From the IMG/VR virus record IMGVR_UViG_3300020188_000013, positions 1 through 49,172 of that record: a stretch of 49,172 bases of DNA. One strand, 5' to 3'. The stretch is from a virus. A program made the position numbers and the translations under genes. Of this stretch, positions 1-49,172 are shown one piece after another. The notes beneath the pieces were generated by a model, which ran no database searches, was not told where the DNA came from, and was given only the letters and a program-made list of their open reading frames with translations. The number at the start of each line of letters is the position of its first letter. The first letter of the stretch is position 1.

Positions 1-862
1 TGCCCGAATACGGATCCATGCCTGTTTCATATGGAATCTCAACTTGTACACTTTCAAACGGTTTGTTGTAACGTGTTTTCATTACTTTACACGCTGCACG
101 AATACCATGTACTTGTGATGTTTTGTTACCGTCTGCGTCTACTTTTAGTTTAAGTTTCTTCATAGCAACAACCATAGAGCTTGCATACACAAAGCCTGAA
201 CCACCTGAGATCTTGTCATCTGGATCAAACATATCTTGCGATGCGTATGTGTGGTTAGTAACAACCATACCTACATTATATGAACCAAACATGTTTACAC
301 AGTTAGTAACAAGTGCTTTTAGTGCCTTTGCCTTACGACCAAAGTCGCCTTTCATATCACCTTTTTGGAACTGGTCCATTTCAGTTGGTGACATAAGCAT
401 ACCAAGCGAGTCAACTACAAACAAAACTTTTGGACGTTCTTCTTCGTTCATCGCTTTGTAGTCTTCCATAAACGTACTAACAGTTTTAGCAACATCGTCA
501 ATCATTGCCATGTTAAGTTTAAGAAGTTTGTCTTCACTTGTATCTACTTGCAATGCTTGTAGCCATGTTTCGTCAAGTGCGTTTTCACTGTCAATCAGTA
601 CAACAAAAATGCCTTGCTGCTGTGCGTACTTAACAATGTTACCACTTACAATGTACGACTTGCCTGCGCCAGATTCGCCTGCGAACACTGACACTTTACC
701 TAGAGGAATACCTTTTTGAAAGTCTCCACTTAGTAAGTAGTTGAGTGCAAAGTTGCCTGTACTAATCCAATCAGTTGGATCGTTAAAGCCTGCACTCATA
801 CCCGTAATAGATTTTGTCAACGAATTACGAAACTTCGTTGGATCGAATGACTTATTTGCCAT
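1..862 (-). CDS. uvsX: UvsX RecA-like recombinase, C-terminus cut by window edge
   Basis: Strand-exchange ATPase that, in T4, coats ssDNA and drives recombination-dependent replication and repair together with gp32. About 287 residues are present; T4 UvsX has about 390, so the C-terminal part lies beyond base 1. Visible: a Walker A loop GESGAGKS at residues 62-69 and a Walker B-like strand VLFVVDS near residue 165. A RecA-fold stretch VTNHTYAS lies near residue 205 and a GG-containing loop near residue 222. The ATG at 862 is preceded by a strong ribosome site (AGGAGA, about 7 bases upstream), which fixes the start. It lies directly downstream of gene 32, separated by a hairpin terminator and with no obvious promoter of its own, so it is probably expressed by read-through. 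The family call is secure. Confidence 0.93.
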   Translation of the reverse strand, partial: MANKSFDPTKFRNSLTKSITGMSAGFNDPTDWISTGNFALNYLLSGDFQKGIPLGKVSVFAGESGAGKSYIVSGNIVKYAQQQGIFVVLIDSENALDETWLQALQVDTSEDKLLKLNMAMIDDVAKTVSTFMEDYKAMNEEERPKVLFVVDSLGMLMSPTEMDQFQKGDMKGDFGRKAKALKALVTNCVNMFGSYNVGMVVTNHTYASQDMFDPDDKISGGSGFVYASSMVVAMKKLKLKVDADGNKTSQVHGIRAACKVMKTRYNKPFESVQVEIPYETGMDPYSG

Positions 863-889
863 GTATATCTCCTATTAAATGAATGAAGT

Positions 890-922
890 AAAAGGGTTGC
901 TGTGTAATAAAGCAACCCTTTT
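890..922 (-). terminator. Hairpin terminator between gene 32 and uvsX
   Basis: An 11-bp perfect stem (890-900 pairs with 912-922) with an 11-base loop is followed on the minus strand by a T-rich stretch. It sits 10 bases after the gene 32 stop and 28 bases before the uvsX start. It probably ends most gene 32 transcripts and lets a fraction read into uvsX, which would fit the large amounts of gp32 that T4-like phages need. Confidence 0.8.
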
Positions 923-931
923 TAGTTGCTA

Positions 932-1936
932 TTAACCTTGACGTGAACGGATCATTGCAAGGATGTCTTGCGCTCCGCCAGCTGCTGGTTCTGCTGCTGG
1001 TTCTGCTGCTGGTGTAGCAGGTTCTTGCCATCCAGTATCGGTTGTAGTTTCAGCTACTGGTGCAGGTGCAGGTGCTGGTGCTGCTGGAGCACTTTGACTT
1101 GTAGCAGTTGCTTGTGGGCTTGCTGCTTTTTGCGGATCGCCTGTACGTGCAGCCATACCACTTGGACGGAAGTAGTTACTCCAACGTTCTGCATCATATG
1201 CTTCGCCGTCTACTGACGCTTCAAACATTTCTGTTAGAATCTTAACACCAGCTTCATCTGGTTTTTTAGGAAGGAAGTCGTTGAGATTAAACAGTCCATG
1301 TGTATTTACTGCTCCCATCTCTGCATCACCTAGCGGGCGATCTCGACGTGCCCAGTTACTTGCACCATAATCAGCATAGCCACCTTTGGAACCTTTTGAA
1401 AGACGGAAGTCTACACCAGCAGTATAATCTGTTGGAAGTTCTTCCATATCTGGGTCCATCAGTGCTGCTTTAATAAGTTGGAAGATTTGTGGACCAATAA
1501 TAAAGCGTCGAATAGGATTCTCTGGCAAATCTTCCTTTAGTGGATCTTCAGTTACAAACCCTTGGAAGATATAACTACGTTTTTTCCAATACTTACGACC
1601 CATGTCTTCAAGACTTGCGTCTTTAAACCAACCACGTACTTCTTGTAGGATTGGACATGACTCTCCGTACATTTCCATACACGGAACTTGTACCTGTACG
1701 GGGCGTGAATCTGTTTCGCCCTTAACTCCTGCAAAAGGAAGTTTGATCATCAAACGTTCTTTCCAAAAGAAAGTATTGTCTTGATCGCCATCTGGCAAAA
1801 AACGAATAGTTGCCTGTTCGCCTTCTTTCATGTTCCAAAATGGGTAAATCGCATTGTCACCGCCTGATGTACGGTTGCCGCTTGCGCCAGCTTCTTGTTC
1901 TTTGAGCTTTGCTCGAATTTCTGCTAATGATGCCAT
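932..1936 (-). CDS. 32: gp32-like single-stranded DNA-binding protein
   Basis: Binds ssDNA cooperatively at phage replication forks and recombination intermediates. The 334 residues (T4 gp32 has 301) start with a short basic and acidic helix, as in the T4 N-terminal cooperativity domain, followed by a core of about residues 28-230. T4 gp32 holds zinc through one His and three Cys (C-x9-C-x2-C). Here only C86 and C94 remain, the position of the third Cys is Leu97 and no nearby His is seen, so the zinc site looks lost. Residues about 262-320 are an Ala/Pro/Gln-rich low-complexity linker in place of a plain acidic tail. The protein ends in a conserved-looking tip, AQDILAMIRSR. The ATG at 1936 has AGGAGA upstream. 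It is transcribed from its own sigma70-like promoter around 2020-2046. Identification rests on position next to uvsX, length and core sequence. Confidence 0.88.
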   Translation of the reverse strand: MASLAEIRAKLKEQEAGASGNRTSGGDNAIYPFWNMKEGEQATIRFLPDGDQDNTFFWKERLMIKLPFAGVKGETDSRPVQVQVPCMEMYGESCPILQEVRGWFKDASLEDMGRKYWKKRSYIFQGFVTEDPLKEDLPENPIRRFIIGPQIFQLIKAALMDPDMEELPTDYTAGVDFRLSKGSKGGYADYGASNWARRDRPLGDAEMGAVNTHGLFNLNDFLPKKPDEAGVKILTEMFEASVDGEAYDAERWSNYFRPSGMAARTGDPQKAASPQATATSQSAPAAPAPAPAPVAETTTDTGWQEPATPAAEPAAEPAAGGAQDILAMIRSRQG

Positions 1937-1998
1937 AGTGCCTTTTCTCCTATATGTTATGCCTATGTTAGAACAACCTATGTTGCTCTTGTGCCTTT

Positions 1999-2029
1999 AA
2001 CGTGTAGCACAGTTTATATACTACACGTT
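1999..2029 (-). repeat. 9-bp inverted repeat upstream of gene 32
   Basis: AACGTGTAG (1999-2007) and CTACACGTT (2021-2029) are perfect inverted arms around a 13-base spacer. They lie 63-93 bases upstream of the gene 32 ATG and overlap the putative -10 region. It could be an operator for a DNA-binding regulator, or an RNA hairpin if transcription starts further upstream. T4 gene 32 is known to be autoregulated through folded RNA in its leader, but no pseudoknot was demonstrated here. Confidence 0.5.
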
Positions 2030-2046
2030 TAGTTATGACTTGTCAA
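2020..2046 (-). promoter_or_regulatory. Sigma70-like promoter for gene 32
   Basis: On the minus strand TTGACA (2041-2046) is followed after 17 bases by TAGTAT. This is a host-type early or middle promoter rather than the late octamer, which fits the early need for a replication protein. A shifted TATATA box is also possible with a longer spacer. The leader would be roughly 75 bases. Confidence 0.6.
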
Positions 2047-2070
2047 CTAAAAAATGCCAAGTCTTTAAAG

Positions 2071-2100
2071 AGTTAGCTGATTATTTTAAACCAGCTAACT
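2071..2100 (-). terminator. Hairpin terminator spanning a stop codon
   Basis: A 9-bp stem (2071-2079 with 2092-2100) has its loop over the TAA stop (2081-2083) of the upstream 577-residue gene. The T-run after it is short (CTTT), so termination may be partial. Confidence 0.55.
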
Positions 2101-3814
2101 CTTGTATTCTTGTAAAATCTGCCATCTTGCGAGCCTGATATTTTTCATATACTTGACCTAGACGTTCTATGAACTGACTTGCTGGCTTGATATATCTATC
2201 ACCATATGATTTTTCAACCATTGTTAACACAGCAGTTTCGCCTTTTGGAAATACGCCTTGTTGCCTATCGTAGTAACTTAGTATAAACTCGCCCAATGGT
2301 GTTTTTTGCTCTTTTTCTAGTTTTATCTTTTCGCCATCTGGTCCGTCGATTTCGTCGCCTTTGGTGTTGCCATTCATTTTAGCTTGACGTACAGCATTTG
2401 CGTATGCATTGCCTTCGTCTGTTTCTTGTTCGCCTTCTACTTGCGCACTAAAGTTATCTGCAAACTGTCCTAACAATTTATCAAATGCTGCATCAATTTG
2501 AGATTCATATGCTGCACCACCAATGCCACGTGTGCCGCCACTTGGACTTGCACCAATATCTACTGTGGGTGCTAACTTGTAAATAAATCCACCTTGCACA
2601 GGGCGTATTGTATAGTCTTCACCTTTTTCAAACTGTTTTTTAACCTGTCCAGGTTGTGCGGCTAGGGTTTCTTCAGCGGCTTGAATTGCTTGTGCTGGCG
2701 TATCGTAAACTTGTGGTCTTGCTTGCGGACGTATACTAGTTTTTGGAGCGGCCGGTTTTGCTTGCGGACGCATATTTGATGGATCCATTTCCATGTCGCC
2801 ACGTGGCGGATACACATCTGCTTCTGCAATCAAATCATCAAAGTCCATTTCGTTTGCTTGTGTTGCTTCACCAACTAGTTTATAAATGTATGGAAATACA
2901 TCCTTCAAATCTTCATTAAACTGTTTGATAGTAAGTTGATCAATCCAGTTACTAGCAACATCAGCAGGAACTTCAGATTCTTCTATAACTACAAATTCTT
3001 CAAGTGCTTCTTTGTACATTGTAGGTTTTTGTAATGTTTGTATTCTTTTCTTAACTGTAGTAATACGTTCGTTTACTGTACCCATGTGCTCTGCTAGGCT
3101 TTCTGCCATTACACTACTGCGACCCATATAAGTTTTGAACTTGCGGAGATTTGAAAGTTCTTCACTTAGGCTTGTAATGTGTTTACCAAAGTCATCATAT
3201 GGATGTCCGCCTTCACTAACGTGAATAGCCATTGCTCTTGCACCACTAAGATGTTTAAACGGATATTTAAATCTTTCACCTTGTGCATTTTCAATAAAAA
3301 GAGATCCTATCTTTTTATTTCTACTTTCGCCTTCATTAATATCACCTGTATGTTTTATTGAAAGTTTAGCACTTCCAAACTTTTGAAAGCTGGTTTTGTG
3401 AGTGCCATACATTTTTGACTCTGCCATTTGTGTTTCTCCGCGATTTACTGCCATGCTTGCATAATCTCTTTTTGTAAAGTTAGTTCTGTTAATGTCTCTA
3501 ACTTCAAAATTTAATAAACGTTTTTTTGAAAACATTCTCATTTGTTTTAAAAAGTTATACCACTCTTTGGTTTCTTCAGCACCAACTTCTTCTGTAAAGT
3601 CTTTGTTATACATTATAGTTACACCAGACTTTTCATCTAGTGAAACACTTACTTTACCTACATTAGTGTCTCTGCTTTTAAAATCAAACTCATAAAATCT
3701 TGCAAGACTAGGAGCACTTGTTACATTTCCTTCTGCATCACCGGTGGTAACGCTGGAATAACGTCCTCTAATCTCATTAAAAAGTTGTTCTGCTATTGTA
3801 TCTAAATTTCTCAT
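2081..3814 (-). CDS. Uncharacterised 577-residue protein beside terminase, possibly virion-associated
   Basis: I do not recognise a function. The N-terminal ~330 residues are mixed, charged and without obvious membrane segments. Residues ~345-395 form a Pro/Ala/Arg/Gln linker with the motif RPQA repeated. The C-terminal ~80 residues form a compact conserved-looking domain (YYDRQQGVFPKGETAVL, then a helix with FIERLGQVYEKY). From memory, similar proteins lie beside gene 17 in marine T4-like phages; this was not searched. No ribosome site precedes the ATG. A late promoter octamer (3822-3829) lies only 7 bases before it, so the mRNA may be nearly leaderless. It follows gene 17 directly, with the promoter overlapping the gene 17 stop codon. 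Its own stop lies in a hairpin terminator. Confidence 0.8.
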   Translation of the reverse strand: MRNLDTIAEQLFNEIRGRYSSVTTGDAEGNVTSAPSLARFYEFDFKSRDTNVGKVSVSLDEKSGVTIMYNKDFTEEVGAEETKEWYNFLKQMRMFSKKRLLNFEVRDINRTNFTKRDYASMAVNRGETQMAESKMYGTHKTSFQKFGSAKLSIKHTGDINEGESRNKKIGSLFIENAQGERFKYPFKHLSGARAMAIHVSEGGHPYDDFGKHITSLSEELSNLRKFKTYMGRSSVMAESLAEHMGTVNERITTVKKRIQTLQKPTMYKEALEEFVVIEESEVPADVASNWIDQLTIKQFNEDLKDVFPYIYKLVGEATQANEMDFDDLIAEADVYPPRGDMEMDPSNMRPQAKPAAPKTSIRPQARPQVYDTPAQAIQAAEETLAAQPGQVKKQFEKGEDYTIRPVQGGFIYKLAPTVDIGASPSGGTRGIGGAAYESQIDAAFDKLLGQFADNFSAQVEGEQETDEGNAYANAVRQAKMNGNTKGDEIDGPDGEKIKLEKEQKTPLGEFILSYYDRQQGVFPKGETAVLTMVEKSYGDRYIKPASQFIERLGQVYEKYQARKMADFTRIQELAGLK

Positions 3815-3821
3815 TGCATAC

Positions 3822-3829
3822 TATTTATC
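3822..3829 (-). promoter_or_regulatory. T4-type late promoter octamer, overlaps gene 17 stop
   Basis: GATAAATA on the minus strand, matching the T4 late consensus TATAAATA. Its first bases are part of the TGA stop of gene 17. It ends 7 bases before the next ATG at 3814. Confidence 0.65.
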
Positions 3830-5408
3830 AATAACTGCTACTAACAAAGATCGGCATTGGCATTTCATAATCCTCATCTGCTTCAATCTGATTAAATGTT
3901 TCGTACACTGTCGGATCCCAATCTTTCATCACACTCATAATTCTTAATGTTAATAATAAACTACTGACTAGATCGTCGTGGTGTCCGGGCTTTGCCTGAA
4001 AACTACTACCGGATGCAATAAATGCTTTTAGTTCACTAATCAAGGCTTTACTGTTTACAGTGAGTTTGTCATTCTCGACCATTGTTTTAAGTCTAGCACA
4101 TGCTGTTGTTTTGCTGCTGTGTGTAGTGTTAAATCCTTTACGAAACTTTCTTACGTGTCCTTTTTTCATAGGCTCACTTATAAACAACCCCGGTATGTTT
4201 TCTTCGCCAAAGTCATTAATAACAAGCAAACATGCTTCACCTATGCCGTTATTTTCTACACTCCAATATATATTGTTAGTAGCTCTTGTTTCGCTCTCGA
4301 TATATTTGCATACATCAGCAAGTACTCTAACTTGTCCTGGTATAGCAGTAAGATTGTGTTGCCACTCTCCAACTTGTTCATATCCAGGAAGTTCAATGAT
4401 TTGTATTGCAGCATAATCTCCACCGGTGCCCATGCTAGGATCAAGTGCTACTACATAAGATTTTTTTGGACTAGGTTTTTTATACCAACGCACTTGCCCC
4501 ATATTAATGATAGGATTACACCCTGTCATTGTTGCTAGTTTAATGCTATGAATAAGAGTTTCATCAAAGATTAAAAACTCACAACCGTATTCACGTCTAA
4601 ACTTTTCCTCGCCGATCCGTCCTATTTCTTCTTTTTTCCACTTTTCGTCTCTGTCTGGATGTTCGTGCCACTCGGCAATAAAACTGTGAAATCCGTTTAT
4701 TCCTACATCTTGTTCGTTGCCATATTCGTCAAACTTTTGTTCTGCTTGTTTCCAAATAGTAGCAAACGTATCTTCGTCACTGTTAGGAGTGCTAGTAATA
4801 ATAGCTCTACCACCTGTTGCCAGTGTAGGTGATATCGAAGTCCAAAACTCTTCAGCAATGTTAGGTTGTACGAATGCAAACTCGTCACAGTATAGCAGCG
4901 AGATACTCATACCACGTCCTGTATTACCTGTAGTTGTTTGACTTACAATACGACTTCCGTTTTCAAACTCTATACTACCTTTGTTGTAACTTGTAACACC
5001 TGCTCTAATATGATCTGGACAAGTTTCATACACAAAGCGTATGCGTGACATAATCTCTTGCGCACCTGTATACTTGTGAGCAGCAACAAGAATAGTTTGA
5101 TCTGGATTAAACATAGCATACCATGCTAAGTAAATAGCAGCACATGTTGTCTTACCAGTTTGTCTTGGCATCATATTAATATTAAATCGATAGTTATGAT
5201 AACTGTGCATTAATCCTAATTGATATTCATAAGGATCAAAGATTAATTTACCCAGTTTTGGATGCTGAATATACGCAAACTTGCGGGCAAAATGTAAATA
5301 TCCTGTATCCGGATCCATGCAAGCTAGTAAGTCTGCAATTTGCTCTTCAGTAAATGTTTCTTTTCTATTCGCCTTTTTGATTAAGACGCCGTCTAATGAT
5401 GCTGCCAT
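3828..5408 (-). CDS. 17: Terminase large subunit (gp17 packaging ATPase/nuclease)
   Basis: The DNA-packaging motor. The ATPase pumps DNA into the prohead and the C-terminal nuclease cuts the concatemer. Numbering from the ATG at 5408 (526 residues; T4 has 610), the Walker A PRQTGKTT is at about 81-88 and the Walker B LLYCDE at about 171-176. A TTSTPN-like coupling motif follows. An RNase H-type nuclease start ALDPSMGTGGD lies near residue 325, with further acidic residues downstream, including HHDD near residue 475. A TTG five codons upstream (5423) is in frame, but it sits inside the promoter and terminator junction and would not be transcribed; the ATG gives the expected start. The late octamer ends 4 bases before this ATG and no ribosome site is visible, so the message is probably leaderless. 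Confidence 0.95.
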   Translation of the reverse strand: MAASLDGVLIKKANRKETFTEEQIADLLACMDPDTGYLHFARKFAYIQHPKLGKLIFDPYEYQLGLMHSYHNYRFNINMMPRQTGKTTCAAIYLAWYAMFNPDQTILVAAHKYTGAQEIMSRIRFVYETCPDHIRAGVTSYNKGSIEFENGSRIVSQTTTGNTGRGMSISLLYCDEFAFVQPNIAEEFWTSISPTLATGGRAIITSTPNSDEDTFATIWKQAEQKFDEYGNEQDVGINGFHSFIAEWHEHPDRDEKWKKEEIGRIGEEKFRREYGCEFLIFDETLIHSIKLATMTGCNPIINMGQVRWYKKPSPKKSYVVALDPSMGTGGDYAAIQIIELPGYEQVGEWQHNLTAIPGQVRVLADVCKYIESETRATNNIYWSVENNGIGEACLLVINDFGEENIPGLFISEPMKKGHVRKFRKGFNTTHSSKTTACARLKTMVENDKLTVNSKALISELKAFIASGSSFQAKPGHHDDLVSSLLLTLRIMSVMKDWDPTVYETFNQIEADEDYEMPMPIFVSSSY

Positions 5409-5412
5409 ATAA

Positions 5413-5420
5413 TATTTATT
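5413..5420 (-). promoter_or_regulatory. Late promoter octamer for gene 17
   Basis: AATAAATA on the minus strand, directly after the T-run of the preceding terminator and 4 bases before the gene 17 ATG (5408). Confidence 0.6.
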
Positions 5421-5421
5421 C

Positions 5422-5448
5422 AAAAAAATAGCGCCCGAAGGCGCTATT
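5422..5448 (-). terminator. Strong UUCG-loop terminator before gene 17
   Basis: A 9-bp GC-rich stem (5427-5435 with 5440-5448) closed by a C(UUCG)G tetraloop in the minus-strand RNA is followed by a run of T. It ends the 6809-to-5468 operon immediately before the gene 17 promoter. Confidence 0.9.
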
Positions 5449-5467
5449 GAGTTGGGGGAATATTTTG

Positions 5468-6325
5468 TTAATCTTCAGCTTTTGCTTTTTTCATTAGCAT
5501 TTGTACAATCTCTTTATTCAACGCTGACTTCTTGATAACGTCTGCCATGTTGTTAGCAGCAAACCCACTGCCGCCAAACTCAGCTAATACTTCGCCAAGT
5601 CTTGAAAGTGCATTTGACATCATTAAACTAGTATCATCAGTTCCTTTCATGTTTGAACTCATGTCCATCATTTTGCGTCCAAGATTGTTGATGTCTTTGT
5701 GCTTGTTTTCAAAGTTGCTAGGCACATCATATTCTGCTACTTCTTCATCTTCATCTTCGCCGTCACGTTGTGCAATAGCTTGACTCATTGGTTCTGTTTT
5801 GTTGCCGTCTTTGTCTAAATCAGGAAAGTCTGGTTTTGTACCTTTTGATGCTTGTTTTTCAGCAAGTGCTTTTGTAAGCATTGCATGAATACTTTCTCTG
5901 GTATTCATTGGATTATCACCGCCTGCTGTTGCTGGATATGATCCTTTTTCTTTGTGTAAATCGTCGCCGCTTGGAATCATGTCACTTACATCGCCTGCAT
6001 TTGATCTCATATATTCATCATCAGGTTCTGTAGTAGCATCGCCAAAGTCGCCATCATAATCTTCTTCTTCACTTGAAATCATTTTGATAGTATCTGACAT
6101 AGATGGTTCTTCAGGTCCTTTCGATCCGCATCCGCCCATTGGCTGACTTGGTCCGTGCATTTTACCACATATCGGACATACGCCGTCATCTTGGTTAATA
6201 TCGGTATCGTCGACTACTTTAGCATCTGCTCCTGCTAGTTGCATAATACGCATTAGTTCAGAAACTTCTGCTGCACTTTCGCCATTTACACTAATATTCA
6301 TATTAGCTTCGTTTACTTTTTTCAT
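5468..6325 (-). CDS. Uncharacterised acidic protein with a CxxC motif
   Basis: A protein of 285 residues, strongly acidic and apparently disordered between about residues 85 and 210. Near residue 50 there is a single C-P-I-C, followed by a His and a further Cys (in GGCG). This could be a small zinc knuckle but lacks a clear second CxxC. A Ca-loop-like stretch DLDKDGNKTEPM lies near residue 172; from memory such stretches recur in structural proteins of marine T4-like phages. The C-terminal 60 residues are helical. The start at 6325 follows the previous stop by one base, and its ribosome site (AGGAGA) overlaps that gene's end, so the two are translationally coupled. No function is assigned. 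Confidence 0.82.
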   Translation of the reverse strand: MKKVNEANMNISVNGESAAEVSELMRIMQLAGADAKVVDDTDINQDDGVCPICGKMHGPSQPMGGCGSKGPEEPSMSDTIKMISSEEEDYDGDFGDATTEPDDEYMRSNAGDVSDMIPSGDDLHKEKGSYPATAGGDNPMNTRESIHAMLTKALAEKQASKGTKPDFPDLDKDGNKTEPMSQAIAQRDGEDEDEEVAEYDVPSNFENKHKDINNLGRKMMDMSSNMKGTDDTSLMMSNALSRLGEVLAEFGGSGFAANNMADVIKKSALNKEIVQMLMKKAKAED

Positions 6326-6326
6326 A

Positions 6327-6809
6327 TTAGTCTCCTGACTGTTCTTTACGAGCTGTCTCTAATTCTTTTAGTAGGTTCATTACTCTATCTTCACCAACTG
6401 ATTCTTGTGCGCTTTCGCCTCCTAGTTCTTCAACTGTTAGCTTTGCAACGTATACGTCAGATGAAGTTTCTTCTTGATATAACTCTTGCGGCTCATTTGG
6501 ATTACGTACAATAATATGACTTTGTTTAACACCGCAACATTGTCCAATGTACTCTTGAAGCACTTGTACTGTTGTTGGGTATGTACAACTTATTTCAAAG
6601 TATGTAGCTTCGCAATTTTCTAACTGTGGAAAATCTAATGGGCGCTCTTGTATCGGTGTTTTCTTACCAGCTGCAATCTGAGAGCATCCGTATTTTTGTA
6701 AACTGGTTTCAAGCATATCTTCAAAGTTTTCAGGTAGCTCACCAGCTACACCAATCTTAAATTCATATGTTTTTTTACTTTCAGTTAAATAATCAGCAAA
6801 GTTTTTCAT
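6327..6809 (-). CDS. Uncharacterised 160-residue protein in terminase region
   Basis: An unrecognised acidic protein starting MKNFADYLTESKK and containing four cysteines (C-S-Q-I, N-C-E, S-C-T, Q-C-C-G). Its strand/helix pattern around residues 15-105 suggests a small alpha/beta domain. The last 40 residues are charged and helical. A weak ribosome site (AGGAT) precedes the ATG at 6809. The late octamer at 6833-6840 gives a leader of about 17 bases. First gene of a two-gene unit ending at the UUCG terminator. Its position between 16 and 17 suggests a packaging or capsid accessory role, which is inference only. Confidence 0.8.
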   Translation of the reverse strand: MKNFADYLTESKKTYEFKIGVAGELPENFEDMLETSLQKYGCSQIAAGKKTPIQERPLDFPQLENCEATYFEISCTYPTTVQVLQEYIGQCCGVKQSHIIVRNPNEPQELYQEETSSDVYVAKLTVEELGGESAQESVGEDRVMNLLKELETARKEQSGD

Positions 6810-6831
6810 TATTGTATCCTACATTATGTTA

Positions 6832-7317
6832 CTATTTATCATTCTTCATGTCTTTTAACTTCTCTAAAAGACTATTACGATCTGAAACAACATAACCTTC
6901 ACCGTTGACTATGCCGCCTTCGCCTCCTGGATTAGTGTCTCTGTCCATTTTTTCTTTTTTAAGTTGCAAGTCGATCATTTTTAGTTTCTTATCCATTTTT
7001 GCGACTTTAGCATCTAAACTTGTTTTCAACATTCCGCCAGCAACTTCAAATACTCTACTTGCATAACGACTTTCGACATTCATACCTAAGTCCATTAAAT
7101 CATCATATGCTTCTAATGCACGTGATGCAATGTCTTCAAGTTCGTCATCTGCTTTTTGTCCAAGACCTTTTACAGCTGGTAATGCACTTGCAATCTTGTC
7201 AAACTCTGCTATATCGCGAAAAGTATCCTCTTGCTGAACAACAGCTTGCTTTTGTGCTTCTTGTTTGATATCTTCGTTGTCTGGAAGATTCAACATTTCC
7301 TCAAGTTTTTTTGTCAT
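6832..7317 (-). CDS. 16: Probable terminase small subunit (gp16-like)
   Basis: In T4, gp16 rings recognise DNA and stimulate the gp17 ATPase. This protein is 161 residues (T4 gp16 has 164) and mostly helical. An N-terminal arm carries MLNLPDNED. A central pair of long helices covers about residues 50-125 with a coiled-coil pattern, and KMDKKLKMIDLQLKKEKMD is the second helix. The Gly-rich C-terminal segment (GGEGGIVNGEGYVVSDR) resembles the T4 tail, which also carries a short motif near its end. The stop codon region (GAT AAA TAG) forms the late promoter of the next gene. The leader contains a short overlapping upstream ORF starting at 7330. The assignment rests on size, helical layout and position just before 17. 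Confidence 0.72.
   Translation of the reverse strand: MTKKLEEMLNLPDNEDIKQEAQKQAVVQQEDTFRDIAEFDKIASALPAVKGLGQKADDELEDIASRALEAYDDLMDLGMNVESRYASRVFEVAGGMLKTSLDAKVAKMDKKLKMIDLQLKKEKMDRDTNPGGEGGIVNGEGYVVSDRNSLLEKLKDMKNDK
6833..6840 (-). promoter_or_regulatory. Late promoter octamer overlapping the gene 16 stop
   Basis: GATAAATA on the minus strand, built from the last codons of gene 16 (Asp-Lys-stop). It drives the 6809 and 6325 genes with a short leader. Confidence 0.65.
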
Positions 7318-7343
7318 AATAGTTTTCCATTATATGCTACTAT

Positions 7344-7351
7344 TATTTATC
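7344..7351 (-). promoter_or_regulatory. Late promoter octamer overlapping the sulfotransferase stop
   Basis: GATAAATA on the minus strand; its start shares bases with the TGA stop of the sulfotransferase gene. It lies about 27 bases upstream of the gene 16 ATG (7317). Confidence 0.65.
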
Positions 7352-7910
7352 AAACAGTCGGTTGATAATTAAAATATTCTATTTCGTCGGCAAATCTATT
7401 AGATACTAGTTTAATAAACTCAGCAGTCATAAAGTCTTTTTTATTATATATTCCTACATGCACATTTCTTTCTAAAGGAATATAACAGTTAGACCATTTT
7501 TGTATTTTTTTAAAATCAGTGGATAATGTTTCATTTGAAAAAATATGTTCTACATCTTTTATATATTTTAATTGAGAGGTAACTCCGTTCATATTATTAT
7601 CTAGACTATATTCAAGATAATATATTATTCCTTTGTTCCAAACTTCGAGCATTTTATTATAGTAATCAACTTTATAATTTTTTCTCAAACGTTGATCGCA
7701 TTTAACTTTTTGAAAAACATACAAACTTATCAATCGATTAAACGTATTTCTTGTTATTGTAAAACTAGTGTCATACTGTTCTTGAATACTATCTAAAAAC
7801 AAATGATCATTTCGAATAAATTGAAAACTAGAGTCTTTTAAATTTTTATACCACCATCTATAAACACTTGCTCCGCCAGTTTTAGGAATATGTACAAAAG
7901 CTACTTTCAT
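7350..7910 (-). CDS. Sulfotransferase-family protein
   Basis: Sulfotransferases move a sulfate group from PAPS to a hydroxyl or amine, often on sugars. In this 186-residue protein the 5'-phosphosulfate loop is HIPKTGGAS at residues 7-15. The 3'-phosphate motif TRNTFNRLISLY is at about residues 53-64, so both PAPS-binding elements of the carbohydrate sulfotransferase family are intact. The C-terminal half carries YIPLERNVHVGIYNKKDF and looks like the acceptor-side region. The ATG at 7910 overlaps the stop of gene 4 by four bases (ATGA), so it is translated with a virion gene, which suggests late expression. The substrate is unknown; a virion or host surface glycan is a guess. It is more AT-rich than neighbouring structural genes by eye, which could reflect later acquisition. 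Confidence 0.85.
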   Translation of the reverse strand: MKVAFVHIPKTGGASVYRWWYKNLKDSSFQFIRNDHLFLDSIQEQYDTSFTITRNTFNRLISLYVFQKVKCDQRLRKNYKVDYYNKMLEVWNKGIIYYLEYSLDNNMNGVTSQLKYIKDVEHIFSNETLSTDFKKIQKWSNCYIPLERNVHVGIYNKKDFMTAEFIKLVSNRFADEIEYFNYQPTV

Positions 7911-8344
7911 TTTCTCTTACCTTGATGGAAAATATCTCCTTCGTTGACAACTCTAAATATCATTCCTTTTTGTTTACAATACGCTTTAGCGGCGCCCCAC
8001 TTGGCTTGATTGACTACATAATGCAACTTGTTTACTTTACTATTTCCTAGTTGCTCTTTGAATGTATGATTTGCTGGTTTAACTTCAATAATTTCAACAT
8101 GTTGTTTGCCTGTACGATCATTGTATACTAAAAAGAAGTCTGGAACATATATAGTATATTTTCCACTCAGTGGATTTCTATAAGGAATACGAACTGCTTC
8201 ACTTGCCCACTTTGTTATATTTTCATTTGTATCACACATACGCATAAAAGCAAACTCCCAACTACTTCTATAAGTAGGAGTTCTACCGCCTATGTATTTT
8301 TCAGGGTTTTTTAATGTATACTTGCCTTGTGCAAAACGTGACAT
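7907..8344 (-). CDS. 4: Head-completion protein gp4 (nuclease-like fold)
   Basis: In T4, gp4 (also called 50/65) acts late in head completion, before tail joining. The 145 residues contain the conserved layout YRSSWEFAFMRMCDTNENI, then KWASEAVRIPYRNP, YIYVPDF-type PDFFLV at about residues 68-73 and IIEVKP at about residues 86-91. The Glu, the Asp of PDF and E-V-K match a restriction-endonuclease-like (TnsA-like) active site. The C-terminal helix VNQAKWGAAKAYCKQKG is also typical of the family. The ATG at 8344 shares one base with the upstream stop (TAATG). Good match of length and motifs. Confidence 0.88.
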   Translation of the reverse strand: MSRFAQGKYTLKNPEKYIGGRTPTYRSSWEFAFMRMCDTNENITKWASEAVRIPYRNPLSGKYTIYVPDFFLVYNDRTGKQHVEIIEVKPANHTFKEQLGNSKVNKLHYVVNQAKWGAAKAYCKQKGMIFRVVNEGDIFHQGKRK

Positions 8345-8718
8345 TATAATATAACATTTCTATTTTCGTATGTTACAACTTGATAATCACTTGTGTAGCC
8401 GAGAGCACTTACTTTGCTTCTATTGTTATTTAAAATAGCAGCTACTAGCTGACTGAGTTTTACTTCGTCTAATCCTTTTAAACTATCCAACAATTCAAAT
8501 ATATTTTTATTTTCAGATTTGGCTTGTTGTAACAGTACTGTAGTTATAGCAATAGCTGCACTTTCTTCAAACTTTCTTTTTTTAAAAAATCCCAACACAC
8601 TATCAACTTCATTACTTGTGATCGATATTGATTTTGAAAAGTATCTATCAAAAAATGATTTTACTTCTGTTGCACTGTCCGTTGATTTATTAATACTTTT
8701 ATCAGTTATACTACTCAT
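8344..8718 (-). CDS. Conserved small helical protein of T4-like marine phages, function unknown
   Basis: A protein of 124 residues, mainly helical. A variable N-terminal ~20 residues is followed by VKSFFDRYFSK, SITSNEVDSVLGFFKKR and a run of helices ending in LVAAILNNNRSKVSALGY. From memory, similar sequences occur next to gene 4 in marine T4-like phages, probably as virion or assembly proteins; I cannot name a T4 equivalent. The ATG follows the previous stop directly (TAA-ATG), with AGGTGG as ribosome site, so it is translationally coupled to the tail-tube-like gene upstream. Confidence 0.82.
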   Translation of the reverse strand: MSSITDKSINKSTDSATEVKSFFDRYFSKSISITSNEVDSVLGFFKKRKFEESAAIAITTVLLQQAKSENKNIFELLDSLKGLDEVKLSQLVAAILNNNRSKVSALGYTSDYQVVTYENRNVIL

Positions 8719-10002
8719 TTAACCACCTATAATATCTTCAAGAATACTAGTAAATGCTGCACCTTGTAATGTTGGATCTACTCTGTAGTTATCAACAACT
8801 GCTTGTTGCAGTTGAGATTGCTGAACTGTGTTTAAGTTATCAAACAACTGTCCATTATCATTAAAAGAGTTTGCCGATCCTTGTGCTATTGCATAGTTTC
8901 GAAGTGCATTTCTAGCCAAGTCTCTTTGTTTAATAGTGCTAGTTCTCAACTCTCTCTCAGATATTTTTGGTTCTAACGCTGCATCAAGAAATGCTGTAGT
9001 TATAGCTGTTTGAGTTGAGTTTGTTGGAAAAAATGCATTGTTGTTGAACGGAACTCTATTATTTGTTGTAACTGGAGTAGTTGAAAATGTTGATCTTAGA
9101 TTGCGTTGTTGTTCGCTATTAAAATCAGTTATTCCTATTGCTTCTAAAAATATATCAGTGAATACTTTTTTCCAACCTTCGTCTACTCCGGTTGTTTTGT
9201 TATCCGTTGACTCTGTACTAGTACTACTATATGGACTAGGTGATCTATCATAGTGTGCATTGTCTGCAAACCCTGCTGGCTCATCTAATCCTGTATATCC
9301 TCTATCATACAGTACAGTTTCATAATCAACACGCATGGTGTTTTTCATTACGCCTGACCCATCTGATTGATCTACTCTATCATGTTGCCATTCTCCTATG
9401 AGAGGATTCACAAGTGTAAAACTAGTAAAATGACTATCAGTGTTTTGATGATGAAGTTGGTGTATAGTTATGCTGTTAAAAAATGGATATGTTTTGCCTG
9501 CTCTGTTAAAACCATGTCTATAAGTATTTTGAGGCTCGCTATCGTATAAGCCAGTTTGATATGCACGTGGACGAGTTCCTTGATCGGCATAGTTGCCGTC
9601 TTCATAATAATATCTATAATAGGCTTCCCATAGCAGTGTTGTTAGACCTGCTGCATCGTCATGAAATTCAATATTAACAGGATTGTAGTTTATTCTTGTT
9701 TGAACTACTTTTTTTCTATTGTATTGATTCATAGTTTCTGTATTAATAGTATATGTTGGCAAGTCAGCAGCTGATGCTAGTATATTAAACTCACGTTTGT
9801 TTAATAAGTTGCTAACATTGTTACCAAGTGATTGTAACGCTATTGGGTTTACATCTATTACAACATGATATAGGAATTTAACTTTAGGCGATAATCTAAA
9901 GTTATTGCGTCGATACAAGTTTGCAGCATGAGTAAAATCACCCATTATACCTTTGTTGGTATCAAAATTGCTAAAGTTATCAAAGTTTCTATTTAACGGC
10001 AT
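8719..10002 (-). CDS. Tail-tube-like structural protein (gp19/gp54-type domain)
   Basis: 427 residues. Residues about 38-110 (VKFLYHVVIDVNP, then AADLPTYTINTETMNQYNRKK and YNPVNIEFHDDAAG) follow the pattern of tail-tube proteins, in which a strand of the form YRFRVxLxxF is followed by a proline-containing strand and an inner-barrel strand. T4 gp48 and gp54, which start tube growth on the baseplate, share this fold, so a tube-initiator or baseplate role is plausible. Residues ~235-330 are Ser/Thr/Asn-rich. The C-terminal ~90 residues are helical and Gln-rich. The late octamer ends four bases before the ATG at 10002 and there is no ribosome site, so the mRNA is probably leaderless. First gene of the 10002-to-7350 operon. 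Confidence 0.62.
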   Translation of the reverse strand: MPLNRNFDNFSNFDTNKGIMGDFTHAANLYRRNNFRLSPKVKFLYHVVIDVNPIALQSLGNNVSNLLNKREFNILASAADLPTYTINTETMNQYNRKKVVQTRINYNPVNIEFHDDAAGLTTLLWEAYYRYYYEDGNYADQGTRPRAYQTGLYDSEPQNTYRHGFNRAGKTYPFFNSITIHQLHHQNTDSHFTSFTLVNPLIGEWQHDRVDQSDGSGVMKNTMRVDYETVLYDRGYTGLDEPAGFADNAHYDRSPSPYSSTSTESTDNKTTGVDEGWKKVFTDIFLEAIGITDFNSEQQRNLRSTFSTTPVTTNNRVPFNNNAFFPTNSTQTAITTAFLDAALEPKISERELRTSTIKQRDLARNALRNYAIAQGSANSFNDNGQLFDNLNTVQQSQLQQAVVDNYRVDPTLQGAAFTSILEDIIGG

Positions 10003-10006
10003 AAAG

Positions 10007-10014
10007 TATTTATC
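10007..10014 (-). promoter_or_regulatory. Late promoter octamer for the tube-like gene operon
   Basis: GATAAATA on the minus strand, four bases (CTTT) before the ATG at 10002. Confidence 0.65.
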
Positions 10015-10034
10015 TTATATTTAAACAGCGCACA

Positions 10035-10064
10035 TAACAAATAAGGAGCCCATTGGGCTCCTTA
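10035..10064 (-). terminator. Terminator after tail-tube gene 19
   Basis: A perfect 10-bp stem (10042-10051 with 10055-10064) has a three-base loop and is followed on the minus strand by a T-rich tail. It lies 26 bases after the gene 19 stop. Confidence 0.82.
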
Positions 10065-10090
10065 GAAGTCAAGCAATCTCTTAAATGTTA

Positions 10091-10729
10091 TTAAAGAGCG
10101 GCAGCGCCTGTGGCACCTGTGCCTGTTTCAGTATTTCGATCTTGGAAGTTGTTAGGCGTTCCAACACCTACATTAAGTTGTACAGCGTTGTCGTATTGAA
10201 TATTAAGAGCTACTGTCATTGCATCATTTGCTGAGTAACTCATTGATCCGTAGTCAACACTTGTTAAATAGCAACCATACAGTTCCCAAGTTTCAAGTAC
10301 AGCTGGAGTATTGGCGCCGTTGCCGCCGTCTAGTACTTCAATGCGTTGTGTAAACTTGTAGTCTTGTCCTGTAGCAGCACTAGACTGTTCAAAGAAATCA
10401 AACTGTTTCTGTAGTTGCTCGCCTACTGAACGTTGTACGTTTCCGTTAACATCGTCACGTAAATTCATTGTAACTGCTTGCCATTCGTGCTTGCCAGCCA
10501 TATAAATTTTACTATTGTACACATCAATCGGTATTTGTTGGAATGATATGTTTGGACGGGTTGCATCAATAACCTGTTTTGTTAATTCAGTTGTGTTGCC
10601 GGTAATACCGAAGTTTTCCAATGTTACACGGAAACGGTATTGTAGTTTCGGCATTAGCAGACCCTGACTGCTTGCACTAGTATCGTTTGCTAACGGTACT
10701 GTTAAATTTAATAGAGTTGAGATTGCCAT
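10091..10729 (-). CDS. 19: Tail tube protein gp19
   Basis: Subunit of the inner tube through which DNA is ejected. 212 residues (T4 has 163). The core strand LQYRFRVTLENFGI at about residues 29-42 is followed by ATRPNISFQQIPIDVYNSKIY and by the WQAVTMNLRDDV strand and loop. A later strand carries WELYGCYLTSVDYGSMSYSAND and the C-terminal strand is AMTVALNIQYDNAVQ. This is the standard gp19 beta-barrel order. The last ~25 residues are Gly/Thr/Ala-rich and probably disordered. The start has a clear ribosome site (AAGGAGA) about 10 bases upstream. Its own late promoter (10752-10759) and terminator make it a single-gene unit, as suits a highly produced protein. Confidence 0.92.
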   Translation of the reverse strand: MAISTLLNLTVPLANDTSASSQGLLMPKLQYRFRVTLENFGITGNTTELTKQVIDATRPNISFQQIPIDVYNSKIYMAGKHEWQAVTMNLRDDVNGNVQRSVGEQLQKQFDFFEQSSAATGQDYKFTQRIEVLDGGNGANTPAVLETWELYGCYLTSVDYGSMSYSANDAMTVALNIQYDNAVQLNVGVGTPNNFQDRNTETGTGATGAAAL

Positions 10730-10751
10730 CTATGTTTCTCCTTATCACATG

Positions 10752-10759
10752 TATTTATC
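10752..10759 (-). promoter_or_regulatory. Late promoter octamer for gene 19
   Basis: GATAAATA on the minus strand, 22 bases before the gene 19 ATG, leaving room for a short leader with AAGGAGA. Confidence 0.7.
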
Positions 10760-10763
10760 ATTT

Positions 10764-10789
10764 GTAGGGGGATTTTATTTTCCCCCTAC
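10764..10789 (-). terminator. Hairpin between sheath gene 18 and gene 19
   Basis: An 8-bp stem with five G-C pairs in a row (10764-10771 with 10782-10789) and an A/T-rich 10-base loop. No T-run follows on the minus strand, so it may act as a 3'-end stabiliser or a weak terminator. Confidence 0.55.
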
Positions 10790-10798
10790 TTTAATGAC

Positions 10799-13700
10799 TT
10801 ATAACCCTGCGATTTCTCCTGTGTTTTTGATACGCAACGGTATGTAGATAAACTCTACTGCTTTGACTGGTTCAATAGCAATATCTACGTACAACTCGTT
10901 TCTATCAATTCTCGCTGGTGTGTTGTTTGATTCGTCACACACAACTAAGAAGTCATATAGAGCTCTTAGTCCCACTAGTTCAACCATTAAACTTTCTACC
11001 TGTGCTTTGATTTCATCACGTGTGATTTTATCATTTGGTTCAAATAGATATGGTTTTGTTAACTGATTCAACTGACTACGTAAGTACACTACAAGTCTTG
11101 CAACGTTGACTCTATCAAGAGCACTTGCATTTCTTGCACGAGTTTTTTGTCCAAATACAACTAGCCCAGCACCTGTTAAGAATGTGATAGGGTTGACGTT
11201 GTTTTGATACAATGTATCTCGTTGTCCTTCGTTTAGTGCTGATGCAACAAACTCGCCTTCGCCGTTGATGTAACCTGTTGAAGTTGCATTTGTAACTCCA
11301 CCACGTCTTGTACCTGCTGGTGCAAACCATGGATACGCAACTTGGTCATTTAGTGCGAAAGTACGTAGTACCATATGACTTGACGGAACAACTACATTGT
11401 TGCCTGCATTATCACTAGTAAATCCACTTGGGTAATAAACACCCATGTACTCATCTCTACTTACAAGTCCGTTATCATTATCTTCAACAACTGTATTAAC
11501 GTTGGTTGCCCATTCGTTAAGAGAAGTTGCATCTGGTGTTAAACGGAAAGGTGAATCACCGATAACAAATGCTGTTAGGCCTCTGTCATAGTTTAGTGTA
11601 ATCATTTCTCCGATTAGCTCTGGATAACCTGGTGTTGCCATTAAGTTAAAGATGCGTGATTCGTTGTCGCGAATGTCCTGGTTTTCGTTTAGCATTGCTT
11701 GTAGTTTTTGTACTACAACTTTACGCTGTGCCTTACGTCCAAAACTACCTGAGCCATCTGCTTCATTAGCTGATTCAGTAACCCAACGATGCGGATAATA
11801 TGCTGACATTGACTCGTCACCAAAACGTTCATTGTCTGCTGCTAAGTCTACATAGTTACGCTCAAAACGCTTAACATTAAAGCCACTTCTACGTAGATTC
11901 CAAAGTATCATGCCTTTTGGATATAGTGCTGGATCTGGACAATCTACATCTACAAAGTTACTAGTAATCAGATTAGCAATAGTACCTGCTGTACTACTGT
12001 TTGCACCTGCTGTGTTGTAACGTGCATCTGCAAATAGTACACCATTTTCAGTTGTTTGATCTGTTGTATCTAGTTCAACCCAACTGTTTAGTGTATTGTT
12101 CCAACGATAGATTCTTGGAAAGTTTTCAAGATCTGCTGTACTAATCCAAATATCGCCTGTTACAAGATTGCCACCGTCTGAACGATCTCCGTCTACTGGT
12201 TCACTTGCAGCAACAATCGGACCTTCTGGGTCTGGAGCATTTGCAGGTGTAGCATCGTAATATGGTGAATCGCTGTTTAAGTATCCAACCCATTTATCGC
12301 CATCATGTACCATGATATCAACTTCGTCAACTACACTGTTATACCATAATGCGCCGTCTGCTGCAAGAGCAGTTGGAGCATCATTACTTGCTGTATAAGT
12401 TAGTTCTTTCCAAAGTGTCGCAATGTATGCGTTTGACAATCCAGTTGGCGAATCGTAAAAGTTTGCAGTTCCTGATTTTGTTGAGTAGTTCCAAGCAGTA
12501 AATGCATCTGTTAATGGAGTATTTGCACCATCTACAAATCTAATGTCGCCGCCGATTGCATGTGTTATTACAACTCTGTTGCTTGAATCAACACTAGCAG
12601 TAACATTAACTAACCCTGCTGCGTTAATAGCTGCTGCCATTAAATCTGCATCGCTTGATGCACCTGTTGCAGTGAATACAATATTTACTACTGTACTTAA
12701 TGTTGCACTTCCTTTTACAGTCTCTTGAATAGTAAAATCGTTGCCGCCTGATGTAAATGTAGTACTATCAACTACACCACTAGTAATAGTTGTTGCACCT
12801 GTAGCATTACGCTTGTAAAGAGTGAAGTTGGCTAGATTTGTTGCACTTTCTGTAACATTTGCCATTGCATAAACATTAAGCGATGTTAGATTTGCACCAC
12901 CACCTGTTTTATCTAATCCAACTAGTGCTGCCGAGTTTGAAGTATATATTGGTGTGCTTACTGCATCCCATAGTTCAGTTGAACCATTCCATACTTTTGT
13001 TTTCCAATCTGCGCCACTGTTTGGTGTAGTTGTTTTAACCCATACACTTCCTGTTGGACGAGATACAGAGTCTGCTGTTTTCCATTCTGGAACGCTTGTG
13101 TGAGCTGTTGCTTGATGTGCTGGAGGATAATATGTTCCAGCAGCAATACCTGCATCAGTTAGTGGTGTTCCTGTACCGTTACCAAGAACAATGTTTGAAT
13201 GTGTTGCGCCAGTATTTTTAAATACTAATCTATTATCTACTGCCTCTGCTGTGATTCCAACTGCACCCAGTGCTATATTAATATCACTTACAGCTGAAGC
13301 AAGGCTAGTTCCTGTTAACGTAACTGTTACACTAAGACCTTCTGCAGATCCAATAGTGATAGTATCATTTACTGTAAATGTTGGAGTACCTGCTGTACCG
13401 GTTACTGAAGGCCAACTGCCTTTCCAATCTGCACTACCAACCTGTACCCAAGTACCTGAAGTATTTTTATACCATGTGCGGATAATAGTTGAAACTGCTA
13501 CAACTGCGTAGTCGCCAATTGCGCCAACTGCACCTTTTGGAGCAAACGGAGATGATCCTGTAGTTTGTGTTGTATCAGTAATAACAGTTGGTGTTTTGTT
13601 AGTAAATGTTTGACCAACTTTGTTAGTTGCTGATTCAGCACTGCCGTTCCATTCAAAAACACCAAACTTTGTTACTTGAGTATCTAACCAGTAAGTTCCA

Positions 13701-14095
13701 TTTGCCGGGTTTGCAGTTGTTGGCGTTGAACTAGCTGATATTGCTGTAAGGTCAATATCTGCTCTTACTACATACGCTCTGTTGCTTACGCCTAAATATG
13801 AATATGCTGCCTGTAACCCGTATTCATTTTGTTCTCCGCCATGAATAGGATTGTTGTTAGCATCTGTATAAAATGTAGGATCACCAAACGTATCTACTAG
13901 ATCTCGCTGCGATGTTAGTAGGTATGGTTTACCTGCATTGGCTTTTTGAGTTCCTGGTGCAACACCAGTTCCTGCGCCGTTTAGTTTATTTTCGCCTGTT
14001 GCGACAAATATTATAGGTACTGTGCCCGGTTCTGCTGGAGTGTAAAAACTCTCATCAATAACGCTGACCTCTACACCTGGTGAAGTTAATGCCAT
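10799..14095 (-). CDS. 18: Tail sheath protein gp18, greatly enlarged
   Basis: Subunit of the contractile sheath. The N-terminus (MALTSPGVEVSVIDES, then VPIIFVATGENK) and the C-terminal ~400 residues match the T4 sheath core. The C-terminal matches include YPKGMILWNLRRSGFNVKR, a central AFVIGDSPFRLTPDA region, and the closing strands YVDIAIEPVKAVEFIYIPLRIK. Total length is 1098, against 659 in T4. The extra length lies between about residues 125 and 680. That insertion holds about five short modules with a G-x-x-W strand and a W-N-G/W-x-x-x-G turn (near 132, 205, 347, 578 and 647), plus two related beta domains (near 230-310 and 430-530, each ending T-P-L-T-D-A). These would project from the sheath surface. 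The late promoter is at 14131-14138, with AGGAG as ribosome site. Confidence 0.93.
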   Translation of the reverse strand: MALTSPGVEVSVIDESFYTPAEPGTVPIIFVATGENKLNGAGTGVAPGTQKANAGKPYLLTSQRDLVDTFGDPTFYTDANNNPIHGGEQNEYGLQAAYSYLGVSNRAYVVRADIDLTAISASSTPTTANPANGTYWLDTQVTKFGVFEWNGSAESATNKVGQTFTNKTPTVITDTTQTTGSSPFAPKGAVGAIGDYAVVAVSTIIRTWYKNTSGTWVQVGSADWKGSWPSVTGTAGTPTFTVNDTITIGSAEGLSVTVTLTGTSLASAVSDINIALGAVGITAEAVDNRLVFKNTGATHSNIVLGNGTGTPLTDAGIAAGTYYPPAHQATAHTSVPEWKTADSVSRPTGSVWVKTTTPNSGADWKTKVWNGSTELWDAVSTPIYTSNSAALVGLDKTGGGANLTSLNVYAMANVTESATNLANFTLYKRNATGATTITSGVVDSTTFTSGGNDFTIQETVKGSATLSTVVNIVFTATGASSDADLMAAAINAAGLVNVTASVDSSNRVVITHAIGGDIRFVDGANTPLTDAFTAWNYSTKSGTANFYDSPTGLSNAYIATLWKELTYTASNDAPTALAADGALWYNSVVDEVDIMVHDGDKWVGYLNSDSPYYDATPANAPDPEGPIVAASEPVDGDRSDGGNLVTGDIWISTADLENFPRIYRWNNTLNSWVELDTTDQTTENGVLFADARYNTAGANSSTAGTIANLITSNFVDVDCPDPALYPKGMILWNLRRSGFNVKRFERNYVDLAADNERFGDESMSAYYPHRWVTESANEADGSGSFGRKAQRKVVVQKLQAMLNENQDIRDNESRIFNLMATPGYPELIGEMITLNYDRGLTAFVIGDSPFRLTPDATSLNEWATNVNTVVEDNDNGLVSRDEYMGVYYPSGFTSDNAGNNVVVPSSHMVLRTFALNDQVAYPWFAPAGTRRGGVTNATSTGYINGEGEFVASALNEGQRDTLYQNNVNPITFLTGAGLVVFGQKTRARNASALDRVNVARLVVYLRSQLNQLTKPYLFEPNDKITRDEIKAQVESLMVELVGLRALYDFLVVCDESNNTPARIDRNELYVDIAIEPVKAVEFIYIPLRIKNTGEIAGL

Positions 14096-14130
14096 TTTAA
14101 ATTTCTCCTGTAAAGTGTTTCACTTACAAC

Positions 14131-14138
14131 TATTTAGC
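14131..14138 (-). promoter_or_regulatory. Late promoter octamer for sheath gene 18
   Basis: GCTAAATA on the minus strand, 35 bases before the ATG at 14095, with a ribosome site (AGGAG) in the leader. Confidence 0.6.
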
Positions 14139-14170
14139 AGATCGCCGGAGAAAAAGGCGGTTTTTAGGGG

Positions 14171-14671
14171 TTAAGTACGTATATAACTCATAAGTTCACC
14201 TACATTAAAATATAAATCGTCAAGACTTCCGTTGTTGTCAATAGTAAAATCAGCCATCCATTGTTCAAGGCTCATACTATTTCTACGTTCAGGAGGTAAG
14301 TAATCACTACGATCAACCCATATACAATAGTCGAACACACCTGTGTTTTTCATAGCGTGAAATTCTTTTTTATTTCGAAGCCCACAATAGATATCATAGG
14401 CTGCAAACATCTCTCTACCTAGAGTCGCTGCATCAGGAACATTATAATCGCAGATAGCATCATACCATTCTGCTCGGTGATTATGCCTGTCAGCGTAACA
14501 CTGTTCTTCATTATCATATCCATACTTGTCCTTTAACTGATCGTAAATAAACAACTTGGAGCAAAACTGACTACTGCTCTCAAAACTATAACCATACGTA
14601 TCTCTTAATATTTCGCACACAGTATCTTTACCGTGTCGGCCGTGGCCAATAACTAGTAACTTTTTCTTCAT
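14171..14671 (-). CDS. P-loop kinase, dNMP-kinase-like
   Basis: 166 residues with an N-terminal P-loop GHGRHGKDT at residues 9-17, of the GxxxxGKD/ST type seen in T4 gp1 (deoxynucleotide kinase) and adenylate-kinase-like enzymes. Later segments include AATLGREMFAAYD and a strand DYCIWVDRSDYLPPERR. The end TIDNNGSLDDLYFNV resembles the T4 gp1 ending, where N-D/N-G-S-L follows a strand. The family is inferred from these motifs; the exact substrate is not. A sigma70-like promoter (14678-14706) lies inside the 3' end of the upstream gene. Its -10 box ends six bases before the ATG and there is no ribosome site, so the message should start at the A of ATG. Confidence 0.72.
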   Translation of the reverse strand: MKKKLLVIGHGRHGKDTVCEILRDTYGYSFESSSQFCSKLFIYDQLKDKYGYDNEEQCYADRHNHRAEWYDAICDYNVPDAATLGREMFAAYDIYCGLRNKKEFHAMKNTGVFDYCIWVDRSDYLPPERRNSMSLEQWMADFTIDNNGSLDDLYFNVGELMSYIRT

Positions 14672-14677
14672 AAGTTT

Positions 14678-14706
14678 AATATAGCATATTATTTAGACTT
14701 TGTCAA
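14678..14706 (-). promoter_or_regulatory. Sigma70-like promoter for the P-loop kinase gene
   Basis: TTGACA (14701-14706), a 17-base spacer and TATATT (14678-14683) on the minus strand. The -35 box and spacer are inside the coding end of the SGNH gene. The spacer contains CTAAATAAT, as does a related promoter at 23383-23411. Confidence 0.75.
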
Positions 14707-15516
14707 TATCCATTTTGAAAAAAGATCTGCCCAATCAATGTGTGCTTGTTCGAGAGGATGGTCTGATTCTTTTCCACGTTTGTATTTGTTTTTTGTTGCC
14801 CAGTTATGAAATCCAAGGCCATCTTCTTTGTGTACATTATTAGGAAGATCCAATCTTGCGATCATGTCTTGTAAAAACACATTGTCTTGATTTAATAACT
14901 CTGGTTCTATATCTTTAAATGCCGACGTAAAAAAATATTTAATATTATGATTCTCAAGCCAGTTTGTTAAATATTCAAGTTGCTGTAGTGGATAATATAC
15001 ATGGTTATCGTGCGTGTCACGTCTAGCATAAAACTCTACGTGTGTTCGTGTTAAATGTTCTGACGCCCACATTTGTCTTCTACTGTACAACATTTCATTT
15101 GAATAACCTCTAGTCTTACCGTCTCCGTCTGAAGGCAATGAAGTTAAAAATCTATCTTCGTGAGTTTTTATTTTTCTACCTGCAGGATATATACTAGGAT
15201 ATTCTCTGCGTAAAATACTTGTCCACATTACAACTACAACAATGTCTTCTGGTTTGTGTATTTTTAAATGGCGGCGAGTTTGATATATTACACGTCTAAC
15301 TATACTGCCGTAATCTGCACCTGGCACAGCAGTATTATCAACTGTTGCATTGGGAAACATTTTTTCTTGAAGCAAGTTTGGCCATGCAGTATAGCTTATC
15401 TCGTAGCATATTCCTTTATGAATACGATCCCAACTTTCGTCTGCAAGTTCAGAGCCTGCTGTAAAACTACAACCTCCTGCTATTACTTTTTTGATATTAG
15501 TAAATCTGTTATCCAA
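14689..15516 (-). CDS. SGNH/GDSL-type hydrolase
   Basis: Esterase or acetyl-hydrolase fold. Block I is GGCSFTAGS at about residues 14-22, with the nucleophile Ser17. The catalytic Asp-x-x-His pair is visible near residue 253 in ESDHPLEQAHIDWA. A Gly/Asn block (NTAVPGADYGSIVRRV) near residue 62 fits blocks II-III, so all catalytic elements appear present in the 275 residues. No signal peptide is seen. The start is a TTG at 15516 that overlaps the end of gene 13 by eight bases; no in-frame ATG lies before block I. Its position in a neck/sheath cluster suggests late expression. A role in modifying acetylated or acylated surface sugars is possible but not shown. Confidence 0.8.
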   Translation of the reverse strand: MDNRFTNIKKVIAGGCSFTAGSELADESWDRIHKGICYEISYTAWPNLLQEKMFPNATVDNTAVPGADYGSIVRRVIYQTRRHLKIHKPEDIVVVVMWTSILRREYPSIYPAGRKIKTHEDRFLTSLPSDGDGKTRGYSNEMLYSRRQMWASEHLTRTHVEFYARRDTHDNHVYYPLQQLEYLTNWLENHNIKYFFTSAFKDIEPELLNQDNVFLQDMIARLDLPNNVHKEDGLGFHNWATKNKYKRGKESDHPLEQAHIDWADLFSKWILTKSK

Positions 15517-16267
15517 TTAAAAATCCGTAGCCAACACCACCTGCAACAGACATAGCTAAGTCGTTGTCAAGTTTTTCCATTTCTTGTTGAGCTTCGGCTT
15601 TAAGTGAATCACCGTTAAGTGTAGTGCCGCCACCAGGGCCAGCAATAGTAGCAAACTTACTACGTGCTTCACCTAACATATATTTACAGTTAGCAAGAGT
15701 ATATTCCTTAATCCATTGAAATGCTTTGTAGTCTTTGTACAACTCAAAGTCAGGTCTATGATTATAACAATACAGCAATACTTCTTCCTCAGCTCTTGGT
15801 CTTGTTAATATAGTTAGTTTTTTTGTACTAGTGTTCCAAACAAATTCGATAAAACTACCGAACATTCTTCCTACTAGTTCTTGTTGTTGAGCAAAGAAAT
15901 CGTATGTAGCAAGTCCGCCTATGCCGCTACCTGCCAACAAGTATGTGTTTGTATAAGCAAGGTTAAACGGTTCAAATGTTGTTCCGCCACTGTTGCCACC
16001 AAGTCTACTTCCTACACTACGTCTATGAACTTTACGTACCTCGATTATTTCATTAGGTAGTGTATATGCATTTACATCTTCGGTTAGTGCAAGAGTAATA
16101 TAACTTTCTTCAACGCTGTTTTCGCTGCGTTGTCTATATCGTGCAGTTGCTTTTCCTAGTGCAGTTTCGTAGTGTATAGGATCTAGTTCTACATCTACCA
16201 TTCCGCCACCTAGAAAGGCATTTACGTAATCAAATATTTCTTGTTTCTGTGTTGTAAGTTCGGCCAT
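15509..16267 (-). CDS. 13: Neck protein gp13-like
   Basis: In T4, gp13 and gp14 form the neck that closes the filled head and receives the tail. The protein is 252 residues (T4 gp13 about 309). It opens with a helix (QEIFDYVNAFLGGGMVDVEL) followed by the HYETALGKATARYRQRSENS helix. A beta-rich core contains YTLPNEIIEVRKVHRR and FIEFVWNTSTKKLTILTRPRAEEEV. The C-terminal helices (WIKEYTLANCKYMLGEARSKF) end in a Gly-rich tail. This head-closure/adaptor pattern, plus adjacency to a convincing gp14, supports the call. GGAGAC precedes the ATG at 16267. It has its own late promoter at 16284-16291. Confidence 0.7.
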   Translation of the reverse strand: MAELTTQKQEIFDYVNAFLGGGMVDVELDPIHYETALGKATARYRQRSENSVEESYITLALTEDVNAYTLPNEIIEVRKVHRRSVGSRLGGNSGGTTFEPFNLAYTNTYLLAGSGIGGLATYDFFAQQQELVGRMFGSFIEFVWNTSTKKLTILTRPRAEEEVLLYCYNHRPDFELYKDYKAFQWIKEYTLANCKYMLGEARSKFATIAGPGGGTTLNGDSLKAEAQQEMEKLDNDLAMSVAGGVGYGFLIG

Positions 16268-16283
16268 AGTTTGTCTCCACTAG

Positions 16284-16291
16284 TATTTATG
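16284..16291 (-). promoter_or_regulatory. Late promoter octamer toward gene 13
   Basis: CATAAATA on the minus strand. It shares its last base with the oppositely directed octamer at 16291-16298, making a 15-base two-way promoter. Confidence 0.65.
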
Positions 16292-16298
16292 CTAAATA
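16291..16298 (+). promoter_or_regulatory. Late promoter octamer toward gene 14
   Basis: GCTAAATA on the plus strand, five bases before the gene 14 ATG (16304). It is the only late-type promoter found for the plus-strand block. Confidence 0.6.
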
Positions 16299-16303
16299 TA
16301 CAT

Positions 16304-17458
16304 ATGCCAAGACTTAGTTTATACAGACCCGAGAAAACAAAAGATTATTCCTTCCTAGATGGTATTGTCTACGAACAGTTTACCGTTGGAGGGACTGATT
16401 TTAATATTCACAAGTATCTTGGTCCAAAGACCACATTGGCAGATGATGCAACAGTTGAACAGCCTGTATATGATGTTGTAAAAGAAACAAACATACAAGA
16501 TTTATTATTTCTTGAAAACAGAGACAGAAAGTATGATGCTGATATATACACAATCAGAGGTCATTACAACTTGCAAGATCAAGACTTTGATTTGAGTCAG
16601 TTTGGATTGTTTTTACAAAACGATACATTGTTTATGACTATACATATTAATAGTAGTGTAAAAACACTAGGTAGAAAAATAATGCCAGGTGATGTAATAG
16701 AACTGCCGCACATGAAAGATGAATATGCTGCAAATGATTACAACATTGCACTAAAACGATTTTATGTAATAGACGAAGTTACTAGAGCAGCAGAAGGATT
16801 TAGTCAAACTTGGTATCCGCACTTGTATAGATTACGTGCAAAACAAATACTAGATTCACAAGAATACAAAGACATACTAGATCTTCCAGCAGAAGAAGGT
16901 AGTGCAAATACGCTTAGAGATGTACTTAGTACTTACGAAAAAGAAATGCAAATAAATGAAGCTATTATAGCGCAAGCAGAAGTTGATGTTCCTCTTAGTG
17001 GATATTCTACTATACAGTTCTACACACTACAACTGTCTGATTCAGGCGAAATTGAAATTGTAAGTACTGACTATGACAGTTTATTAGCTGATGATCAGAT
17101 AACAGCTGACACTGTTTTTGTTACACCTGATGGAAATGGATATCAAGGATATTTAGTTGGCGATGGTATTCCTCCAAATGGAGCACCATACGGACAAGGT
17201 ATTGGGTTTCCGGGTGCACCTGAAAATGGAGACTATTTTTTAAGAATTGATTTATCTCCTAATAGATTGTTTAGATATGACGGAAATAGCTGGCGCAAAA
17301 TAGAAGATGCAGTAAGAACCACACTCACACAAACAAGTGGTCGCGATACTCTAAAAGGCACGTTTATAAACAACACAACAGTAAATAGTATTAGCGGAGA
17401 AGAGGTTGTTGAAAGACAGGCTCTAAGTAAAGCTCTTAGAGCAAAGGCAGGTGACTAA
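16304..17458 (+). CDS. 14: Neck protein gp14-like
   Basis: Head-tail neck component. The first ~200 residues follow the T4 gp14 order. D-L-L-F-L-E-N near residue 70 corresponds to the T4 D-L-I-F-G-E-D. Then come LSQFGLFLQNDTLFMTIHI, KIMPGDVIELPHM (T4 has EGDLIYFPM) and YVIDEVTRAAEGFSQTWYP, ending LYRLRAKQI. The protein is 384 residues against 256 in T4. The extension near residues 305-340 carries a YFLRIDLSPNRLFRYDGNSW module like those in the sheath protein. The ATG at 16304 was chosen because an upstream in-frame ATG at 16241 lies inside gene 13 and ahead of the promoter. There is no ribosome site and the late box ends five bases away, so the mRNA is probably leaderless. Confidence 0.82.
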   Translation: MPRLSLYRPEKTKDYSFLDGIVYEQFTVGGTDFNIHKYLGPKTTLADDATVEQPVYDVVKETNIQDLLFLENRDRKYDADIYTIRGHYNLQDQDFDLSQFGLFLQNDTLFMTIHINSSVKTLGRKIMPGDVIELPHMKDEYAANDYNIALKRFYVIDEVTRAAEGFSQTWYPHLYRLRAKQILDSQEYKDILDLPAEEGSANTLRDVLSTYEKEMQINEAIIAQAEVDVPLSGYSTIQFYTLQLSDSGEIEIVSTDYDSLLADDQITADTVFVTPDGNGYQGYLVGDGIPPNGAPYGQGIGFPGAPENGDYFLRIDLSPNRLFRYDGNSWRKIEDAVRTTLTQTSGRDTLKGTFINNTTVNSISGEEVVERQALSKALRAKAGD

Positions 17459-19161
17459 TGCAATACTTTTATGATGGACAAATACGTAGATACATTACAC
17501 AGATTGTAAGAGCATTTAGTAACTTTAGCTATCGTGACGGCGACGGTGATATCAAAGTAGTTCCGGTATTGTACGGAGATATTACAAGACAAGTTGGCAG
17601 TATTATTAGAGAAAACAGTGATAACAAACTACCAAGTGCTCCTCGAATGGGTGTGTATATTACTAGTTTGCAAATGGACAGATCGCGATTGAGTGATAGT
17701 AGTTATGTTAGTAAAATCAATCTTAGAGAAAAACAGTTTGATGAAAACACTAGTAGTTATATAGCACAACAAGCCAAGGGATATACAGTCGAACGATTGC
17801 ATCCAACTCCTTACACACTGAGTGTTAATGTTGACGTATGGTCAACTAGTACTGATCAAAAACTACAAATACTTGAACAAATTTTTATGTTATTTAATCC
17901 AGACTTAGAGTTTCAAACATCTGACAACTATGTAGATTGGACTAGTTTAAGTGCATTGTATTTAGAAGATATTAACTTTAGTAGTAGAACTATTCCTGTA
18001 GGAACGCAAGATGACATTGATGTTGCTACACTAGGATTTACAGCACCAATATACATTTCGCCACCTAGTAAAGTTAAAAAACTAGGCATTATAACAGATA
18101 TTATCACAGGTGTTTACAGTCAAGATGCTGGCACTATTAGTTTAGAAGGGTTTAATCCTCCTACTACATCGGATCAGGGTGTTGCAAGTGGTGTTACTGT
18201 ATTACCAGATGGTACTGTTGTTAATGCAGGAAATGTTGGTATTACATCTACCTCAAGTGTAAGTAACACAGGATTAGATTTAAGCAATCCACTAGTTGTA
18301 AGTTATAGAGATTTTGATATTATAATTAATGACGACGAAGCCAAACTAGCTAAAAATAAAAAACTTCGATTAGGCGATATTAGTTGGTTAAATATTTTAG
18401 AAGCAGAGCTGCCGTCAAAATATCAACCCAACATAAGTCAAATAAGATTGCGCAGAGCAGAACTTAGTGGTGAAATAATTGGAACGTTTAATATCCCAAG
18501 CAATGATACTCATACAATGATTATCGATTGGGACGAGGACACATTGCCGGCTAACACTATTATAACAGGACCGTCTAAGACGGATGGAACTATTGATTAT
18601 ATTATTAATCCTATAACTTATAATCCTCAGACAGTAAAAACACCTGGTGTTAGATTATTATTATTAGGACCAATAGGTTATAAAGTTGAACGTAGTTTTA
18701 AAGCTACTACCAGTAGTAATAGAATAGATACTGATATAGACTTTACTATTACTACTAGCGAGTTGGCCGATAGAGCAGGAGATGAACGTGTTACAAGTTT
18801 TGAAGTATTTGTAAACGGAACACCAGTAGCAGCAACAAAGTCAAACATTGATGATAAGTTTATTATAAATCTAACTACAGCATACAGCATCGACGACAAT
18901 ATCTCGTATGTGCTCAATCTAAACGAAAAAGGTCCTGATGCTTGGAAAAATGCAGATAATACAGACTTTTCAGCTGATGCAAATGATATAGTTGAATGGG
19001 ATGGATCTAAATGGGTTACTATTTGGAACTCTAGCAATGACAATGAAACTACATACGTTACTAATGTAACTACTGGGCAGCAGTTTTATTGGAACGGATA
19101 TTATTGGCAAAGTGCAGTTGATGGTTATTATCCACGAGGAACTTGGACTATTACACTTTAA
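17458..19161 (+). CDS. 15: Tail terminator/sheath stabiliser gp15-like, with long extension
   Basis: In T4, a gp15 hexamer caps the finished tail and binds the neck. The N-terminal ~220 residues match: the opening YFYDGQIRRYITQIVRAFSN, then VVPVLYGD, YITSLQMDRSRL, HPTPYTLSVNVDVWS and ILEQIFMLFNPDL. TLGFTAPIYISPPS follows, where T4 has a strand ending W-M-Y-P-P. T4 gp15 has 272 residues and this has 567. The additional ~340 residues are beta-rich, with an end section (about 500-567) carrying VEWDGSKWVTIW and FYWNGYYWQSA, the same W-D/N-G-x-x-W type of module as in 14 and 18. The start shares one base with the gene 14 stop (TAATG). Confidence 0.85.
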   Translation: MQYFYDGQIRRYITQIVRAFSNFSYRDGDGDIKVVPVLYGDITRQVGSIIRENSDNKLPSAPRMGVYITSLQMDRSRLSDSSYVSKINLREKQFDENTSSYIAQQAKGYTVERLHPTPYTLSVNVDVWSTSTDQKLQILEQIFMLFNPDLEFQTSDNYVDWTSLSALYLEDINFSSRTIPVGTQDDIDVATLGFTAPIYISPPSKVKKLGIITDIITGVYSQDAGTISLEGFNPPTTSDQGVASGVTVLPDGTVVNAGNVGITSTSSVSNTGLDLSNPLVVSYRDFDIIINDDEAKLAKNKKLRLGDISWLNILEAELPSKYQPNISQIRLRRAELSGEIIGTFNIPSNDTHTMIIDWDEDTLPANTIITGPSKTDGTIDYIINPITYNPQTVKTPGVRLLLLGPIGYKVERSFKATTSSNRIDTDIDFTITTSELADRAGDERVTSFEVFVNGTPVAATKSNIDDKFIINLTTAYSIDDNISYVLNLNEKGPDAWKNADNTDFSADANDIVEWDGSKWVTIWNSSNDNETTYVTNVTTGQQFYWNGYYWQSAVDGYYPRGTWTITL

Positions 19162-19174
19162 AATAAGTAGTTGT

Positions 19175-19621
19175 ATGAACAAGATAATTTGCAGTGGTGC
19201 TTTATTTTATAGCCTTAAAACAAAACGATTTCTTTTTTTACATCGCACCAAAGGAAAAACAAAAAACCTTTGGGGATTAGTTGGTGGAACAAACGAAGGC
19301 ATTGAAACACCTTGGGAAGGATTGCAAAGAGAAATAACTGAAGAAATAGGCAATCTTCCAAATATTAAAAAAACAATACCTTTAGAAACATTTATAAGCA
19401 GCGATAATCATTTTAGTTTTCACACATATCTTTGTGTAGTTGATAATGAATTTATTCCAGAATTAAATAATGAGCATGATGGCTACGCTTGGGTAACATT
19501 TGGAAAATGGCCAAAACCTTTACATCACGGGTTGAGTAATACACTACGAAGTAAAACCAATCAAAAGAAACTAGATACAGTTATACGGTTGGTAGATATA
19601 ATATCTCAAACTGATTCTTAA
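19175..19621 (+). CDS. Nudix hydrolase
   Basis: Hydrolyses a nucleoside diphosphate linked to some other group. The full Nudix box is present at residues 38-59: G38, E44, R52-E53, E56-E57 and G59 with the correct spacing. The 148 residues match a minimal single-domain enzyme. The ATG at 19175 (MNKIICSGALFY) was preferred over an upstream in-frame start at 19112 that would lie inside gene 15. No clear ribosome site. It is probably co-transcribed with 14 and 15. Substrate unknown: nucleotide-pool cleaning, NAD or ADP-ribose, or RNA-cap type reactions are all possible. Its 3' end overlaps the oppositely oriented repeat-protein gene by 41 bases. Confidence 0.88.
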   Translation: MNKIICSGALFYSLKTKRFLFLHRTKGKTKNLWGLVGGTNEGIETPWEGLQREITEEIGNLPNIKKTIPLETFISSDNHFSFHTYLCVVDNEFIPELNNEHDGYAWVTFGKWPKPLHHGLSNTLRSKTNQKKLDTVIRLVDIISQTDS

Positions 19622-22211
19622 GCCATTCAAAATCATTAATTTTTACTAGTTCATCTGGATTGTCTGCATTCATTTCGCCAAATGCTTTACCTGCTTTTGC
19701 TCCAGCAATAGCTGCTTTTCCAAAAGGTTTATCATCTCCTCTTGAGCACCATGCATCTAATCTAAAATCAGTTTCGTCATCTTTTTGTCTAGCAATAGTA
19801 CGACTAGCAAGTTTACAACATTCTCTAAATCCACTACGCCATGCACTAAATGCATCTGTATTAAATGCTGTTGTATTACTCATTTTATCTACACCTTTAA
19901 ACTTATCACTAATACTAGTAGTCATATCAGTTGTAGTTTCGTCAAGGTTTCTTGTTAATCGAGTGGGCAGAAGTTTGACGCCACCATACCCATACACTAG
20001 CCCGTTTACTGGATTATGACTTCTCCACACATGCACAGTATCTTTGCCGTCGATATCGTATGCAGGCACATAGTAATCAAACTCAAAGTCGTCTATTATT
20101 TCAGCATCGCCGTCAACAACCCAAAACATTTCTGTTTCAACTAACTCAGCAGCACGTTTATGAGCTGCATGAATTCCTTTGATATCCATTACTCGTTTTG
20201 CTCTTGGATACTTTTCTTTTAGTTCATAGTAGTTGTCGTCGGCATTTGGTTCGCCATTACTAATAAACACAATATCATACGGCTTTGGCATACTACCAAC
20301 TTCGTCGTATTCTTTTTTGTTAACAAAAAATCTATAATCAATTTCTCGTTGACTAATATTCAACTGTTTACTAACTAATGCAATACCGTCATAAAACTCG
20401 CTATTTTTCCAAACATGATTTATTCTACGTTCATATTGATTATGATGACTGATATAAAAATTCCAGTTAAAATCTTCATTAGGTAAAAACGAATCGTTTA
20501 CAATCCAAAACATGTCTGTGTTACAGTTTTCTTTTGCTTCTAAATAATCTTGATAATCGTTTACTGTATATGTTGGATATTGTTTTGGTGTACTTGCTAC
20601 AACATCATATTCTTTCTTTTTTATAAGAAAGCGGTGTTCAATTTCTTTTTCACTTACTAATACATTTTTACTGTATAATACAATACCATCGTAGTTGTCG
20701 CCATTTAAAAATACGTGATTGATATTTCTATCAAATGTATTTTGATGACTAAAGTATAAACTAAAATCAAAATCTTTGTTTACATCAACGTCAGTAGGCA
20801 CACCCCAAAACATTTCAGTGTCGGAGTTGTACAATGCATTTGTATAATCGTCATAGTTGTCAACTGTAAACTTTTTATATTTTTTTGGTTTACTTGCTAC
20901 AACTGCATGTTCTTTTTTATTAACATAAAATCTATGATCAAATTCTTTTTCAGATATAAGATCTATAGTATTTAATAATGCAATACCATCATAATCAACA
21001 CCATTTAAAAACACATGATTTGTTGATCGGTCAAAAGAATCTTGATTGTGGAAATAGTTGTCCCATTCAAAATCACTCAACGGATCTACGTCAAATGGGA
21101 TTAGCCACATCATATCACTGCCGCAACTATGAAATGCACTCTTGTATTGCTCATAGTTTTCAACTATAAACTTTTCATAATCTTTTGGACCACTTGCTAT
21201 AATGTCATGGTCAATTTTATGTTTTAGTTCTTTGTGTTCTATTTCTTCTTTGCTTACCAATGCTTGCTTACTAAACAAAAATACACCATCGTACTTGTTT
21301 CCGTTCAGCCAAGCATGATTAGATTTTTTTTCACTACTATGATGACTAATATAATAATCAAACTCAAACTTTTCGTCAATAACAATGTTGTCTGAATATC
21401 CCCAGAACATATCAGTTGTCGAAACTTCATTTGCGTACTTGTAATCTTCATAGTTGTTAATAACAAACTTATCATAGCATCGTGGATTACTTGCTAAAAT
21501 TCTTACTTCTTTTTTATTAATAAAAAATCTATGTTTTATTTCTTTGTCTGTTAGCTCGCAGGATTTTGGACAAAGTACAATGCCATCTAGTGTGTCTATA
21601 TCGCCATTGCCAAACACATGTGGAATATTAAAACTCCACTCGTCTGGCTTGTAGCTAAACTTAAATGTATCTCTTACTTCAGTATCATCGTACACTATCC
21701 AAAACATATCAGTAAAACTATTTTGTTTAGCTGTGTTTATGGAGTCAACTACCTGTACATCAAACCCTCTAGTTTCAAGATTCTTTAAAACTTTTGTATC
21801 TTCGCCAATGTAAAAAATATCAAACTTGTCTTTTCCTTTGTAAGGATCATAGTGTCCGCAAATATAAGCATGTTGATTTACAGTATATTCACCTTTTTTA
21901 GTCGGAACTAATCTAACTCTATTCCAGTCTTTGACTTTTCGGCTATTTTCAAATACATAAGGAAACGCATGTATACGAACTTCATCCTCAGCTTTTGGTT
22001 TAAAGAACCAAGGAAATGAACTATATGTTTCAATACTTTCGTCAACAACCCACACATAATCAGAATCGCAATCTAACTTCCAAACTTGTTCCAAATCTTC
22101 ATAGTCGCTGGTTTTTACAACTGGATATTTTTCAAAAATATGATTCTTTAAAAAATCCTGTCCATTATGCACTGGTGTTCCAAATCTTTCAAATCTATCA
22201 ATAGCTCTCAT
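19581..22211 (-). CDS. 876-residue protein of 100-residue repeats, glycosyltransferase-related
   Basis: Tandem repeats recur with a period of 100 residues. The anchor T-D/E-M-F-W occurs at about 167, 266, 365, 465, 565 and 693, and a weaker S-D-Y-V-W at 50. Each unit has the anchor, an acidic strand, N-H-V-F-L-N-G with Y-D-G-I, H-R-F-x-x-N-K-K-E, V-A-S-x-P-K-x-Y and N-Y-x-D-Y. Only the last unit continues as a fuller domain, with IHAAHKRAAELVETEMFWVVDGDAEI at residues 680-705 resembling the DxD region of GT-A glycosyltransferases; its Cys-containing C-terminal ~120 residues are unique. I infer one possibly active C-terminal domain preceded by degenerate copies. The ATG at 22211 overlaps the stop of the glycosyltransferase gene (ATGA); an ORF start 18 codons upstream is inside that gene. 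Lacks a signal peptide. Confidence 0.8.
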   Translation of the reverse strand: MRAIDRFERFGTPVHNGQDFLKNHIFEKYPVVKTSDYEDLEQVWKLDCDSDYVWVVDESIETYSSFPWFFKPKAEDEVRIHAFPYVFENSRKVKDWNRVRLVPTKKGEYTVNQHAYICGHYDPYKGKDKFDIFYIGEDTKVLKNLETRGFDVQVVDSINTAKQNSFTDMFWIVYDDTEVRDTFKFSYKPDEWSFNIPHVFGNGDIDTLDGIVLCPKSCELTDKEIKHRFFINKKEVRILASNPRCYDKFVINNYEDYKYANEVSTTDMFWGYSDNIVIDEKFEFDYYISHHSSEKKSNHAWLNGNKYDGVFLFSKQALVSKEEIEHKELKHKIDHDIIASGPKDYEKFIVENYEQYKSAFHSCGSDMMWLIPFDVDPLSDFEWDNYFHNQDSFDRSTNHVFLNGVDYDGIALLNTIDLISEKEFDHRFYVNKKEHAVVASKPKKYKKFTVDNYDDYTNALYNSDTEMFWGVPTDVDVNKDFDFSLYFSHQNTFDRNINHVFLNGDNYDGIVLYSKNVLVSEKEIEHRFLIKKKEYDVVASTPKQYPTYTVNDYQDYLEAKENCNTDMFWIVNDSFLPNEDFNWNFYISHHNQYERRINHVWKNSEFYDGIALVSKQLNISQREIDYRFFVNKKEYDEVGSMPKPYDIVFISNGEPNADDNYYELKEKYPRAKRVMDIKGIHAAHKRAAELVETEMFWVVDGDAEIIDDFEFDYYVPAYDIDGKDTVHVWRSHNPVNGLVYGYGGVKLLPTRLTRNLDETTTDMTTSISDKFKGVDKMSNTTAFNTDAFSAWRSGFRECCKLASRTIARQKDDETDFRLDAWCSRGDDKPFGKAAIAGAKAGKAFGEMNADNPDELVKINDFEWLKNQFEILYLPTV

Positions 22212-22792
22212 AGTATATTTGCCTTTATTCCAAAATGTGCAAGTTTGATACTTGCATCTATCCATACTTCATAACCGTGATGCATTGCTTGATTACAAAA
22301 GTATATATCCTCTCCGCTGAAAGTATCTAGTCGTTTGTTGTATTCGTGATCAAACCATGGCTTGGGTAGATCATTGTACACACTTGTTTTTGTAAGCATA
22401 CATCCCATACCAACTGCCCATACTTTGTGCAATCCAAAACTAGCATCTAATCTAGTGTCAGTATTTTCACAATCAAGAAATGCTACTGTACGATACGGTG
22501 CATACCTAGTACTGTATTGACCTGCTACAATGTCTTTGTTGTGTGACAACAGAGTTTCAAAAACAGATGGCGGAAAATGCATATCGCTATCAAGCCATAA
22601 AATATGTGTAGCATTATTTTCTAATGCTTCTTTTACTAGTGCAGTTCGACTTTCAACAATCACACTACCACAAACAATATGCAGATCAAAATCAACATTT
22701 TGTTTTGTTAATCTATTTGTTAAATGACAAAGACTGCGAGCAAACACTGTATTTACTTGATCACGTGCAGGAACACAAATACTTAGTTTCAT
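22208..22792 (-). CDS. Glycosyltransferase, GT-A (family 2-like)
   Basis: Transfers a sugar from a nucleotide-sugar donor. 194 residues. The first strand MKLSICVPARDQVN is typical of GT-A folds. The metal-binding D-S-D is at residues 68-70 in ILWLDSDMHFPPSVF. A Gly-Met-Gly stretch (VWAVGMGCMLTKTSVY) follows, and an acidic catalytic-type motif FSGEDIYFCNQAMHHGYEVWID lies near residue 160. A typical domain is 200-250 residues, so it is compact but looks complete. It is translationally coupled to the repeat protein downstream. Together they may glycosylate a virion protein or DNA, or a host surface component; the target is not shown. Confidence 0.87.
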   Translation of the reverse strand: MKLSICVPARDQVNTVFARSLCHLTNRLTKQNVDFDLHIVCGSVIVESRTALVKEALENNATHILWLDSDMHFPPSVFETLLSHNKDIVAGQYSTRYAPYRTVAFLDCENTDTRLDASFGLHKVWAVGMGCMLTKTSVYNDLPKPWFDHEYNKRLDTFSGEDIYFCNQAMHHGYEVWIDASIKLAHFGIKANIL

Positions 22793-22793
22793 A

Positions 22794-23171
22794 TTACAAC
22801 ATAGTTGATGGCATAGTTTCTTCGTTTAAATCTTTTTCGGCTGATACAGTGTATTCGTTCCATGTTCTTGCAGCACTTGTTGCAATCTTAACAGCTTCTT
22901 TAAAATCTTCTTTTGACAAACTAGCCATAGCCAGCATACTTTCAGGCTGTACTTTACCTAGTGTAAGTAAATCTGCACCTGCGGCTCTTCCTAACTTTTG
23001 AATCCAATGCAATCTATCATCATCATTTGGAATAACCATATCATCGATTGCAGCAAAAACTTTTTCGTGCAAATCTCCGTCAAGGTTAAGTGCTGTTGCT
23101 GCTTCTTTTTTACGTTCTTTGGTATATTCTTGTGCTAAGTCTACATTTAATACTTCGTATAATGTTTTCAT
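22794..23171 (-). CDS. Uncharacterised 125-residue helical protein
   Basis: Not recognised. It is predominantly helical and acidic, with no membrane segment and no cysteine. Segments include YEVLNVDLAQEYTKERKKEA, HWIQKLGRAAGADLLTLG and SKEDFKEAVKIATSAARTW. The ribosome site AAGGA precedes the ATG at 23171. Third from the last gene in the early-type operon 23359-to-19581; the next start follows its stop within two bases. Confidence 0.75.
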   Translation of the reverse strand: MKTLYEVLNVDLAQEYTKERKKEAATALNLDGDLHEKVFAAIDDMVIPNDDDRLHWIQKLGRAAGADLLTLGKVQPESMLAMASLSKEDFKEAVKIATSAARTWNEYTVSAEKDLNEETMPSTML

Positions 23172-23182
23172 TTTTTTTCCTT

Positions 23183-23359
23183 TTAACCTGGTATTGGGAA
23201 ATAGTAGCCACCAAAACTAGAACTCATGCTAATAGTACTGCCTTGACTAATACCAATATAAACACCTAGTGTACCAATAGCAATAGTACTGTTGCCCGCA
23301 CTAAAGTAGTTGCGGATTTGAGACATTGTTATTGTCGAGCCTGTTGCTGGTAATGCCAT
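23183..23359 (-). CDS. 58-residue mini protein resembling a fibre-tip segment
   Basis: A small ORF opening MALPATGSTITMSQIRNYF and closing ISMSSSFGGYYFPIPG. The combination L-P-x-x-G-x-I-x-M-S-x-I-R at the start and I-S-M-S-S-F-x-G at the end is the pattern seen in tail-fibre tip or collar segments of marine phages (from memory). AGGAAG lies the right distance before the ATG at 23359. The promoter at 23383-23411 gives a 17-base leader, so it is the first gene of its operon. No cysteine or charged cluster; rich in Ser/Gly/Ile. It might be a receptor-binding tip supplied as a separate chain, but early-type control is unusual for a virion protein. Confidence 0.7.
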   Translation of the reverse strand: MALPATGSTITMSQIRNYFSAGNSTIAIGTLGVYIGISQGSTISMSSSFGGYYFPIPG

Positions 23360-23382
23360 ATTACTTCCTATTTCTCTCTATT

Positions 23383-23411
23383 AATATAACACATTATTTA
23401 AGCAGTGTCAA
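23383..23411 (-). promoter_or_regulatory. Near-consensus sigma70 promoter for the glycosyltransferase operon
   Basis: TTGACA (23406-23411), a 17-base spacer and TATATT (23383-23388) on the minus strand. The spacer holds TTAAATAATGTG, closely matching the spacer of the promoter at 14678-14706. It abuts the terminator of the giant fibre gene. Confidence 0.8.
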
Positions 23412-23412
23412 G

Positions 23413-23438
23413 TAAAGATAGCCACGCTTGTGGCTATC
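23413..23438 (-). terminator. Terminator of the 3612-residue fibre gene
   Basis: A 9-bp perfect stem (23417-23425 with 23430-23438) with a four-base loop is followed by a short T-run on the minus strand. It lies eight bases after the stop codon. Confidence 0.85.
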
Positions 23439-23445
23439 CTTTATA

Positions 23446-26400
23446 TTATTTATCTAGTAGTTTTTCTACCATTGCACGGAGTTCTGCAATCTCTGCTGCT
23501 TGAGTATCAATCTGTGCTTGTTGCTCTTTGATTGCTTCGATTAACACAGGAGCAATACGTTCATACTTAACAGTTAAGTAATCTTCACCGCTTTTACTGT
23601 TGCCTTCGTCGTCTAAGTCAAATGGTGCAGGAGCAACTGCTTCTGGCAACACTGCTTGAACTTCTTGTGCAAGTAAACCAACTTCACGCTTTTCTGTATC
23701 AACGTCAAGTCCCCATTTGTGACCTTCGTCTGTCCAGTTATAAAGCACACCATTCAATGCTTTGACTTTGTCAAGTGCATTTGGAATGTTTTCAATGTTG
23801 GTTTTAAGTCTAGCATCTGATGAGTACGCTGTAACTTCGCCTGGGAATAGTGTATTACCACTACCGTTTAAAATAGTTGCAGTTCTAGTTAGTGAAGTAA
23901 ACACACCCGTATACTGTCTATGATAGTGTGGTTCTGTACCATCGTCTCCTGTTGCTATTTCTAAATAACCTGCGTTTGATCCAGTAGCAGCACCACCAAA
24001 TCTCCACTGGTCGTTGTCACCCATTGTACCTTGTGTACCACGGAATGCTGTACCACTGTTTGAGAATACCTGTGTTGCAGTTGATTGATGAGCACCATTT
24101 GTTCTTAAGAACCCTGTGCTATCAATACCATCTAGTGTGTTGGCATTGTCAGCACTAATACCAGTTAGGCCCGCACCATTACCTGTGAATGCATTAGCAG
24201 TAATGTTGCCTGTGATGTTAATAGTACCTGCGCCACTTAGTGTGCCACTGAAGCTATCGTTTGCATTGCTACGTATAAAGGCACCGCTTGTTAGGCCATC
24301 AAGTAGATCAGCATCAAGTCCACTACCAGCACCGTCGTTGCCACTGTGCCAGACAGTATAGTTGGTTGATCCATTTTGGAATATTAATCCACTTGTGCCG
24401 CCATCTATTTCGAGTGCAGTATTAGCACCTTCGTTTTTGATGTATATACTATCGTCACTGTCTCTATACTGCATGTAAGCACGTCTAGTGGTCGATTGAT
24501 ACCAACTAATATAAGGATTACCAGTAGCAGAGGTATCTTGCAAGCGAATCATTTCATCACCAGCGTGTGACATTGTTAGCAAGCCACCCATTGTATCAGC
24601 AACATTACTACGTAAGAAGTTTGCACTATCGATACCGTCTAGCGTATCAGCATTAACATTTGTTAAGCCACTACCATTACCAGTAAATGTACTTGTACCA
24701 ATGTTGATGTTGCCAAATGTTGTTGTTATTTCACCTGCACCAAGTGCGCCAGTACCAGTCAAGTTACTGTATGTACCAGTAACTCTTGCGTTTGGAACAG
24801 TTCCTGTAGCTAAGTTACTTGCACTCAAGTTTTGAATGCCGCCACCGCTTGCTGTATTAAGTGATCCAGCATATATTGCTCCAACAACACCTAGGCCGCC
24901 GCCGACTCTAACTGCACCAGTTGTTGTGTTTGTTGCGCCGCTAGTATTAGTAAATGTCTTAACACCAGCCATACTTTGATTGCCGCCGAGTCTGCTACCA
25001 CTTACAGTACCACTACTCAAGTTACTTGCATTTAGTGTTGTTAATCCACTACCATTACCAGTGAATGTGCTTGTACCAATATTAATATTACCAAAACCAC
25101 TAGTAATACTACCACTGTTTAGAGCGCCTGTTCCTGTGATTTGTGCTTGGTGTTGTGTAATGCTCGAAGCAGCAATACGTGCATCTGCTACAGTACCACT
25201 ACTCAAGTTACTTGCATTTAGTGTTGTTAAACCGCTACCATTACCTGAGAATATGCCGCCGATATTAATATTTCCAAATCCATTAGTAATACTACCTGCA
25301 TTTAGAATACCAACACCAGTAATACTCAACTGGTGCTGTGTTACGCCAGATACTGCAATACGTGCATCCGGTATAGTACCACTAGTTAGGAAAGCAGCAC
25401 TCATATCACCAATAAAGTTATCTGCACGTATATCTTTGTTTACATACAACCCGCCTGTGATTTTAACTGCTGCACTGCCACCTGCAAATGTTGCACCGGT
25501 TGCATTTGTACCATCAGTAAATGTTACTAGATTGTTTGAAGCTAGTGTAGTAAATGCACCACTACTTGGAGTTATGTTACCAATCGGAGTATTGTTAATA
25601 GCACTAACAAACAAATCACCATCAATATACATATCAGTATTTGTACGTAAATCCATACGTACAACCATTTCGCCTAAAGCACCTGCTAAATCTGCTGCTG
25701 CTTTAGTTTCACCAACTACAATCTCAGTTGCTGCTTGAGCAAATGCTAGTGTTGTAGCATTATCTTTGAGTAAGTTAAATGTACCTGTTTCATCTGTATC
25801 AAGCGTTGTACCATTTACAAACAAGTTGCCTGATAAGTTAACATTTGTATTTCTAATGTTAAAGTTGCCTGATGTAGCACCTGCTGTAACTGTTGTTGCT
25901 GCTCCGCCTACATTAAGTGTAGTTGCAGTTGCGTTGATTAGGTTAAAAGTTGCTGCGTTTGTAGTTATATCTCCACCATCGACATTAACATCTAGGTCTA
26001 CATCTAAGTTGTTGTGTATAGTTGTAGTACCTGTTGCTGCGCCTATCTCAACACTAGTAGCGTCACCGCCCATGTTTATTGATGTTGCAGTTGTGTCAAA
26101 CAGTGCCATTGTAGCACTTGCAGCATTAATACCAGTAGTAAAACTTGGCGATGTAGCAAATGTTGCTGCGCCAGATCCTGTTTCGTCACTTAGTACACCA
26201 CGCAGTTGCGCACTTGTAGTTGCTGCAAACTGACTTAATGGATTTCCTGTAATAGCAAGTGTACCGCTTGTTGGCAATGTTACACTGGTGTTTCCAGTTG
26301 TTGTTAATCCTAATGTATGAGCACCAGTATGTGTAAAGTTGCCGCCAATAGTAATAGTACTGCCGCCGTTGTTTACACCAGTGCCGCCGTAAGTACTGTT

Positions 26401-29400
26401 GATAACACTACCTTGCCATACACCTGTTCCTATAGTTCCTAATGTTTGTAAACTACTGTTGACAACTGCGCTGCCGAGTGTTGTACTGTTAAGAACACTT
26501 GCATCGTTGATGTAATATGCTTTACCACTTGCTAGGTTAAAGTCTTCACTCGAATCCCAACTTGTATTTGCATTATCCCAAGTTAGTGTTGCGTTAGCAC
26601 CATCAACTGTAATACCAGCACCGTTTGCTGCTGCACCACTTGCTGCACCACTTGCTACAACAATGTTAAGATCGTCTACAGTTAGTGTTGTACTGTTAAT
26701 AGTTGTAGTATCGCCATTAACTGTTAGATCACCTGTAACAACAAGATCGTGTCCAATAGTAGTTGTTCCGCCACCGTCACCACCTGTACCAATATTAACT
26801 GTTGTTGCTGCTGCGCCTACATTCAATGTTGTTGGTGTTGCAAATGCATTAAATGTTGTTTCAGTAGAATCTAAGTCTCCACCATTAATATCAACATCGT
26901 GTGCAAAGGTGGTTTTACCTGTAGCTGCACCTACATTGATTGCTGTTGCATCGCCGCCCATGTTAATAGTTGTAGCAGTATCATTTAGTAGAGCAACAGT
27001 TGTTTCACTTGTGCTTAATGTAGCGTCAACTTCAACTTCACCAGTGAATGTTGCTTTACCACTTGTATCAATAGTTAAACGAGTTTGAACTGTGTGTTCA
27101 ATGTCACTTGATGTTGAAACTTCACCAGTTTTAATGATTACATCGCCGCCGGTTGCATTACCTGTTCCGGAACCGCCTTCAATAGTAATGGCTCCGCCTG
27201 CAACATTGTTTCCAATACCGCTTGTACCTTTGATTGTAGAACTAGTTGGTGTTTCACTTGCTTCGGCATTGCCAAATACAACAGTACTATTTCTAATAAT
27301 CATGTTATTACCAATGTTTATTGTACCTTGTACAACGTCCAATGGATCAGATGTAACATTTAAATCTGTTCTAATAGTAAACGAAGTTGCGTTTTCAGTT
27401 GCACCAATAACTGGCCAACTACCATCTAAGTTTGTTACTGCACTACTTGCAATATTAATAGTATCGCCAACTAGTACACCTAATGTTTTAGGAGTATAAG
27501 TAAATGATAGTGTAGTTGAGTTTGTAATAGTACCTGTTGTTTCTGTACTTAAATATATGTACTCATCAGTAACACCACTAACTGTTGTGTTTGATGGAAT
27601 ACTGCCACTACCAGTAACCAACATACCTGCTAAGATAGTTGATGTATCACTCATCGGAACTTCTTTTTCGCCGTTGGCTGTAACTCCATTTGTATTTACA
27701 GTAACACTTCCAAGGTTAACTACTACATCCTGTGAAATAGTTGCTTCATAACCGTCAACAAATGTTAACAAGTTACGTGTTGAAGTTGCATTACCTATTT
27801 TAATATTAGTAGCAGCGCCGCCTATTTCTAAGCTAGTAACGTTTGCATTGTAAACACTACCACTACCAATACTCGATGAGTTAAGCGAAGCGTTACCAAC
27901 GTCAAGTCCTTCTGATAGATCAAGTGCTGTACCCCATTCCGGTGTTACACCATTTGATTTTAAGAAACTGTTGTTTCTACCAATGTTGAGCGTGTTTAAA
28001 CTACCTGTGGTTTGTGCATATATCATGTCGCCAATTGCGTATGTGCTAATGTTTGTACCACCTCTTGCAACTGGAACAAGACTTGTTAAGTTAGCAGGAT
28101 TTAGGAAATATGCACTATCAAGTCCATCTAGCGTACCTGCATCAACTACACCGTCTTTGATAAACACCTGTCCGCTGCCATCACTAGGAACGTCAAACTG
28201 CGTTTGTAAAAATCTACTAACACCTAATGTAGAAAAGGTACCCAGAGGATCAAGGTCTACGTTAGCAATACCAATCTGTACCGGATCGCCGTAGAACTCG
28301 CCGCCGACGCTACTACCTGTTAGTGTAATAGGGTTATCTGTTGTGTTTTGTTTTTTAAGTGTTTGTACAACATTTTTATAAGAACTATCACCAAACAATG
28401 CTGTTTCACTGTTTGGCACACCACTTGCGCCAAGTCTACTTGGACTAATAGTACCTGAAATAATATTTTCAGCATCAATGTTTGTAACAGCAAGTGTGTT
28501 CCAGTTAGCAAGTAATCTACTAGAAGTATTAATAACTGCATTAACTTGTACGTTGTTTTTAATAACGTTTGCACTACCTACACCAATACCGTCGATAAGT
28601 TTTGGGTTAGTTACTAGATCGTTGATACTACTCAATGCGTCACTACGTAATGCATGAAGTGTAAAGCTGTTGAGTGTTACAGATCCTATAAAGAATCTAC
28701 TTCCTGATGTTACTGCTTCTGCATTAACACTAAACAGTTCATTCGACGAACTACCATCTGATAGTGATTCAAATCTAACAGCATTACCAGTTGAAAACCC
28801 GTGTGCTTGTACTATAATACTATTATCAATTATATTAACTGTTCTTCTTGTGAGTGTGTGGGCATTGTTAGCAGGAGTGCTTGTAAAATCAATTTGATTT
28901 ATTAATGCAAATCCTGAATATAATTCAAATGTATCTGCGTCAATCTTTTTAGCGTAATAAACCAATCCGTTTACTAGGCCTCCAATTGCAACATTACCAT
29001 TGGTATTATAGGTTACAGGGTCGCCGTTTTCAAATCCATGATTTGTTACAATAATACGAGAATCGGTATAGTTGACAGATCCGCCACTACCGCTAACACC
29101 AGCTAGGAAGTTGTTTTCAATAAAGTCGTCTAAGTTGATTATTTTACCGTTTTGTGTTGCAGTGTTGTCTTCAACAAAGTCAATACTCGATGAACTAGCA
29201 ACGTAAAGCTCGCCACCTAATATATTAACATATGCACGTTTTTCAAAACTTGTAACTTCAATTTCAAAACCACTACCTGTTCCGCCAATGCTTGATGCAG
29301 CAACACTAAGTAGATCGCCGGTATCATAACCAGTACCGCCAGTTTTAATATCAACGTCAGTAACCTGTCCTGCTGTTACAGTAATGTCTGCTGTTGCGCC

Positions 29401-32400
29401 TGAGCCCGATCCTGAGTTGTTTGTAAATGCTACGTCTGAATATACTTTTGTTCCGTTGGTTGGAGTATACAAACTGCCGCCTGTAATAGAACCGTTATCT
29501 ACACCTGTTAGTATACCATAGCGTACTTCTGTTACAGCACCCTGAGCGTTTCCGTCAGCTGATGTAACAATAGTACGTGCAGTACCTGCTATTGTTTTCG
29601 AAGCTTCATTATCGCCAGTATTGGCAATAGTAAATGATGTTGCTGTCGGTGTGCTTAACACAAGTGTATTTTCATCGTATGTTGTATCATCTGGAACTAA
29701 AACTTGTACATTGTTATCAACTTGTAAGTTGTGAGCACCGCTTGTTGTGATTGTAGCAATGTTGCTTGTACGTTCAACATCTGTAATAACTGCACTAGTA
29801 AATGTATAGTCGACGTCTGGATCAAGAACCAAATACTGACTGCTGTTTGAACTACGTAAGAAGAAGTTGTCAACAATCTCTGACACTGCACCTTTTGCAG
29901 TTGGGCGTACTCCAGAATCAACTCCATTAACAAACAAGTTTGGTGCTGTTCCACTTACATCCCAAGGATCGCCTGTACTATCATCTTCAGTGTTCCACGC
30001 TCCTGGAACACTAGCAATAAGTATGTTTCCGCTCGATGCATAAGAACCTTTTGCATATGCAATAGCGTCGGCAATGCCGGGTTGTGTAATCACATCACCG
30101 TTAGTAACATTTGTAATATTTCCACTAAGTGTAAGTTCAACTTGCTCGTAGTTTTCTGTAGCAATGTCACCAGCTTTTAGATCTATTGCCGGAATATCAT
30201 CAACTTGTTCTAGTCTTGATAGGTAGCCTTGTGTGTTTGTGTTGGTAAACTGACGTGTTGCCGGAATCAAATCTCCGTTTAACTGACCGTTGGTATTAAG
30301 CTGAACAATAGCACCCGGAACGGCAGCTGTACTAACTGATTTGTCAACAAATCCGCCTAGTCTGTTGTTAATAAACGAACGTACTGCTAACTGTGTGACC
30401 ATACGTGCATCACTTGGTCCGCCAAGTTCGTCGTCGCCTAAGTTAACACTGGTTGAGATTTCTTCAATAGCAACGTCACTCAAACTCAAACGCAAAGCAT
30501 CGAGCTCGTCCACCTGAACTTTGTTTCTAAATGTAATGTTACCTGTTCTGTTGAACGCTGTAATAAAGTCACCAACTTTAAAGTCACCAAGTTCGTTTGT
30601 ACCTGATGAGTAAACACGTCCTGGAAGTTCTTCAAACTGTTCAAACTCACTTCTTGTGTTACCACCGTTTTGTGGAAGTGCGTTGTAGTCAACACCCGAA
30701 CCTGCGTATTCCCAAGTATGAGAAGAACTGTTAACAATCGACGGTCTGTGGAACCAAAGTTGTTTCTCAGGCAAGTTAACAGTGTTTGTTAAACTACTGC
30801 TACCGTCAGTAGCAGTAATCGAGAATGTTGCAGTACCTAAACCTAACTTTGTAGCTGCTTCGTTAACACCAATGGTTGAGTTTGGCGAACTAGCATGGTC
30901 TTCTGCAATAATACTTGTTTCGTCGAACTGTACTCTAAGCACACTAGAACCAACTGCAACTTGTTCAATACTTACAACTAGTCTACGCTCTCTTGGTTCC
31001 CATTTTGTAACAATAGCACTGTTATTATTAACACCAGTTGTACCTGTAATAGTTCTACCAGGCACAAACTCATAACTTTCAGCTCCTGATTCTAGTATTA
31101 GTGTTTGATATGTTGTATGAGAACTTATAATTTCTTCAACAAAGAATTCAATAACGTTTGAGAAGAACTTGTGAGTGTTTGAACCTGCTTCAATAAGATT
31201 AACATCAAAATCTCCTGATTCGTCAAATGTTAAACTAAATTCGTCATCATTAATGATTTTAATATAATAAGTCTGTTCTGCATCAAGTCCTTTAATAGGA
31301 GGATTGCCATCTGGATCATATATAACTTTTTGACCATTTGAGAATCCGTGATCTACAATTGTAATAACATCTGCTAAAACATTAACGGCTGTAGCAGCAT
31401 CAAATGTAGTTTCAGTTGGTGTAAGTTTGAAGTCGTTTGTAATATCGCCTTCACTGCTCACTTCAGTTGGATCTGGAAGGTCGTCTGGATCATTAATAAT
31501 AGTTTTTACAACATCAAACTTTGCACTTGCAAAATCTTGTACGGCTGCACTAACTCCAGTAAGATATGCTAATGTTTCTGTCTTTGCTTGCTCAATAGCA
31601 GCAATAGTTTGTAGTTCTTGACCACTAATACTAATACGCGAACTATCTTGTAAGTTTTGTGTATAATAAGCCAAGCCAGCACTACGTGAATATCTGTTGC
31701 CTGTATCCCAAACATCGTTGGCTACTGCTTCGACAATAAGTTGTGTGTCTCTATTACATTTTGATTGATTATAATCAAAGTTATACCAAATATTTGCTTG
31801 TATTTGTTCGTTAATAAACTGAGTAACATTCTGTGCAATATTGATTTGACCTGTGATTCCTAGTTCATTGAAGTCTGCTTGTAGTGCTGCACCAGTCCAA
31901 GTTATATCTGGCTCAACTCTAGTTGGCTCTGTAGCACCATTACTAGTTAAATAAGCAATGATTTCGTCTAGTCTAGCTGCTGCATAATCAGCTGCCGCTT
32001 CACTACCTGCTGTACCTGATACATCTTGTGTTTCTGTATTTCCTGCGGTTACAACAACTGTTTGTTCTTGTATAACTTGTTTTATTATTTCTTTTAGTCT
32101 ACCATAAGCAGCAATAGTTTCCTCTTGCTGTCCAGCACCGTATTGTGCTACACCGTCGATAAAATATGCTAATGCTGCAACTAATGTTTGTAAGTTTCCG
32201 CCATATGTTAAATCATAAGATAACGCATCAACAATAAGTCCGGTATCTCTTTCACATTTTGATTCATTATATGCAAACCCTGGTACAAACGGTGAGTTTC
32301 CTGCGGCTATTTCTGCATTTAACCAAGCAGTAAGTTCGCTTTGTAAAAATGTTTTGTTTGCATTTATTTGTAATACTGCATTTTCAAAACCTGCATCACT

Positions 32401-34284
32401 AGCGTTATCTGTGCCGCCTGTTGGCAATGGACGAGAATATGCGGCTGCAACACTATCGCCGGGCACAGTATTTGCATCGCCGTTGGTTACAATATCAATA
32501 ATCTCGTCCCAAAGTACATTAGCTCTACTTGTTGCTGTAGCATCAGTAAGTGCATTTGCAGTAAGTGCTTTAGCTTGTGCAAATGCTGCAATGTGTTGAT
32601 CTTTTTGGGCAGCAAATACATTGCCTGCAAACGATCCGCTAAAATATCTTAGTGCAGCACTAACACTTCTGTGATTACTATTAAACAAGAAATCATAACG
32701 TACAGCATCAATCAATCTCTGAACATCGCGTCTGCATTTGTCTTCGTTATATGTAAATCCTGCCCATATGCTCGGCGAAGCTGCTGCAACTTGTGCATTA
32801 ATCCAAGTTACCACATCATTAGCAATAATATCTTTGTTGAGTTTTAGTAAGTCGTGTGCTGTTTTATAATCTGGATCTCTAAAACGTAATACAAATTCTT
32901 CAACTGGTGTATCACGATTGATACCAGCAATCGTAATAGTTTGCTTTCCTTCACTTTGACCTGTTGATGTTACAAACGCTCTATCAAATTGGAACGCTTT
33001 AGGCGAATACCCACTACTTCTCAACGCATACAAACCAAAGTTTGTAGCGGAGTTGGTAATAGAACAGTAGCCGCCACTTTGTGTATAAACACCATTTAGT
33101 AGGAAGATTTCAAAACAAGACACGATCTGTGCATAAGCATCATTGGTTAGACGCCAAGCAGTACCACCAAACGAGAGAATAGTAAATGCGTTGGCAACCA
33201 TCGATTTACCTTGCTCAGGTATTGCACCAACTACTGGATTCTCAGCTTCGATTTGATTAACCGGAACGTTTGGAGATTCAACTTTTGAACCGTCAATTTT
33301 AGCACCGTTCATTCCTAAGAATGAAATAATCGAGGCGTTCTGAATATACGGTGAAGTTGTAATAGTTGGTTTTGTGTTTGGCAAGTTTGGATAACTTGCA
33401 CGATCAGGAACATCAGTTGCTGTTGGATCATCAAAGGCAACAGCATAGTCAGCTGTAATAAGTGGAACAAAGTTTGAGTCAACACCGTCACGGAATGTAA
33501 ATTCACCAAAATAACAAGCGTTACGAACACGTAGCATGTCCAAGTTAGCATTCTTAGGACGAATAATACAACCACGCAAACCGTCACCTTTGATAACTGT
33601 GTTGTCTGGAACAATAATAGGATTGTCTTCTGTATAGTCGCCAACAGCAACTTTGATGTTAATACGTTTAAAGTTAACAGTGCCATCAGCGTTGTATACT
33701 TGTGCGGAGGCTAGTTGACAAGCACGTTTAACTGTTTTAACTGGAGCACTTTGACCGTCATTTGCATCATCGCCTTGTTCTTGAGATACGTAAATGACAT
33801 TTCCGCCGAAGATATCAGCGTCATTAAAGAATAAGTTACCAGAAGCATCAACTGACATTAGCTGACCAATAGTACCCGAAGTTGGAGGCAGGGTTAGTTG
33901 ATAGCCAGCGTCTAATGTATTTGGTGCTTTAATACTAACACCATCTTCACCAGAAGCAGTAAGTTCTCTAAATGTTAAAACACCTGCATCTTCAATATCA
34001 ACATTATCTTTAATATTAAATCCAGCATTTGTAATGGTCATCTTGTCAACATCATTAACTGTCATTGTGATTGCTGCTTCTGTACTGTCAGCTAAATCGT
34101 CAATTTTAATTTCTGAGTTGCCTTCAAAAATACGTTTAGTAATATCTTGAACTGTATTATCGTCACGTAGTAAATATACTTTACCGTCTGCTGTGTTTAA
34201 TGCTAGTTCGCCGCTTTGAAGTTGTGCTATAGTTGGTTTCTTACCAGCGACCGCACTTCGTTTGTGTCTAATTGTTGTTGCCAT
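23446..34284 (-). CDS. Giant tail fibre protein with S74 (endosialidase-type) chaperone end
   Basis: 3612 residues. The N-terminus MATTIRHKRSAVAGKKPT then QSGELALNTADGKVYL is typical of phage fibre attachment ends. Residues ~170-420 form a beta-helix-like domain (IYVSQEQGDDANDGQSAPVK, VAVGDYTEDNPI). Three cysteine-containing helical repeats follow (residues ~505-880), then long beta repeats including TTINMGGDATAINVG and NINIGTSTFTGNGSGLTTL. The last ~110 residues are an intramolecular chaperone of the S74 type: S-D-A-R-L-K-T-N-I, then VGLLAQEVQAVLPEAV and a final coiled coil. In this family the chaperone trimerises the fibre and then cuts itself off between Ser and Asp. The ATG at 34284 has GGAGG upstream; an in-frame ATG at 34332 lacks a ribosome site and adds 16 atypical residues. 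Confidence 0.9.
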   Translation of the reverse strand: MATTIRHKRSAVAGKKPTIAQLQSGELALNTADGKVYLLRDDNTVQDITKRIFEGNSEIKIDDLADSTEAAITMTVNDVDKMTITNAGFNIKDNVDIEDAGVLTFRELTASGEDGVSIKAPNTLDAGYQLTLPPTSGTIGQLMSVDASGNLFFNDADIFGGNVIYVSQEQGDDANDGQSAPVKTVKRACQLASAQVYNADGTVNFKRINIKVAVGDYTEDNPIIVPDNTVIKGDGLRGCIIRPKNANLDMLRVRNACYFGEFTFRDGVDSNFVPLITADYAVAFDDPTATDVPDRASYPNLPNTKPTITTSPYIQNASIISFLGMNGAKIDGSKVESPNVPVNQIEAENPVVGAIPEQGKSMVANAFTILSFGGTAWRLTNDAYAQIVSCFEIFLLNGVYTQSGGYCSITNSATNFGLYALRSSGYSPKAFQFDRAFVTSTGQSEGKQTITIAGINRDTPVEEFVLRFRDPDYKTAHDLLKLNKDIIANDVVTWINAQVAAASPSIWAGFTYNEDKCRRDVQRLIDAVRYDFLFNSNHRSVSAALRYFSGSFAGNVFAAQKDQHIAAFAQAKALTANALTDATATSRANVLWDEIIDIVTNGDANTVPGDSVAAAYSRPLPTGGTDNASDAGFENAVLQINANKTFLQSELTAWLNAEIAAGNSPFVPGFAYNESKCERDTGLIVDALSYDLTYGGNLQTLVAALAYFIDGVAQYGAGQQEETIAAYGRLKEIIKQVIQEQTVVVTAGNTETQDVSGTAGSEAAADYAAARLDEIIAYLTSNGATEPTRVEPDITWTGAALQADFNELGITGQINIAQNVTQFINEQIQANIWYNFDYNQSKCNRDTQLIVEAVANDVWDTGNRYSRSAGLAYYTQNLQDSSRISISGQELQTIAAIEQAKTETLAYLTGVSAAVQDFASAKFDVVKTIINDPDDLPDPTEVSSEGDITNDFKLTPTETTFDAATAVNVLADVITIVDHGFSNGQKVIYDPDGNPPIKGLDAEQTYYIKIINDDEFSLTFDESGDFDVNLIEAGSNTHKFFSNVIEFFVEEIISSHTTYQTLILESGAESYEFVPGRTITGTTGVNNNSAIVTKWEPRERRLVVSIEQVAVGSSVLRVQFDETSIIAEDHASSPNSTIGVNEAATKLGLGTATFSITATDGSSSLTNTVNLPEKQLWFHRPSIVNSSSHTWEYAGSGVDYNALPQNGGNTRSEFEQFEELPGRVYSSGTNELGDFKVGDFITAFNRTGNITFRNKVQVDELDALRLSLSDVAIEEISTSVNLGDDELGGPSDARMVTQLAVRSFINNRLGGFVDKSVSTAAVPGAIVQLNTNGQLNGDLIPATRQFTNTNTQGYLSRLEQVDDIPAIDLKAGDIATENYEQVELTLSGNITNVTNGDVITQPGIADAIAYAKGSYASSGNILIASVPGAWNTEDDSTGDPWDVSGTAPNLFVNGVDSGVRPTAKGAVSEIVDNFFLRSSNSSQYLVLDPDVDYTFTSAVITDVERTSNIATITTSGAHNLQVDNNVQVLVPDDTTYDENTLVLSTPTATSFTIANTGDNEASKTIAGTARTIVTSADGNAQGAVTEVRYGILTGVDNGSITGGSLYTPTNGTKVYSDVAFTNNSGSGSGATADITVTAGQVTDVDIKTGGTGYDTGDLLSVAASSIGGTGSGFEIEVTSFEKRAYVNILGGELYVASSSSIDFVEDNTATQNGKIINLDDFIENNFLAGVSGSGGSVNYTDSRIIVTNHGFENGDPVTYNTNGNVAIGGLVNGLVYYAKKIDADTFELYSGFALINQIDFTSTPANNAHTLTRRTVNIIDNSIIVQAHGFSTGNAVRFESLSDGSSSNELFSVNAEAVTSGSRFFIGSVTLNSFTLHALRSDALSSINDLVTNPKLIDGIGVGSANVIKNNVQVNAVINTSSRLLANWNTLAVTNIDAENIISGTISPSRLGASGVPNSETALFGDSSYKNVVQTLKKQNTTDNPITLTGSSVGGEFYGDPVQIGIANVDLDPLGTFSTLGVSRFLQTQFDVPSDGSGQVFIKDGVVDAGTLDGLDSAYFLNPANLTSLVPVARGGTNISTYAIGDMIYAQTTGSLNTLNIGRNNSFLKSNGVTPEWGTALDLSEGLDVGNASLNSSSIGSGSVYNANVTSLEIGGAATNIKIGNATSTRNLLTFVDGYEATISQDVVVNLGSVTVNTNGVTANGEKEVPMSDTSTILAGMLVTGSGSIPSNTTVSGVTDEYIYLSTETTGTITNSTTLSFTYTPKTLGVLVGDTINIASSAVTNLDGSWPVIGATENATSFTIRTDLNVTSDPLDVVQGTINIGNNMIIRNSTVVFGNAEASETPTSSTIKGTSGIGNNVAGGAITIEGGSGTGNATGGDVIIKTGEVSTSSDIEHTVQTRLTIDTSGKATFTGEVEVDATLSTSETTVALLNDTATTINMGGDATAINVGAATGKTTFAHDVDINGGDLDSTETTFNAFATPTTLNVGAAATTVNIGTGGDGGGTTTIGHDLVVTGDLTVNGDTTTINSTTLTVDDLNIVVASGAASGAAANGAGITVDGANATLTWDNANTSWDSSEDFNLASGKAYYINDASVLNSTTLGSAVVNSSLQTLGTIGTGVWQGSVINSTYGGTGVNNGGSTITIGGNFTHTGAHTLGLTTTGNTSVTLPTSGTLAITGNPLSQFAATTSAQLRGVLSDETGSGAATFATSPSFTTGINAASATMALFDTTATSINMGGDATSVEIGAATGTTTIHNNLDVDLDVNVDGGDITTNAATFNLINATATTLNVGGAATTVTAGATSGNFNIRNTNVNLSGNLFVNGTTLDTDETGTFNLLKDNATTLAFAQAATEIVVGETKAAADLAGALGEMVVRMDLRTNTDMYIDGDLFVSAINNTPIGNITPSSGAFTTLASNNLVTFTDGTNATGATFAGGSAAVKITGGLYVNKDIRADNFIGDMSAAFLTSGTIPDARIAVSGVTQHQLSITGVGILNAGSITNGFGNINIGGIFSGNGSGLTTLNASNLSSGTVADARIAASSITQHQAQITGTGALNSGSITSGFGNINIGTSTFTGNGSGLTTLNASNLSSGTVSGSRLGGNQSMAGVKTFTNTSGATNTTTGAVRVGGGLGVVGAIYAGSLNTASGGGIQNLSASNLATGTVPNARVTGTYSNLTGTGALGAGEITTTFGNINIGTSTFTGNGSGLTNVNADTLDGIDSANFLRSNVADTMGGLLTMSHAGDEMIRLQDTSATGNPYISWYQSTTRRAYMQYRDSDDSIYIKNEGANTALEIDGGTSGLIFQNGSTNYTVWHSGNDGAGSGLDADLLDGLTSGAFIRSNANDSFSGTLSGAGTINITGNITANAFTGNGAGLTGISADNANTLDGIDSTGFLRTNGAHQSTATQVFSNSGTAFRGTQGTMGDNDQWRFGGAATGSNAGYLEIATGDDGTEPHYHRQYTGVFTSLTRTATILNGSGNTLFPGEVTAYSSDARLKTNIENIPNALDKVKALNGVLYNWTDEGHKWGLDVDTEKREVGLLAQEVQAVLPEAVAPAPFDLDDEGNSKSGEDYLTVKYERIAPVLIEAIKEQQAQIDTQAAEIAELRAMVEKLLDK
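23447..23454 (-). promoter_or_regulatory. Late-type octamer at the fibre gene stop codon
   Basis: GATAAATA on the minus strand formed by the final Asp-Lys-stop codons. It points into the terminator nine bases later, so its function is doubtful. Confidence 0.3.
25004..25230. repeat. Direct DNA repeat inside the fibre gene
   Basis: A 41-base identical sequence occurs at 25004-25044 and 25190-25230, 186 bases apart. It encodes the L-N-A-S-N-L-S-S-G-T-V segment of the beta repeat unit. More divergent copies lie to either side (24650-25330). Confidence 0.8.
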
Positions 34285-34298
34285 TTGCAACTGCCTCC

Positions 34299-34306
34299 TA
34301 TTTAGG
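34299..34306 (-). promoter_or_regulatory. Possible second late octamer before the giant fibre gene
   Basis: CCTAAATA on the minus strand, immediately before the GGAGG ribosome site of the 34284 start. A transcript starting here would lose that site, so it may be a chance match. Confidence 0.25.
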
Positions 34307-34360
34307 TACGGGTCAGGTCCAAAGACGCCCATTGTAAAACGATAGAAATCGCTACTAACT

Positions 34361-34368
34361 TATTTATC
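34361..34368 (-). promoter_or_regulatory. Late promoter octamer for the 3612-residue fibre gene
   Basis: GATAAATA on the minus strand, between the terminator of the upstream fibre gene and the start at 34284. The leader would be about 70 bases and includes a small CGAT/ATCG hairpin. Confidence 0.65.
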
Positions 34369-34395
34369 AAGTTTAAAAAATGGTTACTGTATTCG

Positions 34396-34422
34396 TAAAA
34401 AAAGGGCCATTTAAGGCCCTTT
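34396..34422 (-). terminator. Terminator of the fibre operon
   Basis: An 8-bp stem (34401-34408 with 34415-34422) with a six-base loop is followed on the minus strand by seven T. It is 30 bases after the stop of the 3133-residue gene. Confidence 0.92.
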
Positions 34423-34451
34423 AGTTTTAGTTTTTATTGTTTTCAGTAAAC

Positions 34452-37400
34452 TTAGAATGCGCCACCATCTATAGTATCTGTCCAAACTGGTGTATTATCG
34501 CCGCTGCCGACTACTGTTAGTACTTGGAACGATTCGCTAGTATCACTTGTGCCTGCTGCATCAGTTACTTGAACATCTGTATCTGCATTACCATAAAGTA
34601 TACCATCTGTGGTAAATGTGCTTACACCTGTACCACCATGTGCAACTGCTAGATCATTAGTTAAACTTACTGTTCCAGTTACATGGAAGTCATGATTTAC
34701 AGTTAATGTACCTGTAGCATCACCAATACTAATAGTTGTTGCTGCGCCACCAAAGTTGATAGTTGTAGCAGTATCATTTAACAAGTTAAATGTTGTTTGA
34801 TTTGTGCTCAACACATCGTTGTTGATTGCTAAGTCTGTTGTAAAGGTTGATATATCTTCACTTAAACGTAGTTTCTCAACACCAGATGTTCCACCGATCA
34901 TAGTGCTAAACACCATATCAAAGTCTTCTTGCAGTCCGGTGATATCTTGTGCTATAACATCAATCTGACCTGATGTTTCAAAATTATCATTTGCTGTTTC
35001 AAGTTCAAACTTAATACCTGTACCACTTCCTGCTACCGGAGTACCACTTATACTATGATGTGCAAAAGTCATAGGATACACAATATCATCTGCTGCACTA
35101 TCTGGTGCATTAGTTATAAGTTTTAATCCATCTTGTGCAAGTAATGTGTTTGCTCTAATATCAACAGTATCTGTTGCTAAGTTAGTAAGTTGTAATACAC
35201 CACTGTTGTTGCCACCGATGTACTTTTGTACATGTAGTTCTTCACCTATACCAACACCACCTGCAACAACAACTGCACCACTTTGATAAGTCTGACTTGG
35301 CGTTGTGTTGTTGAACGTTGTTATTACACTACTATCAATGTTAAAGTATGAGTTTCCAATAATAGCACGTTGTGATCCATTTGTAAAGAACTCAAGTTCA
35401 TCGTTGTTAGCACCTGGTGATGTTTCGGGACGTATAAATGTATTTTGATCTACATCTTTAACACCGCCTAGTGAGCCCCAAGCAACGCCGTCGTATCCTT
35501 CAAATACTAACGTATCAGTGTTGAATCGTACTTGTCCTGTTGCTTCTACTGGACGAGCTGCTGTATCACCAACTGGTAGCTGTAAACTTGTAACACTGTC
35601 AATAATAACTATTTCATTATTGATAGTAAGTGTTCCAGATATTGCACCTATGTTAATATTTGTAGCTGCACCAAATGCATCAATGCGTGTAGCATTAGTG
35701 TTGAGTACATTAAAAGTACCAGTTTCGTCTGTAATAATGTTAGTACCATTAACTTGTATGTCTCTATCTGCTATAATATCTCTATCAGCAGTAATATCAA
35801 CACCAGCGTGTATGTTTCTCTGTGCGCTTAGGCCGCCTGTGATTTGTACTGCGCCAGTAACATTATCTGTAGCATCATCGTTGTTTAGTATAATGATATT
35901 TGGAGTTGTTCCAAACTCAACTACTTCCGATCCGTCAGTTGTATCTATTACAATATAGTCACTAACATTTTCGTGTATTCTCAATACATTGGTATTGTTG
36001 TCTGGTAAGTCAATATCAGTTGCGCCGTTGATGTCAATAGTATCAACTGCTCTATCACTACCTAATACAACACTGCCGTCTGCTGTAAAATCAATGCCAA
36101 CATTTAAACTTTTAGCAATGCCGACGCCGCCGTCAATAACAACCGAGCCTGTAGTTGTGCTAGTTGATTCTGTTGTATTTTCAACAAGCAATCCTGGGCG
36201 TATACCAAATGTAATAAGTTCTTCGTCTGTACGTGTGTTAATACTAATAAAGTCTAACGAACCTTCTGTACTAATACTATATGCTTGTAAACTTTCATCT
36301 GGAATATTTAAACTAACATCACCTGTGAATACAATATCACCGTTAACTGTTAAACTACCTTGCACAAGCAAGTCAGGATTAACTGTAAATGTACCTTCTG
36401 CTGCACCCATAATAATCGAAGTAGCATCACCAAATGCATTAATAGTTGTAGCACTTGTGTTCAACAAGTTAAATGCACCTGCTGTATCTGTGCTAATCAC
36501 ATCACCGTTAACATCAAAGTCACCGTTGAGTGTAATATCTCCTTCTACAGTTCCGCCTGTTAGTTTGTTTAAATATCTGTTTTCAACGTATGTACTAACA
36601 GCTTTCTGTGTAGGTGCAGTATTAAAGTCTTGTGTACCAATACTTGAAATTAAGTTTGCATTGTCACTAACTTCTTTAAGTTCTACACCAACCGGAATGC
36701 CGTCTCTAATAAACGGTCCAACACTAGTTAGACCTTTTAGATCAATTTCGTTAGCATTAAGTGTAATACTACCTGTAAGTGCGTTAACACCAAAGAAGTT
36801 ACCAACTCTAAAGTTACCAATTTGGTCAACTGTACCACCTGCAAATACTTTACCATTGCTTGTTTCGATAATCTCTTGTTCAGGAACTGCTGTGCCGCCA
36901 AAGAACGGAAGTGCATTATATGTAACACCGGCGCCAACATATTCAAACGCATGTCCTGAAGTACTAATAGTTGAAACATTATACAAGTATGCTTGCTGTG
37001 TTGTTTCGACACTTATGATACCCGGGAATACTTTAATAGATGCACTACCACCGTATGTTGCATTTAGATCGTTGATTGCAGTTTCAACAATAGTTTCTGT
37101 TGCTCCAACAATAACATTTCTTTCGGTATTGTATATACTACTACCAAGTTCGTGATTATGTCCTACTTCGTGCCAGCCTGTGGTATAACCTTGTATTATA
37201 GATAAGGCAACTCTATCAACTAATAGTTCAATGCTTTGTCCTATTGTAGTATCGGCATCTGGAATAGTTGTAATCTGTGTTGCTGCGTTTCCAAAACTTT
37301 TAGTAACAACTTCGTTGTTTGCAACTTGACGCATTAGATCGCCTAGTTTATAATAACTATATGCACTAACTAGTGTTTGATCAACATTGCCTACTTTAGC

Positions 37401-40400
37401 TGCACCTAATATAGTGCCACTGTAGTATGCTTCGGCTGCTCTACGAGATTGTTTGTTACCACCGTACATTGTATCATATAATACAGCGTCAATAATATAT
37501 CCAGTATCTCTTTCACAAACTTCAATGCCATATTCAAAACCTATTATATTGTCTTGAATATATGTAATAACGCCGTTTTGTATATTTGTTTTTTGTGCAA
37601 GCAATGCATTAGCTGCCGATCTTGTTGTTTGAGGAAGCCAACTAAAGTCTGGATTAACTTCTCCTGGAACACCAACTAATGTATTGTTTTCAATAGCACC
37701 TTTGATAATACCTATTAGGCCAACTGCTGTTGAACTTTCAATACTTGTACCATAAGCACCACCTAAAACTTGTGATTCTGGATTTCCAACAGTTGGAGTT
37801 ACACCAATACCTTCTATACATTTTAAAGCAACATCTTGTAAGTGTGTATATGCTGCAACTGTGTTTGCTCGTTGACTTTCAGGAATATATGCTACTGCTC
37901 CTAAGAAGTATGCATTAGTAGCAATGATTGTTTGTATATTACCTGTGTATAGCAAATCGTATGCTACTGCATCAATAATAAGACCTGTGTCATTTCTACA
38001 ACTTGTTTGGTTGTATGAGAACGCATCATAGTTGTCTTGAAGTTCAGTTATTGTGTTAGCAACAATAGTATCTTTTGCTGCTTCTAAACTTGCAATAGCA
38101 GTTTGTGCGCCAGCAGTTGCCCAAGTAGTATCTGGGTAAACTACAGTTGGAAGATTATCAACACCATCAGTGATAACATTTTGGAATATTGTTAATAGTT
38201 CATCTGCTCTAGTTACTTCAGTTGCTGTTGCAGCGCCCGCAGTTGTATCTTGTACTACACCTGTTTGTTCAGGATCATCGTATAATGTATCAAGTAATAT
38301 ACTTCCAAGTAACGTGTTTACCCATCCTAATGCTGCTGCTGTTTCTGGCTGTTGTCCTACAACTTGACTTACATATCCAACATAGTATGCTTGTGCTGCT
38401 TGGTAAGTAGCACTATTACCGCCATATAGAATGTCATATGTAAGAGCATCAACAATATAACCTGTATCTCTTTCACACTTTGCACTATTAAATGTAAAGC
38501 TTCTTGTAAATGTTTTATTAATAAAGTTAATAACATCTGTTTTATAAAACTCTACTTTTGTAACACTGTTTAGGTCTGCAAAGTCTGTTTGCAGCTCTGC
38601 GGCTGTCCAAGTAATGTCTGTAAGAATATCTGCTGGAATAGAATCTATATTGTTGTTGTTAACAACATCTTCAACTATTTGCAACAAGTCTTGTGCTTCG
38701 CCAGCTGTACCAGCATCAGCTCCTGGATTTGATGTATTTTGTGTTACGCCTACTTGTTCTGTAGATCCGTGTGTAATATTTTGTATAACATCAGATGCTA
38801 CATTTGCCAGTTCGTTAAATGCTGCAACTGTAGCTGCTTGTTGTCCTGCTCCAAGTTGAGAAGCTGCGCCAACAAAATAACTTTCTGCTGCATTTTTAGA
38901 TGCCAGGTTGCCGCGATATATGATATCATAACAAATAGCATCAATGATGTATTTGGTGTCTCTTTCACATTTTGCTGCATCAAATACTAGAAGTGGAAAG
39001 TTATTAGTAACATATGCGCTAGTTTCTTTTGCTAAGAAGTCTCTGTTTGCTTGTAGCTGAGTTACTGCCAACGGATAGTTAGCATTTAATCCACTATCTG
39101 GGAATGTTAACGTATCTGCCGAAGCGTCAGTACTTACAACACCATTGTTAATAATATCAAGTATTTCATTAAATCCTGCAAGTACACGACTTCTAAATGT
39201 TCCTGACAACTGTGTTTCGTTGGTATTAATAGTGTCTCTTAGATATTCAATAGATTTTACTGTTTGTAAAAGTTGTGATCCAACAGCTACCGCAGCATTT
39301 GCTCTTTGATATGCAAGTCCTGCTGTTACTTGATTGAAGTTAGTTCCTATTGCTGCGTCATAACACACAGCTTCAATCATAATACCTACATCTCTAGCAC
39401 ACTTTGCTTCATCATATGTAAAGTTCTGGAAGTTATTTGCAATCCAAATAATAACAGATTCTTTTACATCATCTTTATTACCTTTGATAGTGCTATATGC
39501 TTGTTGTAAAACACTAGTTGACCAAGTAACTGATGGTAGTTGTACCGATGGTAGTCCAGCAATGTTTCCTGCTGTAATAACATCTTCGATGATCTGTACC
39601 AGTCCTGATAGATCATCAACTTCTGTTGAACTTGCTGGAGTTCCGCTAGTATCTTGTACTAAAACGTTGCCTGGGCTATTTTCAACAACTGCTTCGATAA
39701 CAATATCGCCAACAACTTGTCCAAGTCTGTTGTATGCTGCTGCTGTTGCTTCTGCTTCGCCTGCACCTAACTGACTTGCTACTCCAACAAAATATGATTG
39801 TGCTGCTAGTTGCGTTGCACTGTTGCCGCCATATAAAATATCGTGACATAATGCATCAACAATATATCCAACATCTCTTCTACATTTAGTTGCATCATAG
39901 CTTAGTAATGGATAGTTAGCAGTAATCCATCTAATGATTTCTTCTTGGATATATGCTTTGTTGGCAATCAACTGATCTTTTGCTTCAACAGCGTTTGTTG
40001 ATGGTAGCGTTCCAGGTGTTGGAAATACTAATGCATCTGCTGCATCGTCTGTACTGATATTTCCGTTTTCTAAAATATCAATAATCTCATCCATTGCAGA
40101 TTCAGCTCTTGGTTCTGCTGTGTCGCTTAATCCAAGTTTTACTATTTCTTTTTTAAGCTCTCTTAGTGCTCCTGATGTTTGTATTAGCTGATCATCTTGT
40201 AAATCTGCGCTACTTGCTCTTTGATATGCAAGACCAGCTGTTACACTGTTATAGTTTGTTCCTAGTGCAACATCAAGTGCAACAGCATCCATTATTAACC
40301 CAATATCTCTTTCACACTTTTCTTGATTGTATGTAAAGTCTTTGTAGTTATTTGTAATAAATGTTGCTGCTTCTTTTTGTAAGAATGCTCGGTTTGCTAC

Positions 40401-43400
40401 CATTTGATCTTTTGCATTGATCTGCCCAGTAGTTGCACCAGTTGGGTTGGTCCATGTTAATGTATCTGCAAATCCAATGCCGTTTGTAACAATATCAACT
40501 ACTTCGTCAAATGCTGCGCCTACGGCTGTTTGTGTTGTTGCATCACTAGCTGTTGCTGTACTTGCTTCGCCTTTGGCAAAGTTAATAGCTGCTAGTGTTT
40601 CTGTTAGCTGATCCGATAATACTGCTCCGGCATTTACTCTTAGATATGCTAGTCCGTTGGTTACACTGTTGTAGTTCGTTCCAAGCAATGCATCGTATCC
40701 GGCACCTGAAATAATCAGTCCTGTGTCTCTTTCGCATTTAGCTTGATCATATACAAAGTTGTTAGCATTAATGTATGCAATAACTTCTTCTGTTAAAAAG
40801 GCTTTGTTTGCAACAAACTGCGAATGTGCGTCAATAAGTGCATCAGCTGCTGGACCTGGTTCTGGATATTCTCTGCCTTCACTCGGTAGTTGGTTAAACT
40901 CAATAATATCAAATATATTATCAAATAAGTCAGATACCTTATTCTGGAATGCTGCTTCACCGTTTGCTGCTGCTACAGTCAAACGCTTTGCTTCTCTTAG
41001 TGCAATAATGGTTGCAGGCTTTTGTTCGCCATTTAAGTAAGCAACATTTGCACGATTGTAAGCTAGTCCTGCTGTAATACTGTTTTGGTTTGTTCCAAGT
41101 TGTGCGTCTCTATATACTGCATCAACCATATATCCAACATCTCTTTTACATTTTTCTTCGTTGTAGGTTAGTGTTGGATTGTTGACTAAGTTATATGCTA
41201 TTGCATCTGCAATAATAGTTGAGATAACCGAAAGAAGTTTATTCGAAGCATTTACTTGTCCTGCTGGCTCATTTTCTGTGTTCGGATAAGATTTAGTAGG
41301 TAAGCCAGCAACACTTTGTGCATCAATAACACTTTCAACTATTTGCACTAATCCGTCTAATAATGTAGCTTCGATTTGTGTAGCATCACCGCTTGTAAAA
41401 TCTTGTGTTTCTGCATTACCTGATGTTTTTGTAACACTAAGTCCTCTGATAATACGTTGTACAATAAATCTTACTCTTGCAAATGAATCTTCAAATGCTT
41501 GTTGATTTGTATTAGTAAAGTTACTCCAAGTTACACTTTTAAAGAACCATGTTGTTTCTTGTACTGTTGCATTGTTACCACCATATAAAATATCATATGA
41601 AAGAGCATCAACAAAGTTTTCAACATATGCTTCCCATTCTGATGCAGTATAAGTTAGTGTACTATCAAGAGTATCTAGGTAAGCAATAAACTCTGCAACA
41701 ATAAAATCTTTGTTTGCTTGTAAATGATCTTTTGCATCAATACCGTTTTGTGTAACACCAACACTTTCTGCATATGTAGGCAAAATACCTGTACTATCAC
41801 CATCGTCAACTACATTAATAATAATATCAAATGCTTCATTGACTCTAGTTACCGAAGTAGGATCTGTGTTAACTTCTGTATATCCTAATACTAACGATCT
41901 TAAATAAGCAAAACTTGAAACATAAAGATTTTTAAATCTTGTTCTTGATCTAAATTCTTTTGCTTGTCTAACTATAACATGGTCGCCACCTGTAGCAACA
42001 TAATAAGAAAGAGCAGTTAAGAATACTGTCATATCTTCGTCAAACCAGGCTTGATTATAACTTAGTTCTGTAAACTGATCATTAATATAAGCAGTTAGTT
42101 CTGCAATAATAAAGTCTCTATTTTCTAGAATATTATTTTTTGCTTCAATGATTTCGCCATCTATACTACTTAAATCATTAAACGAGGATTCGATCTGATC
42201 TCCAACAAATGGAATGCCAGTACTATCACCTGCTGCAAGTGTGCTAGTAACAATATTAAATCGTTGATCAAGTTCCTCTTTCATTGCAAGATTTGAAGTT
42301 AACGCTTTCATTTCGTCACGTGTTGCTTCTAATGCATATATAGTAGGAGCAAGTTGATCAAGAATAACTTTAGTAGAAGTAGCTCTTAAATAACTTTGTG
42401 CTGCTGTAGTTGTTTGATAATATGTACCCATAACAATGTCACTAGTTAGTGCATCTATAATACGTCTAACATCGCGTTCGCAGGTTTCTTGATTATATAC
42501 AAAAGGTTGTTCTGCAATAGTATTTGAAGTAATATAATAAAATGTGTCGTCGCCGTCAAACTTAATAACAGAACCAGTTTGTGGTTTGTCTCGCAAACTT
42601 GAAATAGAAATCGTAGAGTTTGTTCTTAGATTTACTGTTCCAGTTGCCTGTAGTGTGGCACCGCCACCTGTAAATGTAATAGTTGGAACACTTTTGTATC
42701 CACTACCATTGTCGCTAATACTAACTGCTGCAAGTTCGCCTGTAGTTAAATCAACTTGTGCTGTAGCAACTGCTGTTGTTCCGCTTAGTGCTTCTGGCGC
42801 ACTGATAGTTACTGTAGGTGTACTAGTGTATCCAGTTCCTGCAAAAGATAATGTTACACTGCCTACTGTCGAATAATAGTCTTCGTCGGCTGTTGCAGTA
42901 GTATATGCTACCGGATAGTATCCATCTGCTACAACACCATTTGTGCCAAAGTCACTAACACTGTTTGAAATACTTAAATATCCACCTTTGGTGGTTAAGA
43001 AACCTGTGCTACAGAAAACCGAGAAGCAACTAACAATCTGTGTATAACCAAAGTTAGTAACATGGAACCCAATGCCCCCTTGTGAAATCTGTGTAAAAGC
43101 ATCTGCAACAAAACTGAATACAAGTGATGCTGGGTCATAATCATCGCCATCGACTAAAAGACCACCGCCGCCACCGTTTGGGTTAATTTGTTTTTCTAGT
43201 GGAACATTTGGGTTATCTGCCAACAATATTGGCTTTGCACCTGGTGTGATTCCTTCGATTTGAACAGTTTCAAAAGGAATAAATTCAGTACCATCGTTCA
43301 GCCAAGGACCGTTCATATTAGTACAGTTTTGTACATATGGTGATGTTGTAACAAGTGCGCCTGGGCGTATTCTTGCACACCAACCTGGCGCACGTAATCC

Positions 43401-43853
43401 TCTAAATGTTATCTGATACAAATAACACGCATTGCCCATAAGGAAGAAATCCGATGTAGGATTCTTCGGAAACACTCTAGTATTTCTAAGTTCGCCTTGT
43501 CCAGTAACAGTAACAAAATCTCTCAATGTTATTGGATTGTTTTCATAGTAGTCGCCTGGCGCAACAATAATAGTTGAACCAATCGGAGCTACTTCTGATG
43601 CACGTTTTATACTAGCAAATGCGCCATTTTTATCTGCACTTCTACCATCATTGTCGTCATTTCCATCTTCAGTAACATAATATACGTTAGTAACCTTTGG
43701 ACCAGTTGTATCACCTGTGGTGATCATGTTGGCATTTACACGAAACTCCTTGCCCTCGGCAAGGTTCATTTCCATGTCGCCATCAGATGTGAGAATAAAG
43801 GTTTTATCCCCTATTTTTCTGCTATGTATCGACTGTCTTTTAATATAACTCAT
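34452..43853 (-). CDS. Giant fibre/virion protein with 12 cysteine-containing repeats
   Basis: 3133 residues. Residues ~55-330 form a beta-helix-like domain (VYYVTEDGNDDNDGRSADK, then IIVAPGDYYENNPITL) closely paralleling the one in the 3612-residue protein. From about residue 445 to 2150 a helical unit recurs about 12 times with the core Y-N-x-x-K-C-x-R-D-x-G-x-I-x-D-A-x-x-Y-D-x-x-x-G-x-N. It comes in two flavours, ending GLAYxRA or AAxSYFVG. The region from 2300 on is beta repeats (TTINAFGDATSIIMGAA, TGAVQITGGLSAQRN) like other long fibres. No S74 chaperone is seen at the C-terminus. The start directly follows the previous stop (TAA-ATG). Probably a side or long tail fibre; which part touches the host is unknown. 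Confidence 0.85.
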   Translation of the reverse strand: MSYIKRQSIHSRKIGDKTFILTSDGDMEMNLAEGKEFRVNANMITTGDTTGPKVTNVYYVTEDGNDDNDGRSADKNGAFASIKRASEVAPIGSTIIVAPGDYYENNPITLRDFVTVTGQGELRNTRVFPKNPTSDFFLMGNACYLYQITFRGLRAPGWCARIRPGALVTTSPYVQNCTNMNGPWLNDGTEFIPFETVQIEGITPGAKPILLADNPNVPLEKQINPNGGGGGLLVDGDDYDPASLVFSFVADAFTQISQGGIGFHVTNFGYTQIVSCFSVFCSTGFLTTKGGYLSISNSVSDFGTNGVVADGYYPVAYTTATADEDYYSTVGSVTLSFAGTGYTSTPTVTISAPEALSGTTAVATAQVDLTTGELAAVSISDNGSGYKSVPTITFTGGGATLQATGTVNLRTNSTISISSLRDKPQTGSVIKFDGDDTFYYITSNTIAEQPFVYNQETCERDVRRIIDALTSDIVMGTYYQTTTAAQSYLRATSTKVILDQLAPTIYALEATRDEMKALTSNLAMKEELDQRFNIVTSTLAAGDSTGIPFVGDQIESSFNDLSSIDGEIIEAKNNILENRDFIIAELTAYINDQFTELSYNQAWFDEDMTVFLTALSYYVATGGDHVIVRQAKEFRSRTRFKNLYVSSFAYLRSLVLGYTEVNTDPTSVTRVNEAFDIIINVVDDGDSTGILPTYAESVGVTQNGIDAKDHLQANKDFIVAEFIAYLDTLDSTLTYTASEWEAYVENFVDALSYDILYGGNNATVQETTWFFKSVTWSNFTNTNQQAFEDSFARVRFIVQRIIRGLSVTKTSGNAETQDFTSGDATQIEATLLDGLVQIVESVIDAQSVAGLPTKSYPNTENEPAGQVNASNKLLSVISTIIADAIAYNLVNNPTLTYNEEKCKRDVGYMVDAVYRDAQLGTNQNSITAGLAYNRANVAYLNGEQKPATIIALREAKRLTVAAANGEAAFQNKVSDLFDNIFDIIEFNQLPSEGREYPEPGPAADALIDAHSQFVANKAFLTEEVIAYINANNFVYDQAKCERDTGLIISGAGYDALLGTNYNSVTNGLAYLRVNAGAVLSDQLTETLAAINFAKGEASTATASDATTQTAVGAAFDEVVDIVTNGIGFADTLTWTNPTGATTGQINAKDQMVANRAFLQKEAATFITNNYKDFTYNQEKCERDIGLIMDAVALDVALGTNYNSVTAGLAYQRASSADLQDDQLIQTSGALRELKKEIVKLGLSDTAEPRAESAMDEIIDILENGNISTDDAADALVFPTPGTLPSTNAVEAKDQLIANKAYIQEEIIRWITANYPLLSYDATKCRRDVGYIVDALCHDILYGGNSATQLAAQSYFVGVASQLGAGEAEATAAAYNRLGQVVGDIVIEAVVENSPGNVLVQDTSGTPASSTEVDDLSGLVQIIEDVITAGNIAGLPSVQLPSVTWSTSVLQQAYSTIKGNKDDVKESVIIWIANNFQNFTYDEAKCARDVGIMIEAVCYDAAIGTNFNQVTAGLAYQRANAAVAVGSQLLQTVKSIEYLRDTINTNETQLSGTFRSRVLAGFNEILDIINNGVVSTDASADTLTFPDSGLNANYPLAVTQLQANRDFLAKETSAYVTNNFPLLVFDAAKCERDTKYIIDAICYDIIYRGNLASKNAAESYFVGAASQLGAGQQAATVAAFNELANVASDVIQNITHGSTEQVGVTQNTSNPGADAGTAGEAQDLLQIVEDVVNNNNIDSIPADILTDITWTAAELQTDFADLNSVTKVEFYKTDVINFINKTFTRSFTFNSAKCERDTGYIVDALTYDILYGGNSATYQAAQAYYVGYVSQVVGQQPETAAALGWVNTLLGSILLDTLYDDPEQTGVVQDTTAGAATATEVTRADELLTIFQNVITDGVDNLPTVVYPDTTWATAGAQTAIASLEAAKDTIVANTITELQDNYDAFSYNQTSCRNDTGLIIDAVAYDLLYTGNIQTIIATNAYFLGAVAYIPESQRANTVAAYTHLQDVALKCIEGIGVTPTVGNPESQVLGGAYGTSIESSTAVGLIGIIKGAIENNTLVGVPGEVNPDFSWLPQTTRSAANALLAQKTNIQNGVITYIQDNIIGFEYGIEVCERDTGYIIDAVLYDTMYGGNKQSRRAAEAYYSGTILGAAKVGNVDQTLVSAYSYYKLGDLMRQVANNEVVTKSFGNAATQITTIPDADTTIGQSIELLVDRVALSIIQGYTTGWHEVGHNHELGSSIYNTERNVIVGATETIVETAINDLNATYGGSASIKVFPGIISVETTQQAYLYNVSTISTSGHAFEYVGAGVTYNALPFFGGTAVPEQEIIETSNGKVFAGGTVDQIGNFRVGNFFGVNALTGSITLNANEIDLKGLTSVGPFIRDGIPVGVELKEVSDNANLISSIGTQDFNTAPTQKAVSTYVENRYLNKLTGGTVEGDITLNGDFDVNGDVISTDTAGAFNLLNTSATTINAFGDATSIIMGAAEGTFTVNPDLLVQGSLTVNGDIVFTGDVSLNIPDESLQAYSISTEGSLDFISINTRTDEELITFGIRPGLLVENTTESTSTTTGSVVIDGGVGIAKSLNVGIDFTADGSVVLGSDRAVDTIDINGATDIDLPDNNTNVLRIHENVSDYIVIDTTDGSEVVEFGTTPNIIILNNDDATDNVTGAVQITGGLSAQRNIHAGVDITADRDIIADRDIQVNGTNIITDETGTFNVLNTNATRIDAFGAATNINIGAISGTLTINNEIVIIDSVTSLQLPVGDTAARPVEATGQVRFNTDTLVFEGYDGVAWGSLGGVKDVDQNTFIRPETSPGANNDELEFFTNGSQRAIIGNSYFNIDSSVITTFNNTTPSQTYQSGAVVVAGGVGIGEELHVQKYIGGNNSGVLQLTNLATDTVDIRANTLLAQDGLKLITNAPDSAADDIVYPMTFAHHSISGTPVAGSGTGIKFELETANDNFETSGQIDVIAQDITGLQEDFDMVFSTMIGGTSGVEKLRLSEDISTFTTDLAINNDVLSTNQTTFNLLNDTATTINFGGAATTISIGDATGTLTVNHDFHVTGTVSLTNDLAVAHGGTGVSTFTTDGILYGNADTDVQVTDAAGTSDTSESFQVLTVVGSGDNTPVWTDTIDGGAF
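37480..42520 (-). repeat. Twelve-copy protein repeat array in the giant fibre gene
   Basis: Coding repeat. Copies are recognised by the K-C-x-R-D core and the following D-A-x-x-Y-D. Copies 2 and 3 have lost the Cys-x-Arg-Asp core (FDEDM, EWEAYV). Spacing is mostly 100-180 residues. Boundaries are approximate. Confidence 0.75.
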
Positions 43854-44186
43854 TTACACTTCCAAATAACTTAATGTTGCTGATAGATTTGTTGGCGCTG
43901 CTCCTATTAGCATAACTCTGTCTCCTGCTTCCAATATTAATCGTTCTGCCGAGAATGTAAACGTATCAGCTGCACCAATTTCTAAATCATTTAATATTAA
44001 GTTATCAGTTGTTTTGACTGCACCATTAGGAATAATATGAACATCAACTTTAGTATCATTACTACCTGTTCCGTCATTGAGACCTGTATTACATATTAGC
44101 AGAGTTGTTAATGCAAACTTCTTTTCTGCTGGTACAGTTAAAAGAGTTGTATCTGTTGTTAATATTGCTGCATTTACTATCGCCAT
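43854..44186 (-). CDS. Small beta-rich virion-type protein
   Basis: 110 residues, with no recognised family name. Strand-rich pattern: VNAAILTTDTTLLTVPAEKK, FALTTLLICNTG, KVDVHIIPNG, then SAERLILEAGDRVMLIGA. This looks like a compact beta-sandwich such as fibre-associated or decoration proteins. AAGGAAG precedes the ATG at 44186. It lies between two fibre-like genes in one operon, so a fibre-base or collar role is likely by context. Confidence 0.75.
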   Translation of the reverse strand: MAIVNAAILTTDTTLLTVPAEKKFALTTLLICNTGLNDGTGSNDTKVDVHIIPNGAVKTTDNLILNDLEIGAADTFTFSAERLILEAGDRVMLIGAAPTNLSATLSYLEV

Positions 44187-44196
44187 TGTTTCTTCC

Positions 44197-45246
44197 TTAA
44201 AAAATAATACTATAAAGCAACGCTTTATTTCTGCTTACAAGTTCGTCTTCGGTACCGTCTGCGTTTATAAAATATAAACCAGTACCGCCGTCTCCAAGTG
44301 TTTTACTATATAAAGTACTACCTGCACTTGGTGGGCTTGCTGGCGTTACTTCTTCTGTAAAGTTTAACCAGCCATCAATTTGTACTCTTCCTGTTCCTGA
44401 TCCTTTTAAGATTATATCACTATTAATACCCGAGGTAGTAACAATATTATCATCAAATCTTAAATCTTCAAACTCAACTCTAGATTGGAAAAACGTAGCA
44501 ATAACACTTTGATCAACTGCTATTTCAACTCGACTAGTTCCGCCACCTGTTTCGGTATCGTATACCTGAACACTTGTCGGATCTAATGTACCTGTTGTTA
44601 TCTTATCCTGGAAGTTGTATGTAAAATATCCATTTACATAATCAAGCAATCCTCTAGTATTAACTAAAGCATCATCATTTACAGGGACACTAAGTCCGTC
44701 GGATTGCGAAGGATCTGGAGTAATATCACTTCCAGTATAAGGCCATATTTGTTTTTCGTAATCAGTAGTACCAGTAACATCAACGACACCAGTTCCGCCG
44801 CCTATCAAATATAAGTTTTGATTTTCAGTGGAAATAATACTACTAGTATGAATGCCCGAAAGATTTCCACTTTCTAGTTTGAAAATATACGCACCTTCAT
44901 TAGCCGGTTGTGCGCCATTTCTTATGGTTTTTAATGTTTCATCATACAAAAATCTTGCATTAAACGCATCTGGGCCACGATCAATGATAACACCAGAGGT
45001 TCTGCCGTTACCATCGCCAATGTCAGTGATCCCGCCGTCTCCGCCGGGATCGCCATTATTAATAGTGATAGTTTTATCATCAACTATTAATTCTGCCGAC
45101 CCAATACTAGTTTGATCGCCTAGTACATCTAAGTCGCCATTAATAGTAACCTTACCTGTTAACCCAACGTCAAGAACAATCTCTCCATCAGGATTTACAG
45201 ATATGGTATACTTGTCAGTACCTATGCGATTAAAACGTTCAGCCAT
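44197..45246 (-). CDS. Fibre-like structural protein, 349 residues
   Basis: The N-terminal GLTGKVTINGDLDVLGDQTS and LIVDDKTITINNG match segments in the large fibre (LTVNGDTTTINSTTLTVDDL). This is the usual N-terminal pattern of phage fibre or fibre-adaptor proteins. The middle is beta-rich and Gly-rich. The end LYFINADGTEDELVSRNKALLYSIIF finishes in a hydrophobic strand. There is no S74 domain. AAGGAA precedes the ATG. Second gene of the 45658-to-34452 operon. Confidence 0.8.
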   Translation of the reverse strand: MAERFNRIGTDKYTISVNPDGEIVLDVGLTGKVTINGDLDVLGDQTSIGSAELIVDDKTITINNGDPGGDGGITDIGDGNGRTSGVIIDRGPDAFNARFLYDETLKTIRNGAQPANEGAYIFKLESGNLSGIHTSSIISTENQNLYLIGGGTGVVDVTGTTDYEKQIWPYTGSDITPDPSQSDGLSVPVNDDALVNTRGLLDYVNGYFTYNFQDKITTGTLDPTSVQVYDTETGGGTSRVEIAVDQSVIATFFQSRVEFEDLRFDDNIVTTSGINSDIILKGSGTGRVQIDGWLNFTEEVTPASPPSAGSTLYSKTLGDGGTGLYFINADGTEDELVSRNKALLYSIIF

Positions 45247-45256
45247 TTAAGTTTCC

Positions 45257-45658
45257 TTAAACTGCTGTTAATACAATGTAATCGTTTGTCGAATCGTTTT
45301 CTAATGCCCAAGTATATCTATTACCCGAGAAGTCAGTAGCAACACGTTTTGTGATTTTTGCAAGATTAACTTCGGCGCCTGAGTTTGAATCTACACGGCC
45401 GAACATGCGCATTTCGCCTAATGCACTTGGTGTACCATTTTTAAGAACACAAGTTGTTGTACTTGTTGAATCTTTAATGTTCGGCGAACCTACGTTTGCA
45501 TCTTGTGTACAAACAAAAGTTTTTGCTCCACGCTGCTTAACTATAGCACCGTCTGTTCTTAATGATGCATCGTAGAATTCTACTCTTACACCAGTGTTGC
45601 CATCAGCATCGCCGATAACATCAACACCGTTAATATCTTTTTTTAGTGGACGTCCCAT
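45257..45658 (-). CDS. Small conserved virion-type protein (MGRPL start)
   Basis: 133 residues. The start MGRPLKKDINGVDVIGDADG and the later KQRGAKTFVCTQ and GEMRMFGRVDS strands suggest a beta-rich structural protein. From memory, small proteins beginning MGRPL occur beside fibre genes in marine T4-like phages. AAGGAGA precedes the ATG at 45658. First gene of the fibre operon, after a late promoter about 86 bases upstream. Exact role unknown. Confidence 0.75.
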   Translation of the reverse strand: MGRPLKKDINGVDVIGDADGNTGVRVEFYDASLRTDGAIVKQRGAKTFVCTQDANVGSPNIKDSTSTTTCVLKNGTPSALGEMRMFGRVDSNSGAEVNLAKITKRVATDFSGNRYTWALENDSTNDYIVLTAV

Positions 45659-45744
45659 TTTGTTTCTCCTTATGACGTTCTAGGTCTACACAGATGGTAT
45701 TCTGCGTAAGTCCAGTTTTTCTGGCTCTTTTATACCTACACAAG

Positions 45745-45752
45745 TATTTATC
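45745..45752 (-). promoter_or_regulatory. Late promoter octamer for the fibre operon
   Basis: GATAAATA on the minus strand, after the terminator of the putative RNA gene and before the 45658 start. It would drive four genes down to the terminator at 34396. Confidence 0.68.
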
Positions 45753-45782
45753 TAAAAGAATAAAATGGGTTATAATGTTCGT

Positions 45783-45816
45783 AAAAAAAGGCCTACCGCA
45801 TCAGTGGGTAGACCTT
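45783..45816 (-). terminator. Terminator of the putative non-coding RNA
   Basis: A 10-bp stem with one G-U pair (45788-45797 with 45807-45816), a nine-base loop and a run of seven T on the minus strand. Confidence 0.88.
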
Positions 45817-46034
45817 CTCTATTAATATTGATAGGGAGGATTACATTCTACCTCCAACAACCTAGTAAGTATTTTATACATTCGGTTGCGCCTAGTATCA
45901 GATAGTTATATCCAAAATACGCATCTTCATGTCTCCATGCTCATACGCTGCCACTACAGCTACTAGCCAAGTTATCGTCCTTACGAAACAACATTTCCTT
46001 GCACTATCTAACTAAAGACCGTCGTCTTTGTTAT
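45783..46034 (-). ncRNA. Putative structured non-coding RNA, about 250 nt
   Basis: A self-contained transcription unit with a sigma70-like promoter (46041-46068), no convincing ORF, several hairpins and a strong terminator. Hairpins in the minus-strand RNA: AAAGAC/GTCTTT at 46014-46029, near the 5' end. A long-range 9-bp helix pairs 46001-46009 region bases (UUAGAUAGU) with ACUAUCUGA near 45898-45906. A CAACC/GGTTG stem near 45860-45890 encloses GTAT/ATAC. A GGAGG/CCTCC hairpin lies near 45835-45855, followed by the terminator. The largest ORF with a plausible ribosome site is about 15 codons. The transcript start is estimated from the -10 box. It could instead be a long leader that ends early, or encode tiny peptides. 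It matches no RNA family I recognise and is not a tRNA. Confidence 0.55.
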
Positions 46035-46040
46035 GTAACT

Positions 46041-46068
46041 AATATAACATATAAAAAAAGAAAGTCAA
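46041..46068 (-). promoter_or_regulatory. Sigma70-like promoter of the putative RNA gene
   Basis: TTGACT (46063-46068), a 16-base T-rich spacer and TATATT (46041-46046) on the minus strand. The -35 box contains the TGA stop of the cold-shock-like gene. Confidence 0.68.
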
Positions 46069-46271
46069 CCAGTTTTTTCTATTTTTCTAAGATTTGATGC
46101 ATATTTTTTTCCATTTGATAATATTTCGTCGTATTCAACTACATCACCTAATAATGCTTTAAAATCTTTTGTTTCAAAAAGAACATCGTACAATTCCGGA
46201 CCCCATTCTTTAGGTCTTATTATACTATACTTTCTTTTTTTGTTGTATTTTATTATTTGTCCTATTGGCAT
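46065..46271 (-). CDS. Small cold-shock-like (OB-fold) protein
   Basis: 68 residues, the size of CspA-type proteins (about 70). The order fits a divergent cold-shock domain. GQIIKYNKKRKYSIIRP corresponds to the G-x-V-K-W-F-N...G-Y-G-F-I-x-P strands. DVLFET matches the position of the second RNA-binding motif (VFVH). GDVVEYDE and KYASNLRKIEK match the G-x-x-V-x-F and A-x-N-V end. Key aromatics of the RNA-binding motifs are changed (K-Y-S-I-I and V-L-F-E), so nucleic-acid binding may differ. GGAG precedes the ATG at 46271. It sits between the gene 23 terminator and the RNA-gene promoter. Moderate confidence in the fold, low in the function. Confidence 0.65.
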   Translation of the reverse strand: MPIGQIIKYNKKRKYSIIRPKEWGPELYDVLFETKDFKALLGDVVEYDEILSNGKKYASNLRKIEKTG

Positions 46272-46301
46272 ATTATATTACTCCATGCAAATAGTTATCA
46301 T

Positions 46302-46328
46302 AAAAATAGACCCCGTAGGGTCTATTTT
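46302..46328 (-). terminator. Terminator of major capsid gene 23
   Basis: An 11-bp stem (46303-46313 with 46318-46328) with a C(UACG)G tetraloop in the minus-strand RNA, followed by T. Very stable, as expected after a highly expressed gene. Confidence 0.92.
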
Positions 46329-46348
46329 CGTTTTAGTTAAGTTTAAAC

Positions 46349-47518
46349 TTACGAGAAGCTTAGGTTGTTTGCAGTTACTTCTACTTTTTCCAAGTAGTCA
46401 GCTGCGTTACCTAGAGACGAAGCAGTGTTCGATAGCTCAACATATCCATAACGTGTCATGAACGAAACTGTTGGTTCGAATGTACTTGGATCTAGGACAA
46501 CACCTGAAGACATAAGTGGGATGTATGGGCAATAGAATGCTGCTGCATCTGATTCACTTGTACCTTTGTAACCAACTAATACATCATCATCTGATGCATA
46601 TGTGTTTACATAGATCTTCATTGCGTTGTTCAATGTACCAACCATTTTAGTGTTAGTTGGTGCTTCAAAAGTACCTTCAGTTGTACGTGCAAATGCTGAA
46701 GTTGTAGCACTTTGTAGAACTGTTAGGATTGCTGGTGATACAACTGCCCAGTTACCTGCGCCACGACGTGTACGCTGTGCGATGCGGTTAGCTGCACGGT
46801 TAACTAGTACTGCAAGTGCAGCATGTTCGTCACCAACAAAAGTTGCTGTACCACTAACTGCTGCTTGGTCAAATGTATCTGTACCTGTACCAGCTAGTGT
46901 GTTAAGAGATGCTAGGACCTCTTGGTCGATCTCAGCAGTAATCTCTTGAGCAAGTGCTGCCATGATTTCTGCTTCAACGTCGATGCCGTGCTGCGACTGT
47001 GCGTCTTGTGCGGCTTCGAATGTCCAACGTGCTGATAGCTTACGTGTTTTAGCTTCAACAGTTTGCTTTAAGATTTGAATTGACAAACGGTTACCCGCTG
47101 CGCCTTCAAGTGAAGCTGTTGGTGCTGGTGCATTTGTACCGTCACCTGAATATGCTTCAGCAATCTTAAATGGACTTAGTGCTTCTTCACCAGCTATTGC
47201 ACCGCTTGCGCCTGTGCCTACTGTGTCGCTATAGCGAACACGTAGCGTGTGAATCTGGCCAACTGGGCCAGTCATTGGTTGTACGCCTACAATCTCGTTT
47301 GCGATGACTGTTGGCATAACACGTCTGATCACTGGAAGGATCACACGGTTTAGTGTTGCGATGTTACCGGCAGATGTAGCACCCGCAGTTGCAGTTTCAG
47401 CCAAATACCTACGGGTATTTTCTAGGGTTGAAGCCATTACTGCTTTCTTATTGCCTTGAAGGCCTTCAAGAAGTGCTGACTTGGTATCATTCCAACGACT
47501 TTCTAGTAGTTCTGACAT
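46349..47518 (-). CDS. 23: Major capsid protein gp23
   Basis: Forms the head shell. 389 residues, against 521 in T4. The conserved start region (LLESRWND, then STLENTRRYLAE) precedes the shell core: VILPVIRRVMPTVIANEIVGVQPMTGPVGQIHTLRVRY, and later WTFEAAQDAQSQHGIDVEAEIMAAL. RRGAGNWAVVSPAILTVLQ and FYCPYIPLMSSGVVLDPSTFEP follow, close to the T4 pattern. The sequence L39-A40-E41 fits the L/I-x-E cleavage rule of the prohead protease, so maturation may remove about 41 residues (T4 removes 65). A strong ribosome site AAGGAGA is present. It follows gene 22, with no separate late promoter seen, and ends at a strong terminator. Confidence 0.97.
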   Translation of the reverse strand: MSELLESRWNDTKSALLEGLQGNKKAVMASTLENTRRYLAETATAGATSAGNIATLNRVILPVIRRVMPTVIANEIVGVQPMTGPVGQIHTLRVRYSDTVGTGASGAIAGEEALSPFKIAEAYSGDGTNAPAPTASLEGAAGNRLSIQILKQTVEAKTRKLSARWTFEAAQDAQSQHGIDVEAEIMAALAQEITAEIDQEVLASLNTLAGTGTDTFDQAAVSGTATFVGDEHAALAVLVNRAANRIAQRTRRGAGNWAVVSPAILTVLQSATTSAFARTTEGTFEAPTNTKMVGTLNNAMKIYVNTYASDDDVLVGYKGTSESDAAAFYCPYIPLMSSGVVLDPSTFEPTVSFMTRYGYVELSNTASSLGNAADYLEKVEVTANNLSFS

Positions 47519-47531
47519 TGGTATCTCCTTA

Positions 47532-48626
47532 TTATAATCCAGCTAGACGTTTAAGATCAACTACGTTTGAGTCGATTGCGTCTGCTTTGATGTCATTGTG
47601 TTGTGTTCGGTTGCCTGTTACTTCTTTTGCCTCTGATAGTACTGCCTTCTTCTTCGCTGGAGTATTACCGTCTATTACCGCCGGCAGGTATTTGTCAAAC
47701 GATGCTCGTAAACGAGATGTTTGAACTGATTCCAGTAAGTCTGTCATAATGTCACGTTGGTCGTTGCTCAATGGCGAAACCAATGCATTAATAGTGTCTT
47801 TGCGGGTGTTTGATTCGTTAATCGATTTAACTTCGATTGACTTTGCTTCCGCAAGTTTGATCGCTTTAGCCGCTGCTTGACGTGCTTCTACAATTTGTTT
47901 GTTTTTTGTATCTACAACTTTAAGCAGTTTTGATGTTTCTGAACTTTCATTCAAATAACTGTGTTGATATTCGTTAGCAAATGCTTCGAATAGCTTACGG
48001 CCAAAATCATTTTCACGTGCTTGATCAATATCTTCTTTTAGTGCCGAAATTTCTTTCTTAAGTCCTTTTGACACTGCTTCTGATACTAATGCTGCACTTT
48101 TCTTAATAAAGTCAGTTTTAACTTTATTAACATGTGCTTTGCCTTCACGTACTAAACGTACTTTTGTTTCGGCAAGATCTTTTTTATCTTCATAAAACTC
48201 TGCAAGTTCTTTTGCAAGTGATTCAACTACAAACTCTTCTAGAGCAACAAACTTGTCTTTTGTTACTTTTTGATCTGCGTGTAGTTCCTTGATTTCTTTT
48301 GCTAGTTGTTCACTAACAAATGATTTCATTAAATTGGCATTTTTACGCTGTGCAACTGCAAACTTAGCTTTTGCTTCTGCTAGTTGTTTGCGGTCATCGT
48401 GGAACTCTGCAATTTCTTCTGCTAGTTTTTCACTGAGCATAGCATCAATGGCTTCCACCATTGTTGTTTTGTCATGTGCATATTTTTTAGCAAATTCTTC
48501 GCGTAGTTCCGCAGTGGCTTGAAGTTTATTTTCTTCAACTTTAGCGTTCCATGCTTCCTCTAGTTCTGAACGCACTTCTTCCGATAGTGCTGAGTTTTCG
48601 AAGAGTGATTTAAGTGAGTCTAACAT
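47532..48626 (-). CDS. 22: Prohead core scaffolding protein gp22
   Basis: Builds the internal core on which the capsid assembles and is degraded by the prohead protease. 364 residues (T4 has 269). Almost wholly helical and highly charged. Coiled-coil repeats containing L-A-E/K-E-I/L-A-E-F-x-D/E-D-x-K recur at about residues 68-85, 108-122 and 136-152. The N-terminus is LKSLFENSALSEEVRSELEEAW. The C-terminal domain SPLSNDQRDIMTDLLESVQ then FDKYLPAVID is the conserved part of the family. GGAGAGGAG lies before the ATG. Its position 21-22-23 is conserved with T4. Confidence 0.92.
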   Translation of the reverse strand: MLDSLKSLFENSALSEEVRSELEEAWNAKVEENKLQATAELREEFAKKYAHDKTTMVEAIDAMLSEKLAEEIAEFHDDRKQLAEAKAKFAVAQRKNANLMKSFVSEQLAKEIKELHADQKVTKDKFVALEEFVVESLAKELAEFYEDKKDLAETKVRLVREGKAHVNKVKTDFIKKSAALVSEAVSKGLKKEISALKEDIDQARENDFGRKLFEAFANEYQHSYLNESSETSKLLKVVDTKNKQIVEARQAAAKAIKLAEAKSIEVKSINESNTRKDTINALVSPLSNDQRDIMTDLLESVQTSRLRASFDKYLPAVIDGNTPAKKKAVLSEAKEVTGNRTQHNDIKADAIDSNVVDLKRLAGL

Positions 48627-48643
48627 TTTATCTCCTCTCCTAG

Positions 48644-49172
48644 TTAGCGGAGTTTGCTTATTACATCTAATAAGCTCTCTTTTAAATATTTTTGTGCCTG
48701 TTTATCGCCTTGTACTTCCCTAGATGTTAGGAACGCCTTATAACCGCCTCGGGTGTTCATAAGGTGTTCGTAAATTGGTGTTGGGTAGGCGCCCGGAGCA
48801 CTTGGCTGGGCAACTACATCTACTGTTATAATCTCAAAATCGGAAACTTCGCCATTGCCACTTTCGCTGACATTGCCGCTACCTCTCGATGAAACACCTA
48901 GTTTAACACCTGCTTCAAGCATTGTTTTAACTAGTTGTCCCATCGGAGTTGGTAGTATTTTTAGTTTACCGTAACCGTTTGGGCCATCCATCCACATTTC
49001 TGTAATCATATGGCTTACACGGTCAATGTTAATGTTAAGTCCTTCTGGATGATCTACTTCGCCTAGTACTGAAAAACCATTGCTAATCTGCTCGTTGAGC
49101 GTGGTGACAGCCCTGCCAATTTCGTTAACGGGATATACACGTTGATTTGCGTTGCGTACTCCGCCTTGAATG
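48644..49172 (-). CDS. 21: Prohead protease gp21, N-terminus cut by window edge
   Basis: Serine protease that cleaves the scaffold and capsid protein at L/I-x-E sites during head maturation. The fragment reads in frame to the last base and lacks its start. The catalytic His lies in V-L-G-E-V-D-H-P and the catalytic Ser in G-V-S-S-R-G-S-G, both as in the herpesvirus-like protease fold of this family. A C-terminal DFEIITVDVVAQPSAPGAYP segment precedes a short helical end. About 175 residues are present; T4 gp21 has 212. An ATG at 49009 within the frame is internal, because the His region upstream of it is essential. Gene 20 would be expected beyond the right edge. Confidence 0.93.
   Translation of the reverse strand, partial: IQGGVRNANQRVYPVNEIGRAVTTLNEQISNGFSVLGEVDHPEGLNINIDRVSHMITEMWMDGPNGYGKLKILPTPMGQLVKTMLEAGVKLGVSSRGSGNVSESGNGEVSDFEIITVDVVAQPSAPGAYPTPIYEHLMNTRGGYKAFLTSREVQGDKQAQKYLKESLLDVISKLR

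Follow-up and report, generated by a model that had tools for sequence, protein, structure and literature searches.

A divergent manA RNA with its own promoter and terminator behind a phage capsid gene: a candidate free-standing RNA

The window analysed here, a stretch of 49,172 nucleotides covering positions 1 to 49,172 of the IMG/VR virus record IMGVR_UViG_3300020188_000013, contains a segment that reads on the minus strand, from 46068 to 45783, as a TTGACT-16-TATATT promoter, then about 250 nt of folded sequence in which no ORF is conserved, and finally a strong intrinsic terminator. Which RNA is encoded here, and does it act on the gene behind it or independently of it? An earlier note on this DNA had proposed a structured RNA gene that stands alone between the capsid and fibre modules, bounded by a promoter and a terminator. 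This proposal was supported by our analysis: both signals were confirmed (Table 1), the promoter is of sigma-70 type, and the gene lies between the capsid gene g23 and downstream structural genes. The gene order in the window is g23, a small ORF, the promoter, the RNA (a manA RNA, see below), the terminator, the late-promoter-like GATAAATAC, a freshwater-2 leader and a structural gene. The terminator stem, AAGGTCTACC...GGTAGGCCTT, has 10 pairs, one of them G-U, and a loop of 9, and is followed by a run of T; it was not listed by the tool scan, probably because the loop limit of that scan is 8. ARAGORN found neither tRNA nor tmRNA in the window, and Rfam likewise gave no match to either.

Table 1. 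Positions of the features discussed, in window coordinates unless a locus is named.
Feature	Position	Strand	Remark
g23 capsid protein	46349-47518	-	Nearest named phages are Sinorhizobium phage Phosso and Vibrio phage 2.275.O (~71%), not cyanophages
68-aa ORF before the RNA	46065-46271	-	Overlaps the promoter's -35 box with its stop codon
Sigma-70-type promoter TTGACT-16-TATATT, extended -10 (TG)	46041..46068	-	RNA start predicted near 46034
5' hairpin AAAGAC / GTCTTT, GACG tetraloop	46014..46029	-	manA model match begins here
manA-type RNA core	45829..46009	-	Model R1 positions 1-182; 134.1 bits with R1, the window being one of R1's own 53 sequences
P1 5' strand GATAG	46004..46008	-	Pairs with CTATC, closing the entire core
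P2 5' strand CAAG	45998..46001	-	Pairs with CTTG at 45971-45968; 100% paired
P2 3' strand CTTG	45968..45971	-	Pairs with CAAG
P3 5' strand CTAG	45963..45966	-	With 45895-45892 closes the inner junction
P3 3' strand CTAG	45892..45895	-	Pairs with 45966-45963
P5 5' strand GGAGG	45851..45855	-	Two of five pairs covary (second and third)
P5 3' strand CCTCC	45835..45839	-	Pairs with GGAGG
P1 3' strand CTATC	45830..45834	-	Pairs with GATAG
Intrinsic terminator, stem-loop and T-run	45783..45816	-	-14.8 kcal/mol; mean pairing probability 0.96 within the whole RNA
Late-promoter-like GATAAATAC of the next transcription unit	45744..45752	-	Outside the RNA gene
freshwater-2 RNA (RF02980)	45656..45726	-	43.7 bits, E 2.9e-5; cut-off 49.9
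Glutamine riboswitch aptamer (RF01739), L008	4236-4282		Rfam
Glutamine riboswitch aptamer (RF01739), L018	4234-4281		Rfam
Glutamine riboswitch aptamer (RF01739), L043	3972-4021	+	Rfam
Glutamine riboswitch aptamer (RF01739), L083	2861-2812	-	Rfam

The small ORF in front of the RNA had been taken for a cold-shock-like protein gene, a label left unsupported, as its 68 residues gave no match in Pfam (E up to 0.05) or PHROGs (E up to 0.001). On the other side, the freshwater-2 RNA lies directly downstream, yet it forms a separate 5' leader for the MGRP... structural gene and has a late-promoter-like site of its own in front; its cut-off was reached in 8 of 20 related loci searched. Over the whole window ATAAATAC was not enriched (4 on the minus strand vs. 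3.1 expected), and late-promoter-like words were enriched across relatives only at this position.

At gathering thresholds Rfam gave no match in the window, and to that extent the scan recommended in the earlier note was silent. A permissive search of the short region, however, matched the segment to manA RNA (RF01745) over model positions 1-192 of 192 (window 45825-46029, 47.8 bits, E 4.7e-11), the window copy missing the Rfam gathering score of 55.2. The RF01745 cut-off was reached by 2 of the 20 loci of one set (L028, 60.4; L043, 55.5), by 3 of 15 in a second (L147, 75.4; L200, 69.2; L083, 57.9) and by 7 of 11 in a third (L174, L092, L117, L118, L122, L173, and L131), as well as by 5/20 records in one set and 6/14 in another, the latter including nine named phages. 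Detection also worked in the opposite direction: R1, the covariance model of the window's group, found the manA RNAs of P-SSM4 (32.3 bits, E 3e-7) and P-SSM2 (27.2 bits, E 1e-5) at the same places where RF01745 scores 184 and 182 bits, and among the nine named phages searched its matches were P-SSM4, P-SSM2, and Mosig. HTVC008M was weak with both models (RF01745, 25.9 bits; R1, 14.7 bits, E 0.003, unreported in the nine-phage R1 search). Because of the full-length RF01745 match, the relatives over the cut-off and the detection of the P-SSM4 and P-SSM2 RNAs by R1, we filed the segment in the manA homology family. The statement that it belongs to no known RNA family is thus refuted; judged by homology, it belongs to the manA RNA family as a divergent member, the window copy scoring below the curated value. 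It shares with manA RNA the full-length match, the model's helices in order and the detection in both directions. Differences are found in P1, which reads GATAG/CTATC in the window and GGGAG/CTCCC in P-SSM4, in P2, which reads CAAG/CTTG in the window, and in the setting, a stand-alone unit with terminator as opposed to the Rfam type of the family, Cis-reg. With blastn the region gave only short matches to named phages, in 14 records and over at most 8% of the query.

Relatives were taken from loci next to g23, namely the best 80 of 599 IMG/VR relatives, and from further loci among the matches listed for the motif GTGCAAGGAA-N8..36-AACTTG. Of 119 such motif loci (L082-L200), 100 were used; 18 lay on contigs already represented by a g23 locus, and L199 was also left out. 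R1 was built from a sequence-only alignment, A2, of 53 distinct RNAs, which remained from 56 sequences (two motifs) after removal of near-identical ones. With R1 the RNA was found, always at 62 bits or more, in at least 26 of the best 80 of 599 g23 loci and in the window itself, a lower bound because many loci are short or cut off, and in 58 of the 100 motif loci among the matches listed. It is common but not universal, since it was not found in 6 of 10 larger records searched (contigs of 63-186 kb). Pelagibacter phage Mosig carries an unannotated copy (R1, 156.5 bits). A pattern scan of bacterial genomes gave, among 80 loci listed, 6 with an R1 E-value of 0.1 or lower and a best score of 22.5 bits; these were not counted as members because they had been preselected by part of the motif. 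For counts of the genomic setting, 76 full-length R1 hits were reduced to 72 by removing duplicates; these counts do not include L001, which is almost identical to the window, L136 (on the same contig as L075), the incomplete hits L019, L039, L040, L145, L161, L172, and L183, or hits below 21 bits.

The 252-nt transcript had a predicted folding energy of -74.8 kcal/mol, terminator included, with a z-score of -3.88 against dinucleotide shuffles, none of 200 being as good. In alignment A2 the consensus comprises 27 pairs in seven helices, with 95.9% of cells paired vs. 73.8% in shuffles. The compensatory changes for which the earlier note had advised a search across relatives are abundant: 303 cells were changed on both sides, compared to 96 in shuffles, and the covariation score was 0.579 vs. 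0.153 (slid controls, 0.058-0.102). Two-sided changes occurred in 20 of the 27 pairs, counted on R1's own consensus. P1 has four consensus pairs, five in the window; the four are kept in 100% of cells, with AU, GC, and UA types at the outermost pair. P2 is doubly changed to CATC/GATG in L043, and P3 shows two-sided changes at all four pairs. P5 reads GTAGG/CCTAC, GTGGG/CCCAC, GTTGG/CCAAC and others among relatives; GGAGG itself is not conserved, because the second and third pairs covary. The idea that a GGAGG/CCTCC hairpin hides or mimics a ribosome site therefore fails: the stem is P5, it covaries away from this sequence, and mimicry is excluded as a conserved feature. Nor was the 9-bp long-range pairing seen, either in the 252-nt fold or in the consensus, where the closing helix is P1 with its 4-5 pairs. 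The GACG loop of the 5' hairpin is present in 33 of 71 relatives; we gave this hairpin little weight, because the 5' stretch folded better than 95% of its own shuffles in only 31 of 71.

The absence of a convincing ORF from these ~250 bases was borne out. A search for a conserved small ORF in the 53 rows gave no start/stop pair common to more than 6 of them in sense (12/53 in antisense), and a peptide-coding reading was rejected as no ORF is widely shared. The lengths of the relatives are spread over all three classes modulo 3.

Taken alone, a promoter site of the kind seen in the window is at chance level in the region (12 found vs. 11.2 expected). It is convincing not by its own score but because relatives share it: a sigma-70-type promoter at similar distance was found in 58 of 71 relatives (L185 has no upstream DNA) and in 70 of 1440 random stretches, counting sites with at least 9 of 12 letters, plus half a point for an extended -10, that end 24-42 nt before the core. 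Outside eight loci in tRNA/tmRNA arrays the proportion was 58/63. Two of the five promoterless relatives there, L092 and L174, have a tmRNA directly upstream; the promoterless L153 and L176 gave no tmRNA match.

The 3' side was more varied. A terminator lay within 60 nt of the core in 33/72 relatives and within 110 nt in 35/72 (controls, 9/288), while none was found within 60 nt in 39/72. Where present, it was predicted to form with a probability above 0.9 in 32 of 33 cases; its 5' arm paired upstream (>0.2) in only one of the 33, the other 32 having no competing pairing by folding prediction. The late-promoter-like word [TGA]ATAAATA followed within 100 nt in 42 of 71 relatives vs. 36 of 1420 controls, and was not seen in 29/71. 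Among 22 pairs with a core identity of at least 0.93, nine had 3' flanks with an identity of 0.70 or lower, no more alike than those of dissimilar-core control pairs (median 0.58, 5-95% range 0.50-0.70); the flanks of the remaining 13 were more alike than this range. L003 and L102, for instance, have a core identity of 1.00 and a flank identity of 0.58, and L196 and L194 values of 0.96 and 0.48, a terminator being found in one of the latter two and none in the other. No terminator was found within 60 nt in nine relatives whose next gene begins within 30 nt of the RNA (L111, L200, L092, L176, L158, L101, L117, L118, and L173). The window RNA does not lie in the 5' UTR of the next gene, as terminator, late-promoter-like site and freshwater-2 leader intervene; in relatives the situation is mixed.

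The genes downstream of the relatives vary in kind. Nine relatives precede a gp32-type gene whose protein starts with MNTSIAALKR (the L093 copy belongs to the PHROGs ssDNA-binding family, E 9e-115), and each of the nine has a TATAAATA-like or TAAATAAT site 4-11 nt behind the RNA core. In Mosig the RNA is followed first by rubrerythrin and next by an ssDNA-binding protein. In L082, L106, and L104 the downstream gene opens with MKQKTIVLVTGGFDPIHSGH; the L082 copy (11576-10773, minus strand) matches a heptose kinase/adenylyltransferase family.

A tRNA or tmRNA was found within 60 nt of the RNA in 10 of 72 relatives. In L025 and L033 a tRNA-Gly follows 10 nt behind; L122 has a tRNA-Met before the RNA and a tRNA-Gly 10 nt behind it, L117 and L131 have a tRNA-Met before it, and L180 a tRNA-Gly. 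L149 (9447-8620, minus strand) combines a GOLLD RNA about 120 nt before the core, the manA-type RNA and a tRNA-Met 10 nt behind in one tRNA array. A tmRNA stands 9-12 nt before the RNA in L200 (5282-5830, plus), L092 (8720-8176, minus), and L174 (85-870, plus), each matched by the Rfam permuted and alpha tmRNA models. The link between manA and tRNAs is itself not new, as the passage on manA in PMC3692125 already notes from Rfam that it is often adjacent to tRNAs. In S-CREM1, according to Table 4 of PMC9964418, wcaG, manA, and abiF RNAs stand in a row on one strand (9745-10567, about 800 bases). Glutamine riboswitch aptamers (RF01739) precede the manA RNA by no more than a few hundred bases in four loci (Table 1).

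Two known systems invite comparison. GOLLD RNA (RF02032) is likewise a structured RNA in phage tRNA regions; unlike the RNA studied here it spans 416 model positions, forms a separate family and was a neighbour in one locus only (L149). RNAC and RNAD of T4 are small stable phage RNAs adjoining the tRNA genes of a T4-like phage. Homology to them was looked for and not found: across T4 70500-73500, the tRNA region, R1 scored at most 3.6 bits (E 3.4), a chance match. The relevant part of PMC9697503 classes RNAC and RNAD as late RNAs, whereas the window RNA has an early-type promoter, and still called their functions unknown in 2022; according to the section on small RNAs in a T4 review (PMC3014915), what RNAC and RNAD do is unknown, and functional characterisation is lacking for every small trans-acting RNA of T4.

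The cyanophage manA RNAs show a similar setting. With the P-SSM4 RNA, blastn found 37 phage records, a number that counts certain phages more than once; RF01745 was over its cut-off in 6 of 11 named T4-like records of one set and in 3 of 9 of the other (P-SSM4, P-SSM2, and Mosig). A promoter matching 11-12 of 12 consensus letters precedes each of the 10 cyanophage copies examined, two scans differing for P-HM1 (a 19-nt spacer in one, 10 of 12 letters with a 16-nt spacer in the other). The RNA lies directly behind g23 in P-HM1 and P-RSM4 (by annotation) and S-SSM5 (by tblastn) and directly before gp32 in P-HM2, places shared by cyanophages and the window's relatives despite a g23 protein identity of only about 31-39%. 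In P-TIM68 the next gene is on the opposite strand, and in S-SSM7 a tRNA-Gly directly follows. Terminator-like sites come after the RNA in P-HM1 and P-SSM7; in P-SSM2, P-RSM4, and P-HM2 a T-run stands closely behind P1, so that P5 and P1 could themselves terminate transcription. A cis or leader role may apply in P-SSM2 and P-RSM6, where purL starts 16 nt and transaldolase about 20 nt after the RNA, respectively.

Upstream of the RNA in P-RSM4 and P-HM1, the manA promoter has its -35 box inside a terminator-like hairpin that follows g23 (L372, L368, L352). In P-RSM4 this compact terminator-promoter overlap reads GAGGGTGCTTGACACCCTC followed by a T-run, and P-SSM2 looks similar. Two GenBank entries, PSSM4_169.1 (P-SSM4 164884-165057) and PHM1_121 (P-HM1 112705-112881), overlap manA RNAs, and these hypothetical proteins are probably spurious.

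The published label of the family is a different one. Weinberg et al. (2010; PMC2864571) list manA, from marine and cyanophage DNA, as cis-regulatory ("Y") and as a riboswitch ("y"), and their entry places it in potential 5' UTRs of mannose/fructose, nucleotide, ibpA, and photosynthesis genes. Assignment to 5' UTRs persists in the manA passages of PMC9964418 and PMC7657543; the former, the S-CREM1 paper, repeats the cis-regulatory label and says that the role awaits verification. In PMC7657543 and PMC3023696 the passages concerned use manA as a folding or drawing example and say nothing on function. In these and the other literature passages on manA we met no ligand, and in the open literature, mostly at the level of abstracts, we found no proposal of manA as a stand-alone or trans-acting RNA.

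Whether the RNA acts in cis or in trans is not discriminated by the promoter, because one would also be expected for a 5'-UTR switch. The 3' side, unlike the promoter, does discriminate, because of the terminators without competing pairing, the unlike flanks and the separate downstream units. On these grounds we consider it reasonably probable that this divergent manA RNA is made as a free-standing transcript of about 250 nt, which would be non-coding and act in trans. A cis-acting riboswitch or leader, folding in the 5' UTR to detect a ligand and using the terminator as expression platform for the downstream structural gene, would agree with the Rfam type, with the listing as a riboswitch candidate (PMC2864571) and with the gene start within 30 nt in 9 of 72 relatives. 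It is nevertheless unlikely, given that in the window a terminator, a late-promoter-like site and a distinct freshwater-2 leader come between the RNA and the next gene, that the terminator arm is without upstream pairing in 32/33, that like cores carry unlike 3' flanks in 9/22 pairs, and that relatives sit within tRNA arrays, after a tmRNA or ahead of a gene on the opposite strand; the folding results and the unlike flanks weaken an attenuator reading as well. That the unit stands alone in every case is made doubtful by the nine relatives in which a gene begins within 30 nt and a terminator was not found.

An RNA of dual use, abundant and terminated for action in trans while read-through in some phages makes it also a leader of the gene that follows (gp32, purL, rubrerythrin), would account for its position before gp32 in P-HM2, before rubrerythrin and then an ssDNA-binding protein in Mosig, and before the gp32-type gene in nine relatives. 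Yet the site 4-11 nt behind the core in all nine would make the leader optional, and the downstream genes are varied; we regard this as decidedly unlikely. That the segment encodes a peptide, or lies by chance between promoter-like and terminator-like sites, is hardly credible: short ORFs exist, and GenBank annotates some over manA RNAs (PSSM4_169.1, PHM1_121), but no ORF is shared, the helices covary and the family match is full-length.

If the RNA is free-standing, it would be an early transcript of the host's sigma-70 RNA polymerase, its closed multi-helix core (P1-P5) would shield it from decay, like tRNA and tmRNA, and it would act in trans via this folded core and not by switching the gene behind. 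The site of action that we favour, a guess from genomic company, is the phage take-over of translation or of stable-RNA metabolism, because relatives stand head to tail with tRNA, tmRNA, and GOLLD genes.

What is new is the setting, with its own promoter and terminator; the result is less a new family than a re-reading of the orphan manA. This setting, together with that in other phages, suggests on sequence grounds that manA is a free-standing phage RNA rather than a switch on an mRNA. More tentatively, and short of calling it probable, we propose that marine T4-like phages may carry the manA RNAs, as a family, not as riboswitches but as stable RNA genes that stand on their own. They would form a cassette transcribed early from sigma-70 promoters that recurs at favoured sites (after g23, ahead of gp32, and within tRNA/tmRNA/GOLLD arrays), and would act in trans when the phage takes over the translation or RNA machinery of its host. 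If manA is a free-standing trans RNA, the hunt for a regulated downstream gene would be misdirected, and marine T4-like phages would carry a conserved stable RNA comparable with T4 RNAC/RNAD and GOLLD.
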